64,000 nucleotides of DNA from Actinomycetes bacterium (GTDB lineage Bacteria; Planctomycetota; Phycisphaerae; JAACET01): NCBI GenBank assembly GCA_030614915.1, contig JAUXAG010000002.1, positions 1-64,000 of the forward strand, read 5' to 3'. Of the stretch, positions 1-64,000 are shown piece after piece. A program made the position numbers and the translations under genes. The notes below the pieces were generated by a model. It saw only the letters and a program-made list of their open reading frames with translations, did not search any database and was not told the DNA's origin. Numbering within the stretch: the first letter of the stretch is position 1; every line of letters starts with the position of its first letter.

Positions 1-934
1 CTGATATAGCCCGTTGCCGCAACCCGGTACGGCCTGGCCGTGTGGAACCACGCCGAATCAGACGCCATACAGAGGTTTACCCATATCTAACAATATCACG
101 CGATCTTGCACGAAAGAAATGCTTATCCTAATGCCATTAGGGTGATGCCCCGGAGGTTATCGAGTTTCATCCCGGCCTGGACGGAACCGCGTTATCCTCT
201 GCACTAAGGCTGTCAGCACAACACTGTCAAACCGGCAAGGGGGATACATTCAAAGGGTGACTTCCGGAGTAATTCATTAATCTGTCTGCACTCCGTCCCT
301 GTCGGTTGCAAACCAATATCCCGTACAACCGCGACTGTCATGACCGCCTGCCCGATGCACGTCACCTTCTTTCTTAGCCAATCGAGCGGGGTAGCAAACC
401 ATTGTCGATTTCTACAAACACATCTTCATATGGCATTCTGGCGGATACGCCAGGAAATGATAACCACCGCTTAGAACTTAGGTTATACGACATTCCCTGT
501 CCGGTCAAGAGAAATCCAGATGCTACCTACGACTGTTCTGACTCCTCATCAACTGGCCATAGCTAGCCACATACCTCAACGTTTTCATGACTTTGCACCG
601 CGCAACCCCACAAGTCATATCTAATGCTGTATTCAGGCTGCTCGCAAGCCGCATAGCCGTGGCAAAGGTAATTCTGTTTACTATCCGGATTTTCTCGTTA
701 CAATACCACCATGATATGGAAACCGTGGACATTATTTACCGTGGCCGTTGCTGGATGGATGAGCCGCTCAACGTCAAGAGAGGAGCCGATATTATGCTGA
801 GGATATGTTGTTGACAGATCGTCTTTATTCATAGAAGGTCGGAGGGGTGACGACCCAATACCGGTCAACACGGCTTCACCCGTCACGTGAGAACGTGGTG
901 CTTTTCCAGAAGCTTTGATCTAGAGCAACCAGAA
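1..934. other. Left-edge region without a recognisable gene
   Basis: All frames are broken by stops and no frame gives a protein I recognise. The only structure found is a decayed copy of an insertion-sequence left end (annotated separately at 655-765). The stretch looks like degraded accessory DNA, consistent with lying inside a mobile island that continues beyond the left edge. Confidence 0.5.
655..765 (+). repeat. Decayed left-end fragment of the IS at 1.9-3.1 kb
   Basis: About 110 bp here align with 1913-2023, the upstream end and first codons of the transposase gene. Shared blocks include ATTCTGTTTACT, ACAATACCACCATGAT, TTTACCGTGGCCGTTGC and GGATGGATGAGCC. Differences are scattered substitutions, and similarity stops abruptly after the GGATGGATGAGCC block. 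It is therefore a truncated, diverged relative of the same IS in the same orientation, not the intact copy. Confidence 0.8.
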
Positions 935-1786
935 ATGCTTAACCTGATTCTTGACACCAATACACTATTTAATCCAACGGATCTCAGACAACTGGCTACC
1001 AATCCGCAGTACGTGTTGTGGGGGTCGATACTTAACATTGTAGAAACGATTTCGGATATTGTCGATGATGCTAGCTTCAGCAAAGCAAGATCTCAGCTTC
1101 GAATCCTAAGGGAGGTTGCTGGGAAGAACCTCTTGCCTGATCCCGATAGGCTCTTTCGCAGGGATATTGGGTATTACATCAAGAATGCGGAGTTGGACAT
1201 CTGGCAGCTCATGATCGATATTGTCATTTCTGCAAATACCCTTGAGGAGTGCGTGAAAGGCAAAGCCAATGAGACTCTGGGAATCTTTCAAAAACTCAAT
1301 GTGCAAGAGGCGCAAGAATGGAGGCAGGCTTGCGGCAGTGCATTCTTAAATGACACGACTCGGATGATCCAATCTCTTAATCGCAGTGCAGTCTGTACTG
1401 AAAATACATGGCAAGTCAAAATGGAAGAAAGGGAACTATCTGCTTTGCGTCACTTCTTCCGATTTTCCGAGGCAGACGAGATGATGGTGCGTGCCGTTCT
1501 TGAACGAAATGGTATTACGTCAACGATGGCTACCCGCGATGTGTTTGAACGAGCCTTATCCATATTGACTCACTTTACTAAGGCGTACCAGGGCTATTTG
1601 CTGAAAATATTCCAGGACAACACCAAACCGCGTGAGAATGATTACAACGATCTTCACCTGACTATGGCCATTTGGCGACCAGGATGGATCCTAGTCACTC
1701 AGGAGAGCAAATTGCGTGAGTGGATGCGCTTGGGTGGTGTAGCATCGCCGAAATATGCTTCGATAGAGGAACTCTTGAGGGGATGA
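935..1786 (+). CDS. PIN-domain-like protein
   Basis: A 283-residue protein with PIN-fold layout: a hydrophobic first strand ending in D7-T-N, a conserved-looking acidic residue in helix 2 (E37), and a C-terminal block with D236/D239 followed by a strand ending in T-Q-E where many PIN nucleases have T-x-D. PIN domains are Mg2+-dependent RNases, often toxins. This one is about twice the usual toxin length, with a long helical middle. The start chosen is the internal ATG directly before the first strand; a longer frame begins 48 bases upstream but its extra residues do not look like protein. No antitoxin-like gene is adjacent, so a VapC-type role is not supported. Family assignment rests on the pattern only. 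Confidence 0.55.
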   Translation: MLNLILDTNTLFNPTDLRQLATNPQYVLWGSILNIVETISDIVDDASFSKARSQLRILREVAGKNLLPDPDRLFRRDIGYYIKNAELDIWQLMIDIVISANTLEECVKGKANETLGIFQKLNVQEAQEWRQACGSAFLNDTTRMIQSLNRSAVCTENTWQVKMEERELSALRHFFRFSEADEMMVRAVLERNGITSTMATRDVFERALSILTHFTKAYQGYLLKIFQDNTKPRENDYNDLHLTMAIWRPGWILVTQESKLREWMRLGGVASPKYASIEELLRG

Positions 1787-1911
1787 TCCCCAGAATATCT
1801 GCTTGGACACGGCCTTTTAACGATCAAGATCAAGCGTTGGAAATGGCGTGGCCGCGCCATTTTCAATCCCGTGTGGTCCCAAAAGTCGGCCGAAGTCTAA
1901 TTCCTTTGTGC

Positions 1912-3110
1912 GACCATAGCCTTGCCAAGAGGATTCTGTTTACTCACCAGCCTTCCCCCGCTACAATACCACCATGATCTGGAAACCATGGACACTATTT
2001 ACCGTGGCCGTTGCCGGATGGATGAGCCAGCAACAACAGGAGGTGATAGCTTACCTCCGTGAGGAAAACCGCATCTTGCGGGAGCAACTTGGCCGGAAAC
2101 GCATCCTTCTGAGTATCGAGCAAAAACGCCGTTTGGCGACCAAGGGCAAGATAATTGGTCGGGCTTTGCTTGCTCAATTCGGAACCTTGTTTTCCCCAGG
2201 TACGATTTTGAAATGGCACCGCATGCTCATTGCCCGTAAGTACGACGGGAGCGGCAAGCGGCGCCCTGGTCCGCCGCCAACTAAGAGGAAGATGATCCGC
2301 GACCTGGTGTTGCGGATGGCTCGTGAAAACGATACGTGGGGATACGGCCGCATCTACGGAGAACTGCGTGGCCTGGGCTACGATGTGCACTGGCAGACCG
2401 TCCGGCGGGTAATGAAGGACCATGGCCTACTGGACGATCCTGACCCCGAGGCAAAGACATCCTGGAAGGACTTCCTCCGTTCGCACTGGGAAAGCATCGC
2501 GGCCTGCGATTTTTTTACTTTGGAGGCCTGGACGCGAGCTGGCTTGACACGATTCCTTGTCCTCTTTGTAATCGAGCTGTCTACCAGAAGAGTAAAACTT
2601 GTAGGCATTCATCATACACCTACTGAACCATGGATGCTTCAGCAGGCCCACAATCTGACTGACGCTGAGGACGGATTCCTCAAAGGCAAACGAGTGCTCA
2701 TACATGATCGTGATCCGCTCTTCACGAAGAAGTTTCAGAGAACGCTCGGTAGCGTGGGCGTGCGATGTCTTAAGATGCCCAAGCAGTCGCCAAATTTAAA
2801 TTCTTACGCCGAAGCCTGGATACAGAATGCAAAAAGAGAGTGTTTCAATAGAATGATCTTCTTTGGCGAAGCCCATGTCCGTCACGTGGTCGAGCAATAC
2901 GTCGAACATTTCAATCTCGAAAGGCCTCACAAGGGATTGGGCCACCGTCGGCCGGTGGAACCAGCGGAGGCCCCATGTCGGGACGGGCCTGTCATTTGCC
3001 GGGAACGGCTCGGCGGGTTGCTCAAGAGCTACCAGCGAGAAGCAGCATAGCCTCGGATGTAACATGGAACCCCAGCTATATAGCAGTATGGCAGGGTGAA
3101 AACGCTGTGA
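1912..3110 (+). mobile_element. Insertion sequence with integrase-type transposase
   Basis: The unit contains one transposase gene plus short non-coding flanks. The left boundary is estimated from the point where similarity to the fragment at 655-765 begins; the right boundary is approximate. I could not identify convincing terminal inverted repeats or a target duplication by eye, so both edges are uncertain. Confidence 0.6.
1974..3050 (+). CDS. Integrase-core (DDE) transposase
   Basis: A 358-residue transposase. The N-terminal third is an HTH region beginning with a helix around residues 19-40 and includes a W-G-Y-G-R-I motif near 122-127, typical of IS3/IS481-like DNA-binding regions. The retroviral-integrase catalytic core has D179, D245 (in the I-H-D-R-D motif) and E280, giving the diagnostic 34-residue D-E spacing. 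The C-terminus has the usual Y-x-x-x-F-N-x-x-R-P-H-x-G-L motif. It cuts and joins the IS ends. The frame is uninterrupted, so this copy may be active. A 5' piece of a diverged relative lies 1.2 kb upstream. A single-frame gene without the IS3 orfA/orfB frameshift argues for an IS481-like or related group. Confidence 0.88.
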   Translation: MIWKPWTLFTVAVAGWMSQQQQEVIAYLREENRILREQLGRKRILLSIEQKRRLATKGKIIGRALLAQFGTLFSPGTILKWHRMLIARKYDGSGKRRPGPPPTKRKMIRDLVLRMARENDTWGYGRIYGELRGLGYDVHWQTVRRVMKDHGLLDDPDPEAKTSWKDFLRSHWESIAACDFFTLEAWTRAGLTRFLVLFVIELSTRRVKLVGIHHTPTEPWMLQQAHNLTDAEDGFLKGKRVLIHDRDPLFTKKFQRTLGSVGVRCLKMPKQSPNLNSYAEAWIQNAKRECFNRMIFFGEAHVRHVVEQYVEHFNLERPHKGLGHRRPVEPAEAPCRDGPVICRERLGGLLKSYQREAA

Positions 3111-3247
3111 GCCGTGTCTTCCACACCAACTATCATTCCTAAAGCTCCTGCTTCACTTCATCTAATACAGCAGCAAGAGATCCTTTGCGCTAACTGCGCC
3201 TACACAATTAACTTACGTCGATTCCCGAAATAATTTTTAGAAATCAC

Positions 3248-3276
3248 TTGCGCGCTGCCCAAAATCGCGCTATCCT
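3248..3276 (+). promoter_or_regulatory. Putative sigma-70 promoter
   Basis: TTGCGC and TATCCT are separated by exactly 17 bases, 37 bases upstream of the next start codon. Between it and the gene a short inverted repeat (CTGGG/CCCAG, 3282-3297) sits directly before the ribosome binding site. Confidence 0.45.
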
Positions 3277-3312
3277 TTATCCTGGGTCATTAGCCCAGAA
3301 AGGTGGTATCTC

Positions 3313-3615
3313 ATGACACTCGGTATTCGAAAGACAATCGTTTTGGTTCTTGTTGCATCTATATTTCTCTTGGCTAACATGTGGCTGGTGATGAACTGGC
3401 TGCAGGACAAGGGCGTGATCGATATGGCCAAATACGTCAGGACAGAGTACCTGACAGGGACTGCTATCACGATCATTGTTGCCCTGTTGATCCTACTGGT
3501 CAGGCCCGCTAGAGAGGCTGCAGGCCGCTCTGGTTGGATCCGGAGATGCCCTGTCTGTGATCACCGGCTGCTTGGCAGAGGAGCATATTGCGGCGAGTGT
3601 GGGAGTAAAGCCTAA
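3313..3615 (+). CDS. Small membrane protein with C-terminal zinc ribbon
   Basis: A 100-residue protein. Two hydrophobic segments (about residues 8-28 and 50-66) are predicted membrane helices. The C-terminal 25 residues form a zinc-ribbon-like knuckle pair, C-P-V-C followed by C-G-E-C. The start has a good ribosome binding site (AAAGGTGG) and a plausible promoter. The fold is visible but no function can be assigned. It lies just left of the tRNA-derived attachment site and so probably belongs to the left-hand element rather than the 24.9-kb one. Confidence 0.6.
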   Translation: MTLGIRKTIVLVLVASIFLLANMWLVMNWLQDKGVIDMAKYVRTEYLTGTAITIIVALLILLVRPAREAAGRSGWIRRCPVCDHRLLGRGAYCGECGSKA

Positions 3616-3623
3616 GGCCTTGA

Positions 3624-3700
3624 GTTTTGGGACAGTTTTGGGACAAAACCAGTTCGAAAACAGTCCCAAACCAGTTCCAGACCAGTTCCAATCCAGTTAC
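3624..3700 (+). repeat. 11-bp-phased direct repeats beside the attachment site
   Basis: GTTTTGGGACA occurs twice in perfect tandem (3624-3634, 3635-3645). CCAGTT then recurs at 3649, 3671, 3682 and 3693, at spacings of 22, 11 and 11 bases. An inverted relative of the first repeat lies at about 3657-3671. The spacing of one helical turn places all sites on one face of the DNA. This is what integrase arm-type sites or a cooperative regulator array look like. The array lies on the left side of the tRNA fragment, so I assign it to the right arm of a left-hand element. Confidence 0.6.
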
Positions 3701-3761
3701 GTAAGTGCTTTTAGGACAATCAGAAAGCTAGGAATAGCAATGACTTAGAAATGTGCGTAGA

Positions 3762-3810
3762 CAGCTTCCCAAGCTGGACGTCGGCGGTTCGAATCCGCTC
3801 GCCCGCTTTG
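3762..3810 (+). other. attL: tRNA-Gly(CCC) 3' half; left attachment site
   Basis: The 49 bases match 28578-28626 exactly. They contain the anticodon loop TTCCCAA with most of its stem (CAGC/GCTGG), a variable loop, a T-arm (GGCGGTTCGAATCCGC) and the 3' acceptor strand GCGGGC-complementary GCCCGCT. No D-arm or 5' acceptor strand precedes it, so it is a remnant, not a functional gene. Sequence identity starting in the anticodon stem and running to the 3' end is characteristic of tyrosine-recombinase integration into tRNA genes. Confidence 0.88.
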
Positions 3811-3929
3811 AGCATTATGGCGCATTTTGACGCAAGTTGCTGTATTTTGAGGCATTTAGGAAAATCTGGACATACTGAATGGAAAGGGGCATTTTGCATC
3901 ATAGTGCAGCTTGGCGCGTGGTTTTGCGG

Positions 3930-3958
3930 CCTGCGCGCTGTCAAATGCGCTGCGCGCC
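3930..3958. repeat. GC-rich palindromic segment near the left end
   Basis: A CCTGCGCGCTG block followed by TGCGCTGCGCG can fold on itself. Closely related segments precede the three right-end-type sites at 23151-23172, 24856-24874 and 28492-28515, so this appears to be an element-end feature and not random sequence. Confidence 0.5.
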
Positions 3959-4055
3959 TAGTGGGACAAGGGGGGATGTATACCCACGGCTATAGAATCC
4001 CAAGTGAACTTTTACTATCATGCGTGTGGGCACGCTAAACAAGATAATAAACACT

Positions 4056-5195
4056 ATGCCATTTAAGATTAAATTCAGTTCACTCCCGGCTGGTTTTTCC
4101 ACCCAGGCGATTAAAGGTCCAGGCCTGGTACGTATTTGTACAAGGGAGTTCTTATCCTCAGAAGATGGAGATACGCTCGTAGCGAGGCTGGAGGCAATCT
4201 CAGAGCTCCTTTTTCCTTTGATCACACCCCGAACTGTAATAAGACCCTCTTGCATCGATCATTTGCTCACTATTATACGGCCTAATAGTACCGGAATTAT
4301 CTACATAAATGAGCTAGATATTCATGCAGAAATACAAGCCAAGAAAGATCTAAAGAAAGGGCAAGCAGTTTTCTTGGATGATATTGCCGATGTCAGAAGG
4401 ATTAGTTTTTTTCATAATAAATCACCAATTGAGATTCCACGGGATGCAGGCATTATAGTCCTTATGTCCAGCGCTTGGCGTAAGGGACTCTTTTATGATC
4501 TGTCTCCGCTCCCTCCGGGCAAAGGCAATCCAAGAGATTACGACATCGAAGTATTCTTGGGACAGTGCCACGCATACTTGGCGTTCCAGAGTAGGCTGAA
4601 ACTCTCAGCTACGGAATTCGAGGGATTAATCCAGCAAAAATGGTTTCCTTTTATCGCTTTAAAACGGAAAACCATCGCTGAGATGGTCAATTGCATAAGA
4701 AATGATTGGTCTATAGATGATTTGCTTGGGAAAATCAGAGAAGAGGTAACAGAAAGAATTAAATCGCGCCACAATAACTGGACCAATAATCCGTTTTTCC
4801 AGCCACACGTCACTATCATTGAAACGGCGGCGGAAAGATATTTGAACGGGGATTTTATTAGTGCGGTATCTATCCTATTCCCCCGCATAGAGGGTATATT
4901 GAGAACATATCATATTCTGACTCATCCGGAGCAGAACATTACACAGACTAAGCTGCTAGACTCTGCGTTAGATGATAATCCTAAGATACAGCACGCCCGG
5001 TGTTTACTATTACCGAATAGATTCCGAGAATATCTTGCAGAGGTCTTTTTCGAATCATTTGATCCTCAAGATCCTCAGGGGTTTTCTAGGCACACAATTG
5101 CTCATGGCGTGACACCGGCCACTAATTTCAACGAAAAAGCCGCAACTCTTGGATTCCTAATTCTTGACCAGTTATCTTATTGCCTAGCATGCTGA
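4056..5195 (+). CDS. Hypothetical protein with HEPN-like C-terminus
   Basis: A 379-residue protein of unrecognised family. The C-terminal third (about 250-379) is helical and ends in R345-H-T-I-A-H350 followed by G, an R-x4-H motif in the position and context seen in HEPN ribonucleases and abortive-infection proteins. The N-terminal part is mixed alpha/beta without a motif I know. I chose the second in-frame ATG because the first 12 residues look non-coding. It stands alone at the element's left end beside a DUF2971 gene, a pairing suggestive of anti-phage cargo. The HEPN call is an inference from one short motif. Confidence 0.5.
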   Translation: MPFKIKFSSLPAGFSTQAIKGPGLVRICTREFLSSEDGDTLVARLEAISELLFPLITPRTVIRPSCIDHLLTIIRPNSTGIIYINELDIHAEIQAKKDLKKGQAVFLDDIADVRRISFFHNKSPIEIPRDAGIIVLMSSAWRKGLFYDLSPLPPGKGNPRDYDIEVFLGQCHAYLAFQSRLKLSATEFEGLIQQKWFPFIALKRKTIAEMVNCIRNDWSIDDLLGKIREEVTERIKSRHNNWTNNPFFQPHVTIIETAAERYLNGDFISAVSILFPRIEGILRTYHILTHPEQNITQTKLLDSALDDNPKIQHARCLLLPNRFREYLAEVFFESFDPQDPQGFSRHTIAHGVTPATNFNEKAATLGFLILDQLSYCLAC

Positions 5196-5287
5196 ACTGG
5201 CCTGTAAGCAGAATGCCAATGCCGCTCCATAGGGGGTATAAAGTTGGTGAAGATCAACTCCGCAAGACAGTAATGGTGATTTTATAA

Positions 5288-6094
5288 ATGACAATAGTGC
5301 GTTACGTAAATCTTGATGAAAGCGAACTAGATCAGAGCGTATTGAGATATTTAACGTTTACGAAATTCATCTCTTTGATCACCTATCAGTCGCTTTGGTT
5401 TTCAAAGCTCAAGATTCTGCAAGACGAATATGAGGGAGTACTTCCAGCAGAGACAGAAACTAAAATACACCAAAATAATCAGGGATGGAAGTCTCTATTT
5501 ACTTCTCCAGAACACCATAAACAGATAGATGCTTTTCCTTCAAATAATGTGAAAGATGGTAGAGAGCTGACGGTCGTTAATTGTTGGACCCTTAATACGA
5601 TTGAGTCAGAGCGAATGTGGGGTGAATATGTTGGGAGCAGTGAAGGAGTCGCGGTAAAATCAACAATCCGAAAACTGGCTACATACGTGTACGCTTACCC
5701 AGAATGGAGTCATATTGGCAAAGTGAAATATGTCGATCACCAATCTTATGAGATGACAACATATAAGGCCCAGCAAGCCCATGAACGTGCGTTTCTTAAG
5801 GATAAAGAAGAATATAGCCATGAGCAGGAGGTCCGAATCACTTCCATAAGCATTAAGACTCCTTGGTGTGCGGGGATGAATGGAAAGCCACTTACTAGGA
5901 AAGATTATACAGGCAAGAACATGAATAATTTCGAGAACCCTGGGCTTTATATAGGAGTTAATTTGCATAAGCTCATTAACTTTATCATATTGGCGCCAGG
6001 TGCTCCAAAGTGGTTTGAGCTTCTCGTGAGGCGAATTGTAGAATTGTCAAAGTTTCCTTGCGAGGTTGAAAGATCTCAAATGGAAAATGTCTAA
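5288..6094 (+). CDS. DUF2971 family protein
   Basis: A 268-residue protein with the DUF2971 pattern: an opening Y/K-rich segment with a motif like L-x-F-S-K-L-x-x-x-x-D-x-x-E-G (about residues 38-57), a central C-W-T-L-N-T-x-E-S-E-R-M-W motif (about 97-109), and an E-Y-S-H-E-Q-E-V-R-I motif (about 178-187). The family is common in defence islands and mobile elements; its molecular function is not established to my knowledge. It follows the HEPN-like gene by 92 bases on the same strand and converges on the integrase gene. Confidence 0.7.
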   Translation: MTIVRYVNLDESELDQSVLRYLTFTKFISLITYQSLWFSKLKILQDEYEGVLPAETETKIHQNNQGWKSLFTSPEHHKQIDAFPSNNVKDGRELTVVNCWTLNTIESERMWGEYVGSSEGVAVKSTIRKLATYVYAYPEWSHIGKVKYVDHQSYEMTTYKAQQAHERAFLKDKEEYSHEQEVRITSISIKTPWCAGMNGKPLTRKDYTGKNMNNFENPGLYIGVNLHKLINFIILAPGAPKWFELLVRRIVELSKFPCEVERSQMENV

Positions 6095-6157
6095 CCAAGT
6101 ACTTCAGTGGCTTGGTGTCTCGTCCGTCTTGAGGTTGCTTCAGGAGATTTTTATAGA

Positions 6158-7336
6158 TTATGAGTTGACTCGCCCAAACCCCGCAAGCGAGTTGATGGCG
6201 TTGATGGTATCGGCGGTCTGCAGCGCAGTGTAATGAGCCAGAGTTGTACGATAATCGCTGTGTCGCATGATCCGCTGTGCAATCTGCGGAGCGACGCCAT
6301 TTAGAGCCAAATTAGTCCCCAACGTTGTCCTCATGGCATGCAGATCAACGATCCGACCCTCAGAATCTTTTTGGGCAAGAAAATCAGATTGCCGGCGACG
6401 TTTTTTCTCCTCGTCGCCTTTTGCTTCCTTGATCCATTTCTCCCGCGCGCGAACAATATCCTTATAGAATGTCAGAATTGTTGGCATAGTGTTGAAGACT
6501 CTGCCGTTTGCTCTGCCATTGTCGGGTTTTATTTTTGCCAGAACATCTACAACCTGATTATGCAGAGGAATTATGTCTTCCCGCTTGGCCTTGCCCACAT
6601 TCATGCGAACTCTTAGGGTCTGCTTTTCGAAATCAACATCCGCCCAGATAAGATGCTTTAATTCATTCCGGCGAAGCCCTGTCATCACAGCTGTAAGATA
6701 TACGGGATATCTAGGGAAATAACGTCTATTAGCCTCGTCCTGCTCAATGGCCGTTTCCAAAAGGCGAGTCAATTCTTCATTAGTCAATGCCCGGCGGACC
6801 CGGCGTCGATCTTCCTGCTCATTTAATTTTGGAATAATGGATAAAGAATGATTTCGTATTCGACCCGTCTTCGTTGCCCAATTCATAAGAGCCACGATGT
6901 CTGCCCGATAGTGATTTACGGTCCGGGCTGACTTTCCGTCTGTTTTGAGTCCTTGCAGGAACTTTTCTACAACAATCGGCTCCAAATCCGATAGACGTTT
7001 TGCTTCAGTCGCCAAGATCATGGATTCTACATGGGTCTCTTTCAGTCCTAGTGTGCCTTTGCTCATTCCGACGTGTCGGCAATGGTCTAGATATTCCTTC
7101 ACGTGCAGGGCAAGCGGCCGATCGCCCTGCACAACATATCTGTCATCAGCTACAGTAATCACGCCATTTTTGAATTTGCGGACTTTATCCTCTAGGGCCT
7201 GAGCGATTTCCCGCGTTACTGCCTTATCTGGACTGCCTCTAACGACCTGGCGATGCCCGTTCTCGTCCGTATAGGCAATCATCCAGGGCCTGTCCTTGCG
7301 CTTTCTGTACTTTGTCCTTTTGAAAATACTGGCCAT
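6158..7336 (-). CDS. int: Tyrosine recombinase (integrase)
   Basis: A 392-residue site-specific recombinase. An N-terminal arm-binding region (1-70) and a SAM-like core-binding domain (about 74-165) precede the catalytic domain. The catalytic set is complete: R222 in the T-G-L-R-R-N-E motif, a lysine near 249-251, H333-x-x-R336, H359 and nucleophile Y369. It should integrate and excise the element at the tRNA-Gly(CCC) anticodon-arm sites. It is translated right after a small HTH gene, and its ribosome binding site (AGGAG) lies within that gene's last codons, which implies coupling. The gene points toward the left attachment site, the usual placement of an element integrase. Confidence 0.93.
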   Translation of the reverse strand: MASIFKRTKYRKRKDRPWMIAYTDENGHRQVVRGSPDKAVTREIAQALEDKVRKFKNGVITVADDRYVVQGDRPLALHVKEYLDHCRHVGMSKGTLGLKETHVESMILATEAKRLSDLEPIVVEKFLQGLKTDGKSARTVNHYRADIVALMNWATKTGRIRNHSLSIIPKLNEQEDRRRVRRALTNEELTRLLETAIEQDEANRRYFPRYPVYLTAVMTGLRRNELKHLIWADVDFEKQTLRVRMNVGKAKREDIIPLHNQVVDVLAKIKPDNGRANGRVFNTMPTILTFYKDIVRAREKWIKEAKGDEEKKRRRQSDFLAQKDSEGRIVDLHAMRTTLGTNLALNGVAPQIAQRIMRHSDYRTTLAHYTALQTADTINAINSLAGFGRVNS

Positions 7337-7338
7337 GA

Positions 7339-7551
7339 TTATCTCCTCTTTTTAGGTACCTGCACACTAAAGCCAATATTTTGGGCCAATTTGTCCACTA
7401 GCTTCAAAGACAGATTGGATTTACCTCGCACAAAACGTGAGAGTAGGGACTCTGAAATTCCCGTCTCTTTAGCCAGGCGGTAGCGGGTTTTGCCGCAACC
7501 CTCAATGGCTCGGCGAATCTGTTCACTGAATTTGAGTCTTCTTCGTGCCAT
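7339..7551 (-). CDS. Small XRE-type HTH regulator
   Basis: A 70-residue protein nearly all of which is a Cro/CI-type helix-turn-helix: a Y-R-L-A-K-E-T-G-I-S helix-turn followed by the recognition helix S-x-L-S-R-F-V-R-G-K. The chosen ATG has an AAGGAGG ribosome binding site eight bases upstream; an upstream extension in the same frame has no such site. Its stop is three bases from the integrase start. It probably controls integrase expression, and the palindromic GTGGTACGCG sites upstream (7801-7927) are candidate operators. Confidence 0.8.
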   Translation of the reverse strand: MARRRLKFSEQIRRAIEGCGKTRYRLAKETGISESLLSRFVRGKSNLSLKLVDKLAQNIGFSVQVPKKRR

Positions 7552-7936
7552 AATCAGCCTCCTTAGATACTTGCATATTTGTCCAGTAGAATTATACCAG
7601 CCCCACATTGGTAGTGCAATGGGCAAGGCAAAAATAATTGCCGCTGACCCAGGAGCCCCTGTGTGGCCCGTAGGGCGTCGCCAGGGCCAAAAAGGGCCCC
7701 AATGTACCCAAAAAGCCAGATAGCGAATCCTGGGGTCGCACAACCCCTCCCAGCGTCGGGCTGGCTGGGGTACCGGGCAGCTAACCGGGCCTACTAGCTT
7801 GTGGTACTCAGTGGTACGCGTGTGAAATAACTTATGAGTCATAAGGAAATTCTCAGTAAAAACGTGTAAAAACCTAGATATATATTACGTAGTTCTAGCT
7901 GTGGTACGCGTGCCACCGCGTACCACAGCACTATGC
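7552..7936. other. Intergenic region between HTH and primase genes
   Basis: No gene is visible. The right half carries the GTGGTACGCG repeat and hairpin array described separately; the left half shows nothing that I recognise. Confidence 0.7.
7801..7927. repeat. GTGGTACGCG iteron-like repeats and perfect hairpin
   Basis: GTGGTAC occurs at 7801, 7811 and 7901, the last two extended to GTGGTACGCGTG. At 7900-7927 TGTGGTACGCG is followed after six bases by its exact reverse complement, an 11-bp stem. There is no T-run, so a terminator is unlikely. Position between a regulator and a P4-type primase suggests an origin or an operator cluster; the choice between them is open. Confidence 0.6.
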
Positions 7937-10129
7937 TTAGAACTCTCCAGCTGGACCATCCTTAAGGCCTATACCTTTATAAACCCTAAATCGTTTCTTT
8001 CCTGATCTGCGGTGGATTATGCCTATTCCCTTGGGTAATACCGCTCGCAGATCGCGGCAAAATACCTCCCGTCTGCTTGGCGATCTGGACCCATTTTCCT
8101 CACACCAGCCCCTGTAATTTTGGTAGATATTATCAACAGTCACGGTGTGCCCTGGGCCGATGATTAGTCTCTCGCGCACATAAACCCGGATGGGACTACT
8201 CAAATCTTCCAATTCCTCTAGTTCTTGTGCTACCGATTTCGGCTGCACAAAGTGACCGCGTTTCAATAGACGCTGCCTTCCTTCAATTGCCCACAGCAAG
8301 ATGCCCGGCAACTCCTCTAGGAGCGTGTCGGTCAAATTTATATTTTCCTTACCAAGGAACGATTCCGTAAAACTCAAAATCAGGAACCGATTTGCCAAAG
8401 CGCCGCTGGAATCACCTAGCCAAGGCAGTTCATTAGTTATCAACATGATCCTAGTCTTTAATTTGAGTGTTACCTGTTCCTGGTGTTTGCGATCAATTGT
8501 CAGGTAATCTTCTCCGCTGATAGCCAATAGCCTTTCAGTAATCTGTGCTAGATTTTGGCGACCCGAAAGGCGAGCATCGGGAATAATTGCCAACGGCTTT
8601 CCGATGAGGGGCCAGAGGCCGAAGTTTGAGGCTAGATCGGACAATGTCGGGCCTGCAACATTCTGTTCACCCAAAATTGCTGTCAAGATGCGTCCTATTG
8701 TGCCTTTCCCCGCTCGCTTCGGCCCAACTAGCATCAACATTTTATGTTGTCGTGTATCAGGAGTTAGACAATAGCCAAACCATTCTTGAAGCAACCCGAT
8801 TGTTTCTTCGTCATCTTCCCAAAGTGACTGGAGAAACTTGAGCCACTTCTCCGGCCTTGGCGCATCAAGTTTGTACTCGAAGTCTAATACATAGGTGGAA
8901 AAGAAAAGGGGAGTGGAATCAAGAATGGCCCCGGAACCGAGATCGATAAGCTTACCTTTTGTCGGTAATATATCAATGGGATTGTGGTCCTTATGGTGCT
9001 TATCTAACCAGATCGGCGGTGTTTTAGCTTTGGGCAGATGTATCTTGGCAGCTAGTGCATCCACAATGTCATTCACTTTCTTTGTGGTGGGCTTGAAAGG
9101 GGCCTGTTCTCCCTTTCTTATGCACTTCGCTTCCCGAAGAAACTTGTATAATTCGGAGCGCAGGCCGGATTTTTCAAGTTCCATATAATGCCAGTTTTCC
9201 CATCGATAAAATGAGGACGCATAAAAGACCAAATTCTGCTGTTTTTCGGAAAGGCAAAGTTCCTCAAGAAAGGCTTCGGCACTTCGCAAGGGATCCTCTG
9301 GGTCTAGGAGCAAAGTGTCCTCATCACCGGTTTCGTTGGGGTTTGATTTAACTACGGCTTCTGGATCAAATAGACTTGCCGCATCAACCATCTCGACGAG
9401 TTTTTCTGCCGTACCTCCCTTATTTAACCAGTCCGTCACATCCTCTTTAGGCCCCAACTCTGGCAATTCGATGATCTTGACTTCTTTGGCCTTGCCATGA
9501 AGTTTTTTGGCAACCTGCTGGGCGTGTTTTTTGCCAGCTGAGTCGTTATCGGGTAGAATAACTACCCGCCGACCGTGTAGCGGCCTGTTGTTAGTCAAAT
9601 GCCATTTGTTTGCACCCCCGGAACAAGTTGTCGCGATTAGACCAACTTTGAGAAGGTTGTCTACATCCTTTTCACCTTCCACGACAAATATCCAAGTTTC
9701 CGGAGAGGCTGAGCTGAGTTCTTGGAGTTTGTACAGTATCCGCTTAACCCCCCGCAGATTATATGTCCAACCGCCCTTTTTACCAGGACGTCTCTGACTG
9801 AATCCCTTTGGTTCATATCGAACCGTTTCATGTCGCAAAGCACCTCTGCGGTCAATATAGCTGTACGTAGCTACGACACGTTTTTTTCGCGGGTTGTGTC
9901 TAGCCTTTGAGGGAAAGAGGTCATCCATCTTCACTCCTATCGCCCTGTAAATGTCGTGGAAATTGCAACCAGCATGGCATGTTAGTAGTACGCGGCCGTC
10001 GTCACCCTCAGCGATGCTCAGGCTTGGATTATTGTCATCGTGAGCCGGGCATATTGCGATATATCCGTCACCGCTAGGTGCGACGCCTGACAATTTTGAG
10101 AGTACAAAATCTATTGGTGTCTTTGCCAT
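7937..10129 (-). CDS. P4-type primase-helicase with CHC2, TOPRIM and SF3 domains
   Basis: A 730-residue replication protein. Residues 24-60 form a CHC2 zinc finger (C27, H30, C51, C55). A TOPRIM domain follows (about 140-215), with E in V-V-E-G-E-K and the D-N-D-S-A-G motif. The C-terminal half holds a D5_N-like region and a superfamily 3 helicase with Walker A G-P-K-R-A-G-K-G-T near residue 466. It would initiate autonomous replication of the excised element, as the alpha protein does in satellite P4. The start has an AAGGAG site lying inside the end of the AlpA-like gene, the same junction sequence as at the HTH/integrase boundary. Confidence 0.88.
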   Translation of the reverse strand: MAKTPIDFVLSKLSGVAPSGDGYIAICPAHDDNNPSLSIAEGDDGRVLLTCHAGCNFHDIYRAIGVKMDDLFPSKARHNPRKKRVVATYSYIDRRGALRHETVRYEPKGFSQRRPGKKGGWTYNLRGVKRILYKLQELSSASPETWIFVVEGEKDVDNLLKVGLIATTCSGGANKWHLTNNRPLHGRRVVILPDNDSAGKKHAQQVAKKLHGKAKEVKIIELPELGPKEDVTDWLNKGGTAEKLVEMVDAASLFDPEAVVKSNPNETGDEDTLLLDPEDPLRSAEAFLEELCLSEKQQNLVFYASSFYRWENWHYMELEKSGLRSELYKFLREAKCIRKGEQAPFKPTTKKVNDIVDALAAKIHLPKAKTPPIWLDKHHKDHNPIDILPTKGKLIDLGSGAILDSTPLFFSTYVLDFEYKLDAPRPEKWLKFLQSLWEDDEETIGLLQEWFGYCLTPDTRQHKMLMLVGPKRAGKGTIGRILTAILGEQNVAGPTLSDLASNFGLWPLIGKPLAIIPDARLSGRQNLAQITERLLAISGEDYLTIDRKHQEQVTLKLKTRIMLITNELPWLGDSSGALANRFLILSFTESFLGKENINLTDTLLEELPGILLWAIEGRQRLLKRGHFVQPKSVAQELEELEDLSSPIRVYVRERLIIGPGHTVTVDNIYQNYRGWCEENGSRSPSRREVFCRDLRAVLPKGIGIIHRRSGKKRFRVYKGIGLKDGPAGEF

Positions 10130-10132
10130 GAA

Positions 10133-10339
10133 TTATCTCCTTTCGTGGCCTCCTTCGGCCAACCAAGTATTGATACTTTCTAACTTCCAACGAATAATTT
10201 TGCCGATATGAAGATCAGGTTCGGGTAGCTTCCCAGCCGATCGCCAGCTCTGCAGCGTTCTTCTGCTTATATTCAGCCTCGCTGCCAGGTCACTTGGCGA
10301 AAGCATAGAATCCATAGCTTTGTGGAGTTGAGATATCAT
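10133..10339 (-). CDS. AlpA/excisionase-like HTH protein
   Basis: A 68-residue winged-HTH of the HTH_17/AlpA type: L-S-P-S-D-L-A-A-R-L-N-I-S-R-R-T-L helix-turn-helix, then a G-K-L-P-E-P wing and a W-L terminal helix. Such proteins bind DNA as excisionases or activators of integrase genes in P4-like elements. The internal ATG chosen has a GGAAGGGG ribosome binding site; the upstream extension shows no protein-like sequence. It precedes and is translationally coupled to the primase-helicase. Confidence 0.8.
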   Translation of the reverse strand: MISQLHKAMDSMLSPSDLAARLNISRRTLQSWRSAGKLPEPDLHIGKIIRWKLESINTWLAEGGHERR

Positions 10340-10473
10340 AGCGCACCCCTTCCCGGACTCCTGTGCTCTACTTTTCGCACAAAGAGGGGTTGTGCAATTG
10401 CTGTTGGCTGTTTTCTGGATCATTGACCATCTCCATCGCATCATTGCAATGGGGATAGTCTAAGAGATGTATT

Positions 10474-10529
10474 GGTGGACCTTAGAGGACCAATAGACGG
10501 GATACGGTGGACGAAAAGTGGACCTCTAA
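10474..10529. repeat. GTGGAC repeats upstream of the AlpA-like gene
   Basis: GGTGGACC (10474), GAGGACC (10485), GGTGGAC (10506) and AGTGGACC (10517) are clustered, and TTAGAGG (10482-10488) is matched by CCTCTAA (10523-10529) in inverted order. The array lies in the short gap before the AlpA-like gene and is a candidate binding site for it or for an initiator. Confidence 0.4.
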
Positions 10530-11206
10530 ATAACGCGGTATTTGCGACCCGCTTTTCCAGGCATTTTGATTACTTTTCGCCAGTCTCTATCTTCACGAAG
10601 CCCCCTCAGTGTCTTTCGTGCGGCTGGCGTAATTTCTTCTATGTCGTTTTTGTCCATCCCCCTTTTTCCAGCTTTCACTAGTCCGAGAATCAAGTTATAA
10701 GTAGTTGTACCCAGTTTGGCTTTTCGTTTCTCGTTGACAATCGGCTGGTTCTGCCCCCCCCATAGAATCACTGAACCTGATTCAGTCTTACCCGTAATTC
10801 TATCATGTGGAATACCGAGAGATTCAAGAAGGCTGTCAAAATCTCTGTCAGGGTGCTTCTGGGCATGTTTCTGCAACTCTTTGGCCAGTTCTACACATTG
10901 CCCCAGCCAATCAGGCCTCTTTGCCGTGAGTTTAGAATTTCGCAGGTCGCGGGCCAGTACGAAATCCTCATCTGAAAGATCTTTTTCCGGTACAACCTCG
11001 AACAATCTCCAATCTTCACAAACATCTGGACTCATCCCGTGTTCACGCTGCAAAGTTTTTACTACTCTCCTTGCCAGATTGATATTCGCTATACGCAATA
11101 AGGCGTATCTGTAATATGTGTGGTGGATCTCGTCGGGGAGACCAGGAGAAAGGCTGATTTGGTGGTCCTCCGATCCCCCGCTCACAAGAATGTACGCACC
11201 TGCCAT
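10526..11206 (-). CDS. Hypothetical element protein
   Basis: A 226-residue soluble protein I do not recognise. The middle is highly charged and helical. The last 60 residues resemble a winged-helix region: a basic stretch (L-V-K-A-G-K-R-G-M), two short helices and a final R-K-Y-R-V-I strand. It starts with a strong GGGAGGTG ribosome binding site and is the first gene of the run leading into the AlpA-like and primase genes, so a role in replication or copy control is possible. That is only positional inference. Confidence 0.5.
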   Translation of the reverse strand: MAGAYILVSGGSEDHQISLSPGLPDEIHHTYYRYALLRIANINLARRVVKTLQREHGMSPDVCEDWRLFEVVPEKDLSDEDFVLARDLRNSKLTAKRPDWLGQCVELAKELQKHAQKHPDRDFDSLLESLGIPHDRITGKTESGSVILWGGQNQPIVNEKRKAKLGTTTYNLILGLVKAGKRGMDKNDIEEITPAARKTLRGLREDRDWRKVIKMPGKAGRKYRVI

Positions 11207-11331
11207 GTATCACCTCCCGTGGAATAAGCATAATTAGATCATCCCCACTAATAGCATCAATCGGACAGTTTTCCAAGTATTAGTTCGCAACTAGTAGGTT
11301 ACGGGTAATATGGTATGCCCCGACTGGCAGA

Positions 11332-12447
11332 TCATTTATCTCCCTGAGGCGAAGATTTCAGCTCATCAAGGGCAGCCAGACAATCCACAATGGTTTTGAA
11401 AGCTTCCAGATGCTGACTGTCGAGTTCCCAACTTGCCCGGCCATGTCTGCCTTGTATGGTGATATAAACCTCGGATCCGTTCGCGATGTCTTTTAGAGGA
11501 AACTTATCCCCCGATATGTCGATGGTTCTACCATCAACCTCATCCCTGTCTAATGAGATCGTAGTTTTCTCCCCATCAATCATAAGCAGTACTTCGTTTG
11601 CGGAAATGTAACTGCCATCGGTATATCTCATCTTTATTCTTAGCCAATAATACCCACTTGGGCGAAACCCGATGTACGGATAAAGGTAAAGCCAGGTAGA
11701 ACCTGCCTGTAACCGGTGATCAACTAGACCTCGCGCTGTATCCCATCCTCTGGGATAGTACCAGGTAACACCAATTGCCTTATTCTCCTTCGGCACGAGA
11801 TTGTGAGCAGAATTACTGAGACAGTTTATTACTTCATCGTAACTGAGTTCTCTTGATGGCTTACTTTTTTCTGATGGCATTTTAGCTGAGCGGCGACTTG
11901 CGGGAAGCCCAACATCTGCACCCTCAAACCGGATTTCCTCTAGTTTCCAAGGTTCTTGCGAGGAATCATTGTGGATCATAGTCAAAATAAAATGGTTACG
12001 AATAACGGCCCCATATGCATTTTGTGCATCTACCCATCCCCGAACCCAGAATCGGTTCTGAGCTTCATCTGTTCCTATAAGTTTTTTATATTCTCTTTGT
12101 CGTTCCTCTTGCGGTTTTTTCAGCGATTCTAGGCTATAATGCTTATCGTCTTCCTCAAAGCTTAGTGAAGGATTAAGAATCAAAGGTATATTTTGGTCAC
12201 GGATATGACTCCAGTCCTTTTCAGCTGGTAGCTCTGGAAAAACGGCTGTAGATGGTGATTTCAAACTATCCCTTATGTACTTTGTGGCAGCTTCCCATGC
12301 GTCGAACCTTAGCTTTTGCTGAGGGCTGAGAACGACCTCCCTGGCTGATCCGAAATCCAAAGAAACATATGGCCTGATTACTATCCCCAAGGCCGTGAAT
12401 CCCAAGGGTACTACGACAATGTAAATGAAACGCCGTAACTTTTTCAT
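11332..12447 (-). CDS. Membrane-anchored hypothetical protein
   Basis: A 371-residue protein with a basic N-terminus and one membrane segment (about residues 8-26), then a large hydrophilic domain that should lie outside the membrane. No motif that I recognise. The ATG chosen is directly before the basic-hydrophobic leader and has GGGGA nine bases upstream; a longer frame upstream lacks coding character. It faces away from the restriction-modification gene across a 500-base gap. Confidence 0.5.
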   Translation of the reverse strand: MKKLRRFIYIVVVPLGFTALGIVIRPYVSLDFGSAREVVLSPQQKLRFDAWEAATKYIRDSLKSPSTAVFPELPAEKDWSHIRDQNIPLILNPSLSFEEDDKHYSLESLKKPQEERQREYKKLIGTDEAQNRFWVRGWVDAQNAYGAVIRNHFILTMIHNDSSQEPWKLEEIRFEGADVGLPASRRSAKMPSEKSKPSRELSYDEVINCLSNSAHNLVPKENKAIGVTWYYPRGWDTARGLVDHRLQAGSTWLYLYPYIGFRPSGYYWLRIKMRYTDGSYISANEVLLMIDGEKTTISLDRDEVDGRTIDISGDKFPLKDIANGSEVYITIQGRHGRASWELDSQHLEAFKTIVDCLAALDELKSSPQGDK

Positions 12448-12947
12448 GTGACTGTTCCCCAAAAGGTAAAAAAGGAGCGCCGAACCAAGGCCGCTCACAA
12501 CACCCCGACCAGGGGGCACAGTAGAACAGCACAAGGCCGACGCTCCCATAACGGGAGCGTGGTCCAAGTGACTGCATCTACTGTTCAAGAGCCAAAAAGC
12601 TCAGGCTGGTCGTTTGCTGTGAAGCAGCAACTTGACGCACACGCGTCAATTTAATTGTCCTGGCCGCGATCACGGCCACATAAAATCTAACCTCCTATGG
12701 CGTTTAGACTTAGAATACTATAACCGTCTGCTCGTGGCTTGTAAAGTACCAAGTTTTGGAGCCGTTCGCAATTGCCTAACTATTATTGTAGACTTGGGTT
12801 ACAAACCCTGTTTTTCAACATTTGGGCTTGGAATTCTGGCCTAACTTGTGATACTATTACGCATCTAGGCAAACATCCATATTCTGGGGAAACTGTGGGG
12901 TTCATAATCATAACATCTATATCTGGTCGGGAGCTCGCATACAACTA
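12448..12947. other. Divergent intergenic region with two hairpins
   Basis: No gene is visible. Two clear inverted repeats are present: ACGCTCCC/GGGAGCGT (12540-12560) and TGGCCG/CGGCCA (12661-12678). The region must hold promoters for the divergent genes on either side, but I see no strong consensus promoter. Confidence 0.55.
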
Positions 12948-15900
12948 ATGCATCCAGTCGAAGCCTATCTAAGCAGCTTGCAGCAAATCCACTCTACCGG
13001 TGGGGGCTCTGCCGAAGAGTCTTACTATGGTTGTTTTGAAACTCTGCTGAATGAAGTAGGCAAAACCCTAAAGCCCAAGGTCCGCTGCATCGGCCAACTA
13101 CAGAACCTCGGAGCGGGCGAGCCGGATTTTGGCCTGTTTACGGCCAATCAGTTTCAGCGGAGCAAAGACCGCGAGCCATCGCCAGGGCAGCTCCCCGAAC
13201 GCGGGGTTATTGAAGTAAAGCCCTGGAAAGATGATTCATTCGCCACCTCTAAGAGCACACAGGTCAGCAAGTACTGGAAGCGTTACGGCCTGGTGTTGGT
13301 CACCAATTACCGTGATTTTGTGCTGATCGGCCGGACACATGACGCAAAGCCTGTCCGTCTGGAAACTTTCCGACTGGCTGAATCCCAGGTTGAATTCCTC
13401 TCCATGTTGGCTCATCCTCGTAAAGCTGCCAAAGAACACGGCCAGCAACTGCTGGATTTCTTGCAGCGAGCCCAGCTGCATTTGGCTCCTTTGACCAGCC
13501 CGGAGGATCTGGCCTGGTTTCTAGCTTCCTATGCTCGCGAGGCCAGAGCCCGTGTGGAAAAGGCCGCTAATCTCGACGCCCTTGTTGCACTCCGCACTGC
13601 CTTGGAAGATGCCTTGGGTATGAAATTCGAAGGTGACAAAGGTGAGCACTTTTTCCAGGCCACATTGATCCAAACCCTTTTCTACGGAATCTTTTCTTCC
13701 TGGGTACTTTGGACACGCGAGCACCCCGGCTCAAAGGAGCGTTTCAATTGGCACGAGGCCAGTTGGACTCTGCACGTGCCTATGATCGCCAGCCTCTTTT
13801 CGCAGATAGCTACCCCGGCTCGGCTAAAACCTTTACGCGTGGCTGAGGTGCTCGACTGGGCGGGTTTGGTCCTCAATCGTGTTGAAGGCGCGGAATTCTT
13901 CAAACGCTTTGAGGAAGAACAAGCTGTTCAGTATTTCTATGAACCATTCCTTAAGGCCTACGATCCCCAGTTGCGCAAGGACCTGGGCGTTTGGTACACA
14001 CCGCCGGAGATAGTCAAGTATCAGGTTGAGCGCGTGGACAGAGTCTTGCGAGATGAGTTGGGTTTGGCCGACGGTCTGGCTGATGACCAGGTGGTTATCC
14101 TGGACCCTTGCTGTGGCACTGGGGCCTATCTGGTCGAGTGCCTACGTAAGATTCACGACACACTTGCACAAAAAGGTGGTGATGCCCTGGTTGCCCAACG
14201 GCTTAAAAAGGCGGCCATGCAGCGAGTCTTTGGCTTTGAACTTCTCCCGGCCCCTTTTGTCGTTTCCCACCTGCAACTGGGCTTAATGCTCCGCCGTCTG
14301 GGCGCCCCGCTAAAACCCGACAGCGATGAGCGGGTCCGTGTCTATCTAACCAACGCCCTGACCGGCTGGGAACCACCAACAGAACCCAAGAAACAACTTC
14401 CTCTTTTCCCCGAACTAGCCCAGGAGCGTGATGCTGCCGACAGTGTCAAACAAAGGGCCCCGATTCTGGTAATCCTGGGCAATCCACCTTATAACGCCTT
14501 TGCCGGAACCAGCCCTGTCGAAGAAGGCGGCCTTGTGGAAGTCTACAAGGAGGGCCTAACCAAAGCGGTGAAAGACGGTGGATGGGGCATTAAGAAATTC
14601 AATCTTGATGATCTCTACGTTCGCTTCTTCCGTATTGCCGAACGCCGCATAATCAAGACCGGCAAGGGTGTGGTTAGCTATATCTCCAATTTCTCCTATC
14701 TGGGCGATCCATCTTTTGTAGTCATGCGTCAAAAGTTCCTCCAAGGATTTGACAAGCTCTGGTTTGACTGCATGAACGGCGACAGCCGCGAGACCGGCAA
14801 ACTCACCCCTGAGGGAAACCCTGACCCCAGCGTCTTTTCCACTGAACAAAGCCGCGTCGGTATCCGGGTAGGAACAGCCATTTGCCTGATGGTACGAAAA
14901 CCCAAGCGAGATAAAAAGGCCCTGGCACGCTTCAAGCATTATTGGGGCGTAACCAAACGCCAAGACGTATTAGCCAGCCTGGACGAAAAGGGCTTCGATG
15001 CCAGCTACCAAACCGCCAAACCCAGCCGGGCCAACCGCTATCTATTCCGGCCATCGGCTGTTGAGGCTCATTACCTTGAGTGGCCATTGGTGCCAGCACT
15101 CGCATTGGAACATCACAACGGTCCAGTGGAACGCCGCGCCATGGCACTCATTTCCATTGACCGGCAACCACTTGAAGCCCGAATGAGACTGTATTTTGAC
15201 GAGTCTGTATCGAATGAAGAAGTATCCGGAGCTTGGCCATCGTTAATGATGACAGGCAACCGAATTGTGGGCCCGGAAGCTAGAGCTAAGCTACTATCCT
15301 CTTTCGATTTTGATGAGCGTTGCATCGTGCGTTATCCTTTCAAACCATTTGACACCCGTTGGTGCTATCTAGACAACCTCAGGCCCTTGTTCAGTGAGCC
15401 CAGTCCTAAGCTTCTGGCCCACCGATCCGCTGCGCCAAACGCGTATTTCCTCACACGAGACACGGCCGACAAAAGTCCGGAAGGAATACCTTTTTTTGTC
15501 TCAACTAACGTGTGTGACTATGATTCAATTTCGGGTCACGCCCGACATTTTCCAATTCGCCTTCGGGTCGAGCCCAGAAAACGTAAAGACCATAAGGGGC
15601 AAGGCAACTTCTTCGGTGAAGATGAAAGTGAGTCGAAGATTGCGGCTAATCTCTCGGTTATGGCTCGCGCTTATCTGGCAGAGTTGGGGATCAACAATCC
15701 TGATGCGGACGGCGAAACGGCGGGTCTCATCTGGATGCACGCTCTGGCCATCGGCTACAGTCCGACCTATTTATCTGAGAATGCCGACGGTATCCGCCAG
15801 GATTGGCCACGAATCCCCTTGCCCGCCAAAAAGGAAACACTGCTAGCCTCGGCAAAGCTTGGACGGCAAGTGGCTGCTCTGCTGGATACGGAAAGCTCCA

Positions 15901-16367
15901 GCAAGATTCATCCGGAGCTAAAAGAGATTGCCGTAATCTCCAAAGTTGATGGCGGATCGCTTGATCCTGCAGCCGGGGAATTGGACCTTACCGCTGGATG
16001 GGGCCACGCCGGAAAAGGCGGCGTCTGTATGCCCGGCAAAGGCAAGATTGTCGAACACAAGACCGCGGACAAGGAGCAGAAAAAGCGGTTCGGAGCCAAA
16101 ACACTCGACGTTTATTTGAACGACTCGGCCTATTGGGCCAATATTCCCTTGACGGTGTGGAATTACTACATCGGCGGCTATCAGGTCATCAAGAAATGGC
16201 TCAGCTATCGGGAAAAGACCTTGTTAGGTCGGGGCCTGAAGATTGAGGAGGCTGAATACGTCACCGAAATGACCCGGCGTATAGCTGCTCTTGTTTTGCT
16301 TCAGCAGCAACTCGACGCCAATTATCAGGCGGTCAAAGCTAAGACCTGGTCCTGGCCCAGGGATTAA
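12948..16367 (+). CDS. Single-chain restriction-modification enzyme (Type ISP/IIG-like)
   Basis: An 1139-residue fused enzyme. The N-terminus carries a PD-(D/E)xK nuclease signature, P-D60 with E89-x-K91. A gamma-type N6-adenine methyltransferase follows, with the SAM-binding motif D-P-C-C-G-T-G-A near 386 and the catalytic N-P-P-Y near 512. The rest is a large target-recognition region. The overall sequence is of the Type ISP class, but no helicase motifs are visible between nuclease and methyltransferase and the chain is shorter than classical Type ISP enzymes, so a Type IIG-like mode (cut near the methylated site without translocation) is more likely. It is complete and separately promoted, with an HhH-like gene 29 bases downstream. 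Confidence 0.85.
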   Translation: MHPVEAYLSSLQQIHSTGGGSAEESYYGCFETLLNEVGKTLKPKVRCIGQLQNLGAGEPDFGLFTANQFQRSKDREPSPGQLPERGVIEVKPWKDDSFATSKSTQVSKYWKRYGLVLVTNYRDFVLIGRTHDAKPVRLETFRLAESQVEFLSMLAHPRKAAKEHGQQLLDFLQRAQLHLAPLTSPEDLAWFLASYAREARARVEKAANLDALVALRTALEDALGMKFEGDKGEHFFQATLIQTLFYGIFSSWVLWTREHPGSKERFNWHEASWTLHVPMIASLFSQIATPARLKPLRVAEVLDWAGLVLNRVEGAEFFKRFEEEQAVQYFYEPFLKAYDPQLRKDLGVWYTPPEIVKYQVERVDRVLRDELGLADGLADDQVVILDPCCGTGAYLVECLRKIHDTLAQKGGDALVAQRLKKAAMQRVFGFELLPAPFVVSHLQLGLMLRRLGAPLKPDSDERVRVYLTNALTGWEPPTEPKKQLPLFPELAQERDAADSVKQRAPILVILGNPPYNAFAGTSPVEEGGLVEVYKEGLTKAVKDGGWGIKKFNLDDLYVRFFRIAERRIIKTGKGVVSYISNFSYLGDPSFVVMRQKFLQGFDKLWFDCMNGDSRETGKLTPEGNPDPSVFSTEQSRVGIRVGTAICLMVRKPKRDKKALARFKHYWGVTKRQDVLASLDEKGFDASYQTAKPSRANRYLFRPSAVEAHYLEWPLVPALALEHHNGPVERRAMALISIDRQPLEARMRLYFDESVSNEEVSGAWPSLMMTGNRIVGPEARAKLLSSFDFDERCIVRYPFKPFDTRWCYLDNLRPLFSEPSPKLLAHRSAAPNAYFLTRDTADKSPEGIPFFVSTNVCDYDSISGHARHFPIRLRVEPRKRKDHKGQGNFFGEDESESKIAANLSVMARAYLAELGINNPDADGETAGLIWMHALAIGYSPTYLSENADGIRQDWPRIPLPAKKETLLASAKLGRQVAALLDTESSSKIHPELKEIAVISKVDGGSLDPAAGELDLTAGWGHAGKGGVCMPGKGKIVEHKTADKEQKKRFGAKTLDVYLNDSAYWANIPLTVWNYYIGGYQVIKKWLSYREKTLLGRGLKIEEAEYVTEMTRRIAALVLLQQQLDANYQAVKAKTWSWPRD

Positions 16368-16396
16368 GCGCACAGGGATAATCGGAAAAGCGTGAA

Positions 16397-16912
16397 ATGT
16401 TCGAATTACGATTTGCTAGCAATGAGATCAACCATTGGGCCGCTCACTATGTTGACGATGGGGACAGTCATATTCTAAACGAAATCTCCCCAGACGTTAG
16501 AGATATGGGATATTTTTCAAGAACAGAATTTCTTCATTTATGTGCGTGGAAGTCACCACGGACTAAGAAGCATTGCCAGAAGAATTCAGAAGATTTTATC
16601 AAGTCAGTGACTCAAATAGCACTATCGACTAACTGCGAACAACTGCGCATTGAAATCTTAACCTTGCTGAATGGCGTTAGCTGGCCCACGGCCTCGGTCT
16701 TGCTCCACTTCGGCCATAGACAGCCGTACCCAATTCTTGATTACAGAGCTTTGTGGTCTCTAGGTAGAGATAAACCCCCAAACCAATATAGCTTTGATTT
16801 TTGGTGGGCCTATACCCAATATTGCAGAACAACGGCCGAAGAAGCACAGGTCACGATGAGAGATTTGGATAGAGCTTTATGGCAATATTCTAAAGAACAT
16901 CAGAGTAATTAA
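16397..16912 (+). CDS. HhH-GPD-like small protein
   Basis: A 171-residue protein. Residues about 95-122 read as a helix-hairpin-helix followed by a glycosylase-like aspartate: G-V-S-W-P-T-A-S-V-L-L-H-F, then Y-P-I-L-D-Y-R-A-L. In HhH-GPD base-excision glycosylases the hairpin binds DNA and an Asp at this position is catalytic. There are no Fe-S cysteines and the chain is shorter than MutY or EndoIII, so activity is uncertain. It follows the restriction-modification gene closely and may be co-transcribed with it. Confidence 0.55.
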   Translation: MFELRFASNEINHWAAHYVDDGDSHILNEISPDVRDMGYFSRTEFLHLCAWKSPRTKKHCQKNSEDFIKSVTQIALSTNCEQLRIEILTLLNGVSWPTASVLLHFGHRQPYPILDYRALWSLGRDKPPNQYSFDFWWAYTQYCRTTAEEAQVTMRDLDRALWQYSKEHQSN

Positions 16913-17546
16913 CTCATGAACTTTCTGGGTTTCTGGAGAGGTTGTTAATGGAAGATGAATCTCGGAAATCATAAACTCATCAGCTAAGTAACCGGGTATG
17001 TACCCATCCAACAACTGGTCATGTGCCGTTGAGTAACACATCGCCGACCTTCTTCCAGAACTGTCTGCTCTTGGTATTTCTCCTCGTTGGTTTCAGGCTG
17101 GATAGTCCCTTTGCAAGTTCTTCCTTTCTTGACGGATTCTGGGTACTGCCGTTGAGCTTGTTTACAAATTGAAATAACCATTTTCACCAGTTTTGCCAGT
17201 CCGGTGTCGTCTGTGGCGCGAGCAAGCATAGCTTGGACCTCCCGAAGCGTTCATGCTTTTTCAATACATAAGCTTCGGCAATCCCTTCGCTTATAGAACA
17301 GTGATTATCGGACAGCCTCAGTTAGCTCCGAAACTAGTTATATTATGTTGTGCACAGCTGACGGATGGAGTATAATCACTATCGACCGCACAGTTTGGTG
17401 GGGCACCTGATCCCGGCGGCGTTTGCTGCGACGTGTGGCTTTGCAGATTCGGCTTCGCCTCACCGCCTGCGCCGCACGTATCAAATGGACACACTCACAA
17501 AAGGTGATGCATAAACTGGGGCGATCCAAAGTGATGCAGGAATATA
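16913..17546. other. Intergenic region with decayed sequence
   Basis: No intact gene is recognised. On the minus strand 16984-17229 encodes an 81-residue frame with a helical N-terminus rich in K and Q that may be a gene remnant, but I cannot name it. CCGAAGC/GCTTCGG (17242-17278) is an inverted repeat. The right end contains a possible recombinase tail, listed separately. Confidence 0.45.
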
Positions 17547-17556
17547 TTGGAAGCTA
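17365..17556 (+). pseudogene. Possible decayed tyrosine-recombinase C-terminus
   Basis: One frame reads S-P-H-R-L-R-R-T-Y followed by a helix, resembling the H-x-x-R box of tyrosine recombinases. Another frame immediately downstream reads K-L-G-R-S-K-V-M-Q-E-Y-I-G-S before a stop, resembling the L-G-H-S-x(n)-Y box. A frameshift would join them. Similarity is short and could be chance. If real it marks an older element boundary just before the glycosylase-methyltransferase operon, whose TTG start overlaps the terminal codons. Confidence 0.25.
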
Positions 17557-19301
17557 AGAATAAGATAATTGATTTTAGGCGAACCTTATTGGTGTGGCAT
17601 GGGAAGTGCGCAAGGCGATTCCCTTGGCGCAATACTAAAGACCCATTTCATTTGTTGCTTGCAGAAATTATGTTGCAACAAACTGATTCCCAAAAGGTAT
17701 GGCATGTTTATGAAAAGTTCATTGACAAATTTCCGAATATAGAGAGTCTCGCCGTAGCTTCATTAGGAGATTTGAGAAACCTTCTGAAATCATTGGGACT
17801 GTTTTATCGTGCTAAACGCCTAAGAGACATTGCGCTAACAATTGTTGAAAAACATCGCGGCATACTACCACAAAGCACTGCAGAATTACGCAGATTGCCT
17901 GGTGTAGGAAACTATGTTGCTGCAGCAACTGTGTGTTTTGCTTTTGGAAGACGGGCTCTTTTGGTAGACGTAAACTTTGCCCGTGTATATTCTCGATTTT
18001 TTGGAATCCATTTAAGACAAACCAGACCGCATCGTGATAGGGGTTTGTTAAACTTTGCTAGTTCTGTATTGCCAGCTAAGAAGGCTGTTAATTTTAATTA
18101 CGCTGTTCTTGATTTTGCCTCAACTATATGCACAAAGAGGAACCCAAAGTGCCGATGCTGCCCCCTGAAAAGCAATTGTTCTAATGCTGAACCTGCGAGA
18201 AATGGAATACTACTCGGTGTAGATTTGTTTGCGGGTGCAGGCGGACTGTCTTTAGGGGCAATCTCAGCTGGTGTGCACATGGCTTATGCTATAGAAGCAG
18301 ATTATAAAGCTGCTGTAACATATGAGTATAACAATTCTAAAACCGCAGTAGCTAAGCAGCAACTCTCACCTGGGAATGTGCGTTCTGTTTGCAAAACATT
18401 AGGAATTTCACCTAAGAGCATAGATGTCGTTGTCGCTGGCCCACCATGCCAGGGATTTTCGATTGCTAATTTGAGAACCAGGAATGATTCTAATCCGAAC
18501 AATCATGCTTGGAAGACAGTGATTAGTTTTGTTCGATATGTGCAACCCAAAGGTGTTGTCATTGAGAATGTTGGCGGCATAGCAACTTATCGGAATGGAA
18601 AAACTATTAAATTGATTTGTAAAGAATTTAATAAACTTGGCTACTATTCCAAAACATACCATCTTGATGCTATTGACTTCGGAGTCCCCCAACACCGCAG
18701 ACGCGTTTTTATAATGGCTTCAAGAATAAATTCTTTAGAAGGATCAATTTCGACAAGAAATGCAAAACCGATTTCTGTTCGCCAAGCTTTGCAAGACTTG
18801 CCGTTATTGTCCAATGGAAACGTCATAGAACATCTTCCTTATCGCTTAAATGGAGCAGTCTTATCCAAATATCAAAGCAGTATGAGGAAAAACAAACGTT
18901 ATTTCGTTGGCAATTGCAAAACTACACATAATACTGACTTAATTATTAGAAGATTTGAAACTGTACCACAAGGCGGTAACTGGCAGGATATCCCAGAAGA
19001 GCTTTTTCAAACTTATACGCGACCAGAAAACTGTCATAGATGGCTTTATAGAAGACTTGACGAACATCAGCCTTCAGTTACAATTAATAACTTCCGAAAG
19101 AATATGCTTATCCATCCTTGGCAAAATAGAACTCTTACAGTGCGAGAAGCAGCTCGTTTGCAAGGAATACACGATGGTTTTGTTTTTTTAGGCAATCTAC
19201 ACTCACAACAACAACAAGTTGCTAATGCTGTGCCGCCTCAAATGGCCCAAGCTGTCACAAAAACACTTTTGGACAACCTGAAGGGGGAAATATATGCCTA
19301 A
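17547..19301 (+). CDS. T/G-mismatch glycosylase fused to m5C DNA methyltransferase
   Basis: A 584-residue fusion. Residues 1-215 are a MutY/MIG-type HhH-GPD glycosylase: E40 in the A-E-I-M-L-Q-Q-T motif, hairpin L-P-G-V-G-N-Y with Y123 where MutY has Ser and the thymine glycosylase MIG has Tyr, catalytic D141, and Fe-S ligands C195, C202, C205, C211 (C-x6-C-x2-C-x5-C). Residues 221-584 are a complete C5-cytosine methyltransferase: D-L-F-A-G-A-G-G, G-P-P-C301-Q-G-F with the catalytic Cys, E-N-V, Q-H-R-R-R-V-F and the C-terminal Q-V-A-N-A-V-P motif. Deaminated m5C gives T:G mismatches, which the N-terminal domain would repair. The start is TTG with AGGA five bases upstream; it leads a four-gene operon. 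Confidence 0.9.
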   Translation: MEAKNKIIDFRRTLLVWHGKCARRFPWRNTKDPFHLLLAEIMLQQTDSQKVWHVYEKFIDKFPNIESLAVASLGDLRNLLKSLGLFYRAKRLRDIALTIVEKHRGILPQSTAELRRLPGVGNYVAAATVCFAFGRRALLVDVNFARVYSRFFGIHLRQTRPHRDRGLLNFASSVLPAKKAVNFNYAVLDFASTICTKRNPKCRCCPLKSNCSNAEPARNGILLGVDLFAGAGGLSLGAISAGVHMAYAIEADYKAAVTYEYNNSKTAVAKQQLSPGNVRSVCKTLGISPKSIDVVVAGPPCQGFSIANLRTRNDSNPNNHAWKTVISFVRYVQPKGVVIENVGGIATYRNGKTIKLICKEFNKLGYYSKTYHLDAIDFGVPQHRRRVFIMASRINSLEGSISTRNAKPISVRQALQDLPLLSNGNVIEHLPYRLNGAVLSKYQSSMRKNKRYFVGNCKTTHNTDLIIRRFETVPQGGNWQDIPEELFQTYTRPENCHRWLYRRLDEHQPSVTINNFRKNMLIHPWQNRTLTVREAARLQGIHDGFVFLGNLHSQQQQVANAVPPQMAQAVTKTLLDNLKGEIYA

Positions 19302-20358
19302 TTCAAAAGAGTTAATTAATCTTCTTGCTCTTACACCGCTTGAAAAACACGCACTTCTTAGCTCACGTGATGGCCGATTAAAGATATTTACCTGTTATTT
19401 GGCAATGCGAGAAAAAGTCGCAACCGATTTTTTGCCTTTGATCAATTCACGTGAACCCTTTATTAATGACCATACAAGATTACATCTTGAACGAGTATTA
19501 TGGCATATTGAATCAATACTAGAGCATAACTTTCCCAGACCTCAAGGTCGTCTTATGGATATACCTGAAGACCGTGTTATGACCTGGGTTGATAGTTTAA
19601 TACTCCTTAACGCACTGGTTTGGCATGATATTGGGAATATGTATGGTAGAAAACAACATGGGCGACAAGTTCGCAGCTGTTTAAATGCGATTTCACCTAG
19701 GCTTTATGACGAACATATGAGTAAGTACGTAATTCAAGTTGCACAAGCCCATTCTGGCGAAAATGCCATAGAAAATGAAATACCCAGTTCCCATGCCGCC
19801 AGAAGCTATCGTCGCGAAGCAATGCATCTTCAATTCTTAGCTGCGGTACTCCGATTCGCAGACGAAATTGACGAAGATCACCGCCGCAGTTCACCAGATG
19901 AATGGGATCAAATGAGGTTAATTCCTAAGCAGAACCAAAGATTTTGGTATTTCTGCAAGGCTAATTCATCAATTCAAGTCAAACCTATTACAGGTGACAA
20001 CAACATTTCGTATTGGGTAACTATAGAATCTCACATCCCTGAATCAGAATTTGACAGAAAATTGTGGGCTGGAAGAAAAAAAGTCAAGTGTCTCTCTGAA
20101 TACTTTCGGCGTTTGCTTAAATTCGAAAATGAGCGAAATTATTGTAATAGGTTTTTGAGGACATCCTATTATCACCCAGGCATCAGCGGCTTTAAGGTTC
20201 ATTTAACAACGCATGAGCGAACAGAATCGCCGGCGACTGGTCAACCATTTAACTTGGAGTTTTCTGATGCAAGCGGTGTTGAGCAATTGATTTCTGACCC
20301 CAGAAATTCCGGATTAATAAACTATATAATCGAAGCAAGAGAAATAATGGAATCCTGA
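19294..20358 (+). CDS. HD-domain protein
   Basis: A 354-residue protein with an HD-superfamily metal site: H60/H64, H111-D112, H153 and D190 in the order H...HD...H...D. HD proteins are metal-dependent phosphohydrolases acting on nucleotides or nucleic acids. The C-terminal 150 residues form an additional domain of unknown type. It overlaps the fusion gene by eight bases and the ATPase gene begins one base after its stop, so the three are translationally coupled. I infer it is an effector or regulator of the system; the substrate is unknown. Confidence 0.7.
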   Translation: MPNSKELINLLALTPLEKHALLSSRDGRLKIFTCYLAMREKVATDFLPLINSREPFINDHTRLHLERVLWHIESILEHNFPRPQGRLMDIPEDRVMTWVDSLILLNALVWHDIGNMYGRKQHGRQVRSCLNAISPRLYDEHMSKYVIQVAQAHSGENAIENEIPSSHAARSYRREAMHLQFLAAVLRFADEIDEDHRRSSPDEWDQMRLIPKQNQRFWYFCKANSSIQVKPITGDNNISYWVTIESHIPESEFDRKLWAGRKKVKCLSEYFRRLLKFENERNYCNRFLRTSYYHPGISGFKVHLTTHERTESPATGQPFNLEFSDASGVEQLISDPRNSGLINYIIEAREIMES

Positions 20359-20359
20359 T

Positions 20360-22156
20360 ATGCCTAATCCTTTCAAAATAAAAAGCGCAGAGCTTATGGA
20401 GCCACAAGAGGTGGCGGCAGAATTTGTCAAAGAGCATACGGAACATGCGAAATTGGCATCCTACAGCCACACAATAATATGGGGAAGCAGAGGTTCTGGC
20501 AAAAGTATGCACCTTAAGTTTCTCGAACCTTTAGCACAAGCATGGAGTCGCGACTCAGATTTCAATGGAAATATCAAGAAGTTTGTAGATATGCCCAATT
20601 CTTTTATTGGTATTTATATAAATTGTCGGGATGGAGTAGTAAATAGACAAGAATTGCGTCTTTTGCCTACTCTGCCAAATGTCCCAGAAGTAATACTCTA
20701 TAAATTCTTCAGTAAATATCTTGCCTGTGTTATAATTAATAAGTGTACTTCTATCCTACTTTCGCAAATTTGTTGGATTAGTGACGTGTCAATTAATATT
20801 AGCGATGCACCCCGACTGATTCAGATGATAAGCGATTCAAATACTACCACTCTTGGTGACACAATAAAAAAACTAGAACAACAATCTGGAAAATGGCTTA
20901 GAATTTTGGACCAAGTAATTGAAGACTTTTATGATAGCATTGGTACAACTCCCTCTTTTCCCGAAGAAGTTAAAACAATGCCTACTTTAACAGTGGATTT
21001 GCATAAAGTGCTACAATGGGTACAAAAAGAAGCTAAATTAGCCAGACCATTTTTTTTGCTGTTCGATGAAGCAAATGAACTAGCTGAAATTCATCAAAAA
21101 TGTGTCAACTCTTTGTTGGCTCTCAGAAGTCAAAACTTTCTATGTATCAAAGTAGCATCACAAAAAAATGGTTTTTTGCTTGGCTGCACCCTTGATGGTT
21201 CCGTGGATGAAACCCATGACTATACAACTCTTGATTTAGATGGACTCTACACAAATAACAGAGAGGCTTACTACAAGAGACTTGAACATATTGCATGTGA
21301 CCGGCTTCAAAAGAATGACATAAATGTAACCATAAAAGATTATCTGCCCGGTAATCCAAGCGAAGTAGAAGCAATGCAAAAAGCAAGGACGCTTGCCGAA
21401 AAAAGATATTTTGAAATAGATAAGACATCACGACCATTGGACAAGAACAATTACATTAAAAAATATGCACCATCCCTGCTATTTCAGGAAGTGCTTTCGG
21501 CCAAAGCGGATTATTCGTATGCTGGCTTTGATAGCTTGGTACATCTTTCTTCTGGAATAGTTCGATCCTTTATTGATTGTTGCTCACAAATGTATGAGCG
21601 GTATGTCCAAAGACATCCTCACCAAGAACCTTCACAAATACCTATCTTAATACAGAAAGAAGTTATTCGTGCCTATTCAGATGAGTTTATTCAGGCCCAA
21701 ATATTAAATAAACTCAAATGGTTAGACGCCAACTCTGAAGAGAAAACAATCCGAGAAGAGCTTTTGAATCTCCTTCGTGGGCTTGGTGCATTATTCCGTG
21801 CAAGGTTGATGGACAAAAAAAGCAGAGAACCTAGAGTTATTAGTATTTCGTTAAAAGATGATCCTGGCGAGGAACTGGCAAAGGTTTTAGCTTTGGGAGA
21901 AAGGGAAGCATTTTTGCATGTTAAATGGTATAGATCGAAAAGAGGCAATCGCAACTTGAAATGTTATATATTAAACAGAAGGCTCTGTCCTCACTTCAAT
22001 CTTGATGTTACGGGCTTCCAGGGTCGTCTTGAAGTAAGTGCGTCAGAAATGTCAATCTCTCTAACCGACCCTGACGGTTTTGCTCAGAGAATTCTCAATC
22101 GAAGACAAAGTGCAATCGATGAAGATACAAAACAATTGGTTTTATTTGATATTTAG
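20360..22156 (+). CDS. ORC/CDC6-like AAA+ ATPase
   Basis: A 598-residue P-loop ATPase. Walker A is G-S-R-G-S-G-K-S (42-49), Walker B is L-L-F-D236-E237-A, and the short segment K-V-A-S-Q near 265 could serve as sensor 1. The G-S-R-G-S-G-K loop and domain order match the bacterial ORC-CDC6-family ATPases often met in uncharacterised defence clusters. The C-terminal third is predicted helical with a winged-helix-like end. It probably senses or remodels DNA and drives partner proteins. It is sandwiched between the HD gene and a gene seven bases downstream. Confidence 0.75.
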   Translation: MPNPFKIKSAELMEPQEVAAEFVKEHTEHAKLASYSHTIIWGSRGSGKSMHLKFLEPLAQAWSRDSDFNGNIKKFVDMPNSFIGIYINCRDGVVNRQELRLLPTLPNVPEVILYKFFSKYLACVIINKCTSILLSQICWISDVSINISDAPRLIQMISDSNTTTLGDTIKKLEQQSGKWLRILDQVIEDFYDSIGTTPSFPEEVKTMPTLTVDLHKVLQWVQKEAKLARPFFLLFDEANELAEIHQKCVNSLLALRSQNFLCIKVASQKNGFLLGCTLDGSVDETHDYTTLDLDGLYTNNREAYYKRLEHIACDRLQKNDINVTIKDYLPGNPSEVEAMQKARTLAEKRYFEIDKTSRPLDKNNYIKKYAPSLLFQEVLSAKADYSYAGFDSLVHLSSGIVRSFIDCCSQMYERYVQRHPHQEPSQIPILIQKEVIRAYSDEFIQAQILNKLKWLDANSEEKTIREELLNLLRGLGALFRARLMDKKSREPRVISISLKDDPGEELAKVLALGEREAFLHVKWYRSKRGNRNLKCYILNRRLCPHFNLDVTGFQGRLEVSASEMSISLTDPDGFAQRILNRRQSAIDEDTKQLVLFDI

Positions 22157-22163
22157 GTGCCTT

Positions 22164-23063
22164 ATGCAATTTATAAAAGAAAAATCTATTGGGCAAATCA
22201 ATGATGTAATTCTGTTCGCTTCATACGAGGAAAGATCTGTATGTATTGCCCACGAATTGGCTAAACTAGGTTATGGTGGTAGCGTTAAGGTGTTTTATTG
22301 TGAAGATCTGAGCACGCCTCAAATACAAGATAACCTTGGGACAATAGAAAGCATTCTAAGTCGAAATGTTCAAAAGATACCGGTATCTTACAATAATCCA
22401 ATTCCCATGGTTAAAGCAGCTAGGGAAATGCCGCGGTCAGACTCCATTTTGATAGACATTAGTTGTTTTAATCGTGGCAACCTCTTTCCATTTTTATGGT
22501 CATCGGGATTAGGTAGGGAATGCTTTATAAATATTACATTTGCTTACTCTCCGCCAGAAAACTATGGCGACTGGCTTAGTAGAGACTACGAAGACCCTTG
22601 TAACATAATTGGTTTTGCGGGTGGATTGGATTTCCCAAAAGATCGGTTTTTAGTTTGTGTAGTTGGGTATGAAGTAGAAAGAGCTCTAAAGGTAATTGCA
22701 GCGGCTGAACCGTCGCAAGTATTTCTAACCGTCGGAAGTAAACCTACGCGGGTGGAGTTTTATGAACGAAATCGCACTGCGGTAGAGCGAGTTTTGGGCT
22801 CAAACAACTTTGAAATCCAAGAAATAGATGTATCCGACCCTAATGCCACCTTGAAGGACTTATGCGATATTATTAAAAACATTACACCGGGAACTGCTAT
22901 TGATATTGCACCATTTAGCACCAAATTATCCTGTTTGGGGATTTGGGCTCTTTGGATGCAAAATAAGAATATTCGGATATGGAACGCGCAACCGAAAACA
23001 TATAATTTGTTGAATTACAGTAAAGGAAGTACTCCTCCACGCTATTTTTCTGTAGAGTGGTAA
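22164..23063 (+). CDS. Unrecognised protein of the glycosylase-methyltransferase operon
   Basis: A 299-residue protein. Strand-helix alternation suggests one or two Rossmann-like halves: an opening strand followed by A-S-Y-E-E-R-S, a strand ending in I-D-I-S-C-F-N near 125, a second start at F-L-V-C-V-V-G-Y-E, and I-D-I-A-P-F-S-T-K-L-S near 255. No nuclease, CARF or SAVED motif can be identified with confidence. The ATG chosen has AGGTG just upstream; an earlier in-frame start lies inside the ATPase gene. As the last gene of a four-gene defence-like operon it is a candidate effector. Confidence 0.55.
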   Translation: MQFIKEKSIGQINDVILFASYEERSVCIAHELAKLGYGGSVKVFYCEDLSTPQIQDNLGTIESILSRNVQKIPVSYNNPIPMVKAAREMPRSDSILIDISCFNRGNLFPFLWSSGLGRECFINITFAYSPPENYGDWLSRDYEDPCNIIGFAGGLDFPKDRFLVCVVGYEVERALKVIAAAEPSQVFLTVGSKPTRVEFYERNRTAVERVLGSNNFEIQEIDVSDPNATLKDLCDIIKNITPGTAIDIAPFSTKLSCLGIWALWMQNKNIRIWNAQPKTYNLLNYSKGSTPPRYFSVEW

Positions 23064-23307
23064 CAGGTGTGCTCCCAGAATCTAGGGCGGTATATCTAGA
23101 TGGGATTTGATTATTTGCCCCGATTCTGACCGAATTTGACGATTTATTAGCCTGCGCGCTGCGCATGCGCTGTTCAAGAATTTCAGCCACAATCTAAGTG
23201 ACTGTAATTACAGGTGATTAGCAAAGTATAGCACCAGCCTGCCAGTCTGGTCCCTGCCAGATGGTGTTGGAAATGACCGGAGTCGGAAATAGGATTTTTT
23301 GAGTTGG
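23064..23307. other. Cassette boundary region 1
   Basis: No gene is visible. It contains the right-end-type site described separately, and lies between convergent genes. Confidence 0.6.
23133..23270 (+). other. tRNA-anticodon-arm recombination site, Gly(GCC)-like core
   Basis: The left arm (23133-23233) shares AATTTGACGATTT, a GCGC-rich palindrome (23153-23172), TAAGTGACTGTAATTACAGG and ATTAGCAAAGTATAG with the sites at 24.8 and 28.5 kb. The core 23234-23250 is a 17-base anticodon arm with loop CTGCCAG: T33, anticodon GCC, A37. One stem pair is mismatched. The following CTGCCAGATGGTGTT resembles the flank of the second site and is not tRNA sequence. Confidence 0.65.
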
Positions 23308-23982
23308 CTAGTAGTCTCCTTCGTCACCCACCCAAACGGAATAAAGAAAGGGCTTAGTGTTACTGCGAAGGGCAACAACGGAATTCTTGATGCCCTTTGC
23401 CCGAAACAAAGCCAAGAATAAGTTATAATCTTCAAAGGATTCGTCAATTTTGCTGAATGAATGTATAAGCATCATTGCGTAGGCAGCGTTGAACCTTTTA
23501 GCTTCAATAATTGCAGAGGCCATACGGTGGAGAAGCTGATACCGAATGCTCTCAGGTAAAGGCATAGATAAACCCAATTGCTCACACAAGAATTTGAGGC
23601 GTTCTTGTTTCCCTGGGGAGCTGTTTTGTAGCCATTGCCCTAAAGTTGGACCAAATGGCTCAGAAACTTTTCCCTCAACAGCAATAGAAACCAGTTCGTT
23701 ATTTACTTTCGCAAGCACCCATATATCATTCTGAGATGGGCGCCTCCCGCCCGGCAATGATACTTGATGTTCTGGAATAGCCAAGAGCAGTTCTAAATTT
23801 CTAAACAAGTTTACCTGAGATTTGTCGAAGACCGATTTGACGCTCCTGGGGAATCCGCTGGCATTTTGCCAACAGTACGCAAGTGTGCGAGCCGAATAGC
23901 CTTTCCTCCAGTGTTTGTCGGGTTCCGCTAGCAGCTTCTTCCAGTCTTCCGGACTTTCGGTGGGGACATAGATATTATTCAT
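23308..23982 (-). CDS. DUF6946-like putative PD-(D/E)xK nuclease
   Basis: A 224-residue protein. A strand with D (N-D-I-W-V-L-A) is followed by I-A-V-E-G-K-V-S-E-P-F-G near residue 105; the E-G-K in this setting is the D...E-x-K pattern of restriction-endonuclease-like folds. The family name is from memory and fits the E-G-K-V-x-E-P-F-G motif. It is the second gene of a two-gene minus-strand cassette, 29 bases after the preceding gene. Metal-dependent DNA cleavage is an inference. Confidence 0.6.
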   Translation of the reverse strand: MNNIYVPTESPEDWKKLLAEPDKHWRKGYSARTLAYCWQNASGFPRSVKSVFDKSQVNLFRNLELLLAIPEHQVSLPGGRRPSQNDIWVLAKVNNELVSIAVEGKVSEPFGPTLGQWLQNSSPGKQERLKFLCEQLGLSMPLPESIRYQLLHRMASAIIEAKRFNAAYAMMLIHSFSKIDESFEDYNLFLALFRAKGIKNSVVALRSNTKPFLYSVWVGDEGDY

Positions 23983-24011
23983 TTGCTGGACTCTTATCTT
24001 TCTTGCTGGCG

Positions 24012-24725
24012 TTATAGGGTTGTGTCTGGAATTAGTGGCAGGACCGCCTTCAGTTCAGGTGGATGTTTCTTAAATAAGCGGACAAACTCATCATCGCGCC
24101 ACCTTTTGGTTTTCTTTTTGTTTTTCTTTGCATTGCAATCCTGCTTCCAGGTTAGGTACATGCCCGCCAACCATAAGTAATAGTCAAGTTCACGCCACGA
24201 GCAAGACAAGCCCGCCTGATCCTTCAGGGTCTGCACGGAAGCCACAAAACCATCGTATTGTTCTATTCCCTTCGTAGCTCGCTTGCCCAAATGAAACCGC
24301 AGCGCCTTGCGTGCATAAGAGTCGTACATGGGGAACAGCTTGCCATCCACGAAGAAGTGACAGAATTTGGAGGCAAAGCTCCTATGATTGCGCGGCGCTG
24401 GACCTCCGTTACTAGCAGGCAAGGCGGCAATCGTTTTCAGCAGGGTTAGACCTTGCGAAAGATCAAGACTCGTTATGGCAATGTCGTCTGTGCTCATAAT
24501 CTTGGCTATGTAGACAGCCATGCGGTTTATAGCGAACACATTCGTGGCGTACAAAGCGTTTAGAGCCGTAGCCTTCAAATAACATTCTTTCAGGCTCCAG
24601 CCTGGAAAAGCTTGGCCTAGTTCGTCTAAAGCGTGTTCGGCCTCACGCCACTCCCGAAGGTGTTTCTGCCTAAGGGCAATAACAGCTGAGATTTGCTGAT
24701 GTTTCAAGGTAATGCTCTCACCCAT
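24012..24725 (-). CDS. Hypothetical protein with glycosylase-like HhH segment
   Basis: A 237-residue protein. The segment S-F-A-S-K-F-C-H-F-F, then P-M-Y-D-S-Y-A near residues 120-140, follows the Lys...Asp arrangement of HhH-type base-excision proteins and is similar in layout to the small HhH gene at 16.4 kb. No Fe-S cysteines are visible and the C-terminus is very basic. It is paired with a putative nuclease gene. The likely reading is a DNA-acting accessory pair, not a proven function. Confidence 0.5.
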   Translation of the reverse strand: MGESITLKHQQISAVIALRQKHLREWREAEHALDELGQAFPGWSLKECYLKATALNALYATNVFAINRMAVYIAKIMSTDDIAITSLDLSQGLTLLKTIAALPASNGGPAPRNHRSFASKFCHFFVDGKLFPMYDSYARKALRFHLGKRATKGIEQYDGFVASVQTLKDQAGLSCSWRELDYYLWLAGMYLTWKQDCNAKKNKKKTKRWRDDEFVRLFKKHPPELKAVLPLIPDTTL

Positions 24726-25110
24726 AGCATAAAGCTCCTTTTACAGCGGAATGGTCGTAAGCCAGAAAACCTGCCTGGAGGATTGTACTGTAAAAGATCG
24801 GGGCTAGGTTCTTATAATTGGCAGCAACTTGGGGCCAATTTGACGATTTTGCCATGTGCGCTGCGCATGCGCTGCCCAGAAAACCAAGCCGCAATGTAAG
24901 TGATTGTAATTACAGGTACTTAGCAAAGTATAGCCCCAGCCTTGTAGGCTGGCCACCTGCCAAATAGGGTTCAAAACACTCAGTAGCCTGTACCAGTGTC
25001 AAAAACACAGTCTATCGAGGTTATGAAATAAGTTCTAGTAAATTGGGATCCGTCGAAATAGGTGGTTTTGTCAGATATGGCAGGCTTCTGATTGCAGTCT
25101 TGAGGTAGAC
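24726..25110. other. Cassette boundary region 2
   Basis: No gene is visible. It holds the recombination site listed at 24837-24980 and a short unassigned stretch before the glycosyltransferase stop. Confidence 0.6.
24837..24980 (+). other. tRNA-anticodon-arm recombination site, Thr(TGT)-like core
   Basis: It has the same arm as the sites at 23.1 and 28.5 kb: AATTTGACGATTT, a GCGC palindrome (24857-24874), GTAAGTGATTGTAATTACAGG and TTAGCAAAGTATAG. The core 24936-24952 is a perfect five-pair anticodon stem with loop CTTGTAG: T33, anticodon TGT (Thr), A37. The right flank CTGCCAAATAGGGTT aligns with that of the 23.2-kb site. Confidence 0.7.
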
Positions 25111-26274
25111 TTACTCGCCACAATCGGAGTATATCTTCTCTACCTTGGTAGCTATATGGTCCCATGTCAACTTTGAATGGACGGTGGTTGCGGCTGATAA
25201 GCCGATTTCTTTTCTCAACGCGTCATGTATGAGTAACAATGACAGAAGTCTCCTGTATTGCGCAACATCTGTGGATGAACTGACAATGTAACCATTTTCC
25301 CCGTTGACAATCACACTTCCAAGTCCACTTTGATGACTCACTACAACAGGCACACCTAACGCCATTGTCTCCAACACGATTTTGGCGCAGGTGTCGTAAA
25401 GAGTGGGAAATAATAACATGTCGCAACCCGCTAACACAATTTCGGGGCTATTTGCTTTCTTGTAAAACACTATGTTGTTTCTGTCTTCGTTAGTCAATAG
25501 GGTCATCTCTCTTGTTGGTTCCGCCAGCAGAGCTAGTCGCACACCACGCCTATAATAAGGTCGAACTGTTGCCAGGAATGTCTTTAGATTCTTTCTTACG
25601 TAGTTGTTGCCAGAATAAGCTATTACAAACTCTTTTTCGCTAACACCAAATTGCCTTCGCGCATATTGGCGATACTTCTTCCTTATAGTAAGAGAGAACT
25701 TCTGAGGGTCAACACCATTATTGACAACGGAGACCTGCTCTGTTGGTATTGCATAGTGTCTGCACAACTCTTCCTTGGCCTTTTCAGAAACAGCTATGTA
25801 ATTCCTTACTCCGAGAGCTTGATAAGTCCTCCCTTCGAGTTCGCAGAGGGTCTTACTCCAAGGATCCTCTGCAAACTGTACTTGCTCAGTCGCCGCCAAT
25901 AGCTCTAGGTACTCTATATATACAAATCTCACAGTGACAATGGTAGCGGCGCTACACCATGGCCCTTGTGCGTCAATCACATCATACGTTTTGCCTCGGA
26001 GAAAACGGGAACATTCCTCAAAATATGTCTGCAAACGTGTAGCAGCTATTTCTCGTTCGCCGCAATCGCGATCCGAGGGATGAAAACTCAAATACGGAAA
26101 CTTAAATACAGGTAATATCCTGTAAGGTCGGCTACCTAAGTAATGGCCGTCATCGCCACAGATAATATCCACGGAATGTCGACGGGCTAGGCTTCTAGCC
26201 AAGGCATCTGTTGAAACCATAGAGCCAATTAGTGAGTCAGGCCAGAAATTGCCGCAAACGTAGGCAACATTCAT
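25111..26274 (-). CDS. GT4-family glycosyltransferase
   Basis: A 387-residue GT-B fold glycosyltransferase. The N-terminal half is the acceptor domain. The C-terminal half has a donor-binding region with a V-V-N-N-G-V-D linker near 185 and the GT4 signature around I-V-L-E-T-M-A-L-G-V-P-V-V-V-S near 300. It transfers a sugar from an activated nucleotide sugar to an unknown acceptor. It is last in a three-gene operon, five bases after the ATP-grasp gene. The combination with a methyltransferase and an ATP-grasp ligase suggests a modified sugar-amino acid or small peptide product. Confidence 0.85.
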   Translation of the reverse strand: MNVAYVCGNFWPDSLIGSMVSTDALARSLARRHSVDIICGDDGHYLGSRPYRILPVFKFPYLSFHPSDRDCGEREIAATRLQTYFEECSRFLRGKTYDVIDAQGPWCSAATIVTVRFVYIEYLELLAATEQVQFAEDPWSKTLCELEGRTYQALGVRNYIAVSEKAKEELCRHYAIPTEQVSVVNNGVDPQKFSLTIRKKYRQYARRQFGVSEKEFVIAYSGNNYVRKNLKTFLATVRPYYRRGVRLALLAEPTREMTLLTNEDRNNIVFYKKANSPEIVLAGCDMLLFPTLYDTCAKIVLETMALGVPVVVSHQSGLGSVIVNGENGYIVSSSTDVAQYRRLLSLLLIHDALRKEIGLSAATTVHSKLTWDHIATKVEKIYSDCGE

Positions 26275-26279
26275 ATCAT

Positions 26280-27227
26280 CTAATCCTGATTATCATTAAG
26301 ATAATCCGATATCGATTCAGACAACAATCTGACAAGAGCATCAGGAATACCTCGCTCCCAAGGAGTTGGATTTATGTCCAGAATATATGCATTGCTTCGA
26401 CTCGGTGTTACAACATCTACTACGCCAAAGTCCAAGCCAACTGATTTGGCCAAGGAAACAACCGTGGAGATGGTGCGTCTCTCCTGGGGCGTAGCGCAAA
26501 AATAGTAATAACCGAGGTCCGAAATGTTCCTAACGTCTAGCAGTTTTTGGTCATGTGCAAGACAACTGATATCTCTACCATATTGCCACATTGAGGACGC
26601 ACGCTTTATGGTGTGGTGTGTGCTGAAGTACTCAACCTGAATTACCTCTCGGCGAACGATAATAAAACGCCGTAAGCGTCTGAGTCCATAAGGCCGGTCT
26701 ACTTTCTCTTCCACAAAGCGCTGAACGACAAAAGAGGTGTTTGTCTGCAGTTCTGGGGGGATATCCTTATGCTTGTATAGTTCGTACATTCTTCGCGGTG
26801 AGTCACCAGCGTTGTAGTTACTTTTGACAAAAACACAGCCCGTGTTATAGCCTGAGGTAAATTTGGGTGTCAACATCCCCCGGCTGTCCAGTGCTCTTTG
26901 CAGCCATGTCTTACTAATGTCGTTTAAGTCTGCGTTCATAACAGGTATAGAAGTTCTCAATCTTTCTATAAGTCTGACCAACTCTGGCGGCCTCACCGTC
27001 AGATCAACGTGTACAATGGCGGCGTCGCAACTTTGAACCTTATCAATGCAGTTATCCATACTACAAGCGTCGTAGGCTACACACTGAATGGTATGACCGA
27101 AGTATTCTGAAGACAATATTTTGCCAAGTAGATACCGTGGATACGAATTCCATTTGCAGTCACATATCTCCGTCCGTTTGCGGAAGTCACTAGTGAAACG
27201 CGCATCTGTTAGCACAGCCAGAATCAT
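26280..27227 (-). CDS. ATP-grasp family ligase-like protein
   Basis: A 315-residue protein with an ATP-grasp layout: a nucleotide-binding strand with V-F-V-K followed by N-Y-N-A-G near 130-140, a V-V-Q-R-F-V-E-E segment near 165, and the metal-binding end F-G-V-V-D-V-V followed by I-L-D-I-N-P-T-P near 280-290. ATP-grasp enzymes join a carboxylate to an amine or thiol using ATP. Substrates cannot be read from sequence. Its start overlaps the methyltransferase stop by four bases (ATGA). Confidence 0.75.
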   Translation of the reverse strand: MILAVLTDARFTSDFRKRTEICDCKWNSYPRYLLGKILSSEYFGHTIQCVAYDACSMDNCIDKVQSCDAAIVHVDLTVRPPELVRLIERLRTSIPVMNADLNDISKTWLQRALDSRGMLTPKFTSGYNTGCVFVKSNYNAGDSPRRMYELYKHKDIPPELQTNTSFVVQRFVEEKVDRPYGLRRLRRFIIVRREVIQVEYFSTHHTIKRASSMWQYGRDISCLAHDQKLLDVRNISDLGYYYFCATPQERRTISTVVSLAKSVGLDFGVVDVVTPSRSNAYILDINPTPWERGIPDALVRLLSESISDYLNDNQD

Positions 27228-28027
27228 TTTTGTCCCCTTTCTATCACTATGATGTTTCGCTTATCCCTGACCTGCCCATCATGTGAATAGCGTCTCAGAA
27301 TGGTTCGAATACGTTGCCCTAATTCGACGGTCAGTGGTATAGACCGTGGGAGCAGCCACAGAACAAAATCTGTCTGTTCTTCGTCAAGATCTTGTGCTTC
27401 GAGAATATCAGAGACATTAACGGGATATTCCACAGTGTCAACATCATAGTGCTCCCGAAGATTGTCAAGTGTGAGTAGGAGTTGCTCCGACCCGTAGCAG
27501 TGCGGGCCCCAGTTGTCTAATTCTGACAGAACCGATATCCATGGTGTTGAGCTCGGTGCGTGTACTATGACAAGGAGCCCTTGTTTCCTGCAACATAAAC
27601 ACAGATTGAGTAGTAGCTCCTGATTTGTCGCATGCCGGTAAAGTACATTGCTTACAAGTACTAGGTCGAAAGAATTGTGAAAGACATGCATAAACCTAGT
27701 GTTACACATATCCCCCACCATAAAACGCATGTCATGTATCCCAGCAGTAATGAAAGACCTAGCTGCTTGAGGAAAACAATTTGGGTCAATGTCGACAGCA
27801 GTTACCTGTACGCTTCTGCTGAGACTGTGGGCCAGTCCGGCGCTGGAACCATTACCAACACCAATATCTAAAAGTCGGATATCATCGCCGAGCCTGTCAT
27901 GTATCCGGGCGCAAATATTGCCATGGATTAGTGAATTGCGTACCGCACATCTCCGTTCGTAGGCAGTAAAAGCTTCTCGGTAGCGTTCTGCCCGAGTTCG
28001 TTGTAAGTAGTGTTTAGAAATGTGCAT
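27224..28027 (-). CDS. Class I SAM-dependent methyltransferase
   Basis: A 267-residue methyltransferase. Motif I is L-L-D-I-G-V-G-N-G near 53-61, motif II ends in V-D-I-D-P near 80, and motif IV is L-V-L-V-S-N-V-L near 122. The N-terminus before the fold is short and charged, and the C-terminal third probably carries substrate specificity. It is the first gene of the operon with ATP-grasp and glycosyltransferase genes, and a small-molecule acceptor is more likely than DNA. Confidence 0.8.
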   Translation of the reverse strand: MHISKHYLQRTRAERYREAFTAYERRCAVRNSLIHGNICARIHDRLGDDIRLLDIGVGNGSSAGLAHSLSRSVQVTAVDIDPNCFPQAARSFITAGIHDMRFMVGDMCNTRFMHVFHNSFDLVLVSNVLYRHATNQELLLNLCLCCRKQGLLVIVHAPSSTPWISVLSELDNWGPHCYGSEQLLLTLDNLREHYDVDTVEYPVNVSDILEAQDLDEEQTDFVLWLLPRSIPLTVELGQRIRTILRRYSHDGQVRDKRNIIVIERGQK

Positions 28028-28482
28028 GCTGAGTTCTCTTCTACAGTTATCTACGTTTACTCAGACAATCTGAAACTTCTCGATTACTGCCTATGCTATT
28101 ACGAGATATATTCTGAACTTGAAAAAGAGGCGAGTCAGTTTCATAGATGCAAACGGTTTCTATTTGCTGCCACAGTACGCCAGTGTGCTGTTTCGAAAAC
28201 GGAACCAGCCTTAGAAACAGCTGTGCACTTCAGGTGTACACTATACTGTTTTTCTCAGTGTGTTTCCAGGGGTCGGTCAATACAGAAATGTGATAAAGCA
28301 ACATGATGATGTCTGATTTGCCGTTTAGAAAGCTTTGTGCTGTATGACATGAATCCAGCTGGTTTTCTAGAGCCGCCTCTATCTTCTGCATCACACTGTA
28401 TGAACATTAAGTAAAGACCTCCGCAGATAGACATATGTAGGCCACACCTCGATAATCAAATGCAGCTCAGTGTCACGCCGCC

Positions 28483-28577
28483 AATATTGCAACCTGCGCG
28501 CTGTCGCTGGCGCTGTCAGGCGAATATCTCTGAAATGTAAGTGATTGTAAATACAAGTGATTAGCAAAGTATAGTGC
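28483..28577 (+). promoter_or_regulatory. Right arm of the element with integrase-type repeats
   Basis: It contains a GCGC-rich palindrome (28493-28515), AAGTGATT in two direct copies (28539 and 28554) separated by GTAAATAC, and TTAGCAAAGTATAG immediately before the tRNA fragment. The same arm precedes the cores at 23.2 and 24.9 kb. Repeated short motifs next to the crossover are expected for integrase and accessory-factor binding. Confidence 0.6.
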
Positions 28578-28626
28578 CAGCTTCCCAAGCTGGACGTCGG
28601 CGGTTCGAATCCGCTCGCCCGCTTTG
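28578..28626 (+). other. attR: tRNA-Gly(CCC) 3' half; right attachment site
   Basis: Exact 49-base repeat of 3762-3810, running from the anticodon stem through the T-arm and acceptor strand. Here the anticodon stem is complete (CCAGC/GCTGG from 28577). The upstream sequence is the element arm, not a D-arm, so no functional tRNA is encoded. Confidence 0.88.
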
Positions 28627-29103
28627 TCGTAAGTCGTTGTAGCACCTGAATCTTCGGATCCGGGTGTTTCTTCGTTTTGGGGAGAAATGGCCGAGTTATG
28701 CAACGAGTTATGCAACTTTTCAGATTCTTCAGTTGCAGCAGCAACGTAGTCTGCTTCGCTTATCTTCAAGTGTAAACGGCGGAGTAAAAGTGTCCCGCCT
28801 GACCGGGCAACGCACTCAGCGGTAAAACCCCAAATCCTCAATCTGTTTCGCAATGTAAACCTGCCGTGCTGTTTTGCAGGCACTTTTTTTTCGGTGCTTG
28901 TTCCATCCACTGTTGGTAGGGCCGCGGTAACTCATTGAAAATAAAGCTATCACCTGCACAATTCACGAGGCAAAAACTCACAAATCACGAACATAACTTG
29001 TTCGGAATCAAACAGTTACACCGGGGTCAACCAACAGTTAACGACAGAAGCACCCGAAAAACAAGATTCTTGATAGTTCAAGGCGTTTTGTTGTAATATC
29101 GTA

Positions 29104-30204
29104 GTGGCCGAAAGGGAAAGTTCGTGGTTTTTGGGCGTCTATTTGGGAAATTCCGGCTTAGAGAACCTTAATAAGAAGATAGCCTTGAGTAGAAAAGATG
29201 TTGTCATCGACGCGTTGGAATTCCGTTCTCCTGCATACGTTCCCTGGGCCTGGGAGATGACTAGCGAGTGCGAGGCCCGTCTGAAGAAGTACCTTGGCAC
29301 CGACGATCTGACGGATTTTGTCGGTTCACATTTTGCAGATTGCAGCGACCGCCTGAGCTCTTTCGAACAGATAGATGAAAATCACTTTCGTGATGTGTAC
29401 GGCGTAATCTGGGACCGCACCATAGACAAGGATATCGGCACGCCTAGCGATTGGCCGATAAAGAGTTACGTTGACCTGGACCGCTACGACTGGCCTGACC
29501 CGGATAACACGGAGCTGTACGCTGACATCCCTGGACAGCTTAGTGCCGGCCGGGATTTGTTCAGCCGCTACTTGATAGGTTTTTCCTTGTATGAGCGGGC
29601 TTGGTCCATGCGGGGCATGACTGAGCTGTTGATGGACATGGTTCAACGGCCTGAGTTTGTCGAAGAACTGCTGGACGCGATCGTTGAGCACAACCTGGGA
29701 CGTATCCACATGGCAATGGAGTTTGACTTCGACTGTATTTACTTTGGAGATGACTACGGGATGCAGACTGGCCTGATCATGGGAATCAAGCACTGGCGGC
29801 AATTCATCAAGCCCCGCTTGGCCCGGATGTTTGCCCCCATTCGTGAAGCTGGCAAGTACATCTCCATGCATTCCTGCGGCGCCGTCTCGGAACTTTTCGA
29901 CGACCTAATTGAGATCGGTTTGAATATGTTCAATCCATTTCAGCCGGAAGTTATGGATGTCTTCGCCCTGAAAAAAGAATACCATGGTCGGCTGGCTTTT
30001 CACGGAGGCATGGGAGTCCAGAAGGTACTGCCTTTGGGCACACCTGACGATGTACGCGATATGACCAAGCGTCTGATCGAAGCTGGCCGTGATGGCGGCT
30101 ACGTTTTTTCGCCTTCCCACGCTGTGCCGCCGGATGTCCCCCCGGAAAACCTCCTAGCCATGATGGAGATCCTTCGCGATCAACCTAGGGCACCCGGGCT
30201 ATGA
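29104..30204 (+). CDS. URO-D family (methyltransferase-like) protein
   Basis: A protein of up to 366 residues related to uroporphyrinogen decarboxylase and corrinoid-protein methyltransferases. Family signs are the opening V-P-W near residue 47, a central G-D-D-Y-G-M-Q near 218, H-S-C-G near 258, and H-G-G-M-G near 300. The URO-D catalytic N-terminal Arg motif is absent, so methyl transfer to or from a corrinoid or a related small-molecule reaction is more likely than haem synthesis. The frame opens at GTG, but the first 26 residues do not fit the family; a TTG at 29184 is a likely alternative start. Confidence 0.75.
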   Translation: MAERESSWFLGVYLGNSGLENLNKKIALSRKDVVIDALEFRSPAYVPWAWEMTSECEARLKKYLGTDDLTDFVGSHFADCSDRLSSFEQIDENHFRDVYGVIWDRTIDKDIGTPSDWPIKSYVDLDRYDWPDPDNTELYADIPGQLSAGRDLFSRYLIGFSLYERAWSMRGMTELLMDMVQRPEFVEELLDAIVEHNLGRIHMAMEFDFDCIYFGDDYGMQTGLIMGIKHWRQFIKPRLARMFAPIREAGKYISMHSCGAVSELFDDLIEIGLNMFNPFQPEVMDVFALKKEYHGRLAFHGGMGVQKVLPLGTPDDVRDMTKRLIEAGRDGGYVFSPSHAVPPDVPPENLLAMMEILRDQPRAPGL

Positions 30205-30246
30205 GTGCATGCATGTCGATGGTAATGAGATATCTATTCGACCTGA

Positions 30247-30489
30247 GATCAACTGACAGGCCTGAACGATTACAATGTATCAGGGTCGAATCTAGATCCA
30301 TCCAGAATGCACGGGAACAATATGATGGAAGTCGGCTTCGTTGATGGCCACGCTGAGACGGTCGATCGACTAGCACCAGAATACTTTGACGATAAGTTCT
30401 TACATTGGACTCCTGAGATATATTGGTCAGTCATTGGTGGTTGGTATAAAGAAGTTTTTCCCAGAAAGGAGATATTTAGCCATGTCTAA
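30247..30489 (+). pseudogene. C-terminal remnant of a pseudopilin-like protein
   Basis: The frame, open only from a stop at 30244, ends in R-M-H-G-N-N-M-M-E-V-G-F-V-D-G-H followed by about 40 residues. The H-G-x-x-M-x-x-G-F-x-D-G-H motif is the typical C-terminus of the prepilin-like proteins with an N-terminal methylation site that are abundant in Planctomycetota. The N-terminal methylation motif and most of the body are missing, so this is a truncated gene. Its end overlaps the start of the next gene by eight bases. Confidence 0.65.
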
Positions 30490-32155
30490 GAAAATCCACC
30501 CGTGGAATATGAAACTCCTTTTGCTCGTAGTGGCATTTTTTCAAGTCTTATTTTTACCTGTTGCCGGACAGGACCTTGGAGCGAATGACCTCGTCCTTGT
30601 CAGTGACGGCCAGGCACGTATGACAATCGCATACGCCGAGGGCCCAACTGATAAGGAGCTTGCCGCAGCAAAAAGACTTCAGCACTTCCTTGCCAGAATA
30701 ACAGGCGTTTCTTTACCCATTGCCCCGCTGTCGCAAGCCCCGGCGGATCGCGGGCGCGTGCTTCTCGGTCCGCGGGCAGCTCAAACCGTGGGTATCGACA
30801 TTGCCCAAACCTACCCAGGGGGTGAACGAGTCATCGTGAAAAAAGTCGGCAATGATCTTGTGATTGCAGGCAATGACGCTCAGATATATCAGGGCACAAG
30901 ATACGCTGTAGATAGGTTTCTAGAAAAGCTGGGATGCGAATGTTTTGGGCCGAATCCTAATTGGCATGTGATACCAAAGATGGACAAAGTAGTCTTCGAT
31001 GATATTAACATCGACATCTCGCCTGCCTTCGAGTGTCGCTCAACTTTCTTTTTTAAGGCCCCCCACTCCGGCAGCCATCCCGACTTTGATGGACCTTCCT
31101 GGGGCTTGGGCGGTACACCGTATCATATTACGCACAATTACTACCAGATGTACCCAGCGGCTCGGTTCTTTGATGACCACCCCGAATGGTACTCCCTGGT
31201 AGACGGTCAGCGGAAGTCTTCGCAGATATGCTTTTCCAATTCGGAGGTTCAGGCCAGAGCAATCAAACTTGCTCGTGCCCATTTTGACAACGACCCGTCT
31301 CAGGTAATGTTCAGCCTGACGGCGAATGACGGGCACGGGTTCTGCGAGTGTGAGCCCTGCAGCCAAATGGGGGCCAATCCCAGCGAACAAAGCCTGTCCT
31401 TTGCCAATATCGTGGCGAGGGGGTTGCGTACGACCCATCCGGACAAGAACGTAGCCTTTTTGGCTTACTACGGGACGCATACGGCGCCGGTGGACGTACA
31501 GGCCGAGCCGGGTGTGGAGGTGTGGGTGGTTAACCATATTTGTACGGCCCATTCGCTGGACAATGCATCCTGTGCAAAAAAGACGGACTGGAAGCAGCTG
31601 TTTCAGGGCTGGAAGGCCTCTGGCGCAGACGTCAGCGGTATCTACGAATACTATCTGCCCAGCTATGGCGGATGGAAAAATGTCCCCTTGGTGCTGGGCG
31701 ATGCGTCATTGCGGGATCTGCGGTATTACCGAGATAATGGCATCAGGTATCTGTATTATCAGAGCGATCATTTAGAGGTAATGGAGGACGGGCCGATCCG
31801 CTGGCCTCTATATTACGTCGTTGCAAAGGGGATGTGGAATCCGGACCTTACGGCTGAGCAGATTTTACGGCCGGCCTGCGAGCGGCTTTTTGGAAATGCG
31901 TCCGAACCGATGCTTTCCTTCTACCTCGAATGCGCCAGGGCCGTGGAGGCAGCTCCGTTTCACGGGGTCTGGTGGGGTATGCCCAAGGCTAAGCTCGTAT
32001 ATACACCACAGGTCGTAAAAACGATCAGAAGGCTGCTTGGTAAAGCCAAGCAAATGGCTACGGCCGAATCCCCCGAGGTGATCCGTCGTGTCAACGAGGT
32101 AATCGAGTGCTGGGGTAGGACGGAGCAAATCCTTGACCCGGATGGCAAGCCTTAG
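30482..32155 (+). CDS. DUF4838 family exported protein
   Basis: A 557-residue protein with a clear signal peptide (basic start, hydrophobic residues 10-24, A-G-Q cleavage region near 30). An alpha-glucuronidase-type N-terminal domain (about 35-165) is followed by a DUF4838 domain with the C-E-C-E-P-C segment near 297 and a W-V-V-N-H-I-C strand near 345. The family is tied to polysaccharide breakdown in Planctomycetota. The start has AGGAG ten bases upstream. The chain ends at D-P-D-G-K-P, just before a degraded PKD-containing segment, so it may once have been longer. Confidence 0.75.
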   Translation: MSKKIHPWNMKLLLLVVAFFQVLFLPVAGQDLGANDLVLVSDGQARMTIAYAEGPTDKELAAAKRLQHFLARITGVSLPIAPLSQAPADRGRVLLGPRAAQTVGIDIAQTYPGGERVIVKKVGNDLVIAGNDAQIYQGTRYAVDRFLEKLGCECFGPNPNWHVIPKMDKVVFDDINIDISPAFECRSTFFFKAPHSGSHPDFDGPSWGLGGTPYHITHNYYQMYPAARFFDDHPEWYSLVDGQRKSSQICFSNSEVQARAIKLARAHFDNDPSQVMFSLTANDGHGFCECEPCSQMGANPSEQSLSFANIVARGLRTTHPDKNVAFLAYYGTHTAPVDVQAEPGVEVWVVNHICTAHSLDNASCAKKTDWKQLFQGWKASGADVSGIYEYYLPSYGGWKNVPLVLGDASLRDLRYYRDNGIRYLYYQSDHLEVMEDGPIRWPLYYVVAKGMWNPDLTAEQILRPACERLFGNASEPMLSFYLECARAVEAAPFHGVWWGMPKAKLVYTPQVVKTIRRLLGKAKQMATAESPEVIRRVNEVIECWGRTEQILDPDGKP

Positions 32156-32164
32156 GCGCCTTGA

Positions 32165-32524
32165 GCTGACCCGGGCGGACCGTATGTCATCGACGTAGGG
32201 GAAACGCTTACGTTGGACGCCACGTGGTCGATGGACCTGAACGATGACAATGACATCGCCTCCTATCTGTGGGACCTAGACGACGATGGTGTGTACGAAA
32301 CAGACGCAGGCGGGCTGGCGTTGCTGAGGCATAGGCGGGTGGGCTGAGGCGGGTCTCACGCCGGATCGGGGGGCTGGAATTGGGGGAATACAGCTGAGAT
32401 GATTCTTCGAGAAGTCTACGTTCGGGATGATGGGGTTCTCCTAGAGCCAATGAACCCAAAATACGAGCGCGAGACATTCGCCATTAGAGTATCTTCGGTG
32501 CAAGGCACGCTAAAGTCCTTTTGA
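32165..32524 (+). pseudogene. Remnant of a PKD-domain surface protein
   Basis: One frame, interrupted by a TGA at 32345, encodes first a PKD-like strand set (G-G-P-Y-V-I-D-V-G-E-T-L-T-L-D-A, then Y-L-W-D-L-D-D-D-G, the classic W-D-x-D-x-D-G motif) and then a different C-terminal segment starting G-G-W-N-W-G-N-T-A. There is no start codon with a binding site. It is a degraded fragment of an exported, probably multi-domain protein. Confidence 0.65.
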
Positions 32525-32535
32525 AATCTCGGCGT

Positions 32536-33300
32536 CTAATCGCCCTGCAGAATTCCGCCCAGCAGACCCCCGCCGATTCCGGCGATGCCTTTCTGTTCGC
32601 CCTTTTGCTGATAGCCAGCCGCTGCGGTAATGCGGTCGGCCAAGCGGGAGAAGGGCAGGCTCTGCAGATACAGTAGTCCGGGGCCGCTCATCCTGGCCAA
32701 AAACAACCCTTCCCCGCCGAACAGGGCATTTCTAAAACCGCCCACGAATTGAATATCATAGCTGACCGTCGGAGCAAAGGCCACCAGACAGCCCGTATCC
32801 ACACGCAGCGTCTCGCCCGCCTGCAAATCCCGGCGAATAATCGTCCCCCCAGCATGGACAAAGGCCCTGCCCGCACCTTCTAAGCGCTGGAGTATGAAAC
32901 CTTCGCCGCCGAACAGCCCGGCCCCCATCCTTTTGGTAAAGGCCACCTCGATCTCGATGCCCTTAGCTGCACAGAGGAAGGCATCTTTCTGACACATAAA
33001 GCTCCCGCCCAGTTCGGTCAGCTCCAGGGGGATTATCTTCCCCGGATAAGGTGCCCCGAAAGCCACATGCTGTTTATCCCTAGCCGTATTCAGAAAGGTG
33101 GTAATAAAGAAGCTCTCTCCAGTGATCATCCGTTTGAATCCTTTGAATATTCCTCCGCCGGTGGAGGTTTGCATCTCTATTCCTTCTTCCATGTACATCA
33201 TGGCCCCGGCCTCAGCCCTGACCGCTTCGCCCGCATCCAGTTCCACCTCCACCAGCTGCATGTCGTCGCCGTAAATCTTGTGATTAATTTCATCCGCCAT
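32536..33300 (-). CDS. TIGR00266/AIM24 family protein
   Basis: A 254-residue beta-rich protein of the TIGR00266 (AIM24-like) family, with glycine-rich repeats such as G-L-F-G-G-E-G-F and A-L-F-G-G-E-G-L-F and the E-A-G-A-M-M-Y-M motif near residue 30. Biochemical function is not established. The ATG chosen has AAGGAG nine bases upstream and overlaps the end of uvrC by 11 bases, so the two are co-translated. The C-terminus is a glycine-rich tail. Confidence 0.85.
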   Translation of the reverse strand: MADEINHKIYGDDMQLVEVELDAGEAVRAEAGAMMYMEEGIEMQTSTGGGIFKGFKRMITGESFFITTFLNTARDKQHVAFGAPYPGKIIPLELTELGGSFMCQKDAFLCAAKGIEIEVAFTKRMGAGLFGGEGFILQRLEGAGRAFVHAGGTIIRRDLQAGETLRVDTGCLVAFAPTVSYDIQFVGGFRNALFGGEGLFLARMSGPGLLYLQSLPFSRLADRITAAAGYQQKGEQKGIAGIGGGLLGGILQGD

Positions 33301-34651
33301 TTTTTTTGCTCCTTGATATTGTCTTTCCAAAGGTCTTTTTCCGCCTCAGCACATGGTGATACTGCTGAGCGAAGCGATGGGCCTCATCGCGGATTCGCTG
33401 GCAAAGCTGCAAGGCGGGCGAGTTGCGCCGCAGTCGCAGTGGCTCGGATTTGCTTTGCACGTAAATCTGCTCTTCGCGTTTGGCCAGCGAGATCACCATC
33501 GGCGCTTTCTTAGCCATCCTATCCAGCACCTCCAAGGCCGCGTGTAGCTGGCCGAGCCCCCCATCGATCAGAATTACATCCGGATACAGTTCGTGCTCTT
33601 GGCCGGCCAAACGGTACCGCCGGCTGAGCACCTCGGCAATGCTGGCATAATCATCCGCCCCTTCAACCGTCTTGATCTTGAACCGCCGGTATCCCGCCTT
33701 GAACGGCTTGCCGTCGATGAAGCGCACCAATGAGCCGCAGTTCTCCTGCCCGGAGATATTGGCCACGTCGATGCCTTCTATCACCCTGGGCGGCGAGGCC
33801 AATTTCAAAAGCTTGCCCAACTCCTCCAGCCCAGCCCTCGGGTCCTGGTAAAAACTCTCCGGCTGCAATTCATCCGAAATCTTTCCTCGCTTGGCCAGCG
33901 ACTCCAACGCCCGAACCTGGTCCCGCAGCAGCCCAGCCTGCTCGTAATCCCTTCGCTTTGCTGCCGCTTCCATGTCCTTGCTCAATTGCCGCAGCACCAG
34001 GGCCCGCTTGCTGGTCAGGAACTGCTTGAGCCGTTTGATTTGCAGCCGATAATCTTTCCTGCTCACCTTGGCCGCGCACGGTGCGGTACACTGCTTGATC
34101 GAGTACAGCAGGCAAGGCCGAAAGAACCGCCGTTTTTCGTCGTCTTCGCGAATATCCAGCTTGCAGGTGCGGAACCTGAACACCTTCTGCAGAAGCGTCA
34201 ATGCCACCCGCAATTCAGCCCCGGCCGTGAAAGGCCCATACAGGCTCACCCCCTTTGAGGCCGGCTTGCGAGTAATGCTCACCCGCGGGAAATCTTCACC
34301 CGTGTTAATTTCAATATAGGGAAAGGTCTTGCCATCGGTCATCCGCATGTTGTAGCGCGGCTGGGTATCCTTGATCAGGCGGCTTTCGACCAGCAGGGCC
34401 TCCACCTCCGAATCCGTCTGCAGAAAGTCGATATCCGCCACTTGCTTCACCATGTTCACGATGGCTGGACCTCGCGAGCCGGCCAAATCCGCGCCCGGCT
34501 GAAAGTAGCTCGAAACCCGCCCCCGCAGGTCGTTGGCCTTGCCGATGTAAATCACCACTCCCTTAGCGTCTTTCATCAGATACACGCCAGGCCCTTTGGG
34601 CAGCTTGGCTATCTGCTGACGGATCTTGTCTGTCTGCTGTTTCTTGCTCAC
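33290..34651 (-). CDS. uvrC: UvrC-type excinuclease subunit without C-terminal HhH
   Basis: A 453-residue UvrC. Residues 15-95 are the GIY-YIG nuclease (G-V-Y and V-I-Y-I-G-K-A-N). A UVR motif for UvrB binding lies near 205-240. The RNase H-like 5' nuclease domain contains V-I-E-G-I-D-V-A-N near 290 and V-I-L-I-D-G-G near 360. The usual C-terminal double HhH of about 600-residue UvrC proteins is missing; the chain ends in a short basic tail. It makes both incisions in nucleotide excision repair with UvrAB, and uvrA is in this window. Overlap with the next gene shows that the end is natural, not an assembly break. Confidence 0.9.
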   Translation of the reverse strand: MSKKQQTDKIRQQIAKLPKGPGVYLMKDAKGVVIYIGKANDLRGRVSSYFQPGADLAGSRGPAIVNMVKQVADIDFLQTDSEVEALLVESRLIKDTQPRYNMRMTDGKTFPYIEINTGEDFPRVSITRKPASKGVSLYGPFTAGAELRVALTLLQKVFRFRTCKLDIREDDEKRRFFRPCLLYSIKQCTAPCAAKVSRKDYRLQIKRLKQFLTSKRALVLRQLSKDMEAAAKRRDYEQAGLLRDQVRALESLAKRGKISDELQPESFYQDPRAGLEELGKLLKLASPPRVIEGIDVANISGQENCGSLVRFIDGKPFKAGYRRFKIKTVEGADDYASIAEVLSRRYRLAGQEHELYPDVILIDGGLGQLHAALEVLDRMAKKAPMVISLAKREEQIYVQSKSEPLRLRRNSPALQLCQRIRDEAHRFAQQYHHVLRRKKTFGKTISRSKKNGG

Positions 34652-34739
34652 CAGATAGATTATAGAAGGCTTTTAGGCCTTGAGCAATCCGCTCTGGCCG
34701 AGCAAAATCAGCCACATCCCCAGAAATCCGGTTACAGAA

Positions 34740-34762
34740 CCGGAAAATTTTGAACTTTCCGG
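34740..34762. promoter_or_regulatory. Inverted repeat between divergent uvrC and ECF sigma genes
   Basis: CCGGAAA and TTTCCGG are separated by nine bases in the 140-base divergent gap, 30 bases before the sigma-factor start. It could be an operator or part of a promoter recognised by the sigma factor itself. Confidence 0.35.
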
Positions 34763-34792
34763 ACTGTGGCGCAACCCTTTTAATGAGCCCAG

Positions 34793-35353
34793 ATGAAGAA
34801 CCTCAAAGCTCGTTTATACGAACAGACGTTGATTCTCAGGTGCCAAACCCGAGATGAAGCGGCATTCAAGGAAATAATTCGGTTATATGAAGGCCCATTG
34901 CGATACTTTGTCCGTCGAATCATTGGAGATGATAATTTTGTTGACGATGTTCTTCAAAATGTTTGGCTCGACATTTTCAGAAAGTTTCCGGAACTGCGAA
35001 GCCCCCGGGCTTTTCCCGTCTGGCTCTATCGCATTGCCCGAGACAAGGCCTTTCATTGGCTCCGCCGGACCAAAAGGATTTCTCAGCTATTTGATGACAA
35101 TCTCGACATGCCAGCCATGGTTCAGCCAGAGTACCAAGATGAGTTCTTGCCTGAAGATGCCGCGAGAATTCATGCCTGTTTAGAGAATTTGTCTTTGAAG
35201 CACAGGGAAGTGCTACTTCTTCGATTCCTGGAGGAAATGACCTACGAAGACATTGCTTGCGTAGTTAATTGTCCTGTAGGTAGCGTCAAATCTCGTATCT
35301 ATTACGCTAAATTGGCACTCAAAAAAGAAATGCGGAGAATGAATAATGAGTAA
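34793..35353 (+). CDS. ECF-type RNA polymerase sigma factor
   Basis: A 186-residue sigma factor with only regions 2 and 4. Region 2 (about 28-95) has the D-x-x-Q-x-V-W-L-D-I pattern. Region 4 (about 122-178) has L-S-L-K-H-R-E-V-L-L-L-R followed by the helix-turn-helix with P-V-G-S-V-K-S-R-I. ECF factors direct responses to envelope or environmental signals. The next gene overlaps by eight bases and encodes a membrane protein, the usual position of an anti-sigma factor. Confidence 0.9.
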   Translation: MKNLKARLYEQTLILRCQTRDEAAFKEIIRLYEGPLRYFVRRIIGDDNFVDDVLQNVWLDIFRKFPELRSPRAFPVWLYRIARDKAFHWLRRTKRISQLFDDNLDMPAMVQPEYQDEFLPEDAARIHACLENLSLKHREVLLLRFLEEMTYEDIACVVNCPVGSVKSRIYYAKLALKKEMRRMNNE

Positions 35354-35747
35354 CGACAGAAAGTTGGCAAACGAACTGCTAAAACAGAATGGGCTGGAAC
35401 CCGAGAAGCTTTCTCAGCAAATCGAGCAACGGATACAGCAAATGGTCGCTAGAGACATTAAGCGTGCCAAGCTTGCCAGGCGCGTACGTAAAATCATCTT
35501 TTTGGCCACGGCGATTTTTCTGGCTGTTTTTTGTCTTGCTGCGAATGTTCTTCCCTGGACGCGAGGCTCGAAACTTTCATCGCTAGCAATGCCAATTTTT
35601 ATTCTCGCCATTTACGTTGTTGGCTTGTCCGCGATCATCTGTACTATAATCGCCTATGTGGCTTCGAGAAATGCAACATTAAAGCAGATACAGGCTTCTC
35701 TGGCTGACATTTCCGAAGAACTCAAACGCCAATCTCGCGATTCTTGA
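35346..35747 (+). CDS. Small membrane protein, putative sigma-factor partner
   Basis: A 133-residue protein with a helical, charged N-terminus (1-45), two membrane segments (about 49-69 and 81-105) and a short helical C-terminus. There is no zinc-binding H-x3-C-x2-C anti-sigma motif, so it is not a ZAS-type anti-sigma factor. Overlap with the ECF gene and a cytoplasmic N-terminal domain nevertheless suggest that it controls the sigma factor. Confidence 0.6.
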   Translation: MSNDRKLANELLKQNGLEPEKLSQQIEQRIQQMVARDIKRAKLARRVRKIIFLATAIFLAVFCLAANVLPWTRGSKLSSLAMPIFILAIYVVGLSAIICTIIAYVASRNATLKQIQASLADISEELKRQSRDS

Positions 35748-35890
35748 CTGGCTCTTATAAACCGCAACGGTCCACTGCAATCGATAACAGTCCGCAAAGA
35801 ATCCGTGAATCTTTTCTCTATCCTGCTTCTTGCTCATCGAATTGATTATAGACCCCCAACCAGCCCCCGGCAATCCTGCCCGCCCAGCAG

Positions 35891-35921
35891 AAAAGGGACG
35901 CCATCTCCATGGCATCCCTTT
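35891..35921 (-). terminator. Hairpin terminator between convergent genes
   Basis: Read on the minus strand, AAAGGGATGCC pairs with GGCGTCCCTTT (one G-U pair) around an eight-base loop, followed by a short T-run. It lies 46 bases past the L,D-transpeptidase stop and between convergent genes. Confidence 0.65.
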
Positions 35922-35966
35922 AGCAGGACCAATACTACCGCCCGAGCCTAACTTTGCCCCCCTGTT

Positions 35967-36995
35967 CTAGTCGTCCAGGAGCGTAATCCGCGATTTACCG
36001 CTGACCAGCAGGTCGAACAGCTCGGCCATATCCTTGTTGAGCATCCGGATGCATCCCCGCGAAGTCTGGCCTCCGATGGTCTGGGGCTCATTGGTGCCGT
36101 GAATCCCGTAATCGGTCTGCTTGCCGCCGCCTTCGGGTTCGGGAAGCTCTCTAAGACTGATCCAGTGGTCGCCCAGTGGGTTCCGCGGGTCGCCGTAGGG
36201 CACCCGTATGCGCCGGCCGGTTTCTTTATCATCGCCAATCCATTCTGGTTCTTCGAGCTTCGTCCCAGCCAGAAACTCACCCACCGGTGTGCTGTTATTC
36301 CGGCCCAGACCTATAGGGTACCTCTTGATAAAGTAATCCCCCAGAAACACATCCAGCTCAAAGGTCTTTTTGTGAATGACCACACTGAAGGGCCCCTTGA
36401 TAACTTTGTAGTTCTTGCCGGCCATCATGGACCTTGCATCGAGAATGTTATTTATCTTCATAAACAGTTCAGCTGTGATAGCGAAGTCTTTCACCACACT
36501 GGCCGGCGTTTCGCCCTGCTTGACGTGGTATGACTCGGCCGTCGTATCGCCCGGAAAGATCTGCCGGCTAAAGGTCAACTTATTGGCGATCGTAGCCAAT
36601 TGTATCTTGGCGTTGAGTCTGGAGGGATTCTCTAAGCCCTTCAGGGCCTGGCTGAGCTGATTGCGGGCGTTGATGTAGTCGCCACTGTCGAAGGCCTCTC
36701 GTCCGGCCTCGTACCACCGTTCGTAAACGCTCTTGGGCTGTGGCTCTGGGGGTTTGGGCTCAGGTGGCTTGGGGCTGGGGGCGGGTGTCGGTGCCGGTAT
36801 CACCGGCTTAATCGGCCTCTCCGGCGGCGCCTGGACTATTGGAGCCTCTAATGTTCTATCTGGAGTCTCCGGTGGTTGTGGCTGCGGCTCTTCTCCGCAG
36901 CCGCGGACCCAAAGGATTACCACCACCAGCACCACCACCGCCGCTACGGCTATGACTGCTAGACCTACGCGATTTGGACGCAAAACTCTGGCCAC
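35967..36995 (-). CDS. LysM-containing L,D-transpeptidase
   Basis: A 342-residue cell-wall enzyme. It has an N-terminal membrane anchor (about 9-31), a proline-rich linker, a short TPR-like segment (about 85-115), a LysM-like segment near 160-200 (Y-H-V-K-Q-G-E-T) and a YkuD catalytic domain ending in H-G-T followed by S-R-G-C-I-R-M, which gives the catalytic His and Cys. It makes 3-3 cross-links or attaches proteins to peptidoglycan. The GTG start has AGGAGGTG six bases upstream. It supports the presence of a peptidoglycan wall. Confidence 0.88.
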   Translation of the reverse strand: MARVLRPNRVGLAVIAVAAVVVLVVVILWVRGCGEEPQPQPPETPDRTLEAPIVQAPPERPIKPVIPAPTPAPSPKPPEPKPPEPQPKSVYERWYEAGREAFDSGDYINARNQLSQALKGLENPSRLNAKIQLATIANKLTFSRQIFPGDTTAESYHVKQGETPASVVKDFAITAELFMKINNILDARSMMAGKNYKVIKGPFSVVIHKKTFELDVFLGDYFIKRYPIGLGRNNSTPVGEFLAGTKLEEPEWIGDDKETGRRIRVPYGDPRNPLGDHWISLRELPEPEGGGKQTDYGIHGTNEPQTIGGQTSRGCIRMLNKDMAELFDLLVSGKSRITLLDD

Positions 36996-37241
36996 GATCC
37001 CACCTCCTCGTATTAGAGACAATAATGCCTATCCCTGCCCCAACTGAAAACACCAGCATATAGACGCCTGCCCAGCCAGGCAAGCAAAAAGATTACTTTT
37101 GATCTTGCTGGGCACTTTTTTCCGATAATAATCTCGGGAAAAACCTTGAACCACCGTCCCGAAAAACCGTAAAAAGGATAATAGAACTAACGCCTAAGCT
37201 CCGAATGGCAGACGACTTCCGCACACAAGGAGACCTATATT

Positions 37242-38846
37242 ATGTGGACCAACGCTAGAAAGTGGTTGATATTGGCAGTTCTTTTGAGCCTGGGGCTCTC
37301 GCTGGGCGGTGCATTTTCCGTACCCAGCCCGACATATGCTGCCCAAGAGCCCCCCTTACAGGCCACTGCCGAGCAACTGGAAAGTATAGAGGCCCTCTCC
37401 GCAGCCTTCAGGGCAGTGGCCAAGGCCGTTAGGCCTTCGGTGGTCAGCATTCGGGTCACGAAGTATCCCCCGCATCGGCGCACTGAGGATTTTGAGTTTG
37501 GTGCTCCTGGTCCACCTGCCCAGCGCCGTTCTCCGGAGGAGTACGACGAGCTTCGCCGGAGGTTACGGGAGTTCTTCGGGCCCGACTTTGACTTTTTCGG
37601 TCCTCGCGTAGTACCCAAGAAGATACGGCCACGCCGGCCGACCAGGGGATTGGGCTCAGGTGTCATCGTCGATGCCAAGAAGGGCTACATCCTGACCAAC
37701 TATCACGTCATCGAAGGCGCCGACGAGATACAGGTCAAGCTCCACAACGGCTACCGCTATGGTGCCAAGGAACTCGGCCACGACGCTCGCGCCGACTTGG
37801 CCATCGTCGAGATAGACGCTCCCGACCTTCAGCAGGCTCGGCTGGGCAGCTCCGCCCAGGCCGAGCCCGGCGACATCGTCCTGGCCATCGGTAGTCCCTG
37901 GGGCCTGGATCAGACCGTTACCCAGGGTATCATTTCCGCCAAAGGCAGGAGTATCGGCAGCCTTCTCGATCCCCGCATTTCCGACGCCGTAGCCATCCAG
38001 ACTGATGCCGCGGTAAACCCCGGCAACAGTGGCGGACCTCTGGTCAATATCCACGGAGAAGTCATCGGCATAAACCGTGCAATCAGGCCCCAAGGGGCCC
38101 TGGCACCCAGCTATGCCGGAGTGGTCTTCGCCGTGCCCATCGATCACGCCAAAAAGGTGATGGAGCACATTATCTCCGGTGAGCCCCTGAAGAGGGGTTA
38201 TCTTGGTGTCTTCATGCGTGACTTGGCCGATGTCGATTCTGCCCTGCTCAAGTCTTTAGCCGTCGAGCACCGGCCGGGAGTAATGGTATTAAAACTGCCC
38301 GCTGGCCAGCCAGCCCACAAAGCTGGCTTGGAGGCTGGCGATGTCATCTTGGCGGTCGATGGACAAACCATCACCGATTCGGCCACTTTGCAGCGAACCA
38401 TCGCTGCCAACCCGCCCCGAAGCCAGGTCGTGCTGACCATTTGGCGCAACAAGAAAACTATGGAGATTCCCGTGGAGTTAGGCGAACAAACACCGGACGA
38501 GCAACTCACCGCCTTGGCCCCGGAGAGGCAGGCCCCGGCCACCATTGAGAAAATTGAGAAGATGGGTCTGCAGATCAGCGAATTGACCCCCGAAAAGGCC
38601 AAGCAAATCGGCCTACCCGCCGATACCGAAGGCCTGCTGGTCGAGAAGGTCCAGCGGGATGGATTGGCTCACCAGTTGGGCCTTCAGCCAAATGACGTCA
38701 TCACCAAGCTCCAGCAACAGAGGGTCCGCACTATTGAAGATTTCAATGATGTGCTTACCGACCTGTCCCTGGCCGAGGGCATCTCCGTCACAGCAGTCAA
38801 TAAGTCCGGAAATAAGTTTTCGTATCGCCGTTCGCCGCAGAACTAG
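37242..38846 (+). CDS. degP: HtrA/DegP-type serine protease
   Basis: A 534-residue periplasmic protease. A signal peptide (1-34) is followed by a trypsin-like domain with catalytic H155 (N-Y-H-V), D185 (A-D-L-A) and S263 (G-N-S-G-G), then two PDZ domains (about 305-400 and 435-530). It degrades or refolds damaged exported proteins. An acidic, proline- and arginine-rich insert (75-130) precedes the catalytic domain. The ribosome binding site is AAGGAGA. A strong hairpin follows the gene. Confidence 0.92.
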   Translation: MWTNARKWLILAVLLSLGLSLGGAFSVPSPTYAAQEPPLQATAEQLESIEALSAAFRAVAKAVRPSVVSIRVTKYPPHRRTEDFEFGAPGPPAQRRSPEEYDELRRRLREFFGPDFDFFGPRVVPKKIRPRRPTRGLGSGVIVDAKKGYILTNYHVIEGADEIQVKLHNGYRYGAKELGHDARADLAIVEIDAPDLQQARLGSSAQAEPGDIVLAIGSPWGLDQTVTQGIISAKGRSIGSLLDPRISDAVAIQTDAAVNPGNSGGPLVNIHGEVIGINRAIRPQGALAPSYAGVVFAVPIDHAKKVMEHIISGEPLKRGYLGVFMRDLADVDSALLKSLAVEHRPGVMVLKLPAGQPAHKAGLEAGDVILAVDGQTITDSATLQRTIAANPPRSQVVLTIWRNKKTMEIPVELGEQTPDEQLTALAPERQAPATIEKIEKMGLQISELTPEKAKQIGLPADTEGLLVEKVQRDGLAHQLGLQPNDVITKLQQQRVRTIEDFNDVLTDLSLAEGISVTAVNKSGNKFSYRRSPQN

Positions 38847-38878
38847 TACCGTCGGTCAGGGATTTGCTTCTTAGATAA

Positions 38879-38911
38879 GGGCGAGGCTGTGGCCATTGGC
38901 CGGCCTCGCCC
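38879..38911 (+). terminator. Stable hairpin after the HtrA gene
   Basis: GGGCGAGGC and GCCTCGCCC form a nine-pair stem with an inner GGCC/GGCC pair. There is no T-run, so it would stop transcription weakly or protect the mRNA end. Confidence 0.5.
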
Positions 38912-39040
38912 GTCTCCTTGAGTTGGGCCCCGCTCGTTTTTGCGGTTGATTTTTCCACCGATAGTAGCTATCGTGCCCCTTTCGGGAAGAATCAGCCGGC
39001 GCACATGTGCGGAGCTCTGCGGGGTCAAGGTTCCTAACGT

Positions 39041-40111
39041 ATGGATTTGGAAAAACTTAGAGCACAAATTGACACCCTTGATGAGCAGATCGTCAAGCTG
39101 CTCAATGATCGGGCCAACGTCGTCGTCCAGGTCGGCCAAGTCAAGAATGCCCAGAATGCACCGGTTTATGCCCCCGACCGCGAGCACAAAATCCTTGAGC
39201 GCATCCAGCAGCTCAACGAAGGCCCTTTGCCCAACCGTTGTCTGGTAGCCATCTACCGGGAGCTGATGAGCGGCTCTTTCGCACTCGAGCGCCGCCTTCG
39301 GGTGGGCTGTCTGGGTCCGGAAGGTTCCTTCTCTCACGTGGCCGCCAGCAGTAAGTTCGGGGCCTCGGCTGAGTATTTAACCCTGCCCGACATCCGTTCA
39401 GTCTTTGACCACGTAGCTCGAAGGCACATTGAAGTAGGCGTTGTGCCTATTGAGAATTCCATCGGCGGCGGTGTCATTGACACCCTCGATGCCTTCCTGG
39501 AAATGCCCGTACAAATCTGTACCGAGATTCGCTTGGCCATTCATCACAATCTCTTGGCCAAGTGTCCGCTGGAGGAGGTCAAGAAGGTTTATTCTCGTCC
39601 AGAGGTCTTCGCTCAGTGCCGCAATTGGCTCAGCGGAACCTTTGAACGCGTCGATGTAATACCCGTAGCCTCTTCGGCCAAGGCCGCAGAACTCGCCGCC
39701 AAAGAAGAAAACTGTGCCGCCATTGCCTCAATCATGGCCGCCGAACTCCACGCCTTGAACATCCTCTGCGAGAACATCGAGGATTACCCCAACAACGAGA
39801 CCCGCTTCTTGGTAATCTCCCAGACCCCTGCCAAACCTACGGGCAATGACAAGACTTCCATTTTGGTAACCACCGCTCATAAACCCGGGGCCTTGGTCTC
39901 TATGCTCGACGCCTTTCGACAGAATAACATCAACCTGACTTACATCGACTCGCGCCCCAATAAGAAGCAGAACTGGGAGTATAACTTTTTCGTCGATGCC
40001 CAGGGACACGTCGACGAGCCGGCCATGAAAGCCGCCTTGGACGCTGCCCGCCAGCACGCAACCCAGTTGGTAGTACTCGGTTCCTATCCCCAGGCCCTGG
40101 ATGTATTGTAG
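39041..40111 (+). CDS. pheA: Chorismate mutase/prephenate dehydratase
   Basis: A 356-residue bifunctional P-protein. The N-terminal 85 residues are an AroQ chorismate mutase (R7, D-x-x-I-x-x-L-L-x-x-R). Residues 88-265 are prephenate dehydratase, with C-L-G-P-E-G-S-F-S-H at the start and N-N-E-T-R-F at the end. A C-terminal ACT domain (about 275-350) with G-A-L-V and D-S-R-P gives phenylalanine feedback control. It makes phenylpyruvate from chorismate. tpiA starts 31 bases downstream on the same strand. Confidence 0.95.
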   Translation: MDLEKLRAQIDTLDEQIVKLLNDRANVVVQVGQVKNAQNAPVYAPDREHKILERIQQLNEGPLPNRCLVAIYRELMSGSFALERRLRVGCLGPEGSFSHVAASSKFGASAEYLTLPDIRSVFDHVARRHIEVGVVPIENSIGGGVIDTLDAFLEMPVQICTEIRLAIHHNLLAKCPLEEVKKVYSRPEVFAQCRNWLSGTFERVDVIPVASSAKAAELAAKEENCAAIASIMAAELHALNILCENIEDYPNNETRFLVISQTPAKPTGNDKTSILVTTAHKPGALVSMLDAFRQNNINLTYIDSRPNKKQNWEYNFFVDAQGHVDEPAMKAALDAARQHATQLVVLGSYPQALDVL

Positions 40112-40142
40112 TTGCTGCAGTCCGCTAGCTTGGAGAAGATTG

Positions 40143-40940
40143 ATGGCTCGTAAGTTGTTTATCACCGGCAACTGGAAGATGAATCTCTCCGCCGAGCAGT
40201 GCACCGCCCTGGCAAGTAAACTCGCTGGGAGTGTTGAGCCTGATTGGCCCGTGGCAGTTGCCGTCTGTCCGCCTTGCGTTTATCTCTCTGTAGTTGGCGC
40301 AGCTCTGGACGGCTCGGCAATTCGCCTCGGGGCTCAGAACGTTTATTGCGAATCCAACGGGGCCTTTACCGGCCAAATATCCCCGCCCATGCTTGCGGAC
40401 ATCGGCTGTGACTATGTAATCATCGGACACTCCGAAACCCGCCACACCATCGAGCCCCACGAGGACGATGCCCTTATCAACCGCAAGGTCCTGGCGGCCT
40501 TGGCCGGTGGTTTGAAAGTCATTTTGTGTATAGGCGAAACCCTTGACCAGCGAAAACAGGGACAGACCGAGTCAATCCTCGAAGCTCAGCTTACCGCCGG
40601 ACTGGCAAACATGCACTCTAGTTTAGCCGAAAAGATAACTATAGCTTACGAGCCCGTTTGGGCCATCGGCACCGGTCAAACCGCCACCACCGACCAAGCC
40701 CAGCAGGCCCATGCCTTTGTGCGCACCTGCCTGGCTGGGCAGTTCGGCTTAGCCGCCGCCAACGGGATTCGTATTCAATACGGCGGGTCAGTCAAACCGA
40801 CCAATGCTGCTGACCTGCTGGCCCAACCCGACGTGGACGGAGCCCTGGTCGGAGGAGCCAGCTTGAAGGCAGATGATTTTCTGGAGATTATAAAAGCCGG
40901 CCTACAGAACGCTTCCCAAACATCCGGCACGGCCGTCTAA
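40143..40940 (+). CDS. tpiA: Triosephosphate isomerase
   Basis: A 265-residue TIM barrel. N-W-K-M-N near the start carries the phosphate-binding/catalytic Lys, I-G-H-S-E-T-R the catalytic His near 97, and Y-E-P-V-W-A-I-G-T-G the catalytic Glu near 170. It interconverts dihydroxyacetone phosphate and glyceraldehyde-3-phosphate in glycolysis and gluconeogenesis. The internal ATG is preferred because GGAGA precedes it and the family begins there. Confidence 0.96.
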   Translation: MARKLFITGNWKMNLSAEQCTALASKLAGSVEPDWPVAVAVCPPCVYLSVVGAALDGSAIRLGAQNVYCESNGAFTGQISPPMLADIGCDYVIIGHSETRHTIEPHEDDALINRKVLAALAGGLKVILCIGETLDQRKQGQTESILEAQLTAGLANMHSSLAEKITIAYEPVWAIGTGQTATTDQAQQAHAFVRTCLAGQFGLAAANGIRIQYGGSVKPTNAADLLAQPDVDGALVGGASLKADDFLEIIKAGLQNASQTSGTAV

Positions 40941-40972
40941 ACCAGTAACTGAATCTCCCCGCGAGAAAAATC

Positions 40973-41335
40973 ATGAGCCCAACACTTTATGGCATTCTGT
41001 CGATACTCTTCCTGATCATTGCCGTTCTGCTGATTTTAGTGATTCTGGTCCAGCGTGGCAGAGGTGGAGGTTTGATCGGAGCTTTTGGCGGTCCCGGCGG
41101 TTCCAGTGCCTTCGGAGCCAAAACCGGCGACGTCTTTACGGTTATCACCGTAGTCATGGCTGCTCTGTTCCTGGTTATCGCTTGCCTTTTGGCTTTCAGA
41201 CCCTCGCAGACGACGTTGGTTGAGCCTACTGACAAACCCGCTCAGCAAAGCAGCAGCGTAGGCGGTGAACTACCGGAATCACCGCAAGATGTACCTGCCG
41301 AAACCGAGCAACAAGAAAAAACGCCCGACGAATAA
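40973..41335 (+). CDS. secG: Preprotein translocase subunit SecG
   Basis: A 120-residue protein with two membrane helices (about 5-25 and 54-75) and the G-G[15 protein letters not shown] linker typical of SecG. The acidic, Q/E-rich C-terminal tail extends beyond the usual 75-110 residues. SecG aids SecYE in protein export. tpiA-secG pairing is common. Confidence 0.93.
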
Positions 41336-41347
41336 CGACAAAATAGC

Positions 41348-41376
41348 AACGCGGAGCGTCCTTCGGAAAATCAATG
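41348..41376 (+). repeat. Short dispersed repeat, copy 1
   Basis: AACGCGGAGCGTCCTTCGGA followed by AAATCAATG nearly repeats a segment at the 3' end of uvrA (49419-49455). A further relative, CGTCCTTCGCGTAGCGCTTCG, lies inside uvrA near 47299. The next 80 bases hold an inverted repeat AGGGGTTAT/ATAACCCCT before yicC. Confidence 0.5.
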
Positions 41377-41462
41377 CGAAGCATCCCTTGGAAGTGCAAG
41401 TATCAAGGGGTTATTTTTCACTAATTGTCAGATACTGTTCATAACCCCTCAAGGACTAGCTT

Positions 41463-42350
41463 ATGATAACTAGTATGACCGGCTACGGCGATGCCCAGGG
41501 CGTATTGGATGGTGCCGAGTTCACCGTGGAAATCCGCTGCCTCAACAACCGTTATTACAAGCCAACCATCAAATTGTCTGAGGAGCTTACCCAACTGGAG
41601 TCCGAAATTGATCCTCTCCTGCGCAAGGCCGTATCGCGGGGCACATTAATTTACACCCTGCGTATCAAGCCCGCCGAGGACTCTGCCCAAGTCCAGATCA
41701 ACTACTCGGCCATGAAGACCTTCCTTCATGAGCTGCGGGAGATGCAGCGCGATGTGGGATTCGAGGGGCTCGGTATCGACTTGGCCGGCTTATTGCAGCT
41801 GCCCGGACTGACTCGGCCTGCCGAATATGCCCAGACTCAGCCCGATCGCCTGAAGGACTTTGTTGCTGACTTGACCAAGAAGGCCCTGGACGCCCTGACC
41901 CAGATGCGCCGCCGCGAGGGCCAAGCCCTCTGCGAAGATCTCACCTGCCAGGGGCAGGCTATTCGCTCAGGGCTCGATAAAATCGCCCAGACCGCACCGG
42001 ATGTCGTCCGTTCTTATCAGGCCAAGCTCGCCCAGCGGGTTTCTGAGCTGCTCAGCGGTGCCCAGGTAACCCTCAGCGAGGGTGACCTGGCTCGCGAGGT
42101 GGCCATCTTCGCTGAAAGGTGTGACATCTCGGAGGAGATTGTCCGTTTGCGTTCGCACCTGGACCATTTTGACAAGATTTGCCGCGAGGACTCCCAGGCT
42201 GGTCGGCGTCTGGACTTCATTGCCCAGGAGATGCTCAGGGAGGCCAACACCATAGGCGCCAAGGCTTGTGACGCAATCATCGGGCAAACCGTCATTGATA
42301 TCAAGACCGCCATCGACCGTATCAAGGAGCAGGCTCAGAATGTCGAGTAA
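41463..42350 (+). CDS. yicC: YicC-family ribonuclease-like protein
   Basis: A 295-residue YicC protein, beginning M-I-T-S-M-T-G-Y-G and ending in the DUF1732 C-terminal domain with R-R-L-D-F-I-A-Q-E-M-x-R-E-A-N-T-I-G. The family acts as an endoribonuclease in E. coli. Its last 11 bases overlap the start of gmk, which is its usual neighbour. Confidence 0.95.
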   Translation: MITSMTGYGDAQGVLDGAEFTVEIRCLNNRYYKPTIKLSEELTQLESEIDPLLRKAVSRGTLIYTLRIKPAEDSAQVQINYSAMKTFLHELREMQRDVGFEGLGIDLAGLLQLPGLTRPAEYAQTQPDRLKDFVADLTKKALDALTQMRRREGQALCEDLTCQGQAIRSGLDKIAQTAPDVVRSYQAKLAQRVSELLSGAQVTLSEGDLAREVAIFAERCDISEEIVRLRSHLDHFDKICREDSQAGRRLDFIAQEMLREANTIGAKACDAIIGQTVIDIKTAIDRIKEQAQNVE

Positions 42351-42948
42351 TCTTTACCCGGGGCTGTTGGTGGTCATTTCCGGACCGTCCGGCGTGGGCA
42401 AGACTACCATCTGCCACGCCTTGGTTGATCGACTCGGGGCTCAGTTGAGTGTTTCGGCCACCACTCGTCCGGCCGGATCGGGAGAACGTAACGGTGAAGA
42501 TTATCTTTTCCTTTCGGCCCAGCAGTTCAAGCAGCACCTGGACGACGGCGACTTTCTCGAGCACGCCCAGGTGTTCGGCCACTCCTACGGCACCTTGACT
42601 GGACCCGTTATGGAGGCCCTGCAAGCCGGCCGAATCGTGGTCCTGGAAATAGATGTCAACGGAGCAAAGCAAATTCATCAGCGTTTCGATCGGGCCAAGA
42701 TGTTCCTTATTCTTCCGCCCGCCCCGGCCAGCCTCTCCGACAGGCTCAACACCCGCCGGCGCGACGCCCGGACCGTCATCGCCGAGCGACTGGCCAAGGC
42801 CGACGGCGAGGTCCGCTTTGCCCGCGAATCCGGATGTTACGATTACACCATCGTCAACGATAACCTTGAAGAAGCTATAAATCAGATTGTAACTATTATT
42901 AACCAGGAAAAGGAAAAATCGCAAAATGATAGAAGACCTCAAGTCTGA
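42340..42948 (+). CDS. gmk: Guanylate kinase
   Basis: A 202-residue guanylate kinase with P-loop G-P-S-G-V-G-K-T near residue 14 and the GMP-binding A-T-T-R-P-A-x-S-G-E motif near 40. It phosphorylates GMP to GDP. The start lies inside the end of yicC and is preferred over an upstream frame that only shadows yicC. Downstream, rpoZ overlaps it by 23 bases. Confidence 0.95.
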   Translation: MSSNLYPGLLVVISGPSGVGKTTICHALVDRLGAQLSVSATTRPAGSGERNGEDYLFLSAQQFKQHLDDGDFLEHAQVFGHSYGTLTGPVMEALQAGRIVVLEIDVNGAKQIHQRFDRAKMFLILPPAPASLSDRLNTRRRDARTVIAERLAKADGEVRFARESGCYDYTIVNDNLEEAINQIVTIINQEKEKSQNDRRPQV

Positions 42949-43138
42949 AGAGCTGTTCAAGAAGATTGGTGGGAGTTTCAAGTTGGCCGTCCTCATTCAA
43001 AAGAGGATGCTCGAACTTATGCAGGGGGCTAGACCTCTGGTGCCCCGCGAGGGTATGACCGACCTGGAGCTGGCCATCAGAGAAATCCGCGAGAACAAGA
43101 TTACCTTGGTCCCGCCCGGTGCCGATGAGAAAGAATAA
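42926..43138 (+). CDS. rpoZ: RNA polymerase omega subunit
   Basis: A 70-residue omega subunit: a G-G-S-F-K-L-A-V-L-I-Q-K-R helix near 15-28 and the A-I-R-E-I segment near 50. It assists assembly of the beta' subunit. Its place between gmk and coaC is the classical gmk-rpoZ-coaBC order. Confidence 0.88.
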   Translation: MIEDLKSEELFKKIGGSFKLAVLIQKRMLELMQGARPLVPREGMTDLELAIREIRENKITLVPPGADEKE

Positions 43139-43173
43139 CCTTATCCAGCCTTTTAGAGCTGCTTCGGTTTATC

Positions 43174-43752
43174 ATGGCCCCAGAGAATCTTGACAAGTAT
43201 GAGTTGCTCATCTGTGTAACCGGCGGCATCGCCGCCTACAAGGTTGGCACTGTTGTCTCGAGCCTAGTGCAGAAGAAGGCCGCCGTCACCGTAGCTATGA
43301 CCGACAGCGCCACCAGGCTCATCGGCCCGCCCACCTTTCGTGCTCTGACCGGTCGAGCTGTGCACACCGACTTATGGGCTCAGGAGATTTCCGCCGACGT
43401 CGAGCACATCAGCCTCACCGACCGGGCCGACCTGGTCGTAGTTGCCCCAGCCACCGCCAACATCCTGGCCAAGATGGCCGCCGGAATCGCCGACGATTTG
43501 GTCTGTACCACCCTGCTTGCCGTCGAGGGGCCCGTCCTGCTCGCACCGGCCATGAATGTCCGCATGTGGTCAAACCCCGCCACCGTGCACAACGTAGAGA
43601 TATTGAAGCAGCGCGGGCATATACTCGTCGGCCCGGAATCAGGATGGCAGGCCTGCGGCCACGTCGGCATCGGCCGAATGGCCGAGCCCCAGACCATCGT
43701 CCGAGCCATCGAAGAAATACTCGCCCAACGAAAACCAAAAGCCAGCACCTGA
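43174..43752 (+). CDS. coaC: Phosphopantothenoylcysteine decarboxylase (CoaC part)
   Basis: A 192-residue flavoprotein: V-T-G-G-I-A-A-Y-K near 15-23, P-A-T-A-N near 92-96, and P-A-M-N-V-R-M-W near 125-132, the substrate clamp. It decarboxylates phosphopantothenoylcysteine in coenzyme A synthesis. The CoaB ligase half usually fused to it is absent, and the next gene is unrelated, so CoaB must be encoded elsewhere or the enzyme is of the split type. Confidence 0.88.
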   Translation: MAPENLDKYELLICVTGGIAAYKVGTVVSSLVQKKAAVTVAMTDSATRLIGPPTFRALTGRAVHTDLWAQEISADVEHISLTDRADLVVVAPATANILAKMAAGIADDLVCTTLLAVEGPVLLAPAMNVRMWSNPATVHNVEILKQRGHILVGPESGWQACGHVGIGRMAEPQTIVRAIEEILAQRKPKAST

Positions 43753-43785
43753 TCAGTAAGTTTCACCTCCGGAGTTCATCAGTTC

Positions 43786-45126
43786 ATGCGCAAGGTCTTG
43801 GTATCTGCTGGCGGGCTCGGTTACCTTCCCATAGCTCCCGGCACCTGGGGTTCCTTGGCAGGCGTGGGGATATTCCTGCTGGCCGGGCTAAGCGCTTGGC
43901 CGTTGGTAACTGCTCTGATTTGCCTGGCCGGCGTGCTGCTCTTTTCTATCCTGAACGTAGCTCTGGGCCCCTGGGCCTGCTCGCATTATGCCTCTAAAGA
44001 CCCCTCGCCCGTGGTTATTGACGAGGTGGCCGGCTATCTCCTGGCCGTACTCTTCTTGCCCATCGACGGGGTGAACCTCTACTACTCCGCTGCTTGCGCT
44101 TTTATAGTCTTCCGTATCTTTGACATCATAAAGCCTGCTCCGGCTCGCCGCCTCGAGCGTCTGCCCGGGGGCTGGGGAATCCTGGCCGACGATCTAATGT
44201 GCGGGCTCTATGCCAATCTCCTCTGCCAGTGCCTCATGCGTGCGGTTGTACCTGTCTTACTTGGCACCGGCCCAGCCGACATCTTAGCCATACCCCAGGC
44301 CGGCCTGCTCGGCTTCATACAGGGCATCGCCGAGTTCCTGCCCATCTCCAGCTCGGGCCACTTGGCCCTGACCCAGAAATTCTTGAAGCTCTCTCCCGAC
44401 AGCCCCCAGATGCTGCTGTTCGATTTGGCCACTCACGTGGCGACCTTAGCCGCGGTACTGGTGGTTTTCGCACATCCTTTCGGGCGAATGCTGCGATCGC
44501 TTCTGCGGGCTCCGACCAAGTACGGCTTGTCGAGCAGGCTCGTCAAAGAATCCCCCAGCGTACGCCTAGTGTGGCTCACTTTCCTGGCCTGTATTCCGAC
44601 GGCCTTAGTCTATATCATCTTTTCCAAGCGTCTGGAGGCCTTCTTCGATAAGCCCCTGGCCATCGCCGGCTCTTTTCTGGCCACCGGCTTGATTATCCTT
44701 CTAGCCGAGCGCCTCGGACATCCCTGTCGGGGCCTGCGCAGCTTTGGCATCCACGCCGCCCTGATCATTGGCTTGGCCCAGGGGCTGGCCCTTATGCCGG
44801 GTCTTAGCCGATCCGGCCTGACCATCTGCGCAGCTCTGCTTTGCGGTATCAAGCGAGGCTGGGCCGGAAGGTTTTCCTTTCTGATCGCCGCACCTGCCAT
44901 CCTGGCCGGCTTCGCCCTGCACTTATTCAAGGTCATCAACCAAACCAGCCTGAGTTCGTGTCCGTGGCTGGCCATCCTTCTCGGCTCGCTCACCGCCTTT
45001 GCCGTGGGCCTCTGGGCCCTGCGCGTACTGCTCAAAACCCTTCACCGGGCCCACCTGAGTTACTTCACCATCTACCTCTGGATAGTTGGCCCAGCCATCA
45101 TCCTCATCCATCTGCTTTTTCAGTGA
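43786..45126 (+). CDS. Fusion of PgpA and UppP lipid phosphatases
   Basis: A 446-residue membrane protein. Residues 1-155 are phosphatidylglycerophosphatase A (G-G-L-G-Y-L-P-I-A-P-G-T-W-G-S near 8-22 and V-I-D-E-V-A-G-Y near 78-85). Residues about 165-446 are undecaprenyl-diphosphatase UppP/BacA (G-I-A-E-F-L-P-I-S-S-S-G-H-L near 178-191, M-P-G-L-S-R-S-G near 326-333), with multiple membrane helices. The first half removes phosphate from phosphatidylglycerophosphate; the second recycles the carrier lipid of peptidoglycan synthesis. The junction is continuous, with no stop or frameshift. Confidence 0.9.
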   Translation: MRKVLVSAGGLGYLPIAPGTWGSLAGVGIFLLAGLSAWPLVTALICLAGVLLFSILNVALGPWACSHYASKDPSPVVIDEVAGYLLAVLFLPIDGVNLYYSAACAFIVFRIFDIIKPAPARRLERLPGGWGILADDLMCGLYANLLCQCLMRAVVPVLLGTGPADILAIPQAGLLGFIQGIAEFLPISSSGHLALTQKFLKLSPDSPQMLLFDLATHVATLAAVLVVFAHPFGRMLRSLLRAPTKYGLSSRLVKESPSVRLVWLTFLACIPTALVYIIFSKRLEAFFDKPLAIAGSFLATGLIILLAERLGHPCRGLRSFGIHAALIIGLAQGLALMPGLSRSGLTICAALLCGIKRGWAGRFSFLIAAPAILAGFALHLFKVINQTSLSSCPWLAILLGSLTAFAVGLWALRVLLKTLHRAHLSYFTIYLWIVGPAIILIHLLFQ

Positions 45127-45209
45127 TCTTGTCTTTGGTTTTTTTTTTTGGATTTTGATATGTAGTTTTGATATTTGCATTTTGATTTTTGATATTTTAG
45201 GCTATTTCG

Positions 45210-46316
45210 ATGCTTCTGCCCATTCGAACCAACATGCCCCTGCGTTCATCGCCGGTGGTGAATTATCTGCTCTTGGTGGCCAACATAGCCGTATTCCTTA
45301 CTACCCGCCGCGGCTTGGCAGCCGGAGCTCTTGACACGTATGTCCTCCAGGCCAGCTATCCCCAGTTGCACCAGTTCCTCACCCATGCCTTTCTGCACGC
45401 TAATTGGCAACACCTAGCCGGAAACATGCTCTTTCTCTACATCTTCGGCAACAACATCAATGACCGTCTGGGCAACGTCGGCTACTTGGCCTTTTACTTG
45501 GCCGCCGCCTTCTTCGCCGGCCTAGGCCACGTCTATATGGAACAGAATCCAGCCGTGGGCGCCTCCGGGGCCATTGCCGCTGTGACCGGCTTATACCTCA
45601 TTCTCCTGGCCCGCACCCGGGTCACCCTTTTTTATTGGCTTTTATTCTTTATTGGGACTTTTGAGGTTACCGCGTTCCTGTGGGTATTCCTTAGCTTTAG
45701 CAAGGATCTTATTTACGGTCTGTATGGGCCCCCCATGCAGATTGCCTATTCTGCCCACATTGCGGGCTACCTGTTCGGGTTTGGTATCGGCCTGCTTCTG
45801 TTGCTCTTTCGACTGGTCCGTAGAAGCAACTACGATTTGCTTTCCTTTTTTTCCAGAGCGGCCTACCGTTTCAGTGTTGCTGCTGGACCCACTGTCAAAC
45901 GGGATTTTACACCCCAGCAGCGCCAGGTCCTTACCATCCGCCAGGAAATCCTTGATTCGTTAGAGGCCCACGATACCCCCCGGGCCGTTCAGTTATATCT
46001 GCAACTTCAGGGCAGCGATCCCGAGCAGGTCCTGCCCACCCAGGCCCAATTAGACTTGGCCAATCAGCTCATGGCCCAGGCCGACTACCCCAACGCCGCC
46101 CGAGCCTACGAGCTCTTCCTCAAATCTTACCCCACCTATCAGCAACTTGCCCAGGTCCAACTCATGCTCGGACTGGCATATACACGTTATCTCGACCAGC
46201 CCAACCGGGCCCGTGAGCACTTGGCCAACGCCTTGGAGCACCTGCCCGCCGACTCGCCTGCCCGCCAGATGTGCCAGGCCGAACTCGACCGAATCCCACC
46301 GGCCGATACTCCCTGA
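45210..46316 (+). CDS. Rhomboid-family intramembrane protease with TPR tail
   Basis: A 368-residue protein. Six or seven membrane helices span about 15-210. H68-x3-N72, catalytic S119 in G-A-S-G, and catalytic H183 in A-H-I-A-G-Y make the rhomboid active site. The C-terminal 140 residues are soluble, with TPR-like helices. Rhomboids cleave membrane proteins within the bilayer. The preceding 80 bases are AT-rich with a 13-base T-run that may act as a terminator for the previous gene. Confidence 0.88.
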   Translation: MLLPIRTNMPLRSSPVVNYLLLVANIAVFLTTRRGLAAGALDTYVLQASYPQLHQFLTHAFLHANWQHLAGNMLFLYIFGNNINDRLGNVGYLAFYLAAAFFAGLGHVYMEQNPAVGASGAIAAVTGLYLILLARTRVTLFYWLLFFIGTFEVTAFLWVFLSFSKDLIYGLYGPPMQIAYSAHIAGYLFGFGIGLLLLLFRLVRRSNYDLLSFFSRAAYRFSVAAGPTVKRDFTPQQRQVLTIRQEILDSLEAHDTPRAVQLYLQLQGSDPEQVLPTQAQLDLANQLMAQADYPNAARAYELFLKSYPTYQQLAQVQLMLGLAYTRYLDQPNRAREHLANALEHLPADSPARQMCQAELDRIPPADTP

Positions 46317-46433
46317 CTCAAACCGACTGGTCCCCCATCTTCAGATGGCATAACTCTCTTTCAAAAAGTAAGTTATGTCGTCTACATAGAGACCCGCTTC
46401 CTCAACCAGTTTTGAATATGCCAATCGTGGTGC

Positions 46434-46462
46434 TTGTCTGATCAGCCAGCCAATGCTAAACT
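46434..46462 (+). promoter_or_regulatory. Putative promoter of the uvrA operon
   Basis: TTGTCT and TAAACT are separated by exactly 17 bases, 72 bases before the uvrA start, in a 217-base gap following the rhomboid gene. No LexA-like palindrome was found by eye. Confidence 0.4.
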
Positions 46463-46533
46463 AGTAAGTTTGAGATAGTCTGCCCGGACCCCCACGGGCC
46501 AACTATCGCCTGTAATCTTGCCAGAGGCCACCG

Positions 46534-49455
46534 ATGACCGAACGAGCCATTCACATTCAAGGTGCCCGCCAGCACAACCTGAAGAACGTCGACGTGGTCA
46601 TTCCCCGGGACAAGTTCGTGGTCATCACCGGCCTGAGCGGCTCGGGCAAAAGCTCGCTGGCTTTCGACACCATCTATGCCGAGGGCCAGCGAAAGTATGT
46701 TGAGAGCCTCTCGGCTTATGCCCGCCAATTCCTCGAGCAAATGACCAAGCCCGATGTCGACCACATCGAAGGGCTCCCCCCCACCATAGCCATTGAGCAG
46801 CGCTCCGCTGGCGGCTCGCCGCGTTCTACCGTCGCCACCACCACCGAAATCTATGACTATCTTCGTCTGCTCTTCGCCCGGGTCGGCACTCCCTATTGCT
46901 GGAAGTGCCGCCGACAGATCCAGTCCCAGACCGTCGAGCAGATCACCGACAGCATTCTCTCTTGGCCCGAGGGCACCCGTATCCAAATCCTCTCCCCCCT
47001 GATTCGCGGGCAGAAGGGAGAGCACCGCGACATCTTTCGAGCCGCTCAACGCCAGGGCTTCGTCCGCGTCCGTGTGGACGGCCAAGTCTGCGACATCCGC
47101 GACGTCCCCGAGCTCGCCAAACGCCGCAAGCACACCATCGAGGTGGTTGTTGATCGCCTTCTCGTCAAACCCTCCGTCCGTTCCAGACTAGCCGACTCCC
47201 TGGAGGTGGCCCTAAAGCTCGCCGAAGGTCTGGTCATCATCGCCAGGCAGAACAGCGAGCCTTCCGAACAAGACGACCCCGACAAGACTGATTCCACTCG
47301 TCCTTCGCGTAGCGCTTCGCAGAGCAGGAACGGTTGGACCGACCAGCTCTATAGCGAGCGTTACGCCTGCCCCGTGCACACCGAGGTAAGTCTTCCCGAG
47401 TTGTCTCCGCGACTATTCAGCTTCAATTCACCATACGGGGCCTGCACGGAGTGCGACGGGCTGGGCACCATCCTCGAGTTCGACCCCGACCTGGTCGTTC
47501 CCCACACCGACCTCACCCTTTCCGGCGGAGCCATCGACGCCTGGCGCCACGGCGGCAAGCGCATGAACATCTTCTACAACCGCCTCATACGGCGTTTTTG
47601 CAGGAGATTCGGCATTAGTTCCGACACCCCCTACAAACGGCTCAGCAAACAGATACGCCAGATACTCCTGCAGGGCACCGATCCAGAGCAGGAGGACGAG
47701 TATGGAGTCGCCTTCGAAGGGGTCATCCCCAATCTCACCCGCAGATGGCGCTCCACCGACAGCGAGCACGTCAAAGCCCGCCTGCACAGGTATATTTCTG
47801 CCCAGCCCTGCCGGGTATGCAAGGGCCACCGCCTGCGCATCGAAGCTCTCAACGTTAAGCTCGACGGTGTGGGTATCCATGACCTGGTCAAGATGACCAT
47901 CTGGCAGGCTCGGGAGTTTTTTAAGAAGCTCAAACTGGGCGCCGAAAAGCAGAAGATCGCCCAGCAGGTGCTCAAGGAGATTCGCTCCCGCTTAGGTTTC
48001 ATGGCCGATGTGGGTATCGGTTATCTCAGCCTGGACCGTATCAGCAGCACCCTTTCCGGCGGCGAGGCCCAGCGCATCCGTCTGGCTACTCAGGCGGGCA
48101 GCGGCCTGGTGGGTGTCTGTTACGTCCTCGATGAGCCCACCATCGGCCTGCATCAGCGCGACAATCGCAGGCTCCTCGACACCCTTCGCAGTCTCACCGA
48201 TATCGGCAACACCGTTCTGGTCGTCGAGCACGACGAAGAAACCATCCGCTCTGCCGACCATATTATCGATATGGGCCCTGGCGCCGGCAGCCACGGCGGG
48301 CGCATCGTAACCCAAGGCGACCTCAAAACCATTCTCCGCTGCCGCAAATCCTCCACCGCCAACTATCTTTCCGGACGAGAACAGATCAAACTGCCCCCCC
48401 GCCGCCGTCCCGTGCGCCTTACCCGGGCTATCACCGTACGCGCCGCCGCAGAGAACAACCTCAAGAATATTGATGTTAAATTTCCCTTGGGCGTATTCTG
48501 CTGCGTTACCGGCGTATCCGGCTCGGGAAAAAGCACCCTGGTCAGCCAAACTCTGTTGCGGGCCCTTAGACGCCGGCTTTACGGCTCCCGCGACAAGCCC
48601 GGAAAACACGCCGGACTTCTGGGCACCAGTGCCGTTGACAAGGTGATCGAAATCGACCAAAGCCCCATTGGCCGAACCCCACGCTCCAACCCAGCCACTT
48701 ATACCGGCGTATTCGATCTTATCCGCCAACTCTTTGCCAAAACCCGCGAGGCCAAGATTCGCGGCTACAAACCCGGGCGATTCAGTTTCAACGTCAAGGG
48801 CGGGCGTTGCGAGGTTTGTCGCGGCCAAGGGACCCGCAAAATCGAGATGCACTTCCTCCCCGACGTCTACGTGGTTTGCCAGGAATGCAAAGGCTCCCGC
48901 TACAACCGCGAGACCCTCGAGATTCGTTACAAGGGCAAGAACATTGCCGACGTGCTGGACATGCGAGTTGAAGAGGCCCTGGCCTTTTTCGCAAACTTCC
49001 CCAAAATCAAGCAGCTGCTCCGGGCTCTCAACGACGTCGGCTTAGGATACATGACCCTGGGCCAGTCCTCCACCACCCTTAGTGGCGGCGAAGCCCAGCG
49101 GGTCAAGTTAGCCACCGAGTTGGGCAAAACCTCCACCGGCCACACCCTCTATGTCCTTGACGAGCCGACCACCGGCCTGCATTTCGCCGACATTCACAAT
49201 CTGCTCAGCGTCCTCAACCGCCTGGTCGACCTAGGCAACACGGTCGTGGTCATCGAGCATAATCTGGACGTAATCAAGCATGCCGATTATATTGTGGACT
49301 TGGGTCCTGAAGGTGGCGATGCCGGCGGACAAGTCGTAGCCCTGGGACAGCCAGAGGAAGTTGCAAGAATCAGCGAATCCTACACCGGACAATTTCTCAA
49401 GCCCAAGCTACAAAAATCAACGCGTAGCGTCCTTCGGAAAAGTAAAAATCAATGA
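46534..49455 (+). CDS. uvrA: Excinuclease ABC subunit A
   Basis: A 973-residue UvrA. Two ABC ATPase units: Walker A G-L-S-G-S-G-K-S near 31-38 and G-V-S-G-S-G-K-S near 657-664, with L-S-G-G-E-A-Q-R signatures near 508 and 849. It detects DNA lesions and loads UvrB. The first zinc finger reads C-P-V-H instead of C-x-x-C, with its second pair intact (C-T-E-C), so one ligand is His. A 30-residue low-complexity insert near 240-265 contains a relative of a short dispersed repeat, and another copy forms the C-terminal tail. The last codons overlap cmk by four bases. Confidence 0.96.
49419..49455 (+). repeat. Short dispersed repeat, copy 2
   Basis: AACGCGTAGCGTCCTTCGGA followed by AAAG repeats the segment at 41348 with one changed base in the first 20. 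Here it is translated as the last residues of UvrA, so the repeat has been absorbed into a coding sequence. Confidence 0.5.
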
Positions 49456-50159
49456 CTAAATCGTCCGCCAAGACCATCAAAGTAATTACCATAGACGGGC
49501 CCTCCGGCTCCGGCAAATCCACCGCAGCCTGCAAGTTGGCCCAGCGGCTTGGTTTTGCGCACCTCGACACCGGAGCCATGTACCGGGCCGTCACCTTCCA
49601 GGCCTTGCAAGAGGGCCTGAACCTCAGGGACTCAGCCAAGCTCGTCGATTTGGCCAAGGGTATAGACTTAGACCTGGTCCCCACTGCCCATGGCACGCAG
49701 GTCACCATCTGTGGCCAGGATGTCACCGAGTTGATCCGGACCGTAGAGGTAACCGAGAATGCCCACTTTCTTGCCTCGCAGCGGGACGTCCGCGACGAAA
49801 TGGTCAAGCGTCAACGGAAGTTGGCCACAAAGCTGACCCCCTTGGTCGCCGAGGGACGTGATCAAGGCACGGTCGTTTTTCCCCATGCCCAAGTCAAGTT
49901 TTTCCTTGATGCCGACCCTGCCACCCGGGCCCAGCGCCGTTACCAGCAGCTCCAGCGGAGCGGCCAAGCCGTCACCTACGACCAGGTCTTGGCCGGCATA
50001 CAAACCAGAGACGCTCGCGACAGCAGCCGCCCCACGGCCCCGCTGGAGGTACCTGCCGGAGCAATCGTCATTGATACCACTAACATGAGCGTTAGCCAGA
50101 TGGTCGACGAATTGGTCCGCCACATCCGACGCATCCGCTCAATTCTTGACCAAGGGTAA
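49452..50159 (+). CDS. cmk: Cytidylate kinase
   Basis: A 235-residue (d)CMP kinase with P-loop G-P-S-G-S-G-K-S-T near 14-22, D-T-G-A-M-Y-R near 39-45, and G-R-D-x-G-T-V-V-F-P near 135. It phosphorylates CMP/dCMP to diphosphates. It opens the cmk-plsC-ispH-rpsA order seen in many bacteria; ATGA overlap with uvrA shows coupling. Confidence 0.95.
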
Positions 50160-50167
50160 TCAAAACA

Positions 50168-50842
50168 ATGAGCGATTACCACAAGCTATCTCACAGACTC
50201 TGGTACAGCGGTTGGCACAGGATTTGCCAAGTAGTTGCCATCACCGCCTTTGGGATCCGCTGTTTCGGCCGCGAACACGTACCCGACCAAGGAGGGGCCT
50301 TACTGGTCAGCAACCATCAGAGCTTTTTTGACCCCATGATCGCAGCCCTGGGTCTCTGGCGAGAGGTGCATTACCTGGCCCGCGATTCGCTCTTTCGCCA
50401 ACCGGCGTTCGCTTGGCTCATCCGTTCGCTCAACGCCTTTCCGGTCAAACGCAGCTCTGCCGACTTGGCAGCAATTAAGGAAGCTCTTCGCCGACTCAAA
50501 GACCACCAATTGCTCCTGGTCTTTGGCGAAGGTACTCGAACCCACGACGGGCGTATTGCTCCCCTGCAGCCCGGCATGGCTATGATGGCCCGAAAGGCCA
50601 AAGTCCCCTTAGTTCCCGTGGTTATAGACGGTGCTTTTGAGGCTTGGCCTAGAAGCCGCAAGTTATGGCGCTTCTGCACTATTCGGGTCATGTTCGGCCA
50701 GCTCATAACCGCCCAGCAGATAGCGGACGTCGGAGACAAGGCTGCAGCCCAGATAATCTTCCAGCGCCAGCAACAAATGCAGCACCGCCTGCGCCGTTAT
50801 TATAAACGAAAGCCCTACTCTTACCCACCGCTTGAGGTCTAG
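50168..50842 (+). CDS. plsC: 1-acylglycerol-3-phosphate acyltransferase
   Basis: A 224-residue acyltransferase with N-H-Q-S-F-F-D (the H-x4-D catalytic motif) near 51-57 and the acceptor motif F-G-E-G-T-R near 118-123. It makes phosphatidic acid from lysophosphatidic acid. It lies eight bases after cmk and two before ispH. Confidence 0.92.
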   Translation: MSDYHKLSHRLWYSGWHRICQVVAITAFGIRCFGREHVPDQGGALLVSNHQSFFDPMIAALGLWREVHYLARDSLFRQPAFAWLIRSLNAFPVKRSSADLAAIKEALRRLKDHQLLLVFGEGTRTHDGRIAPLQPGMAMMARKAKVPLVPVVIDGAFEAWPRSRKLWRFCTIRVMFGQLITAQQIADVGDKAAAQIIFQRQQQMQHRLRRYYKRKPYSYPPLEV

Positions 50843-50844
50843 TC

Positions 50845-51678
50845 GTGAAAGTAATTGTAGCCGAACCTCGAGGATTTTGTGCCGGAGTAAAGCGGGCCGT
50901 CCAGCTGGCGGAGCAATCTCTCCAGCGGGGCAAAAGCGTATACAGCCTTGGCCCGCTAATCCACAATCCCCAGGTCGTCGAGAGATTGCAAAAGCAAGGG
51001 CTCAAGGTAACCGACAGCTTGGCCGAGGTCCCAGACGGCGCCGCCGTGCTGATTCGCTCCCACGGGGAGCCACCCCAGATATTCCGCCAAGCCCAGTGCC
51101 GCGGCCTGGAGGTTATCGACGGCACTTGTGTCTTGGTCAGGCGAGCCCAGAACATAGTCAAACAGTTGCAGGCGCAGGGCTATCAGGTCCTGATAGTCGG
51201 TGACCCCAATCATCCCGAGGTTCGTGGGGTGATGGCCTACGCCCCCGATGCCATTTGCCTGAGCGATCAGTCGGATCTGCCCAAGATTGCCGGGCACCGC
51301 CGTTTGGGGATCATTGCTCAGACCACCTACTCGCTCACCGCTTTTGGGCGGATGGTTGGCTTGGTGGTCTCCTCCGGATGTGCCGAGGTAAAAGTGGTTG
51401 ACACCATATGCCAGGCCACCCACGCCCGCCAGCAGGCCGCCCTGGAAGTCACCAAACAGGTCCAGGTCATGTTCGTCCTCGGCGGCCGCCAAAGCGCCAA
51501 CACCTCCCGCTTGGCCGAGTTGTGTGCCGCACAGGGCGTCAGCACCTATCACTTGGAATCCTGGAAGCAATTCAGCGAAGAATACGTCCGGGGCAAGACC
51601 GTGGCCGGGGTCACCGCCGGGGCCTCCACGCCAGACTGGGCCATCGAAGAATTCGTCCGCAACCTCAGGGAAAAATAA
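50845..51678 (+). CDS. ispH: 4-hydroxy-3-methylbut-2-enyl diphosphate reductase
   Basis: A 277-residue IspH. Three Fe-S cysteines are in place: C12 in the G-F-C-A-G-V motif, C93 in D-G-T-C, and C192 in D-T-I-C-Q-A-T. It makes IPP and DMAPP in the last step of the MEP pathway. The GTG start directly follows the plsC stop. Confidence 0.94.
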   Translation: MKVIVAEPRGFCAGVKRAVQLAEQSLQRGKSVYSLGPLIHNPQVVERLQKQGLKVTDSLAEVPDGAAVLIRSHGEPPQIFRQAQCRGLEVIDGTCVLVRRAQNIVKQLQAQGYQVLIVGDPNHPEVRGVMAYAPDAICLSDQSDLPKIAGHRRLGIIAQTTYSLTAFGRMVGLVVSSGCAEVKVVDTICQATHARQQAALEVTKQVQVMFVLGGRQSANTSRLAELCAAQGVSTYHLESWKQFSEEYVRGKTVAGVTAGASTPDWAIEEFVRNLREK

Positions 51679-51915
51679 CAGAAAAGGGGCAGGCAGCCTT
51701 TTTCTTTGAAAAATCTGTGGAATATATTTCTCCCCGTGCTATACTAATGGTTTGGTTTTCTGCACTTGGAATCCGATTTATCGGTTGTGCCAGTGCTCTT
51801 TATTGGTGCTCTGGGTTCGAAATTATAAGGACCTGCCGGGGTAACGTGAGCCCCAGCGGGGCGACTTCGAGCTATTCTGGGTTTCGAAACTATCACGAGT
51901 GGACGAGACGATTTC
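51679..51915 (+). promoter_or_regulatory. rpsA leader region
   Basis: A weak hairpin with T-run (51682-51706) follows ispH. A good -10 hexamer TATACT (51740-51745) suggests a separate promoter giving a leader of about 165 bases. That leader contains GCCCC/GGGGC (51850-51862) and no clear Shine-Dalgarno sequence before the rpsA ATG. In E. coli the rpsA start also lacks a strong site and is autoregulated through leader structure; a similar control here is inference. Confidence 0.45.
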
Positions 51916-53955
51916 ATGGTTAACAAAAACATAATGAGGCAATTCGAGGTCTCTGACGAGCAAATCGACCGCTTCCTCAGTGAGGCCCTCGGGCCTGAGG
52001 TTATTCAGGGTAACATGGATGCCGTAGTCGACGACGCCATCAAAAACTTTTCACCAGGTAGCTTACTGACCGGAACCATCATCGGGCGTGCCGGTGACGA
52101 TGTAGTCATTGAGGTGGGCTTGAAGTCCGAGGGTTTGGTTTCCATTTCCGAGTTCGACGATCCCGAAGAGGCTACGTCCGGCCGAAAGGTCGAAGTCATT
52201 CTGGAAGCTGTCGAGTCCGACACCGGCCAGGTAGTCCTCTCCAAACGCAAGGCCGATCGGCTCCGCGGCTGGGAAAAATTGGTCAATACTTGCAGTGAGG
52301 GCGACATGATTACCGGCAGGGTCATGCGCAAAATAAAGGGCGGCCTGCTGGTCGACGTGGGGGTTCCCGTATTCTTGCCCGCCAGCCAGGTCGACATTCG
52401 CCGACCGAGTGACATCGGCAGCTTTATCGGCAAGGAGATTACCGCCAATATCCTCAAGATAGACACCGAACGTCGAAACATTGTCATCTCTCGCCGCCGC
52501 TTTCTTGAGGACCAGCGCTCCGTTGCCAAGGAAAAGCTCTTCAAGGAGATCCAACCAGGCCAGATCCGCAAAGGAACCGTCAAGAACATCGCCGACTTTG
52601 GAGCTTTCGTGGACCTCGGCGGAGTCGACGGGCTCCTCCACATCACCGACATGAGTTGGGGAAGGATTGGCCATCCTTCTGATATGCTCAGAATCGACGA
52701 GGAGATCGAGGTCATGGTCCTCTCGGTGGACCTTGAAAGGGAAAAGATTGGTCTGGGCCTAAAGCAAAAGACCGATAGCCCCTGGTCCCAGGTCTTGACC
52801 AAGTATCCTGCCGGGACCCGTACCCGCGGAACGGTGGTCAACATCATGAGCTACGGAGTCTTTGTCAAGCTCGAAGAGGGCCTCGAGGGACTGGTGCATA
52901 TCTCGGAGATGAGCTGGACCAAGCGATTGAACCACCCCTCCGAGATGGTCAGCTTAGGTGAAGACGTCGACGTTGTCGTTCTGGGAACCAACAAGGAAAA
53001 GCAGGAAATCTCCCTGGGTATGAAGCAGGCCCAGGATAATCCTTGGACCCTCATCAGCCAGAAGCACCCGGCGGGCTCGGTCATTGAAGGACGCGTCCGC
53101 AACCTGACCAATTACGGCGCCTTCATCGAAGTCGAGGAAGGTATCGACGGACTGCTGCACGTCAGCGACATGAGCTGGACCAGGCGGATTACTCACCCCT
53201 CGGAGATCCTCAAGAAAGGCCAGACCGTCAAGTGTATGGTCTTGAATGTGGATCAGGAAAAATCAAGAGTAGGCCTGGGTCTCAAGCAGCTCACAGAGGA
53301 TCCCTGGGAGCGAGCCATTCCCGAAAAGTACGTCCCTGGCCAAATCGTCCAGGGCAAGGTGGTCAAGATTACTACCTTCGGCGTGTTTTTGGAACTCGAG
53401 CCCGAGCTCGAGGGTTTGCTCCACATTTCAGAGTTGGCCGACCAGAAGGTGGAAAACCCCAACGACCTGCTCAGCATGGGCCAAGAGTTGGAAGTGAAAA
53501 TCTTGCGCGTTGACGTGGAGGACCGCAAGATCGGGCTGTCTCTAAAGAGGGTCCGCTGGGCCGAGGAAGATGCCCAGGGTGAGCAAGTCTCTTCGGCTCC
53601 TGCCAGACAGCTTCGCGGCGGTCTGCATGGCCCCGGTGACTTGGGCAGTGATCTTATCAGCTACAGTGTGCTTAGTGGTTCTAGCCCGGCCGAGCAGCCG
53701 CCCGCCGACGAGCAGCCTGCTGCGGCGCAGTCCCAGCCGGTCACACCTGCCGAGGAGCAGCTCGAGCCGGAAGTGTCTGCTTCGGAGGCAGCGGCAGAAT
53801 CCCCCCAACCGTCAGAACCGGAAGACAAGCCCGTCACTGATGAACGCGACACCGCTGACGATGCCGCCAGCGACCAGCCGGAAAGCAACCCGGCCGAGGC
53901 TCCGGATGATGCTGCCGGCGAGCAGAAGGACGAGTCGAGTCCATCGCCGGAGTAG
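51916..53955 (+). CDS. rpsA: 30S ribosomal protein S1
   Basis: A 679-residue S1 with six S1/OB repeats spanning about 45-545, each having the G-x-V-x-x-I/F-x-x-F/Y-G-x-F-V-x-L and G-L-x-H-x-S-E/D-M pattern in the later four. S1 unfolds and docks mRNA on the small subunit. The last 130 residues are an acidic, P/A/E/Q-rich disordered tail. It follows cmk-plsC-ispH, its conserved neighbours. Confidence 0.95.
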   Translation: MVNKNIMRQFEVSDEQIDRFLSEALGPEVIQGNMDAVVDDAIKNFSPGSLLTGTIIGRAGDDVVIEVGLKSEGLVSISEFDDPEEATSGRKVEVILEAVESDTGQVVLSKRKADRLRGWEKLVNTCSEGDMITGRVMRKIKGGLLVDVGVPVFLPASQVDIRRPSDIGSFIGKEITANILKIDTERRNIVISRRRFLEDQRSVAKEKLFKEIQPGQIRKGTVKNIADFGAFVDLGGVDGLLHITDMSWGRIGHPSDMLRIDEEIEVMVLSVDLEREKIGLGLKQKTDSPWSQVLTKYPAGTRTRGTVVNIMSYGVFVKLEEGLEGLVHISEMSWTKRLNHPSEMVSLGEDVDVVVLGTNKEKQEISLGMKQAQDNPWTLISQKHPAGSVIEGRVRNLTNYGAFIEVEEGIDGLLHVSDMSWTRRITHPSEILKKGQTVKCMVLNVDQEKSRVGLGLKQLTEDPWERAIPEKYVPGQIVQGKVVKITTFGVFLELEPELEGLLHISELADQKVENPNDLLSMGQELEVKILRVDVEDRKIGLSLKRVRWAEEDAQGEQVSSAPARQLRGGLHGPGDLGSDLISYSVLSGSSPAEQPPADEQPAAAQSQPVTPAEEQLEPEVSASEAAAESPQPSEPEDKPVTDERDTADDAASDQPESNPAEAPDDAAGEQKDESSPSPE

Positions 53956-54248
53956 TCGCCTTTATCGGTCGGTCCAACTCGTCTGGACCCATAATCCCAG
54001 CATCAACGAGACCAAAGTGTCCCGCGGCCGGTTAAGCCCGCAGCGAATCTTGTCACTCCAGCAGCCTTCCTTCACCATGTTCACCAATTCTCACCCAGCC
54101 AGACTCGCTTTGGCCCTGACTGGCATAGCTAAAGGCAAAGCTTTTCCGATCCGATCAGCTATATAGGCGAACTGCACGCACCCGGTGTTAAGGCCCGGAC
54201 ACATACAAAAAGGAGCCAGCCATCCCAACCATAGGCCCCAGAGAAACC

Positions 54249-55040
54249 TTGAACACCTACCTGAAGGACATCGACGCATCACCGCTCTTGACCGCCCAGC
54301 AGGAGTGCCAACTAGCCGAGAGAATTATCAAAGACCAGGACCCCGAGGCCAGAGACCGCATGATCCGTTCGAATTTGCGACTGGTGGTAAGCATCGCCAA
54401 GAATTACATGCGCCGCGGTCTGTCTTTGAGTGACCTGATAGCCGAAGGCAACCTCGGCCTGCTCCGGGCCGTCGAAGGGTTCGACCCCACGTATGGTGTA
54501 CGTTTCAGCACTTACGCCGCCTGGTGGATCAAGCAAGCCATCAAGCGAGCCCTCGTCCGTGCCTGCCAGCCGATTCACATCCCCGCCTACATGGTGGAGC
54601 TGATTAACCGCTGGAGAAATACCTCGACACGGCTGGAGGAACGTCTTGGCCGAGCGCCCACAGGCGAGGAGGTTGCTCAGGCCATGAGCTTGTCCCACAG
54701 CAAGGCTAAAATCGTGCGCTCGGCGGTGCAAGTCGCTGGATCGGTCGTCCATAGAAGCTCGCCGGATGAAGATTCGGCCTCGGATGATATGTTTGTCGAT
54801 TATCGCACCCCGCCGCCGGACCAGGCCTTGATTGATGCCACTCAAGGCGAGGACATTGCCATCTTGCTCAGCCAAATCAGTGAACGCCAGGCCAAAATAC
54901 TAAGGCTGCGTTTCGGACTCGACGGCCAGCTGCCCCTGACCCTAAAGCAAGTCGGCCAAGAAGTGGGCCTCACCCGCGAGCGAGTCCGCCAATTGCTTCA
55001 TCAGGCCCTGGATAGTCTTTACGTTTATCTCAACGAATAA
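54249..55040 (+). CDS. Sigma-70 family (RpoD/SigA-like) sigma factor
   Basis: A 263-residue factor. Region 1.2 (Y-L-K-D-I near 4-8), region 2 ([33 protein letters not shown]), region 3 and region 4 (T-R-E-R-V-R-Q) are all present. It resembles short group-2 or primary sigma factors. The TTG given has no good binding site. An AGGAG at 54211 stands six bases before an in-frame ATC (54222), so the true protein may start with nine more residues at a non-standard codon. Confidence 0.85.
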
Positions 55041-55129
55041 GCCACCCCTGCCGCCCCATTCCGGGGCTTTCACAATTGCCCTTGCCCGCATCGCACGTCC
55101 GGGCCGATCAGGAAAGAGTTAATTGCCCC

Positions 55130-55158
55130 TTGACATGACGGTTGCATTTTGGTAGCAT
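55130..55158 (+). promoter_or_regulatory. Sigma-70 promoter of the PilZ gene
   Basis: A consensus TTGACA is followed after 17 bases by TAGCAT, 46 bases before the PilZ start codon. It is the best promoter match I found in the window. Confidence 0.65.
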
Positions 55159-55204
55159 GGATTAGTTATTCAAGAGCCGTTTTTTGCATGTCAGGTACGC
55201 TACT

Positions 55205-55519
55205 ATGACTGATCTTCCCGAACGCAGGGCTTTTCCCCGCAGCCCGTTGAATCAGCAGGTCCTCCTCGATATAGACGGACGTCCCCAGACTTTCACCGTT
55301 GCTGGCGTGGACCTGTCCCACGGTGGAGCTTGCCTGAATGTGCCGCTCACTGCCCCTTTGGCCGCGGGAAGTTGCATTCAGGTCCAAGTGCCCCGCCCCG
55401 GTTCCGATTCACCGCTGCTGTCCGGGGCCTCCCAGCGCTACAGGGCCCAGGTCGTCCGCGTTGACCGGGTCAGCAAACTGCTTGATGGATTGGCTGTTGT
55501 GGGTTTGCAGTTCAGCTAG
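55205..55519 (+). CDS. PilZ-domain protein
   Basis: A 104-residue single-domain PilZ protein. The c-di-GMP-binding motif R-R-A-F-P-R lies near residues 7-12 and D-L-S-H-G-G near 41-46. It should bind c-di-GMP and change conformation or partner; no output domain is attached. Its ATG is preferred over one 21 bases upstream because it fits the family start. It has its own promoter. Confidence 0.82.
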   Translation: MTDLPERRAFPRSPLNQQVLLDIDGRPQTFTVAGVDLSHGGACLNVPLTAPLAAGSCIQVQVPRPGSDSPLLSGASQRYRAQVVRVDRVSKLLDGLAVVGLQFS

Positions 55520-55687
55520 CCCGGTTTATTCCCCCGGCTCGCCCAGCATCCGCCAGAGGCTGGGTTGCATCCATCCGGGCGGTGATCATCCCCATCTATC
55601 TGACAAAGACTTGCCCAGCCAGCCTGGGCCGTGTAACATATGCCTCTTGATAGAGTTCGATTATTCTTCAAGACCGGAGTGCTGATC

Positions 55688-57289
55688 ATGTACAGGATTT
55701 TGGTGGCCGACAAACTCGCCCCAAAGGGTTTGGCTCTCCTGGAGCAGGACGATCGTTTCCAATGCGATGTAAAGGTTGGAATTTCTCCGGAGGAGTTGGC
55801 CTCAATCATTGGTCAGTATGATGGCCTGCTGATCCGCAGCGGTGCCAAAGTTACCGCCGGGGCCCTGGCCAAGCCCGGCAAGCTCCAGGCCATCGCCCGG
55901 GCCGGCGTCGGCGTCGACAATGTCGATTTGCCCGCTGCTACCCGGGCCGGCGTTTTAGTTATGAACACCCCCGATGCCAATACCATCTCCACTGCCGAGT
56001 TGACCATTGGGCTGATGCTGGCCCTGTCCCGAAATGTTCTAAATGCTTCCGCCTCCCTTCGGGCCGGTAAATGGGAGCGTTCCAAGTTCGTGGGTACACA
56101 ATTGGCCGGTAAGACGTTGGGCCTCGTAGGCCTCGGACGGGTAGGCAAGGCCGTGGCCAAACGGGCCTTGGCCATGGAAATGAAAGTCCTGGGCTATGAC
56201 CCGTTCTTTTTTGGCGACTCCGCCCTTGGCGGACAGGTCCGTTTGCTCGACAACCTCGACGAGCTGCTGGGCCAAGTGGACTATCTTAGCGTCCACACTC
56301 CCGGTGGTGCCCAGACCAAGGGTCTGATCGGCTCAGAGCAGTTGGCAAAAATGAAGCCCTCTGCCTGCGTTATCAACTGTGCCCGCGGCGGAATAATAGA
56401 CGAGTCAGCCTTGGCCCAAGCCCTGAACGATGGAATCATTGCCGGGGCAGCCGTGGATGTTTACACCTCCGAGCCCCCCACTGACCGCGCCCTGCTCGAG
56501 GCCAAGAACATTACCGCCACCCCCCACTTGGGGGCCTCCACCAGGGAAGCCCAATTGGCCGTCTCCGTCGAGGCCGTCAAGGCCGTTATGAATTATCTCA
56601 CCACCGGTGAAGCTGCCAATGTGGTCAACGTCTCCGGTATAGTCACTACTCTCGACGAGCAGACCCGTCCCATCGTCGACCTCGCTCGCCGGGCCGGGGC
56701 TATGCTTTCCCCCCTGACCGCCGGTGGTATCAAGCAGGCCATTCTCACCTTTCATACCGATCAGGCCAAGGAGTTAGCCGAAACCCTCACTCGCTTTTTC
56801 CTTGTTGATCTGCTCCAGCCTCACCTGGACGAATCCTTGAATCTGATTAACGTTATGCAGATAGCCAGCGAGCGGGGCCTCGATGTCAACCAGGTCAAAC
56901 CCTCACACCTCGACCCGCTGGGGGCCATTTTGAGCATCTCGGTTTGCTCGAGTCTCGAGGCCCATAGTATCGTCATGTCCCGGCGAAACGACGGCAGCCC
57001 CTGCGTCCTGCGGATAGACGGCTATCGTATGAACATGGTCCCCGCCGGCCAGATGGTCTTGATCTTTAACGACGACAAACCCGGGGTAATTGGCGCCGTC
57101 GGCGACGCCTTTGGGAAAAACAAAGTCAACATCGCTGACATGACCATTTCTCGCCAGGACAATTTGGCCATGATGGTCATCAAGATCGACACTCAGCCCA
57201 GCCCCGCCGTCTTGCAGCAGTTGGCCCAAATCAAGCAGATTCGCAAGGTTTTTGCCATCTCTCTGCCCGAACTCAGCCAGCAAAGCTAG
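55688..57289 (+). CDS. serA: D-3-phosphoglycerate dehydrogenase
   Basis: A 533-residue long-form SerA. NAD-binding motif G-L-V-G-L-G-R-V-G near 144-152, catalytic R (C-A-R-G-G near 235), E and H (P-H-L-G-A-S near 281). The C-terminal intervening and ACT domains (about 320-533) sense serine. It starts serine synthesis from 3-phosphoglycerate. The ATG has GGAG eight bases upstream, and a strong terminator follows. Confidence 0.95.
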   Translation: MYRILVADKLAPKGLALLEQDDRFQCDVKVGISPEELASIIGQYDGLLIRSGAKVTAGALAKPGKLQAIARAGVGVDNVDLPAATRAGVLVMNTPDANTISTAELTIGLMLALSRNVLNASASLRAGKWERSKFVGTQLAGKTLGLVGLGRVGKAVAKRALAMEMKVLGYDPFFFGDSALGGQVRLLDNLDELLGQVDYLSVHTPGGAQTKGLIGSEQLAKMKPSACVINCARGGIIDESALAQALNDGIIAGAAVDVYTSEPPTDRALLEAKNITATPHLGASTREAQLAVSVEAVKAVMNYLTTGEAANVVNVSGIVTTLDEQTRPIVDLARRAGAMLSPLTAGGIKQAILTFHTDQAKELAETLTRFFLVDLLQPHLDESLNLINVMQIASERGLDVNQVKPSHLDPLGAILSISVCSSLEAHSIVMSRRNDGSPCVLRIDGYRMNMVPAGQMVLIFNDDKPGVIGAVGDAFGKNKVNIADMTISRQDNLAMMVIKIDTQPSPAVLQQLAQIKQIRKVFAISLPELSQQS

Positions 57290-57403
57290 GGGCCTCGGCC
57301 GCAATCCCGGCAGCGTTTCCACTTGATTTTTGAGCCACGGGTCCAGATAATACTTACCCAGGATGGAGTCGACAGGAATACGCGGCCCCTATAATGGTGT
57401 TTA

Positions 57404-57437
57404 CCGCCGATAGAGCGAGTTTCTCGGCGGTTTTTTG
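57404..57437 (+). terminator. Rho-independent terminator after serA
   Basis: ACCGCCGA and TCGGCGGT form a perfect eight-pair stem around a 13-base loop, followed by six T. A TATAAT (57391-57396) stands just before it, but initiation there would be stopped at once, so it may be chance or part of an attenuator. Confidence 0.85.
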
Positions 57438-57530
57438 TCCCGGGGCCGCCAGGCTTTTCCTTGGCTTTGCGTTCCAGGCGCGTTTGTTGAGTAGAAGTTC
57501 TATAACCTCTAATATTAGCGGGAGTTAGCT

Positions 57531-59315
57531 GTGGTCTTATCCGGCCGGGACAAGCCCAAAGTTACCACTAACCGGACCGTGATCCGCTGGGTAGAGCAGA
57601 TTGCTGAGCTTACCCGTCCCGACCGGATCTACTGGTGTGACGGCTCAGAGCGGGAGAAGGACGAACTCACCGCCCAGGCCTTGGCCAGCGGTGAAGTCGA
57701 AGCCCTAGACCCCTATAAACTTCCGGGCTGCGTATTGCACCGCACCGCCCAAAACGACGTGGCCCGTACCGAGGGGCTGACCTTCATTTGCACCTCCGGC
57801 AAGGAAGACGCCGGCCCGACCAACAACTGGATGGCCCCAGATCAGGCTTACAAAAAGCTCGGTGCCATCTTTGAAGGCTCCATGGCCGGCCGAACCATGT
57901 ACGTGATACCTTTTATCATGGGCGTGCCCGGCTCGGCATTCAACAAAATCGGTGTCGAGCTCACCGACAGCATTTACGTTGTCCTCAACATGCGGATCAT
58001 GACCCGTATGGGTCGGGTCGCCTGGGACGAGCTGGGCGACTCGTCTGATTTCACTCGCTGTCTGCACGGCAAAGCCGACCTCTCCCTCGACCGCCGTTTC
58101 ATCTGTCACTTCCCAGAGGACAACACCATTTGGAGTGTGGGCTCGGGTTACGGTGGAAACGTGCTCCTGGGTAAAAAGTGCCTGGCCCTGCGGTTGGCCT
58201 CCCACATGGGCCGACGCGAAGGATGGATGGCCGAGCACATGCTCATTCTCGGCCTCGAAGATCGTAAGGGAAAAATCACCTATATCGCTGCTGCCTTTCC
58301 CAGCGCTTGCGGCAAGACCAACCTGACCATGCTCATCCCCCCGGTCACTCAGCCCGGCTATCGCGTCTGGACCGTCGGCGACGACATCGCCTGGATGCGG
58401 ATCGGCCCGGACGGGCGGCTCTGGGCTGTCAACCCCGAAGCCGGCTTTTTCGGCGTCGCCCCCGGCACCAGCAAGAAATCAAATCCCAACGCCCTCAAGA
58501 CCGTCCGAAAGAATACCATCTTTACCAATGTAGTCAAAACGCCACAGAACATGGTCTGGTGGGAGGGTCTCGATGCCGACACCCCCGCAGAAGGAATCGA
58601 CTGGAAGGGCGAACACTGGACGGTAGATTCCGACCAGCCCGGCGCCCACCCTAATGCCCGTTTTACCACTCCGGCCAGTCAGTGTCCCTGCATTAGTCCC
58701 GAGTGGGAGAACCCCCAGGGCGTACCCATCTCCGCCGTCATTTTTGGCGGCCGGCGAGCCAGGCTGGCTCCCCTAGTTTATCAGTCCTTCGATTTCCAGC
58801 ACGGGGTTTTTGTCGGGGCCACCATGGCTTCCGAGCGCACCGCCGCTCAGTACGGCAAACTCGGTGAGGTCCGTCGCGACCCCATGGCCATGCTCCCTTT
58901 CTGCGGATACAACATGGCCGACTATTTCCAGCACTGGCTGGACATGGGAGGCAAAATTTCTCAGCCGCCCCTGATCTTCCATGTCAACTGGTTCCGCACC
59001 GACCAGAAGGGCGAACTCCTTTGGCCCGGCTATGGCGAAAATATCCGCGTCCTGGAGTGGATTACCGAACGCTGCGCCGGGCAGGGCAAAGCCCACAAAA
59101 CTCCCATCGGATACGTCCCTGCCGACGGGGCTCTGGACTTATCCGGCCTGGACCTGCCCGAGGAAGTAGCCCAGGAGCTCCTGCGAGTTGACTGCCAGGA
59201 TTGGCTCGAGGAACTGGCCCAGCTCAAGCAGTTCTTTGCCAAGTTCGACGACCGCCGACTCCCGGCCGAAATCAAAGCCGAGCTCGACGCCTTAGCCAAA
59301 CGCCTCGAACAGTAG
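57531..59315 (+). CDS. pckG: Phosphoenolpyruvate carboxykinase (GTP)
   Basis: A 594-residue GTP-type PEPCK. P-loop P-S-A-C-G-K-T-N near 260-267 with the reactive Cys, kinase-2a motif D-D-I-A-W near 285-289, and the N-terminal catalytic loop region near 75-85 (R-T-E-G). It converts oxaloacetate to PEP for gluconeogenesis. The GTG start is preceded by GGGAG. The reading frame is clean, and the neighbouring tyrosine-phosphatase-like gene starts two bases after the stop. Confidence 0.95.
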   Translation: MVLSGRDKPKVTTNRTVIRWVEQIAELTRPDRIYWCDGSEREKDELTAQALASGEVEALDPYKLPGCVLHRTAQNDVARTEGLTFICTSGKEDAGPTNNWMAPDQAYKKLGAIFEGSMAGRTMYVIPFIMGVPGSAFNKIGVELTDSIYVVLNMRIMTRMGRVAWDELGDSSDFTRCLHGKADLSLDRRFICHFPEDNTIWSVGSGYGGNVLLGKKCLALRLASHMGRREGWMAEHMLILGLEDRKGKITYIAAAFPSACGKTNLTMLIPPVTQPGYRVWTVGDDIAWMRIGPDGRLWAVNPEAGFFGVAPGTSKKSNPNALKTVRKNTIFTNVVKTPQNMVWWEGLDADTPAEGIDWKGEHWTVDSDQPGAHPNARFTTPASQCPCISPEWENPQGVPISAVIFGGRRARLAPLVYQSFDFQHGVFVGATMASERTAAQYGKLGEVRRDPMAMLPFCGYNMADYFQHWLDMGGKISQPPLIFHVNWFRTDQKGELLWPGYGENIRVLEWITERCAGQGKAHKTPIGYVPADGALDLSGLDLPEEVAQELLRVDCQDWLEELAQLKQFFAKFDDRRLPAEIKAELDALAKRLEQ

Positions 59316-59317
59316 TT

Positions 59318-59899
59318 ATGATCAAAAAAAACAAAGTTGTTTTACTCGTTCTTCTGCTGGTCTTGGCAATTGTCAGTGCCGCCATTGTAAGACATAGCTT
59401 AGGCCCTTTTCATTTCAAAACCGTGACCCCCGGTGTCTTGTATCGCAGCGGCTCGCTGAGTGATTATAATTTGGACTTTGTCGCTGATCGTTATCGGATC
59501 AGGAGCATTGTGAGCCTTCGACTGAAAAATGAAGACGCCCCGCAGGAGCATTGGTACAAAATGGAAAAAAACTTCTGTGAAGCGAGGGGGATAAAATTCT
59601 TTCATATTCCTATGCTTGGCAACCGACCACCCACCGATGAGCAGCTCGAGAAATGGCTGGACATTGTATCAGATCAGGCCAATCACCCGATTCTGCTCCA
59701 TTGTGCCCAGGGTGTTACCCGAACCGGTGTAATGGTCGCCGTCTATCAAATTGAATTTCGGGGTGACAACAACAAGAGGGTCTGGGAAAATCTGCCTCGA
59801 TTTGGCCATGACTTCGATACCCCCAAACGTCAGGCAATAAAAAACTACATCTTGAATTATCGACCTCGAAGGCACGGTCGAGGAATTGCTGCAGGTTGA
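59318..59899 (+). CDS. Membrane-anchored dual-specificity phosphatase-like protein
   Basis: A 193-residue protein. An N-terminal membrane anchor (about 5-23) is followed by a phosphatase fold with the P-loop H-C-A-Q-G-V-T-R-T-G near 130-139, the C-x5-R signature of cysteine phosphatases. The general-acid Asp expected upstream is not obvious. It probably acts outside the membrane on phosphorylated protein, inositol phosphate or lipid. It lies immediately after pckG, but a link to that enzyme is not shown. Confidence 0.75.
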   Translation: MIKKNKVVLLVLLLVLAIVSAAIVRHSLGPFHFKTVTPGVLYRSGSLSDYNLDFVADRYRIRSIVSLRLKNEDAPQEHWYKMEKNFCEARGIKFFHIPMLGNRPPTDEQLEKWLDIVSDQANHPILLHCAQGVTRTGVMVAVYQIEFRGDNNKRVWENLPRFGHDFDTPKRQAIKNYILNYRPRRHGRGIAAG

Positions 59900-59997
59900 C
59901 TGCCGGGCTCGACTCCAAGAGCTCGAACGGCTAAAACAATTCTTCTTTCGGTTTGACGATCACCACCTGTGGGCCCTGCGCGTACTTTGTCCAGGGC

Positions 59998-60840
59998 TCA
60001 TGTGCGCATCCAGGGCCAAGGCCGACCACGACTAAGCCCGAACTTATACAACAGCCAGATGCTTTCCTCTTCAAAGGCGTGCCGGCTCGGATAACCAAAA
60101 GTGGCCTCCAAACCATCCTCTCGGATGGCTACTGCCCCGCGATTTAGAGCAGCGCCTTTGGCATAGATGATCATGTCAGCGACCAGTTGGGCGAAGTTTT
60201 CCAGTTTCTTCCTGCTTCGTCTCTCGCCCAGATAACTGAAGTTGAACTTATCTGCTACTATCCGGTACCGGTAAGGCTCGCAGTCCAGGATGACATCCAG
60301 TAAACCGTGCGAAACCTTCTTATAGCGAATGGATACATCCCGCTCCGGAATCGCGTACATCGAGCGCAAATATCCCGTAGCCAGACCAAGCCCCCCGCTT
60401 GCCCTCACCGGACTACTCAGCACGGACTTATAGCGAGTCTGCTTCCGTTTAGCCTCTCGCAAAGGCACGATCCCCGCAGCTACCAGCACCACCCGCGACC
60501 AATCTACCGGCACGTCCCTGCCCAGGCTGTCGGTAGCCATGAACGCCTCCTGATAACAGCCGCCCCGTCGCAAGGTGTGCGAGTTCGGCAACCGGGGGAT
60601 CTGCTGCTCCTGCACAATCTCCACTAAGACTCCTGCCCGTCCCAGCTCGTTGGCTAGCGTCCGAGCCGTCTCGGCGCTTAGCCCATCAGCCAAAATCCCG
60701 AAAGCGTCCGCCGAGAGAATCTTAGCATCGTTATCCACCAACTCGCCCACCGAGCGAAAGGCCACCTTCAGTACCCGCGGATCAATCGGGTCCAGGTTCG
60801 ACTGCACCAAACAGTAGCTATTCTCTTTTAGTCCACTCAT
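59998..60840 (-). CDS. Conserved-looking hypothetical protein
   Basis: A 280-residue soluble protein I do not recognise. Residues 1-80 are alpha/beta with an A-x-x-L-A-x-x-L-G-R-A-G-V-L-V-E-I-V helix-strand, similar in shape to small ribosomal-L7/L12-like or ferredoxin-like folds. The rest is basic and includes a Y-R-Y-R-I-V-A-D-K-F-N-F-S-Y-L-G strand pair. There are no membrane segments or catalytic motifs. It is transcribed toward pckG-side genes, divergent from none. Confidence 0.45.
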   Translation of the reverse strand: MSGLKENSYCLVQSNLDPIDPRVLKVAFRSVGELVDNDAKILSADAFGILADGLSAETARTLANELGRAGVLVEIVQEQQIPRLPNSHTLRRGGCYQEAFMATDSLGRDVPVDWSRVVLVAAGIVPLREAKRKQTRYKSVLSSPVRASGGLGLATGYLRSMYAIPERDVSIRYKKVSHGLLDVILDCEPYRYRIVADKFNFSYLGERRSRKKLENFAQLVADMIIYAKGAALNRGAVAIREDGLEATFGYPSRHAFEEESIWLLYKFGLSRGRPWPWMRT

Positions 60841-60973
60841 CCTTATCCATTATCACCATTGCCTTACCCCCAGCAAGGAGCATTCGTCTGCCCTCACCAA
60901 CGCCAATGGTCTTTTGCACTTGATTAATTCTAACCAGAGGTGTTCAGAAGTCATCCCATCGATAATCGCAGGC

Positions 60974-62002
60974 CTAGCCCTTTTGATATTCGCCAGGCTC
61001 TTTGTTACTGATCCGCACCAGATCCTTCAGGGCCTTGGCTGCCCAGCCGGCGTCGATGGAACCTACTGCCAACTCCATCCCTTCGCGAAGGTTTTGGGCC
61101 TTGCCCCCCACGCAGAAAGCCGCCGCCGCATTGACCAGCACGGCGTCCCTGGCTGGGCCCTTCTTGCCGGCCAGAACATTTCTGATCATCTTGGCCGATT
61201 CAGCGGGCGAGTCCACCCTCAGATCATCCATGCTTGCCCCACTGATCCCCAGCTCAGACGGCTCAATGGTCGAGGTCGTTATCTTACCGTTCTGCAGCAC
61301 CGAAATCTGGGTCGGCCCGCTGATGGAAATCTCGTCGATGCCGTCCAGCCCGTGCACGACATAAACGTACTGCGACCCCAGATTCGCCAGCACTTGGGCC
61401 AACTGCTCGGTCAGTTCCGGCCTGGCCACCCCCATAACCTGTCGTTTAGCCCGGGCCGGGTTGGTCAAAGGTCCCAGGATATTGAATATCGTCCGCACGG
61501 CCATTTCTCGCCTCGGCCCGATCGCATACTTCATGGCCGGGTGCAGTAGCGGAGCAAAGCAAAAACCTACTTTAGCCTCGGCAATGCAGCGCTGGACCGT
61601 AGCCACATCCGCCTCGATATTCACCCCCAGTTCGCTATAAACCTCTGCCGCCCCGGATTTGCTGGTCACCGATCGATTGCCGTGCTTGGCCACCGGCACC
61701 CCGCCTCCTGCCGCTACCAATGCTACCGCACTGGAAATATTGAAGGTCCCCTTGCTCAGCCCCCCCGTCCCGCAAGTGTCAATCACATTTGCCGGGGCCC
61801 GCACCACCGTAACTTTTTCACGCATAATCTCAGCCGCACCGGTAATCTCCTCCGTCGTGTGCCCCTTGCAGGCCAAGGCCGCCAGAAATGCCCCAATCTG
61901 GGCATCGCTGGCCTGCCCGCTCATAATCACCGCGAAGGCCTCACGGGTTTGTTCCCGGGACAGATCTGCCCCCTCGATAAGCTGCTGCAGAAATTGCTTC
62001 AT
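60974..62002 (-). CDS. trpD: Anthranilate phosphoribosyltransferase
   Basis: A 342-residue TrpD. The PRPP-binding glycine loop D-T-C-G-T-G-G lies near 77-83, the K-H-G-N-R motif near 104-108, and a D-E/H-x-S-I segment near 225. It attaches phosphoribose to anthranilate in tryptophan synthesis. No other trp gene is adjacent, so the pathway genes are scattered. Confidence 0.95.
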   Translation of the reverse strand: MKQFLQQLIEGADLSREQTREAFAVIMSGQASDAQIGAFLAALACKGHTTEEITGAAEIMREKVTVVRAPANVIDTCGTGGLSKGTFNISSAVALVAAGGGVPVAKHGNRSVTSKSGAAEVYSELGVNIEADVATVQRCIAEAKVGFCFAPLLHPAMKYAIGPRREMAVRTIFNILGPLTNPARAKRQVMGVARPELTEQLAQVLANLGSQYVYVVHGLDGIDEISISGPTQISVLQNGKITTSTIEPSELGISGASMDDLRVDSPAESAKMIRNVLAGKKGPARDAVLVNAAAAFCVGGKAQNLREGMELAVGSIDAGWAAKALKDLVRISNKEPGEYQKG

Positions 62003-62088
62003 AGTAATTATTTGGCCACAGGTTTTACTGACTAGGCAAAGATATGATAATGGTTAACTGCCGGGGATGCTCTGGGTTAGGCGGTTTT

Positions 62089-64000
<1,912 letters not shown>

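Follow-up and report, generated by a model that had tools for sequence, protein, structure and literature searches.

The open reading frame described here raises two questions: whether PgpA, an enzyme of phosphatidylglycerol synthesis, and BacA (UppP), which recycles the undecaprenyl lipid carrier, have really become a single protein, and what such a union would be for. The window in which it lies is a 64,000-nucleotide stretch of DNA from a member of the class Phycisphaerae (Planctomycetota), comprising positions 1 to 64,000 of contig JAUXAG010000002.1 in assembly GCA_030614915.1. A preliminary description of the window had read the gene as a PgpA-UppP fusion with both sets of active-site motifs intact, linking two lipid-phosphate reactions that normally lie apart. 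The fusion is well supported as a genomic fact; its biochemistry is predicted. The features referred to below are collected in Table 1.

Domains, motifs and the junction

Firstly, the reading of the gene as a fusion is borne out: one stop-free frame contains two nearly complete Pfam domains. The PgpA half covers positions 2-140 of the 141 in profile PF04608 (127.1 bits, cut-off 28) and the BacA half positions 3-255 of the 257 in PF02673 (224.1 bits, cut-off 33.4). The PAP2 domain, PF01569, is absent from the Pfam families matched by the protein. The same two families were found with NCBIfam, where every match fell under the curated equivalog cut-offs. The BacA half scored 174.4 bits against the 217.5 of TIGR00753, and the PgpA half lay far below NF008288 (62.4 bits against 226).

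The PgpA motifs were defined from an alignment of eight sequences, ie the window protein, E. coli PgpA and six members of the class. Twenty-one columns are invariant, and the invariant charged residues are R110 and K116 together with six acidic residues, D72, D79, E80, D113, D135 and D136, all identical in E. coli PgpA. In an alignment with E. coli BacA, the second half retains the equivalents of Glu21, Ser27, His30 and Arg174 as Glu183, Ser189, His192 and Arg342. Glu21, Ser27 and Arg174 are essential in E. coli BacA, according to the accessible part of PMC4641660. Glu17, which the accessible part of PMC5852022 describes as conserved and possibly calcium-binding, has been lost; its place is taken by Gln179, and Gln occurs there in all seven fused proteins aligned. 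The preliminary statement that both motif sets are intact is therefore right for the essential BacA residues and the acidic PgpA residues, but not for BacA Glu17.

The junction is real. The same uninterrupted protein, with an open junction, is encoded in G001 (89% identity) and G002 (73%), which represent two further species of the genus, and the fusion is thus present in all three genomes of the genus. A contig search with the fused protein gave 26 loci. The PgpA half was matched in only one of these, DAOVKO010000136.1 (L033), over residues 1-446, and the other 25 matches start at residue 147 or later. In length and match coordinates DAOVKO010000136.1 equals G001:C47; it belongs to the same assembly as G001 and is therefore no third witness of the junction. 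Its public title, Actinomycetes bacterium, looks mistaken for a genome of the window's genus. Between the window gene and G001, the linker (residues 151-173) has a pS of 0.42 and a pN of 0.12, a coding pattern, and dN/dS is 0.17 in the PgpA half, 0.21 in the linker and 0.13 in the BacA half; in the pairs with G002 synonymous sites are nearly saturated, which makes them less informative for dN/dS. Both halves are under purifying selection. By eye, no Shine-Dalgarno-like sequence precedes the in-frame ATG at 44236 in the linker, so a separate start for BacA is not suggested there. An assembly or sequencing error that mimics the fusion, such as a missed stop or frameshift at residues 155-165, the weak point named in the preliminary description, is conceivable because relatives carry tandem pairs one stop apart and a single error could imitate a fusion, but it was rejected as extremely improbable: the junction is open in both other species of the genus and in 20 further genomes, and the substitutions across it are of coding type.

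Table 1. Coordinates of the fusion gene and its parts in the window, and genomes of the class that carry the fusion.
Feature	Position	Strand	Basis
pgpA-bacA(uppP) fusion gene, 446 aa	43786..45126	+	Pfam and ORF (ATG start, TGA end); G001 and G002 share the architecture
PgpA domain, residues 5-150	43798..44235	+	Pfam PF04608, 127 bits
PgpA motif, residues 72-83 (DPSPVVIDEVAG)	43999..44034	+	D72, V77, D79, E80, G83 as in E. coli PgpA
PgpA motif, residues 109-119 (FRIFDIIKPAP)	44110..44142	+	F109, R110, D113, K116, P119 as in E. coli PgpA
PgpA motif, residues 131-140 (GILADDLMCG)	44176..44205	+	G131, D135, D136, G140 as in E. coli PgpA
Junction/linker, residues 151-173	44236..44304	+	Stop-free, coding-type substitutions; open in G001 and G002
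BacA/UppP domain, residues 174-435	44305..45090	+	Pfam PF02673, 224 bits; model matches 5oon
BacA1 motif, residues 179-192 (QGIAEFLPISSSGH)	44320..44361	+	Q179 = Glu17, E183 = Glu21, S189 = Ser27, H192 = His30 of E. coli
BacA2 motif, residues 338-346 (PGLSRSGLT)	44797..44823	+	R342 = Arg174 of E. coli
Fused, SSSGH-type or variant BacA: G000, G001, G002, G018, G027, G062, G068, G139, G151, G163, G197, G209, G249, G270, G285, G288, G294, G303, G329, G332, G362, G380
Fused, another BacA type: G241			Architecture also by Pfam

The assembly from which the window comes measures 2.56 Mb and is 95.8% complete. Searching it gave one PgpA match and one BacA match, both of them the fusion gene, and no second copy of either was found in this 95.8% of the genome. 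Other contigs hold two PAP2-family matches and five matches to CDP-alcohol phosphotransferase, the family of PgsA. By Pfam, the upstream neighbours of the fusion are a chorismate mutase/prephenate dehydratase, triosephosphate isomerase, YicC, guanylate kinase and a lone flavoprotein domain, and the downstream neighbours are a rhomboid protein and UvrA; cdsA-like or pgsA-like genes are absent before the fusion among these neighbours in the window. The gene directly upstream (43174-43752) has the Flavoprotein domain alone and is CoaC-like by eye, its ORF being without a CoaB domain.

Distribution and history of the fusion

A survey of the architecture and its taxonomic range had been proposed with the preliminary description. 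It places the intact fusion, ie both domains covered without a stop, in at least 23 of 397 genomes of the class Phycisphaerae. Three genomes were not counted among the 23: in G297 and G214 the junction reads open but the contig stops within the gene, and G252 has only a piece of the BacA half. Among the matches listed, the fusion occurs in every genome of f1 (3/3), f13 (5/5), f25 (1/1) and f26 (1/1). By hand count it occurs in at least 4 of 27 genomes of f16, at least 7 of 42 of f20, at least 1 of 11 of f22 and at least 1 of 23 of f19. In at least 14 further class genomes the match runs across both domains with one or two stops on the way, ie the genes are tandem in one frame; in G009 a single TAA lies between the two ORFs, with a Met two codons later. 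The phylum sample consisted of 392 genomes, 41 from the class (including that of the window) and 351 from outside it. No intact fusion appears in these 351 among the matches listed, where one should be found, although one that registered as a pair of weak matches could escape. Tandem pairs do occur outside the class, in G485 and G426 (f57) and in G449 (f71).

The arrangement of the two genes was also compared in 101 genomes, among which the window's genus apart there was no relative closer than the same class. Both genes were found in 55 of them: fused in seven, tandem in the order pgpA-bacA in 13, adjacent in another orientation in two, and apart in 33, on different contigs in 28 of these. 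Chance would rarely make two given genes neighbours; the counts are not independent, being linked through shared ancestry. The view that the two reactions normally lie apart stands to the extent that 33 of the 55 genomes keep the genes apart, but the genes are often neighbours in the class, and PAP2 enzymes join both reactions.

Many relatives gave a PgpA match only. BacA was found in none of 26 such genomes chosen for closer search, 15 of f16, nine of f20 and two of f10 (G034, G074 and G145 are examples). Twenty-three of the 26 are at least 90% complete, and the same BacA model was positive in 10 of 14 control genomes. The families f16, f20 and f10 can therefore dispense with BacA, which PAP2 enzymes presumably replace there.

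In the BacA trees, the BacA of the window belongs to an SSSGH-type clade. Its other members are four f14 rows with BacA by itself, three f8 rows (two in tandem, one with BacA by itself) and a clade of 23 rows from f13, f16, f20, f22, f25 and f26, of which 19 are fused and four tandem. The four tandem pairs, all of f20 (G178, G217, G335 and G338), lie inside this fused clade (support 100/97), which argues that the fusion was probably split again, once. In the PgpA tree the window's genus stands outside a 30-row clade that holds the other SSSGH-type fusions (support 99), and in the two-domain tree the f8 tandems separate the genus of the window from the main clade of fusions (98/96 and 97/95). 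Constrained trees were compared by p-AU, the values being weakened because the groups were named after the first tree had been seen: forcing the 22 SSSGH-type fused rows together gave 0.004. With BacA alone the value was 0.116 when the four split f20 pairs were allowed inside and 0.329 when f8 was inside too, and with PgpA alone it was 0.096 for a group made of the window's genus and the whole 30-row clade, f8, tandem and single rows among them. With both domains joined, a grouping of the window with the main clade that leaves f8 outside was disfavoured (0.029); neither domain by itself rejects a comparable grouping.

G241 is different. It has a classical SSTGH-type BacA, and its BacA and PgpA both fall among the rows of its own family, f19, amid tandem relatives; by this placement it is a separate fusion. 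A single origin of all the fusions was rejected for G241 on the same two grounds. The case is weaker for the window's lineage, whose position may also reflect one old fusion followed by a split in f8 and separation in f14. Taken together, the trees indicate at least two fusions, probably three, and probably one reversal. Certain rows were omitted: the BacA tree left out 19 of the 25 loci titled as Bacillota-type, together with BacA fragments shorter than 150 aa, and the later BacA tree and the two-domain tree left out the classical-type rows G055, G104, G264 and G359. Because rows were chosen by high score or as neighbours, the trees give no count of how many times tandem pairs arose.

Some changes of partner and motif were seen along the way. 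In G055 (L032), G359 (L114) and G264 (L115) a PgpA of the 30-row clade is followed by a classical SSTGH-type BacA, which suggests a change of BacA partner at a kept place. In G241 (L112), a cytidylyltransferase (PF01148, CdsA family) and a CDP-alcohol phosphotransferase (PF01066, PgsA family) precede the fusion, and in G076 (L014) and G088 (L026), also of f19, a PF01066 gene lies upstream of a tandem pgpA-bacA. The CdsA- and PgsA-family steps precede the PgpA step in phosphatidylglycerol synthesis; these f19 genomes have what looks like a phosphatidylglycerol synthesis cluster that ends in BacA. Separately, SSSGH is replaced by SSEGH in the fused proteins of G380 (L076) and G329 (L078) and by SSDGH in that of G285 (L077), and among these proteins PS or PA replaces the PG before SRS. 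The BacA half of these proteins may have changed its substrate or be degrading.

Topology, function and the reason for fusing

The solved structures found by sequence were E. coli BacA entries only. The BacA half of the predicted model matches the BacA crystal structure 5oon (E 2.3e-10, TM 0.80 by target length) at moderate model confidence; from residue 161 onwards, averages over ten residues lie between 59 and 85. The PgpA half was modelled poorly, pLDDT being mostly under 50, and the alignment used by the predictor had two PgpA sequences only. Helices were taken from the model with their ends adjusted by eye, and the Lys and Arg residues of each loop were summed by hand. With the N-terminus inside, the PgpA loops have seven such residues inside and none outside, and the C-terminus is then outside; the poor model and the helix ends set by eye make the helix count of this half tentative. 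With its start outside, the BacA half has nine inside (six of them in loop 231-256) and two outside. The BacA crystal structure paper, in its accessible part, argues that both termini are periplasmic (PMC5852022), and with a C-out PgpA the two halves would then fit end to end. A beta-lactamase study, as told in the same part of that paper, placed the N-terminus of E. coli BacA in the cytoplasm (PMC5852022), a position that a C-out PgpA would not allow; the orientation of the fusion is thus a best inference. In that orientation the PgpA motifs would be cytoplasmic, and the BacA site would look towards the periplasm.

The explanation we consider probable is a bifunctional integral membrane protein with independent sites, derived from an end-to-end fusion of the neighbours pgpA and bacA through loss of the stop between them. 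Its PgpA half, with about five membrane helices, the N-terminus inside and the C-terminus outside, would dephosphorylate phosphatidylglycerol phosphate to phosphatidylglycerol on the cytoplasmic side. A short linker in the periplasm would join it to the BacA half, in which a site open to the periplasm would convert undecaprenyl pyrophosphate to undecaprenyl phosphate, to be reused for cell-wall and surface-polysaccharide synthesis. The two sites would occupy opposite faces of the membrane and probably act independently; with one inside and the other outside, direct hand-over of substrate is improbable. Fusion would secure co-expression, 1:1 stoichiometry and placement, and a partner with five helices would deliver the outside N-terminus of BacA. 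Co-expression, stoichiometry and delivery of that N-terminus would be sufficient reasons for fusing, and neutral fixation is possible. Against this explanation stand the sub-equivalog scores of both halves, the change of Glu17 to Gln, the clashing beta-lactamase topology and the poor PgpA model, and the two PAP2-family matches in the same genome could carry one or both reactions. The absence of BacA from all 26 chosen genomes of f16, f20 and f10, relatives that can do without it, also counts against it.

There is a substantial chance, somewhat short of even, that the stop was simply lost between in-frame operon neighbours and the fusion tolerated without benefit. Stop loss could join the in-frame pairs seen in at least 14 class genomes, where one or two stops lie between the genes; fission probably occurs too, and retention is patchy in f16, f20 and f22. 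However, the fusion is kept in all three genomes of the window's genus and in all five of f13, and dN/dS against G001 is low across both halves.

A coupled, two-faced enzyme seems unlikely. Here the supply of phosphatidylglycerol would have to keep in balance with the recycling of the lipid carrier, or share a location with it where the envelope grows, and the halves would influence each other. That fusion took place at least twice and probably three times within a single class speaks for it, as does the position of the G241 fusion behind cdsA-like (PF01148) and pgsA-like (PF01066) genes. The 30 PgpA rows of the clade with support 99 point the same way, 26 having an SSSGH-type (or variant) BacA, three (G055, G359 and G264) an SSTGH-type and one none, although the 26 of 30 come from a biased sample, fetched by high score or neighbourhood; the pairing in those three looks as if it outlived a change of partner. 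Other observations do not fit coupling. The two genes are apart in 33 of 55 genomes (28 with them on different contigs), the intact fusion is found in at least 4 of 27 f16 and at least 7 of 42 f20 genomes, 24 chosen genomes of these two families are without any BacA, the fused clade includes four f20 genomes whose ORFs are separate, and opposite-facing sites would make direct hand-over improbable. The wider proposal, that selection keeps phosphatidylglycerol synthesis and lipid-carrier recycling physically coupled in Phycisphaerae, with a two-faced enzyme balancing phospholipid and cell-wall growth, draws on the neighbourhood of pgpA with two types of BacA, once behind cdsA-/pgsA-like genes, and on repeated fusion; we hold it to be equally doubtful.

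More improbable still is that one half is inactive or changed in substrate and that the fusion serves a single reaction. Both halves score below the equivalog cut-offs, the altered BacA motifs of the fused G380, G329 and G285 show that change does happen in fused proteins, the genome has two PAP2 matches, and relatives survive without BacA. In the window's lineage, however, the key residues are intact, dN/dS is low for both halves, and no further PgpA or BacA was found in the 95.8% complete genome.

If both halves of the predicted bifunctional protein are active, a single gene would control one step in phospholipid synthesis and another in the lipid carrier cycle of the cell wall, in bacteria with a little-known envelope biology. 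Genomes with repeated fusion, tandem pairs, a probable reversal and the loss of BacA form a natural series for asking whether coupling brings an advantage.

Comparison with known systems

No recognisable description of a PgpA-BacA fusion was found in the open-access full-text literature, within the part of the matching papers that was covered; the combination of PF04608 and PF02673 may well stand unremarked in InterPro or other architecture databases. A close arrangement is the tandem pgpA-bacA of Phycisphaerae and of f57 and f71, which has the same families in the same order, often in the same frame. The tandem pairs have a stop codon between the genes and give two proteins, whereas the window gene has none.

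E. coli PgpA (pgpA b0418, PF04608) shares its whole domain with the first half, including the 21 invariant columns and their six acidic residues, at 30% identity. In the window protein, however, PgpA is fused to BacA, whereas in E. coli pgpA stands behind ribD-ribE-nusB-thiL. E. coli BacA/UppP (bacA b3057, PF02673; 5oon/6cb2) likewise shares its whole domain, the equivalents of Glu21, Ser27 and Arg174 and the predicted fold with the second half. The differences are the identity of 32%, the change of Glu17 to Gln, SSSGH in place of SSTGH, and the placement of BacA after PgpA within a single chain.

The same pair of reactions is served by PAP2 phosphatases. According to the accessible parts of the respective papers, E. 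coli PgpB acts on phosphatidylglycerol phosphate and undecaprenyl pyrophosphate (PMC7413402), and H. pylori HupA (PMC6748449) and A. aeolicus LpxE (PMC6581854) likewise use both substrates. As described there, each of these enzymes has one broad-specificity PAP2 site, whereas the window protein combines two families with separate predicted sites and has no PAP2 match. Set beside what those parts report, the fusion would be a different solution for the same pair of reactions.
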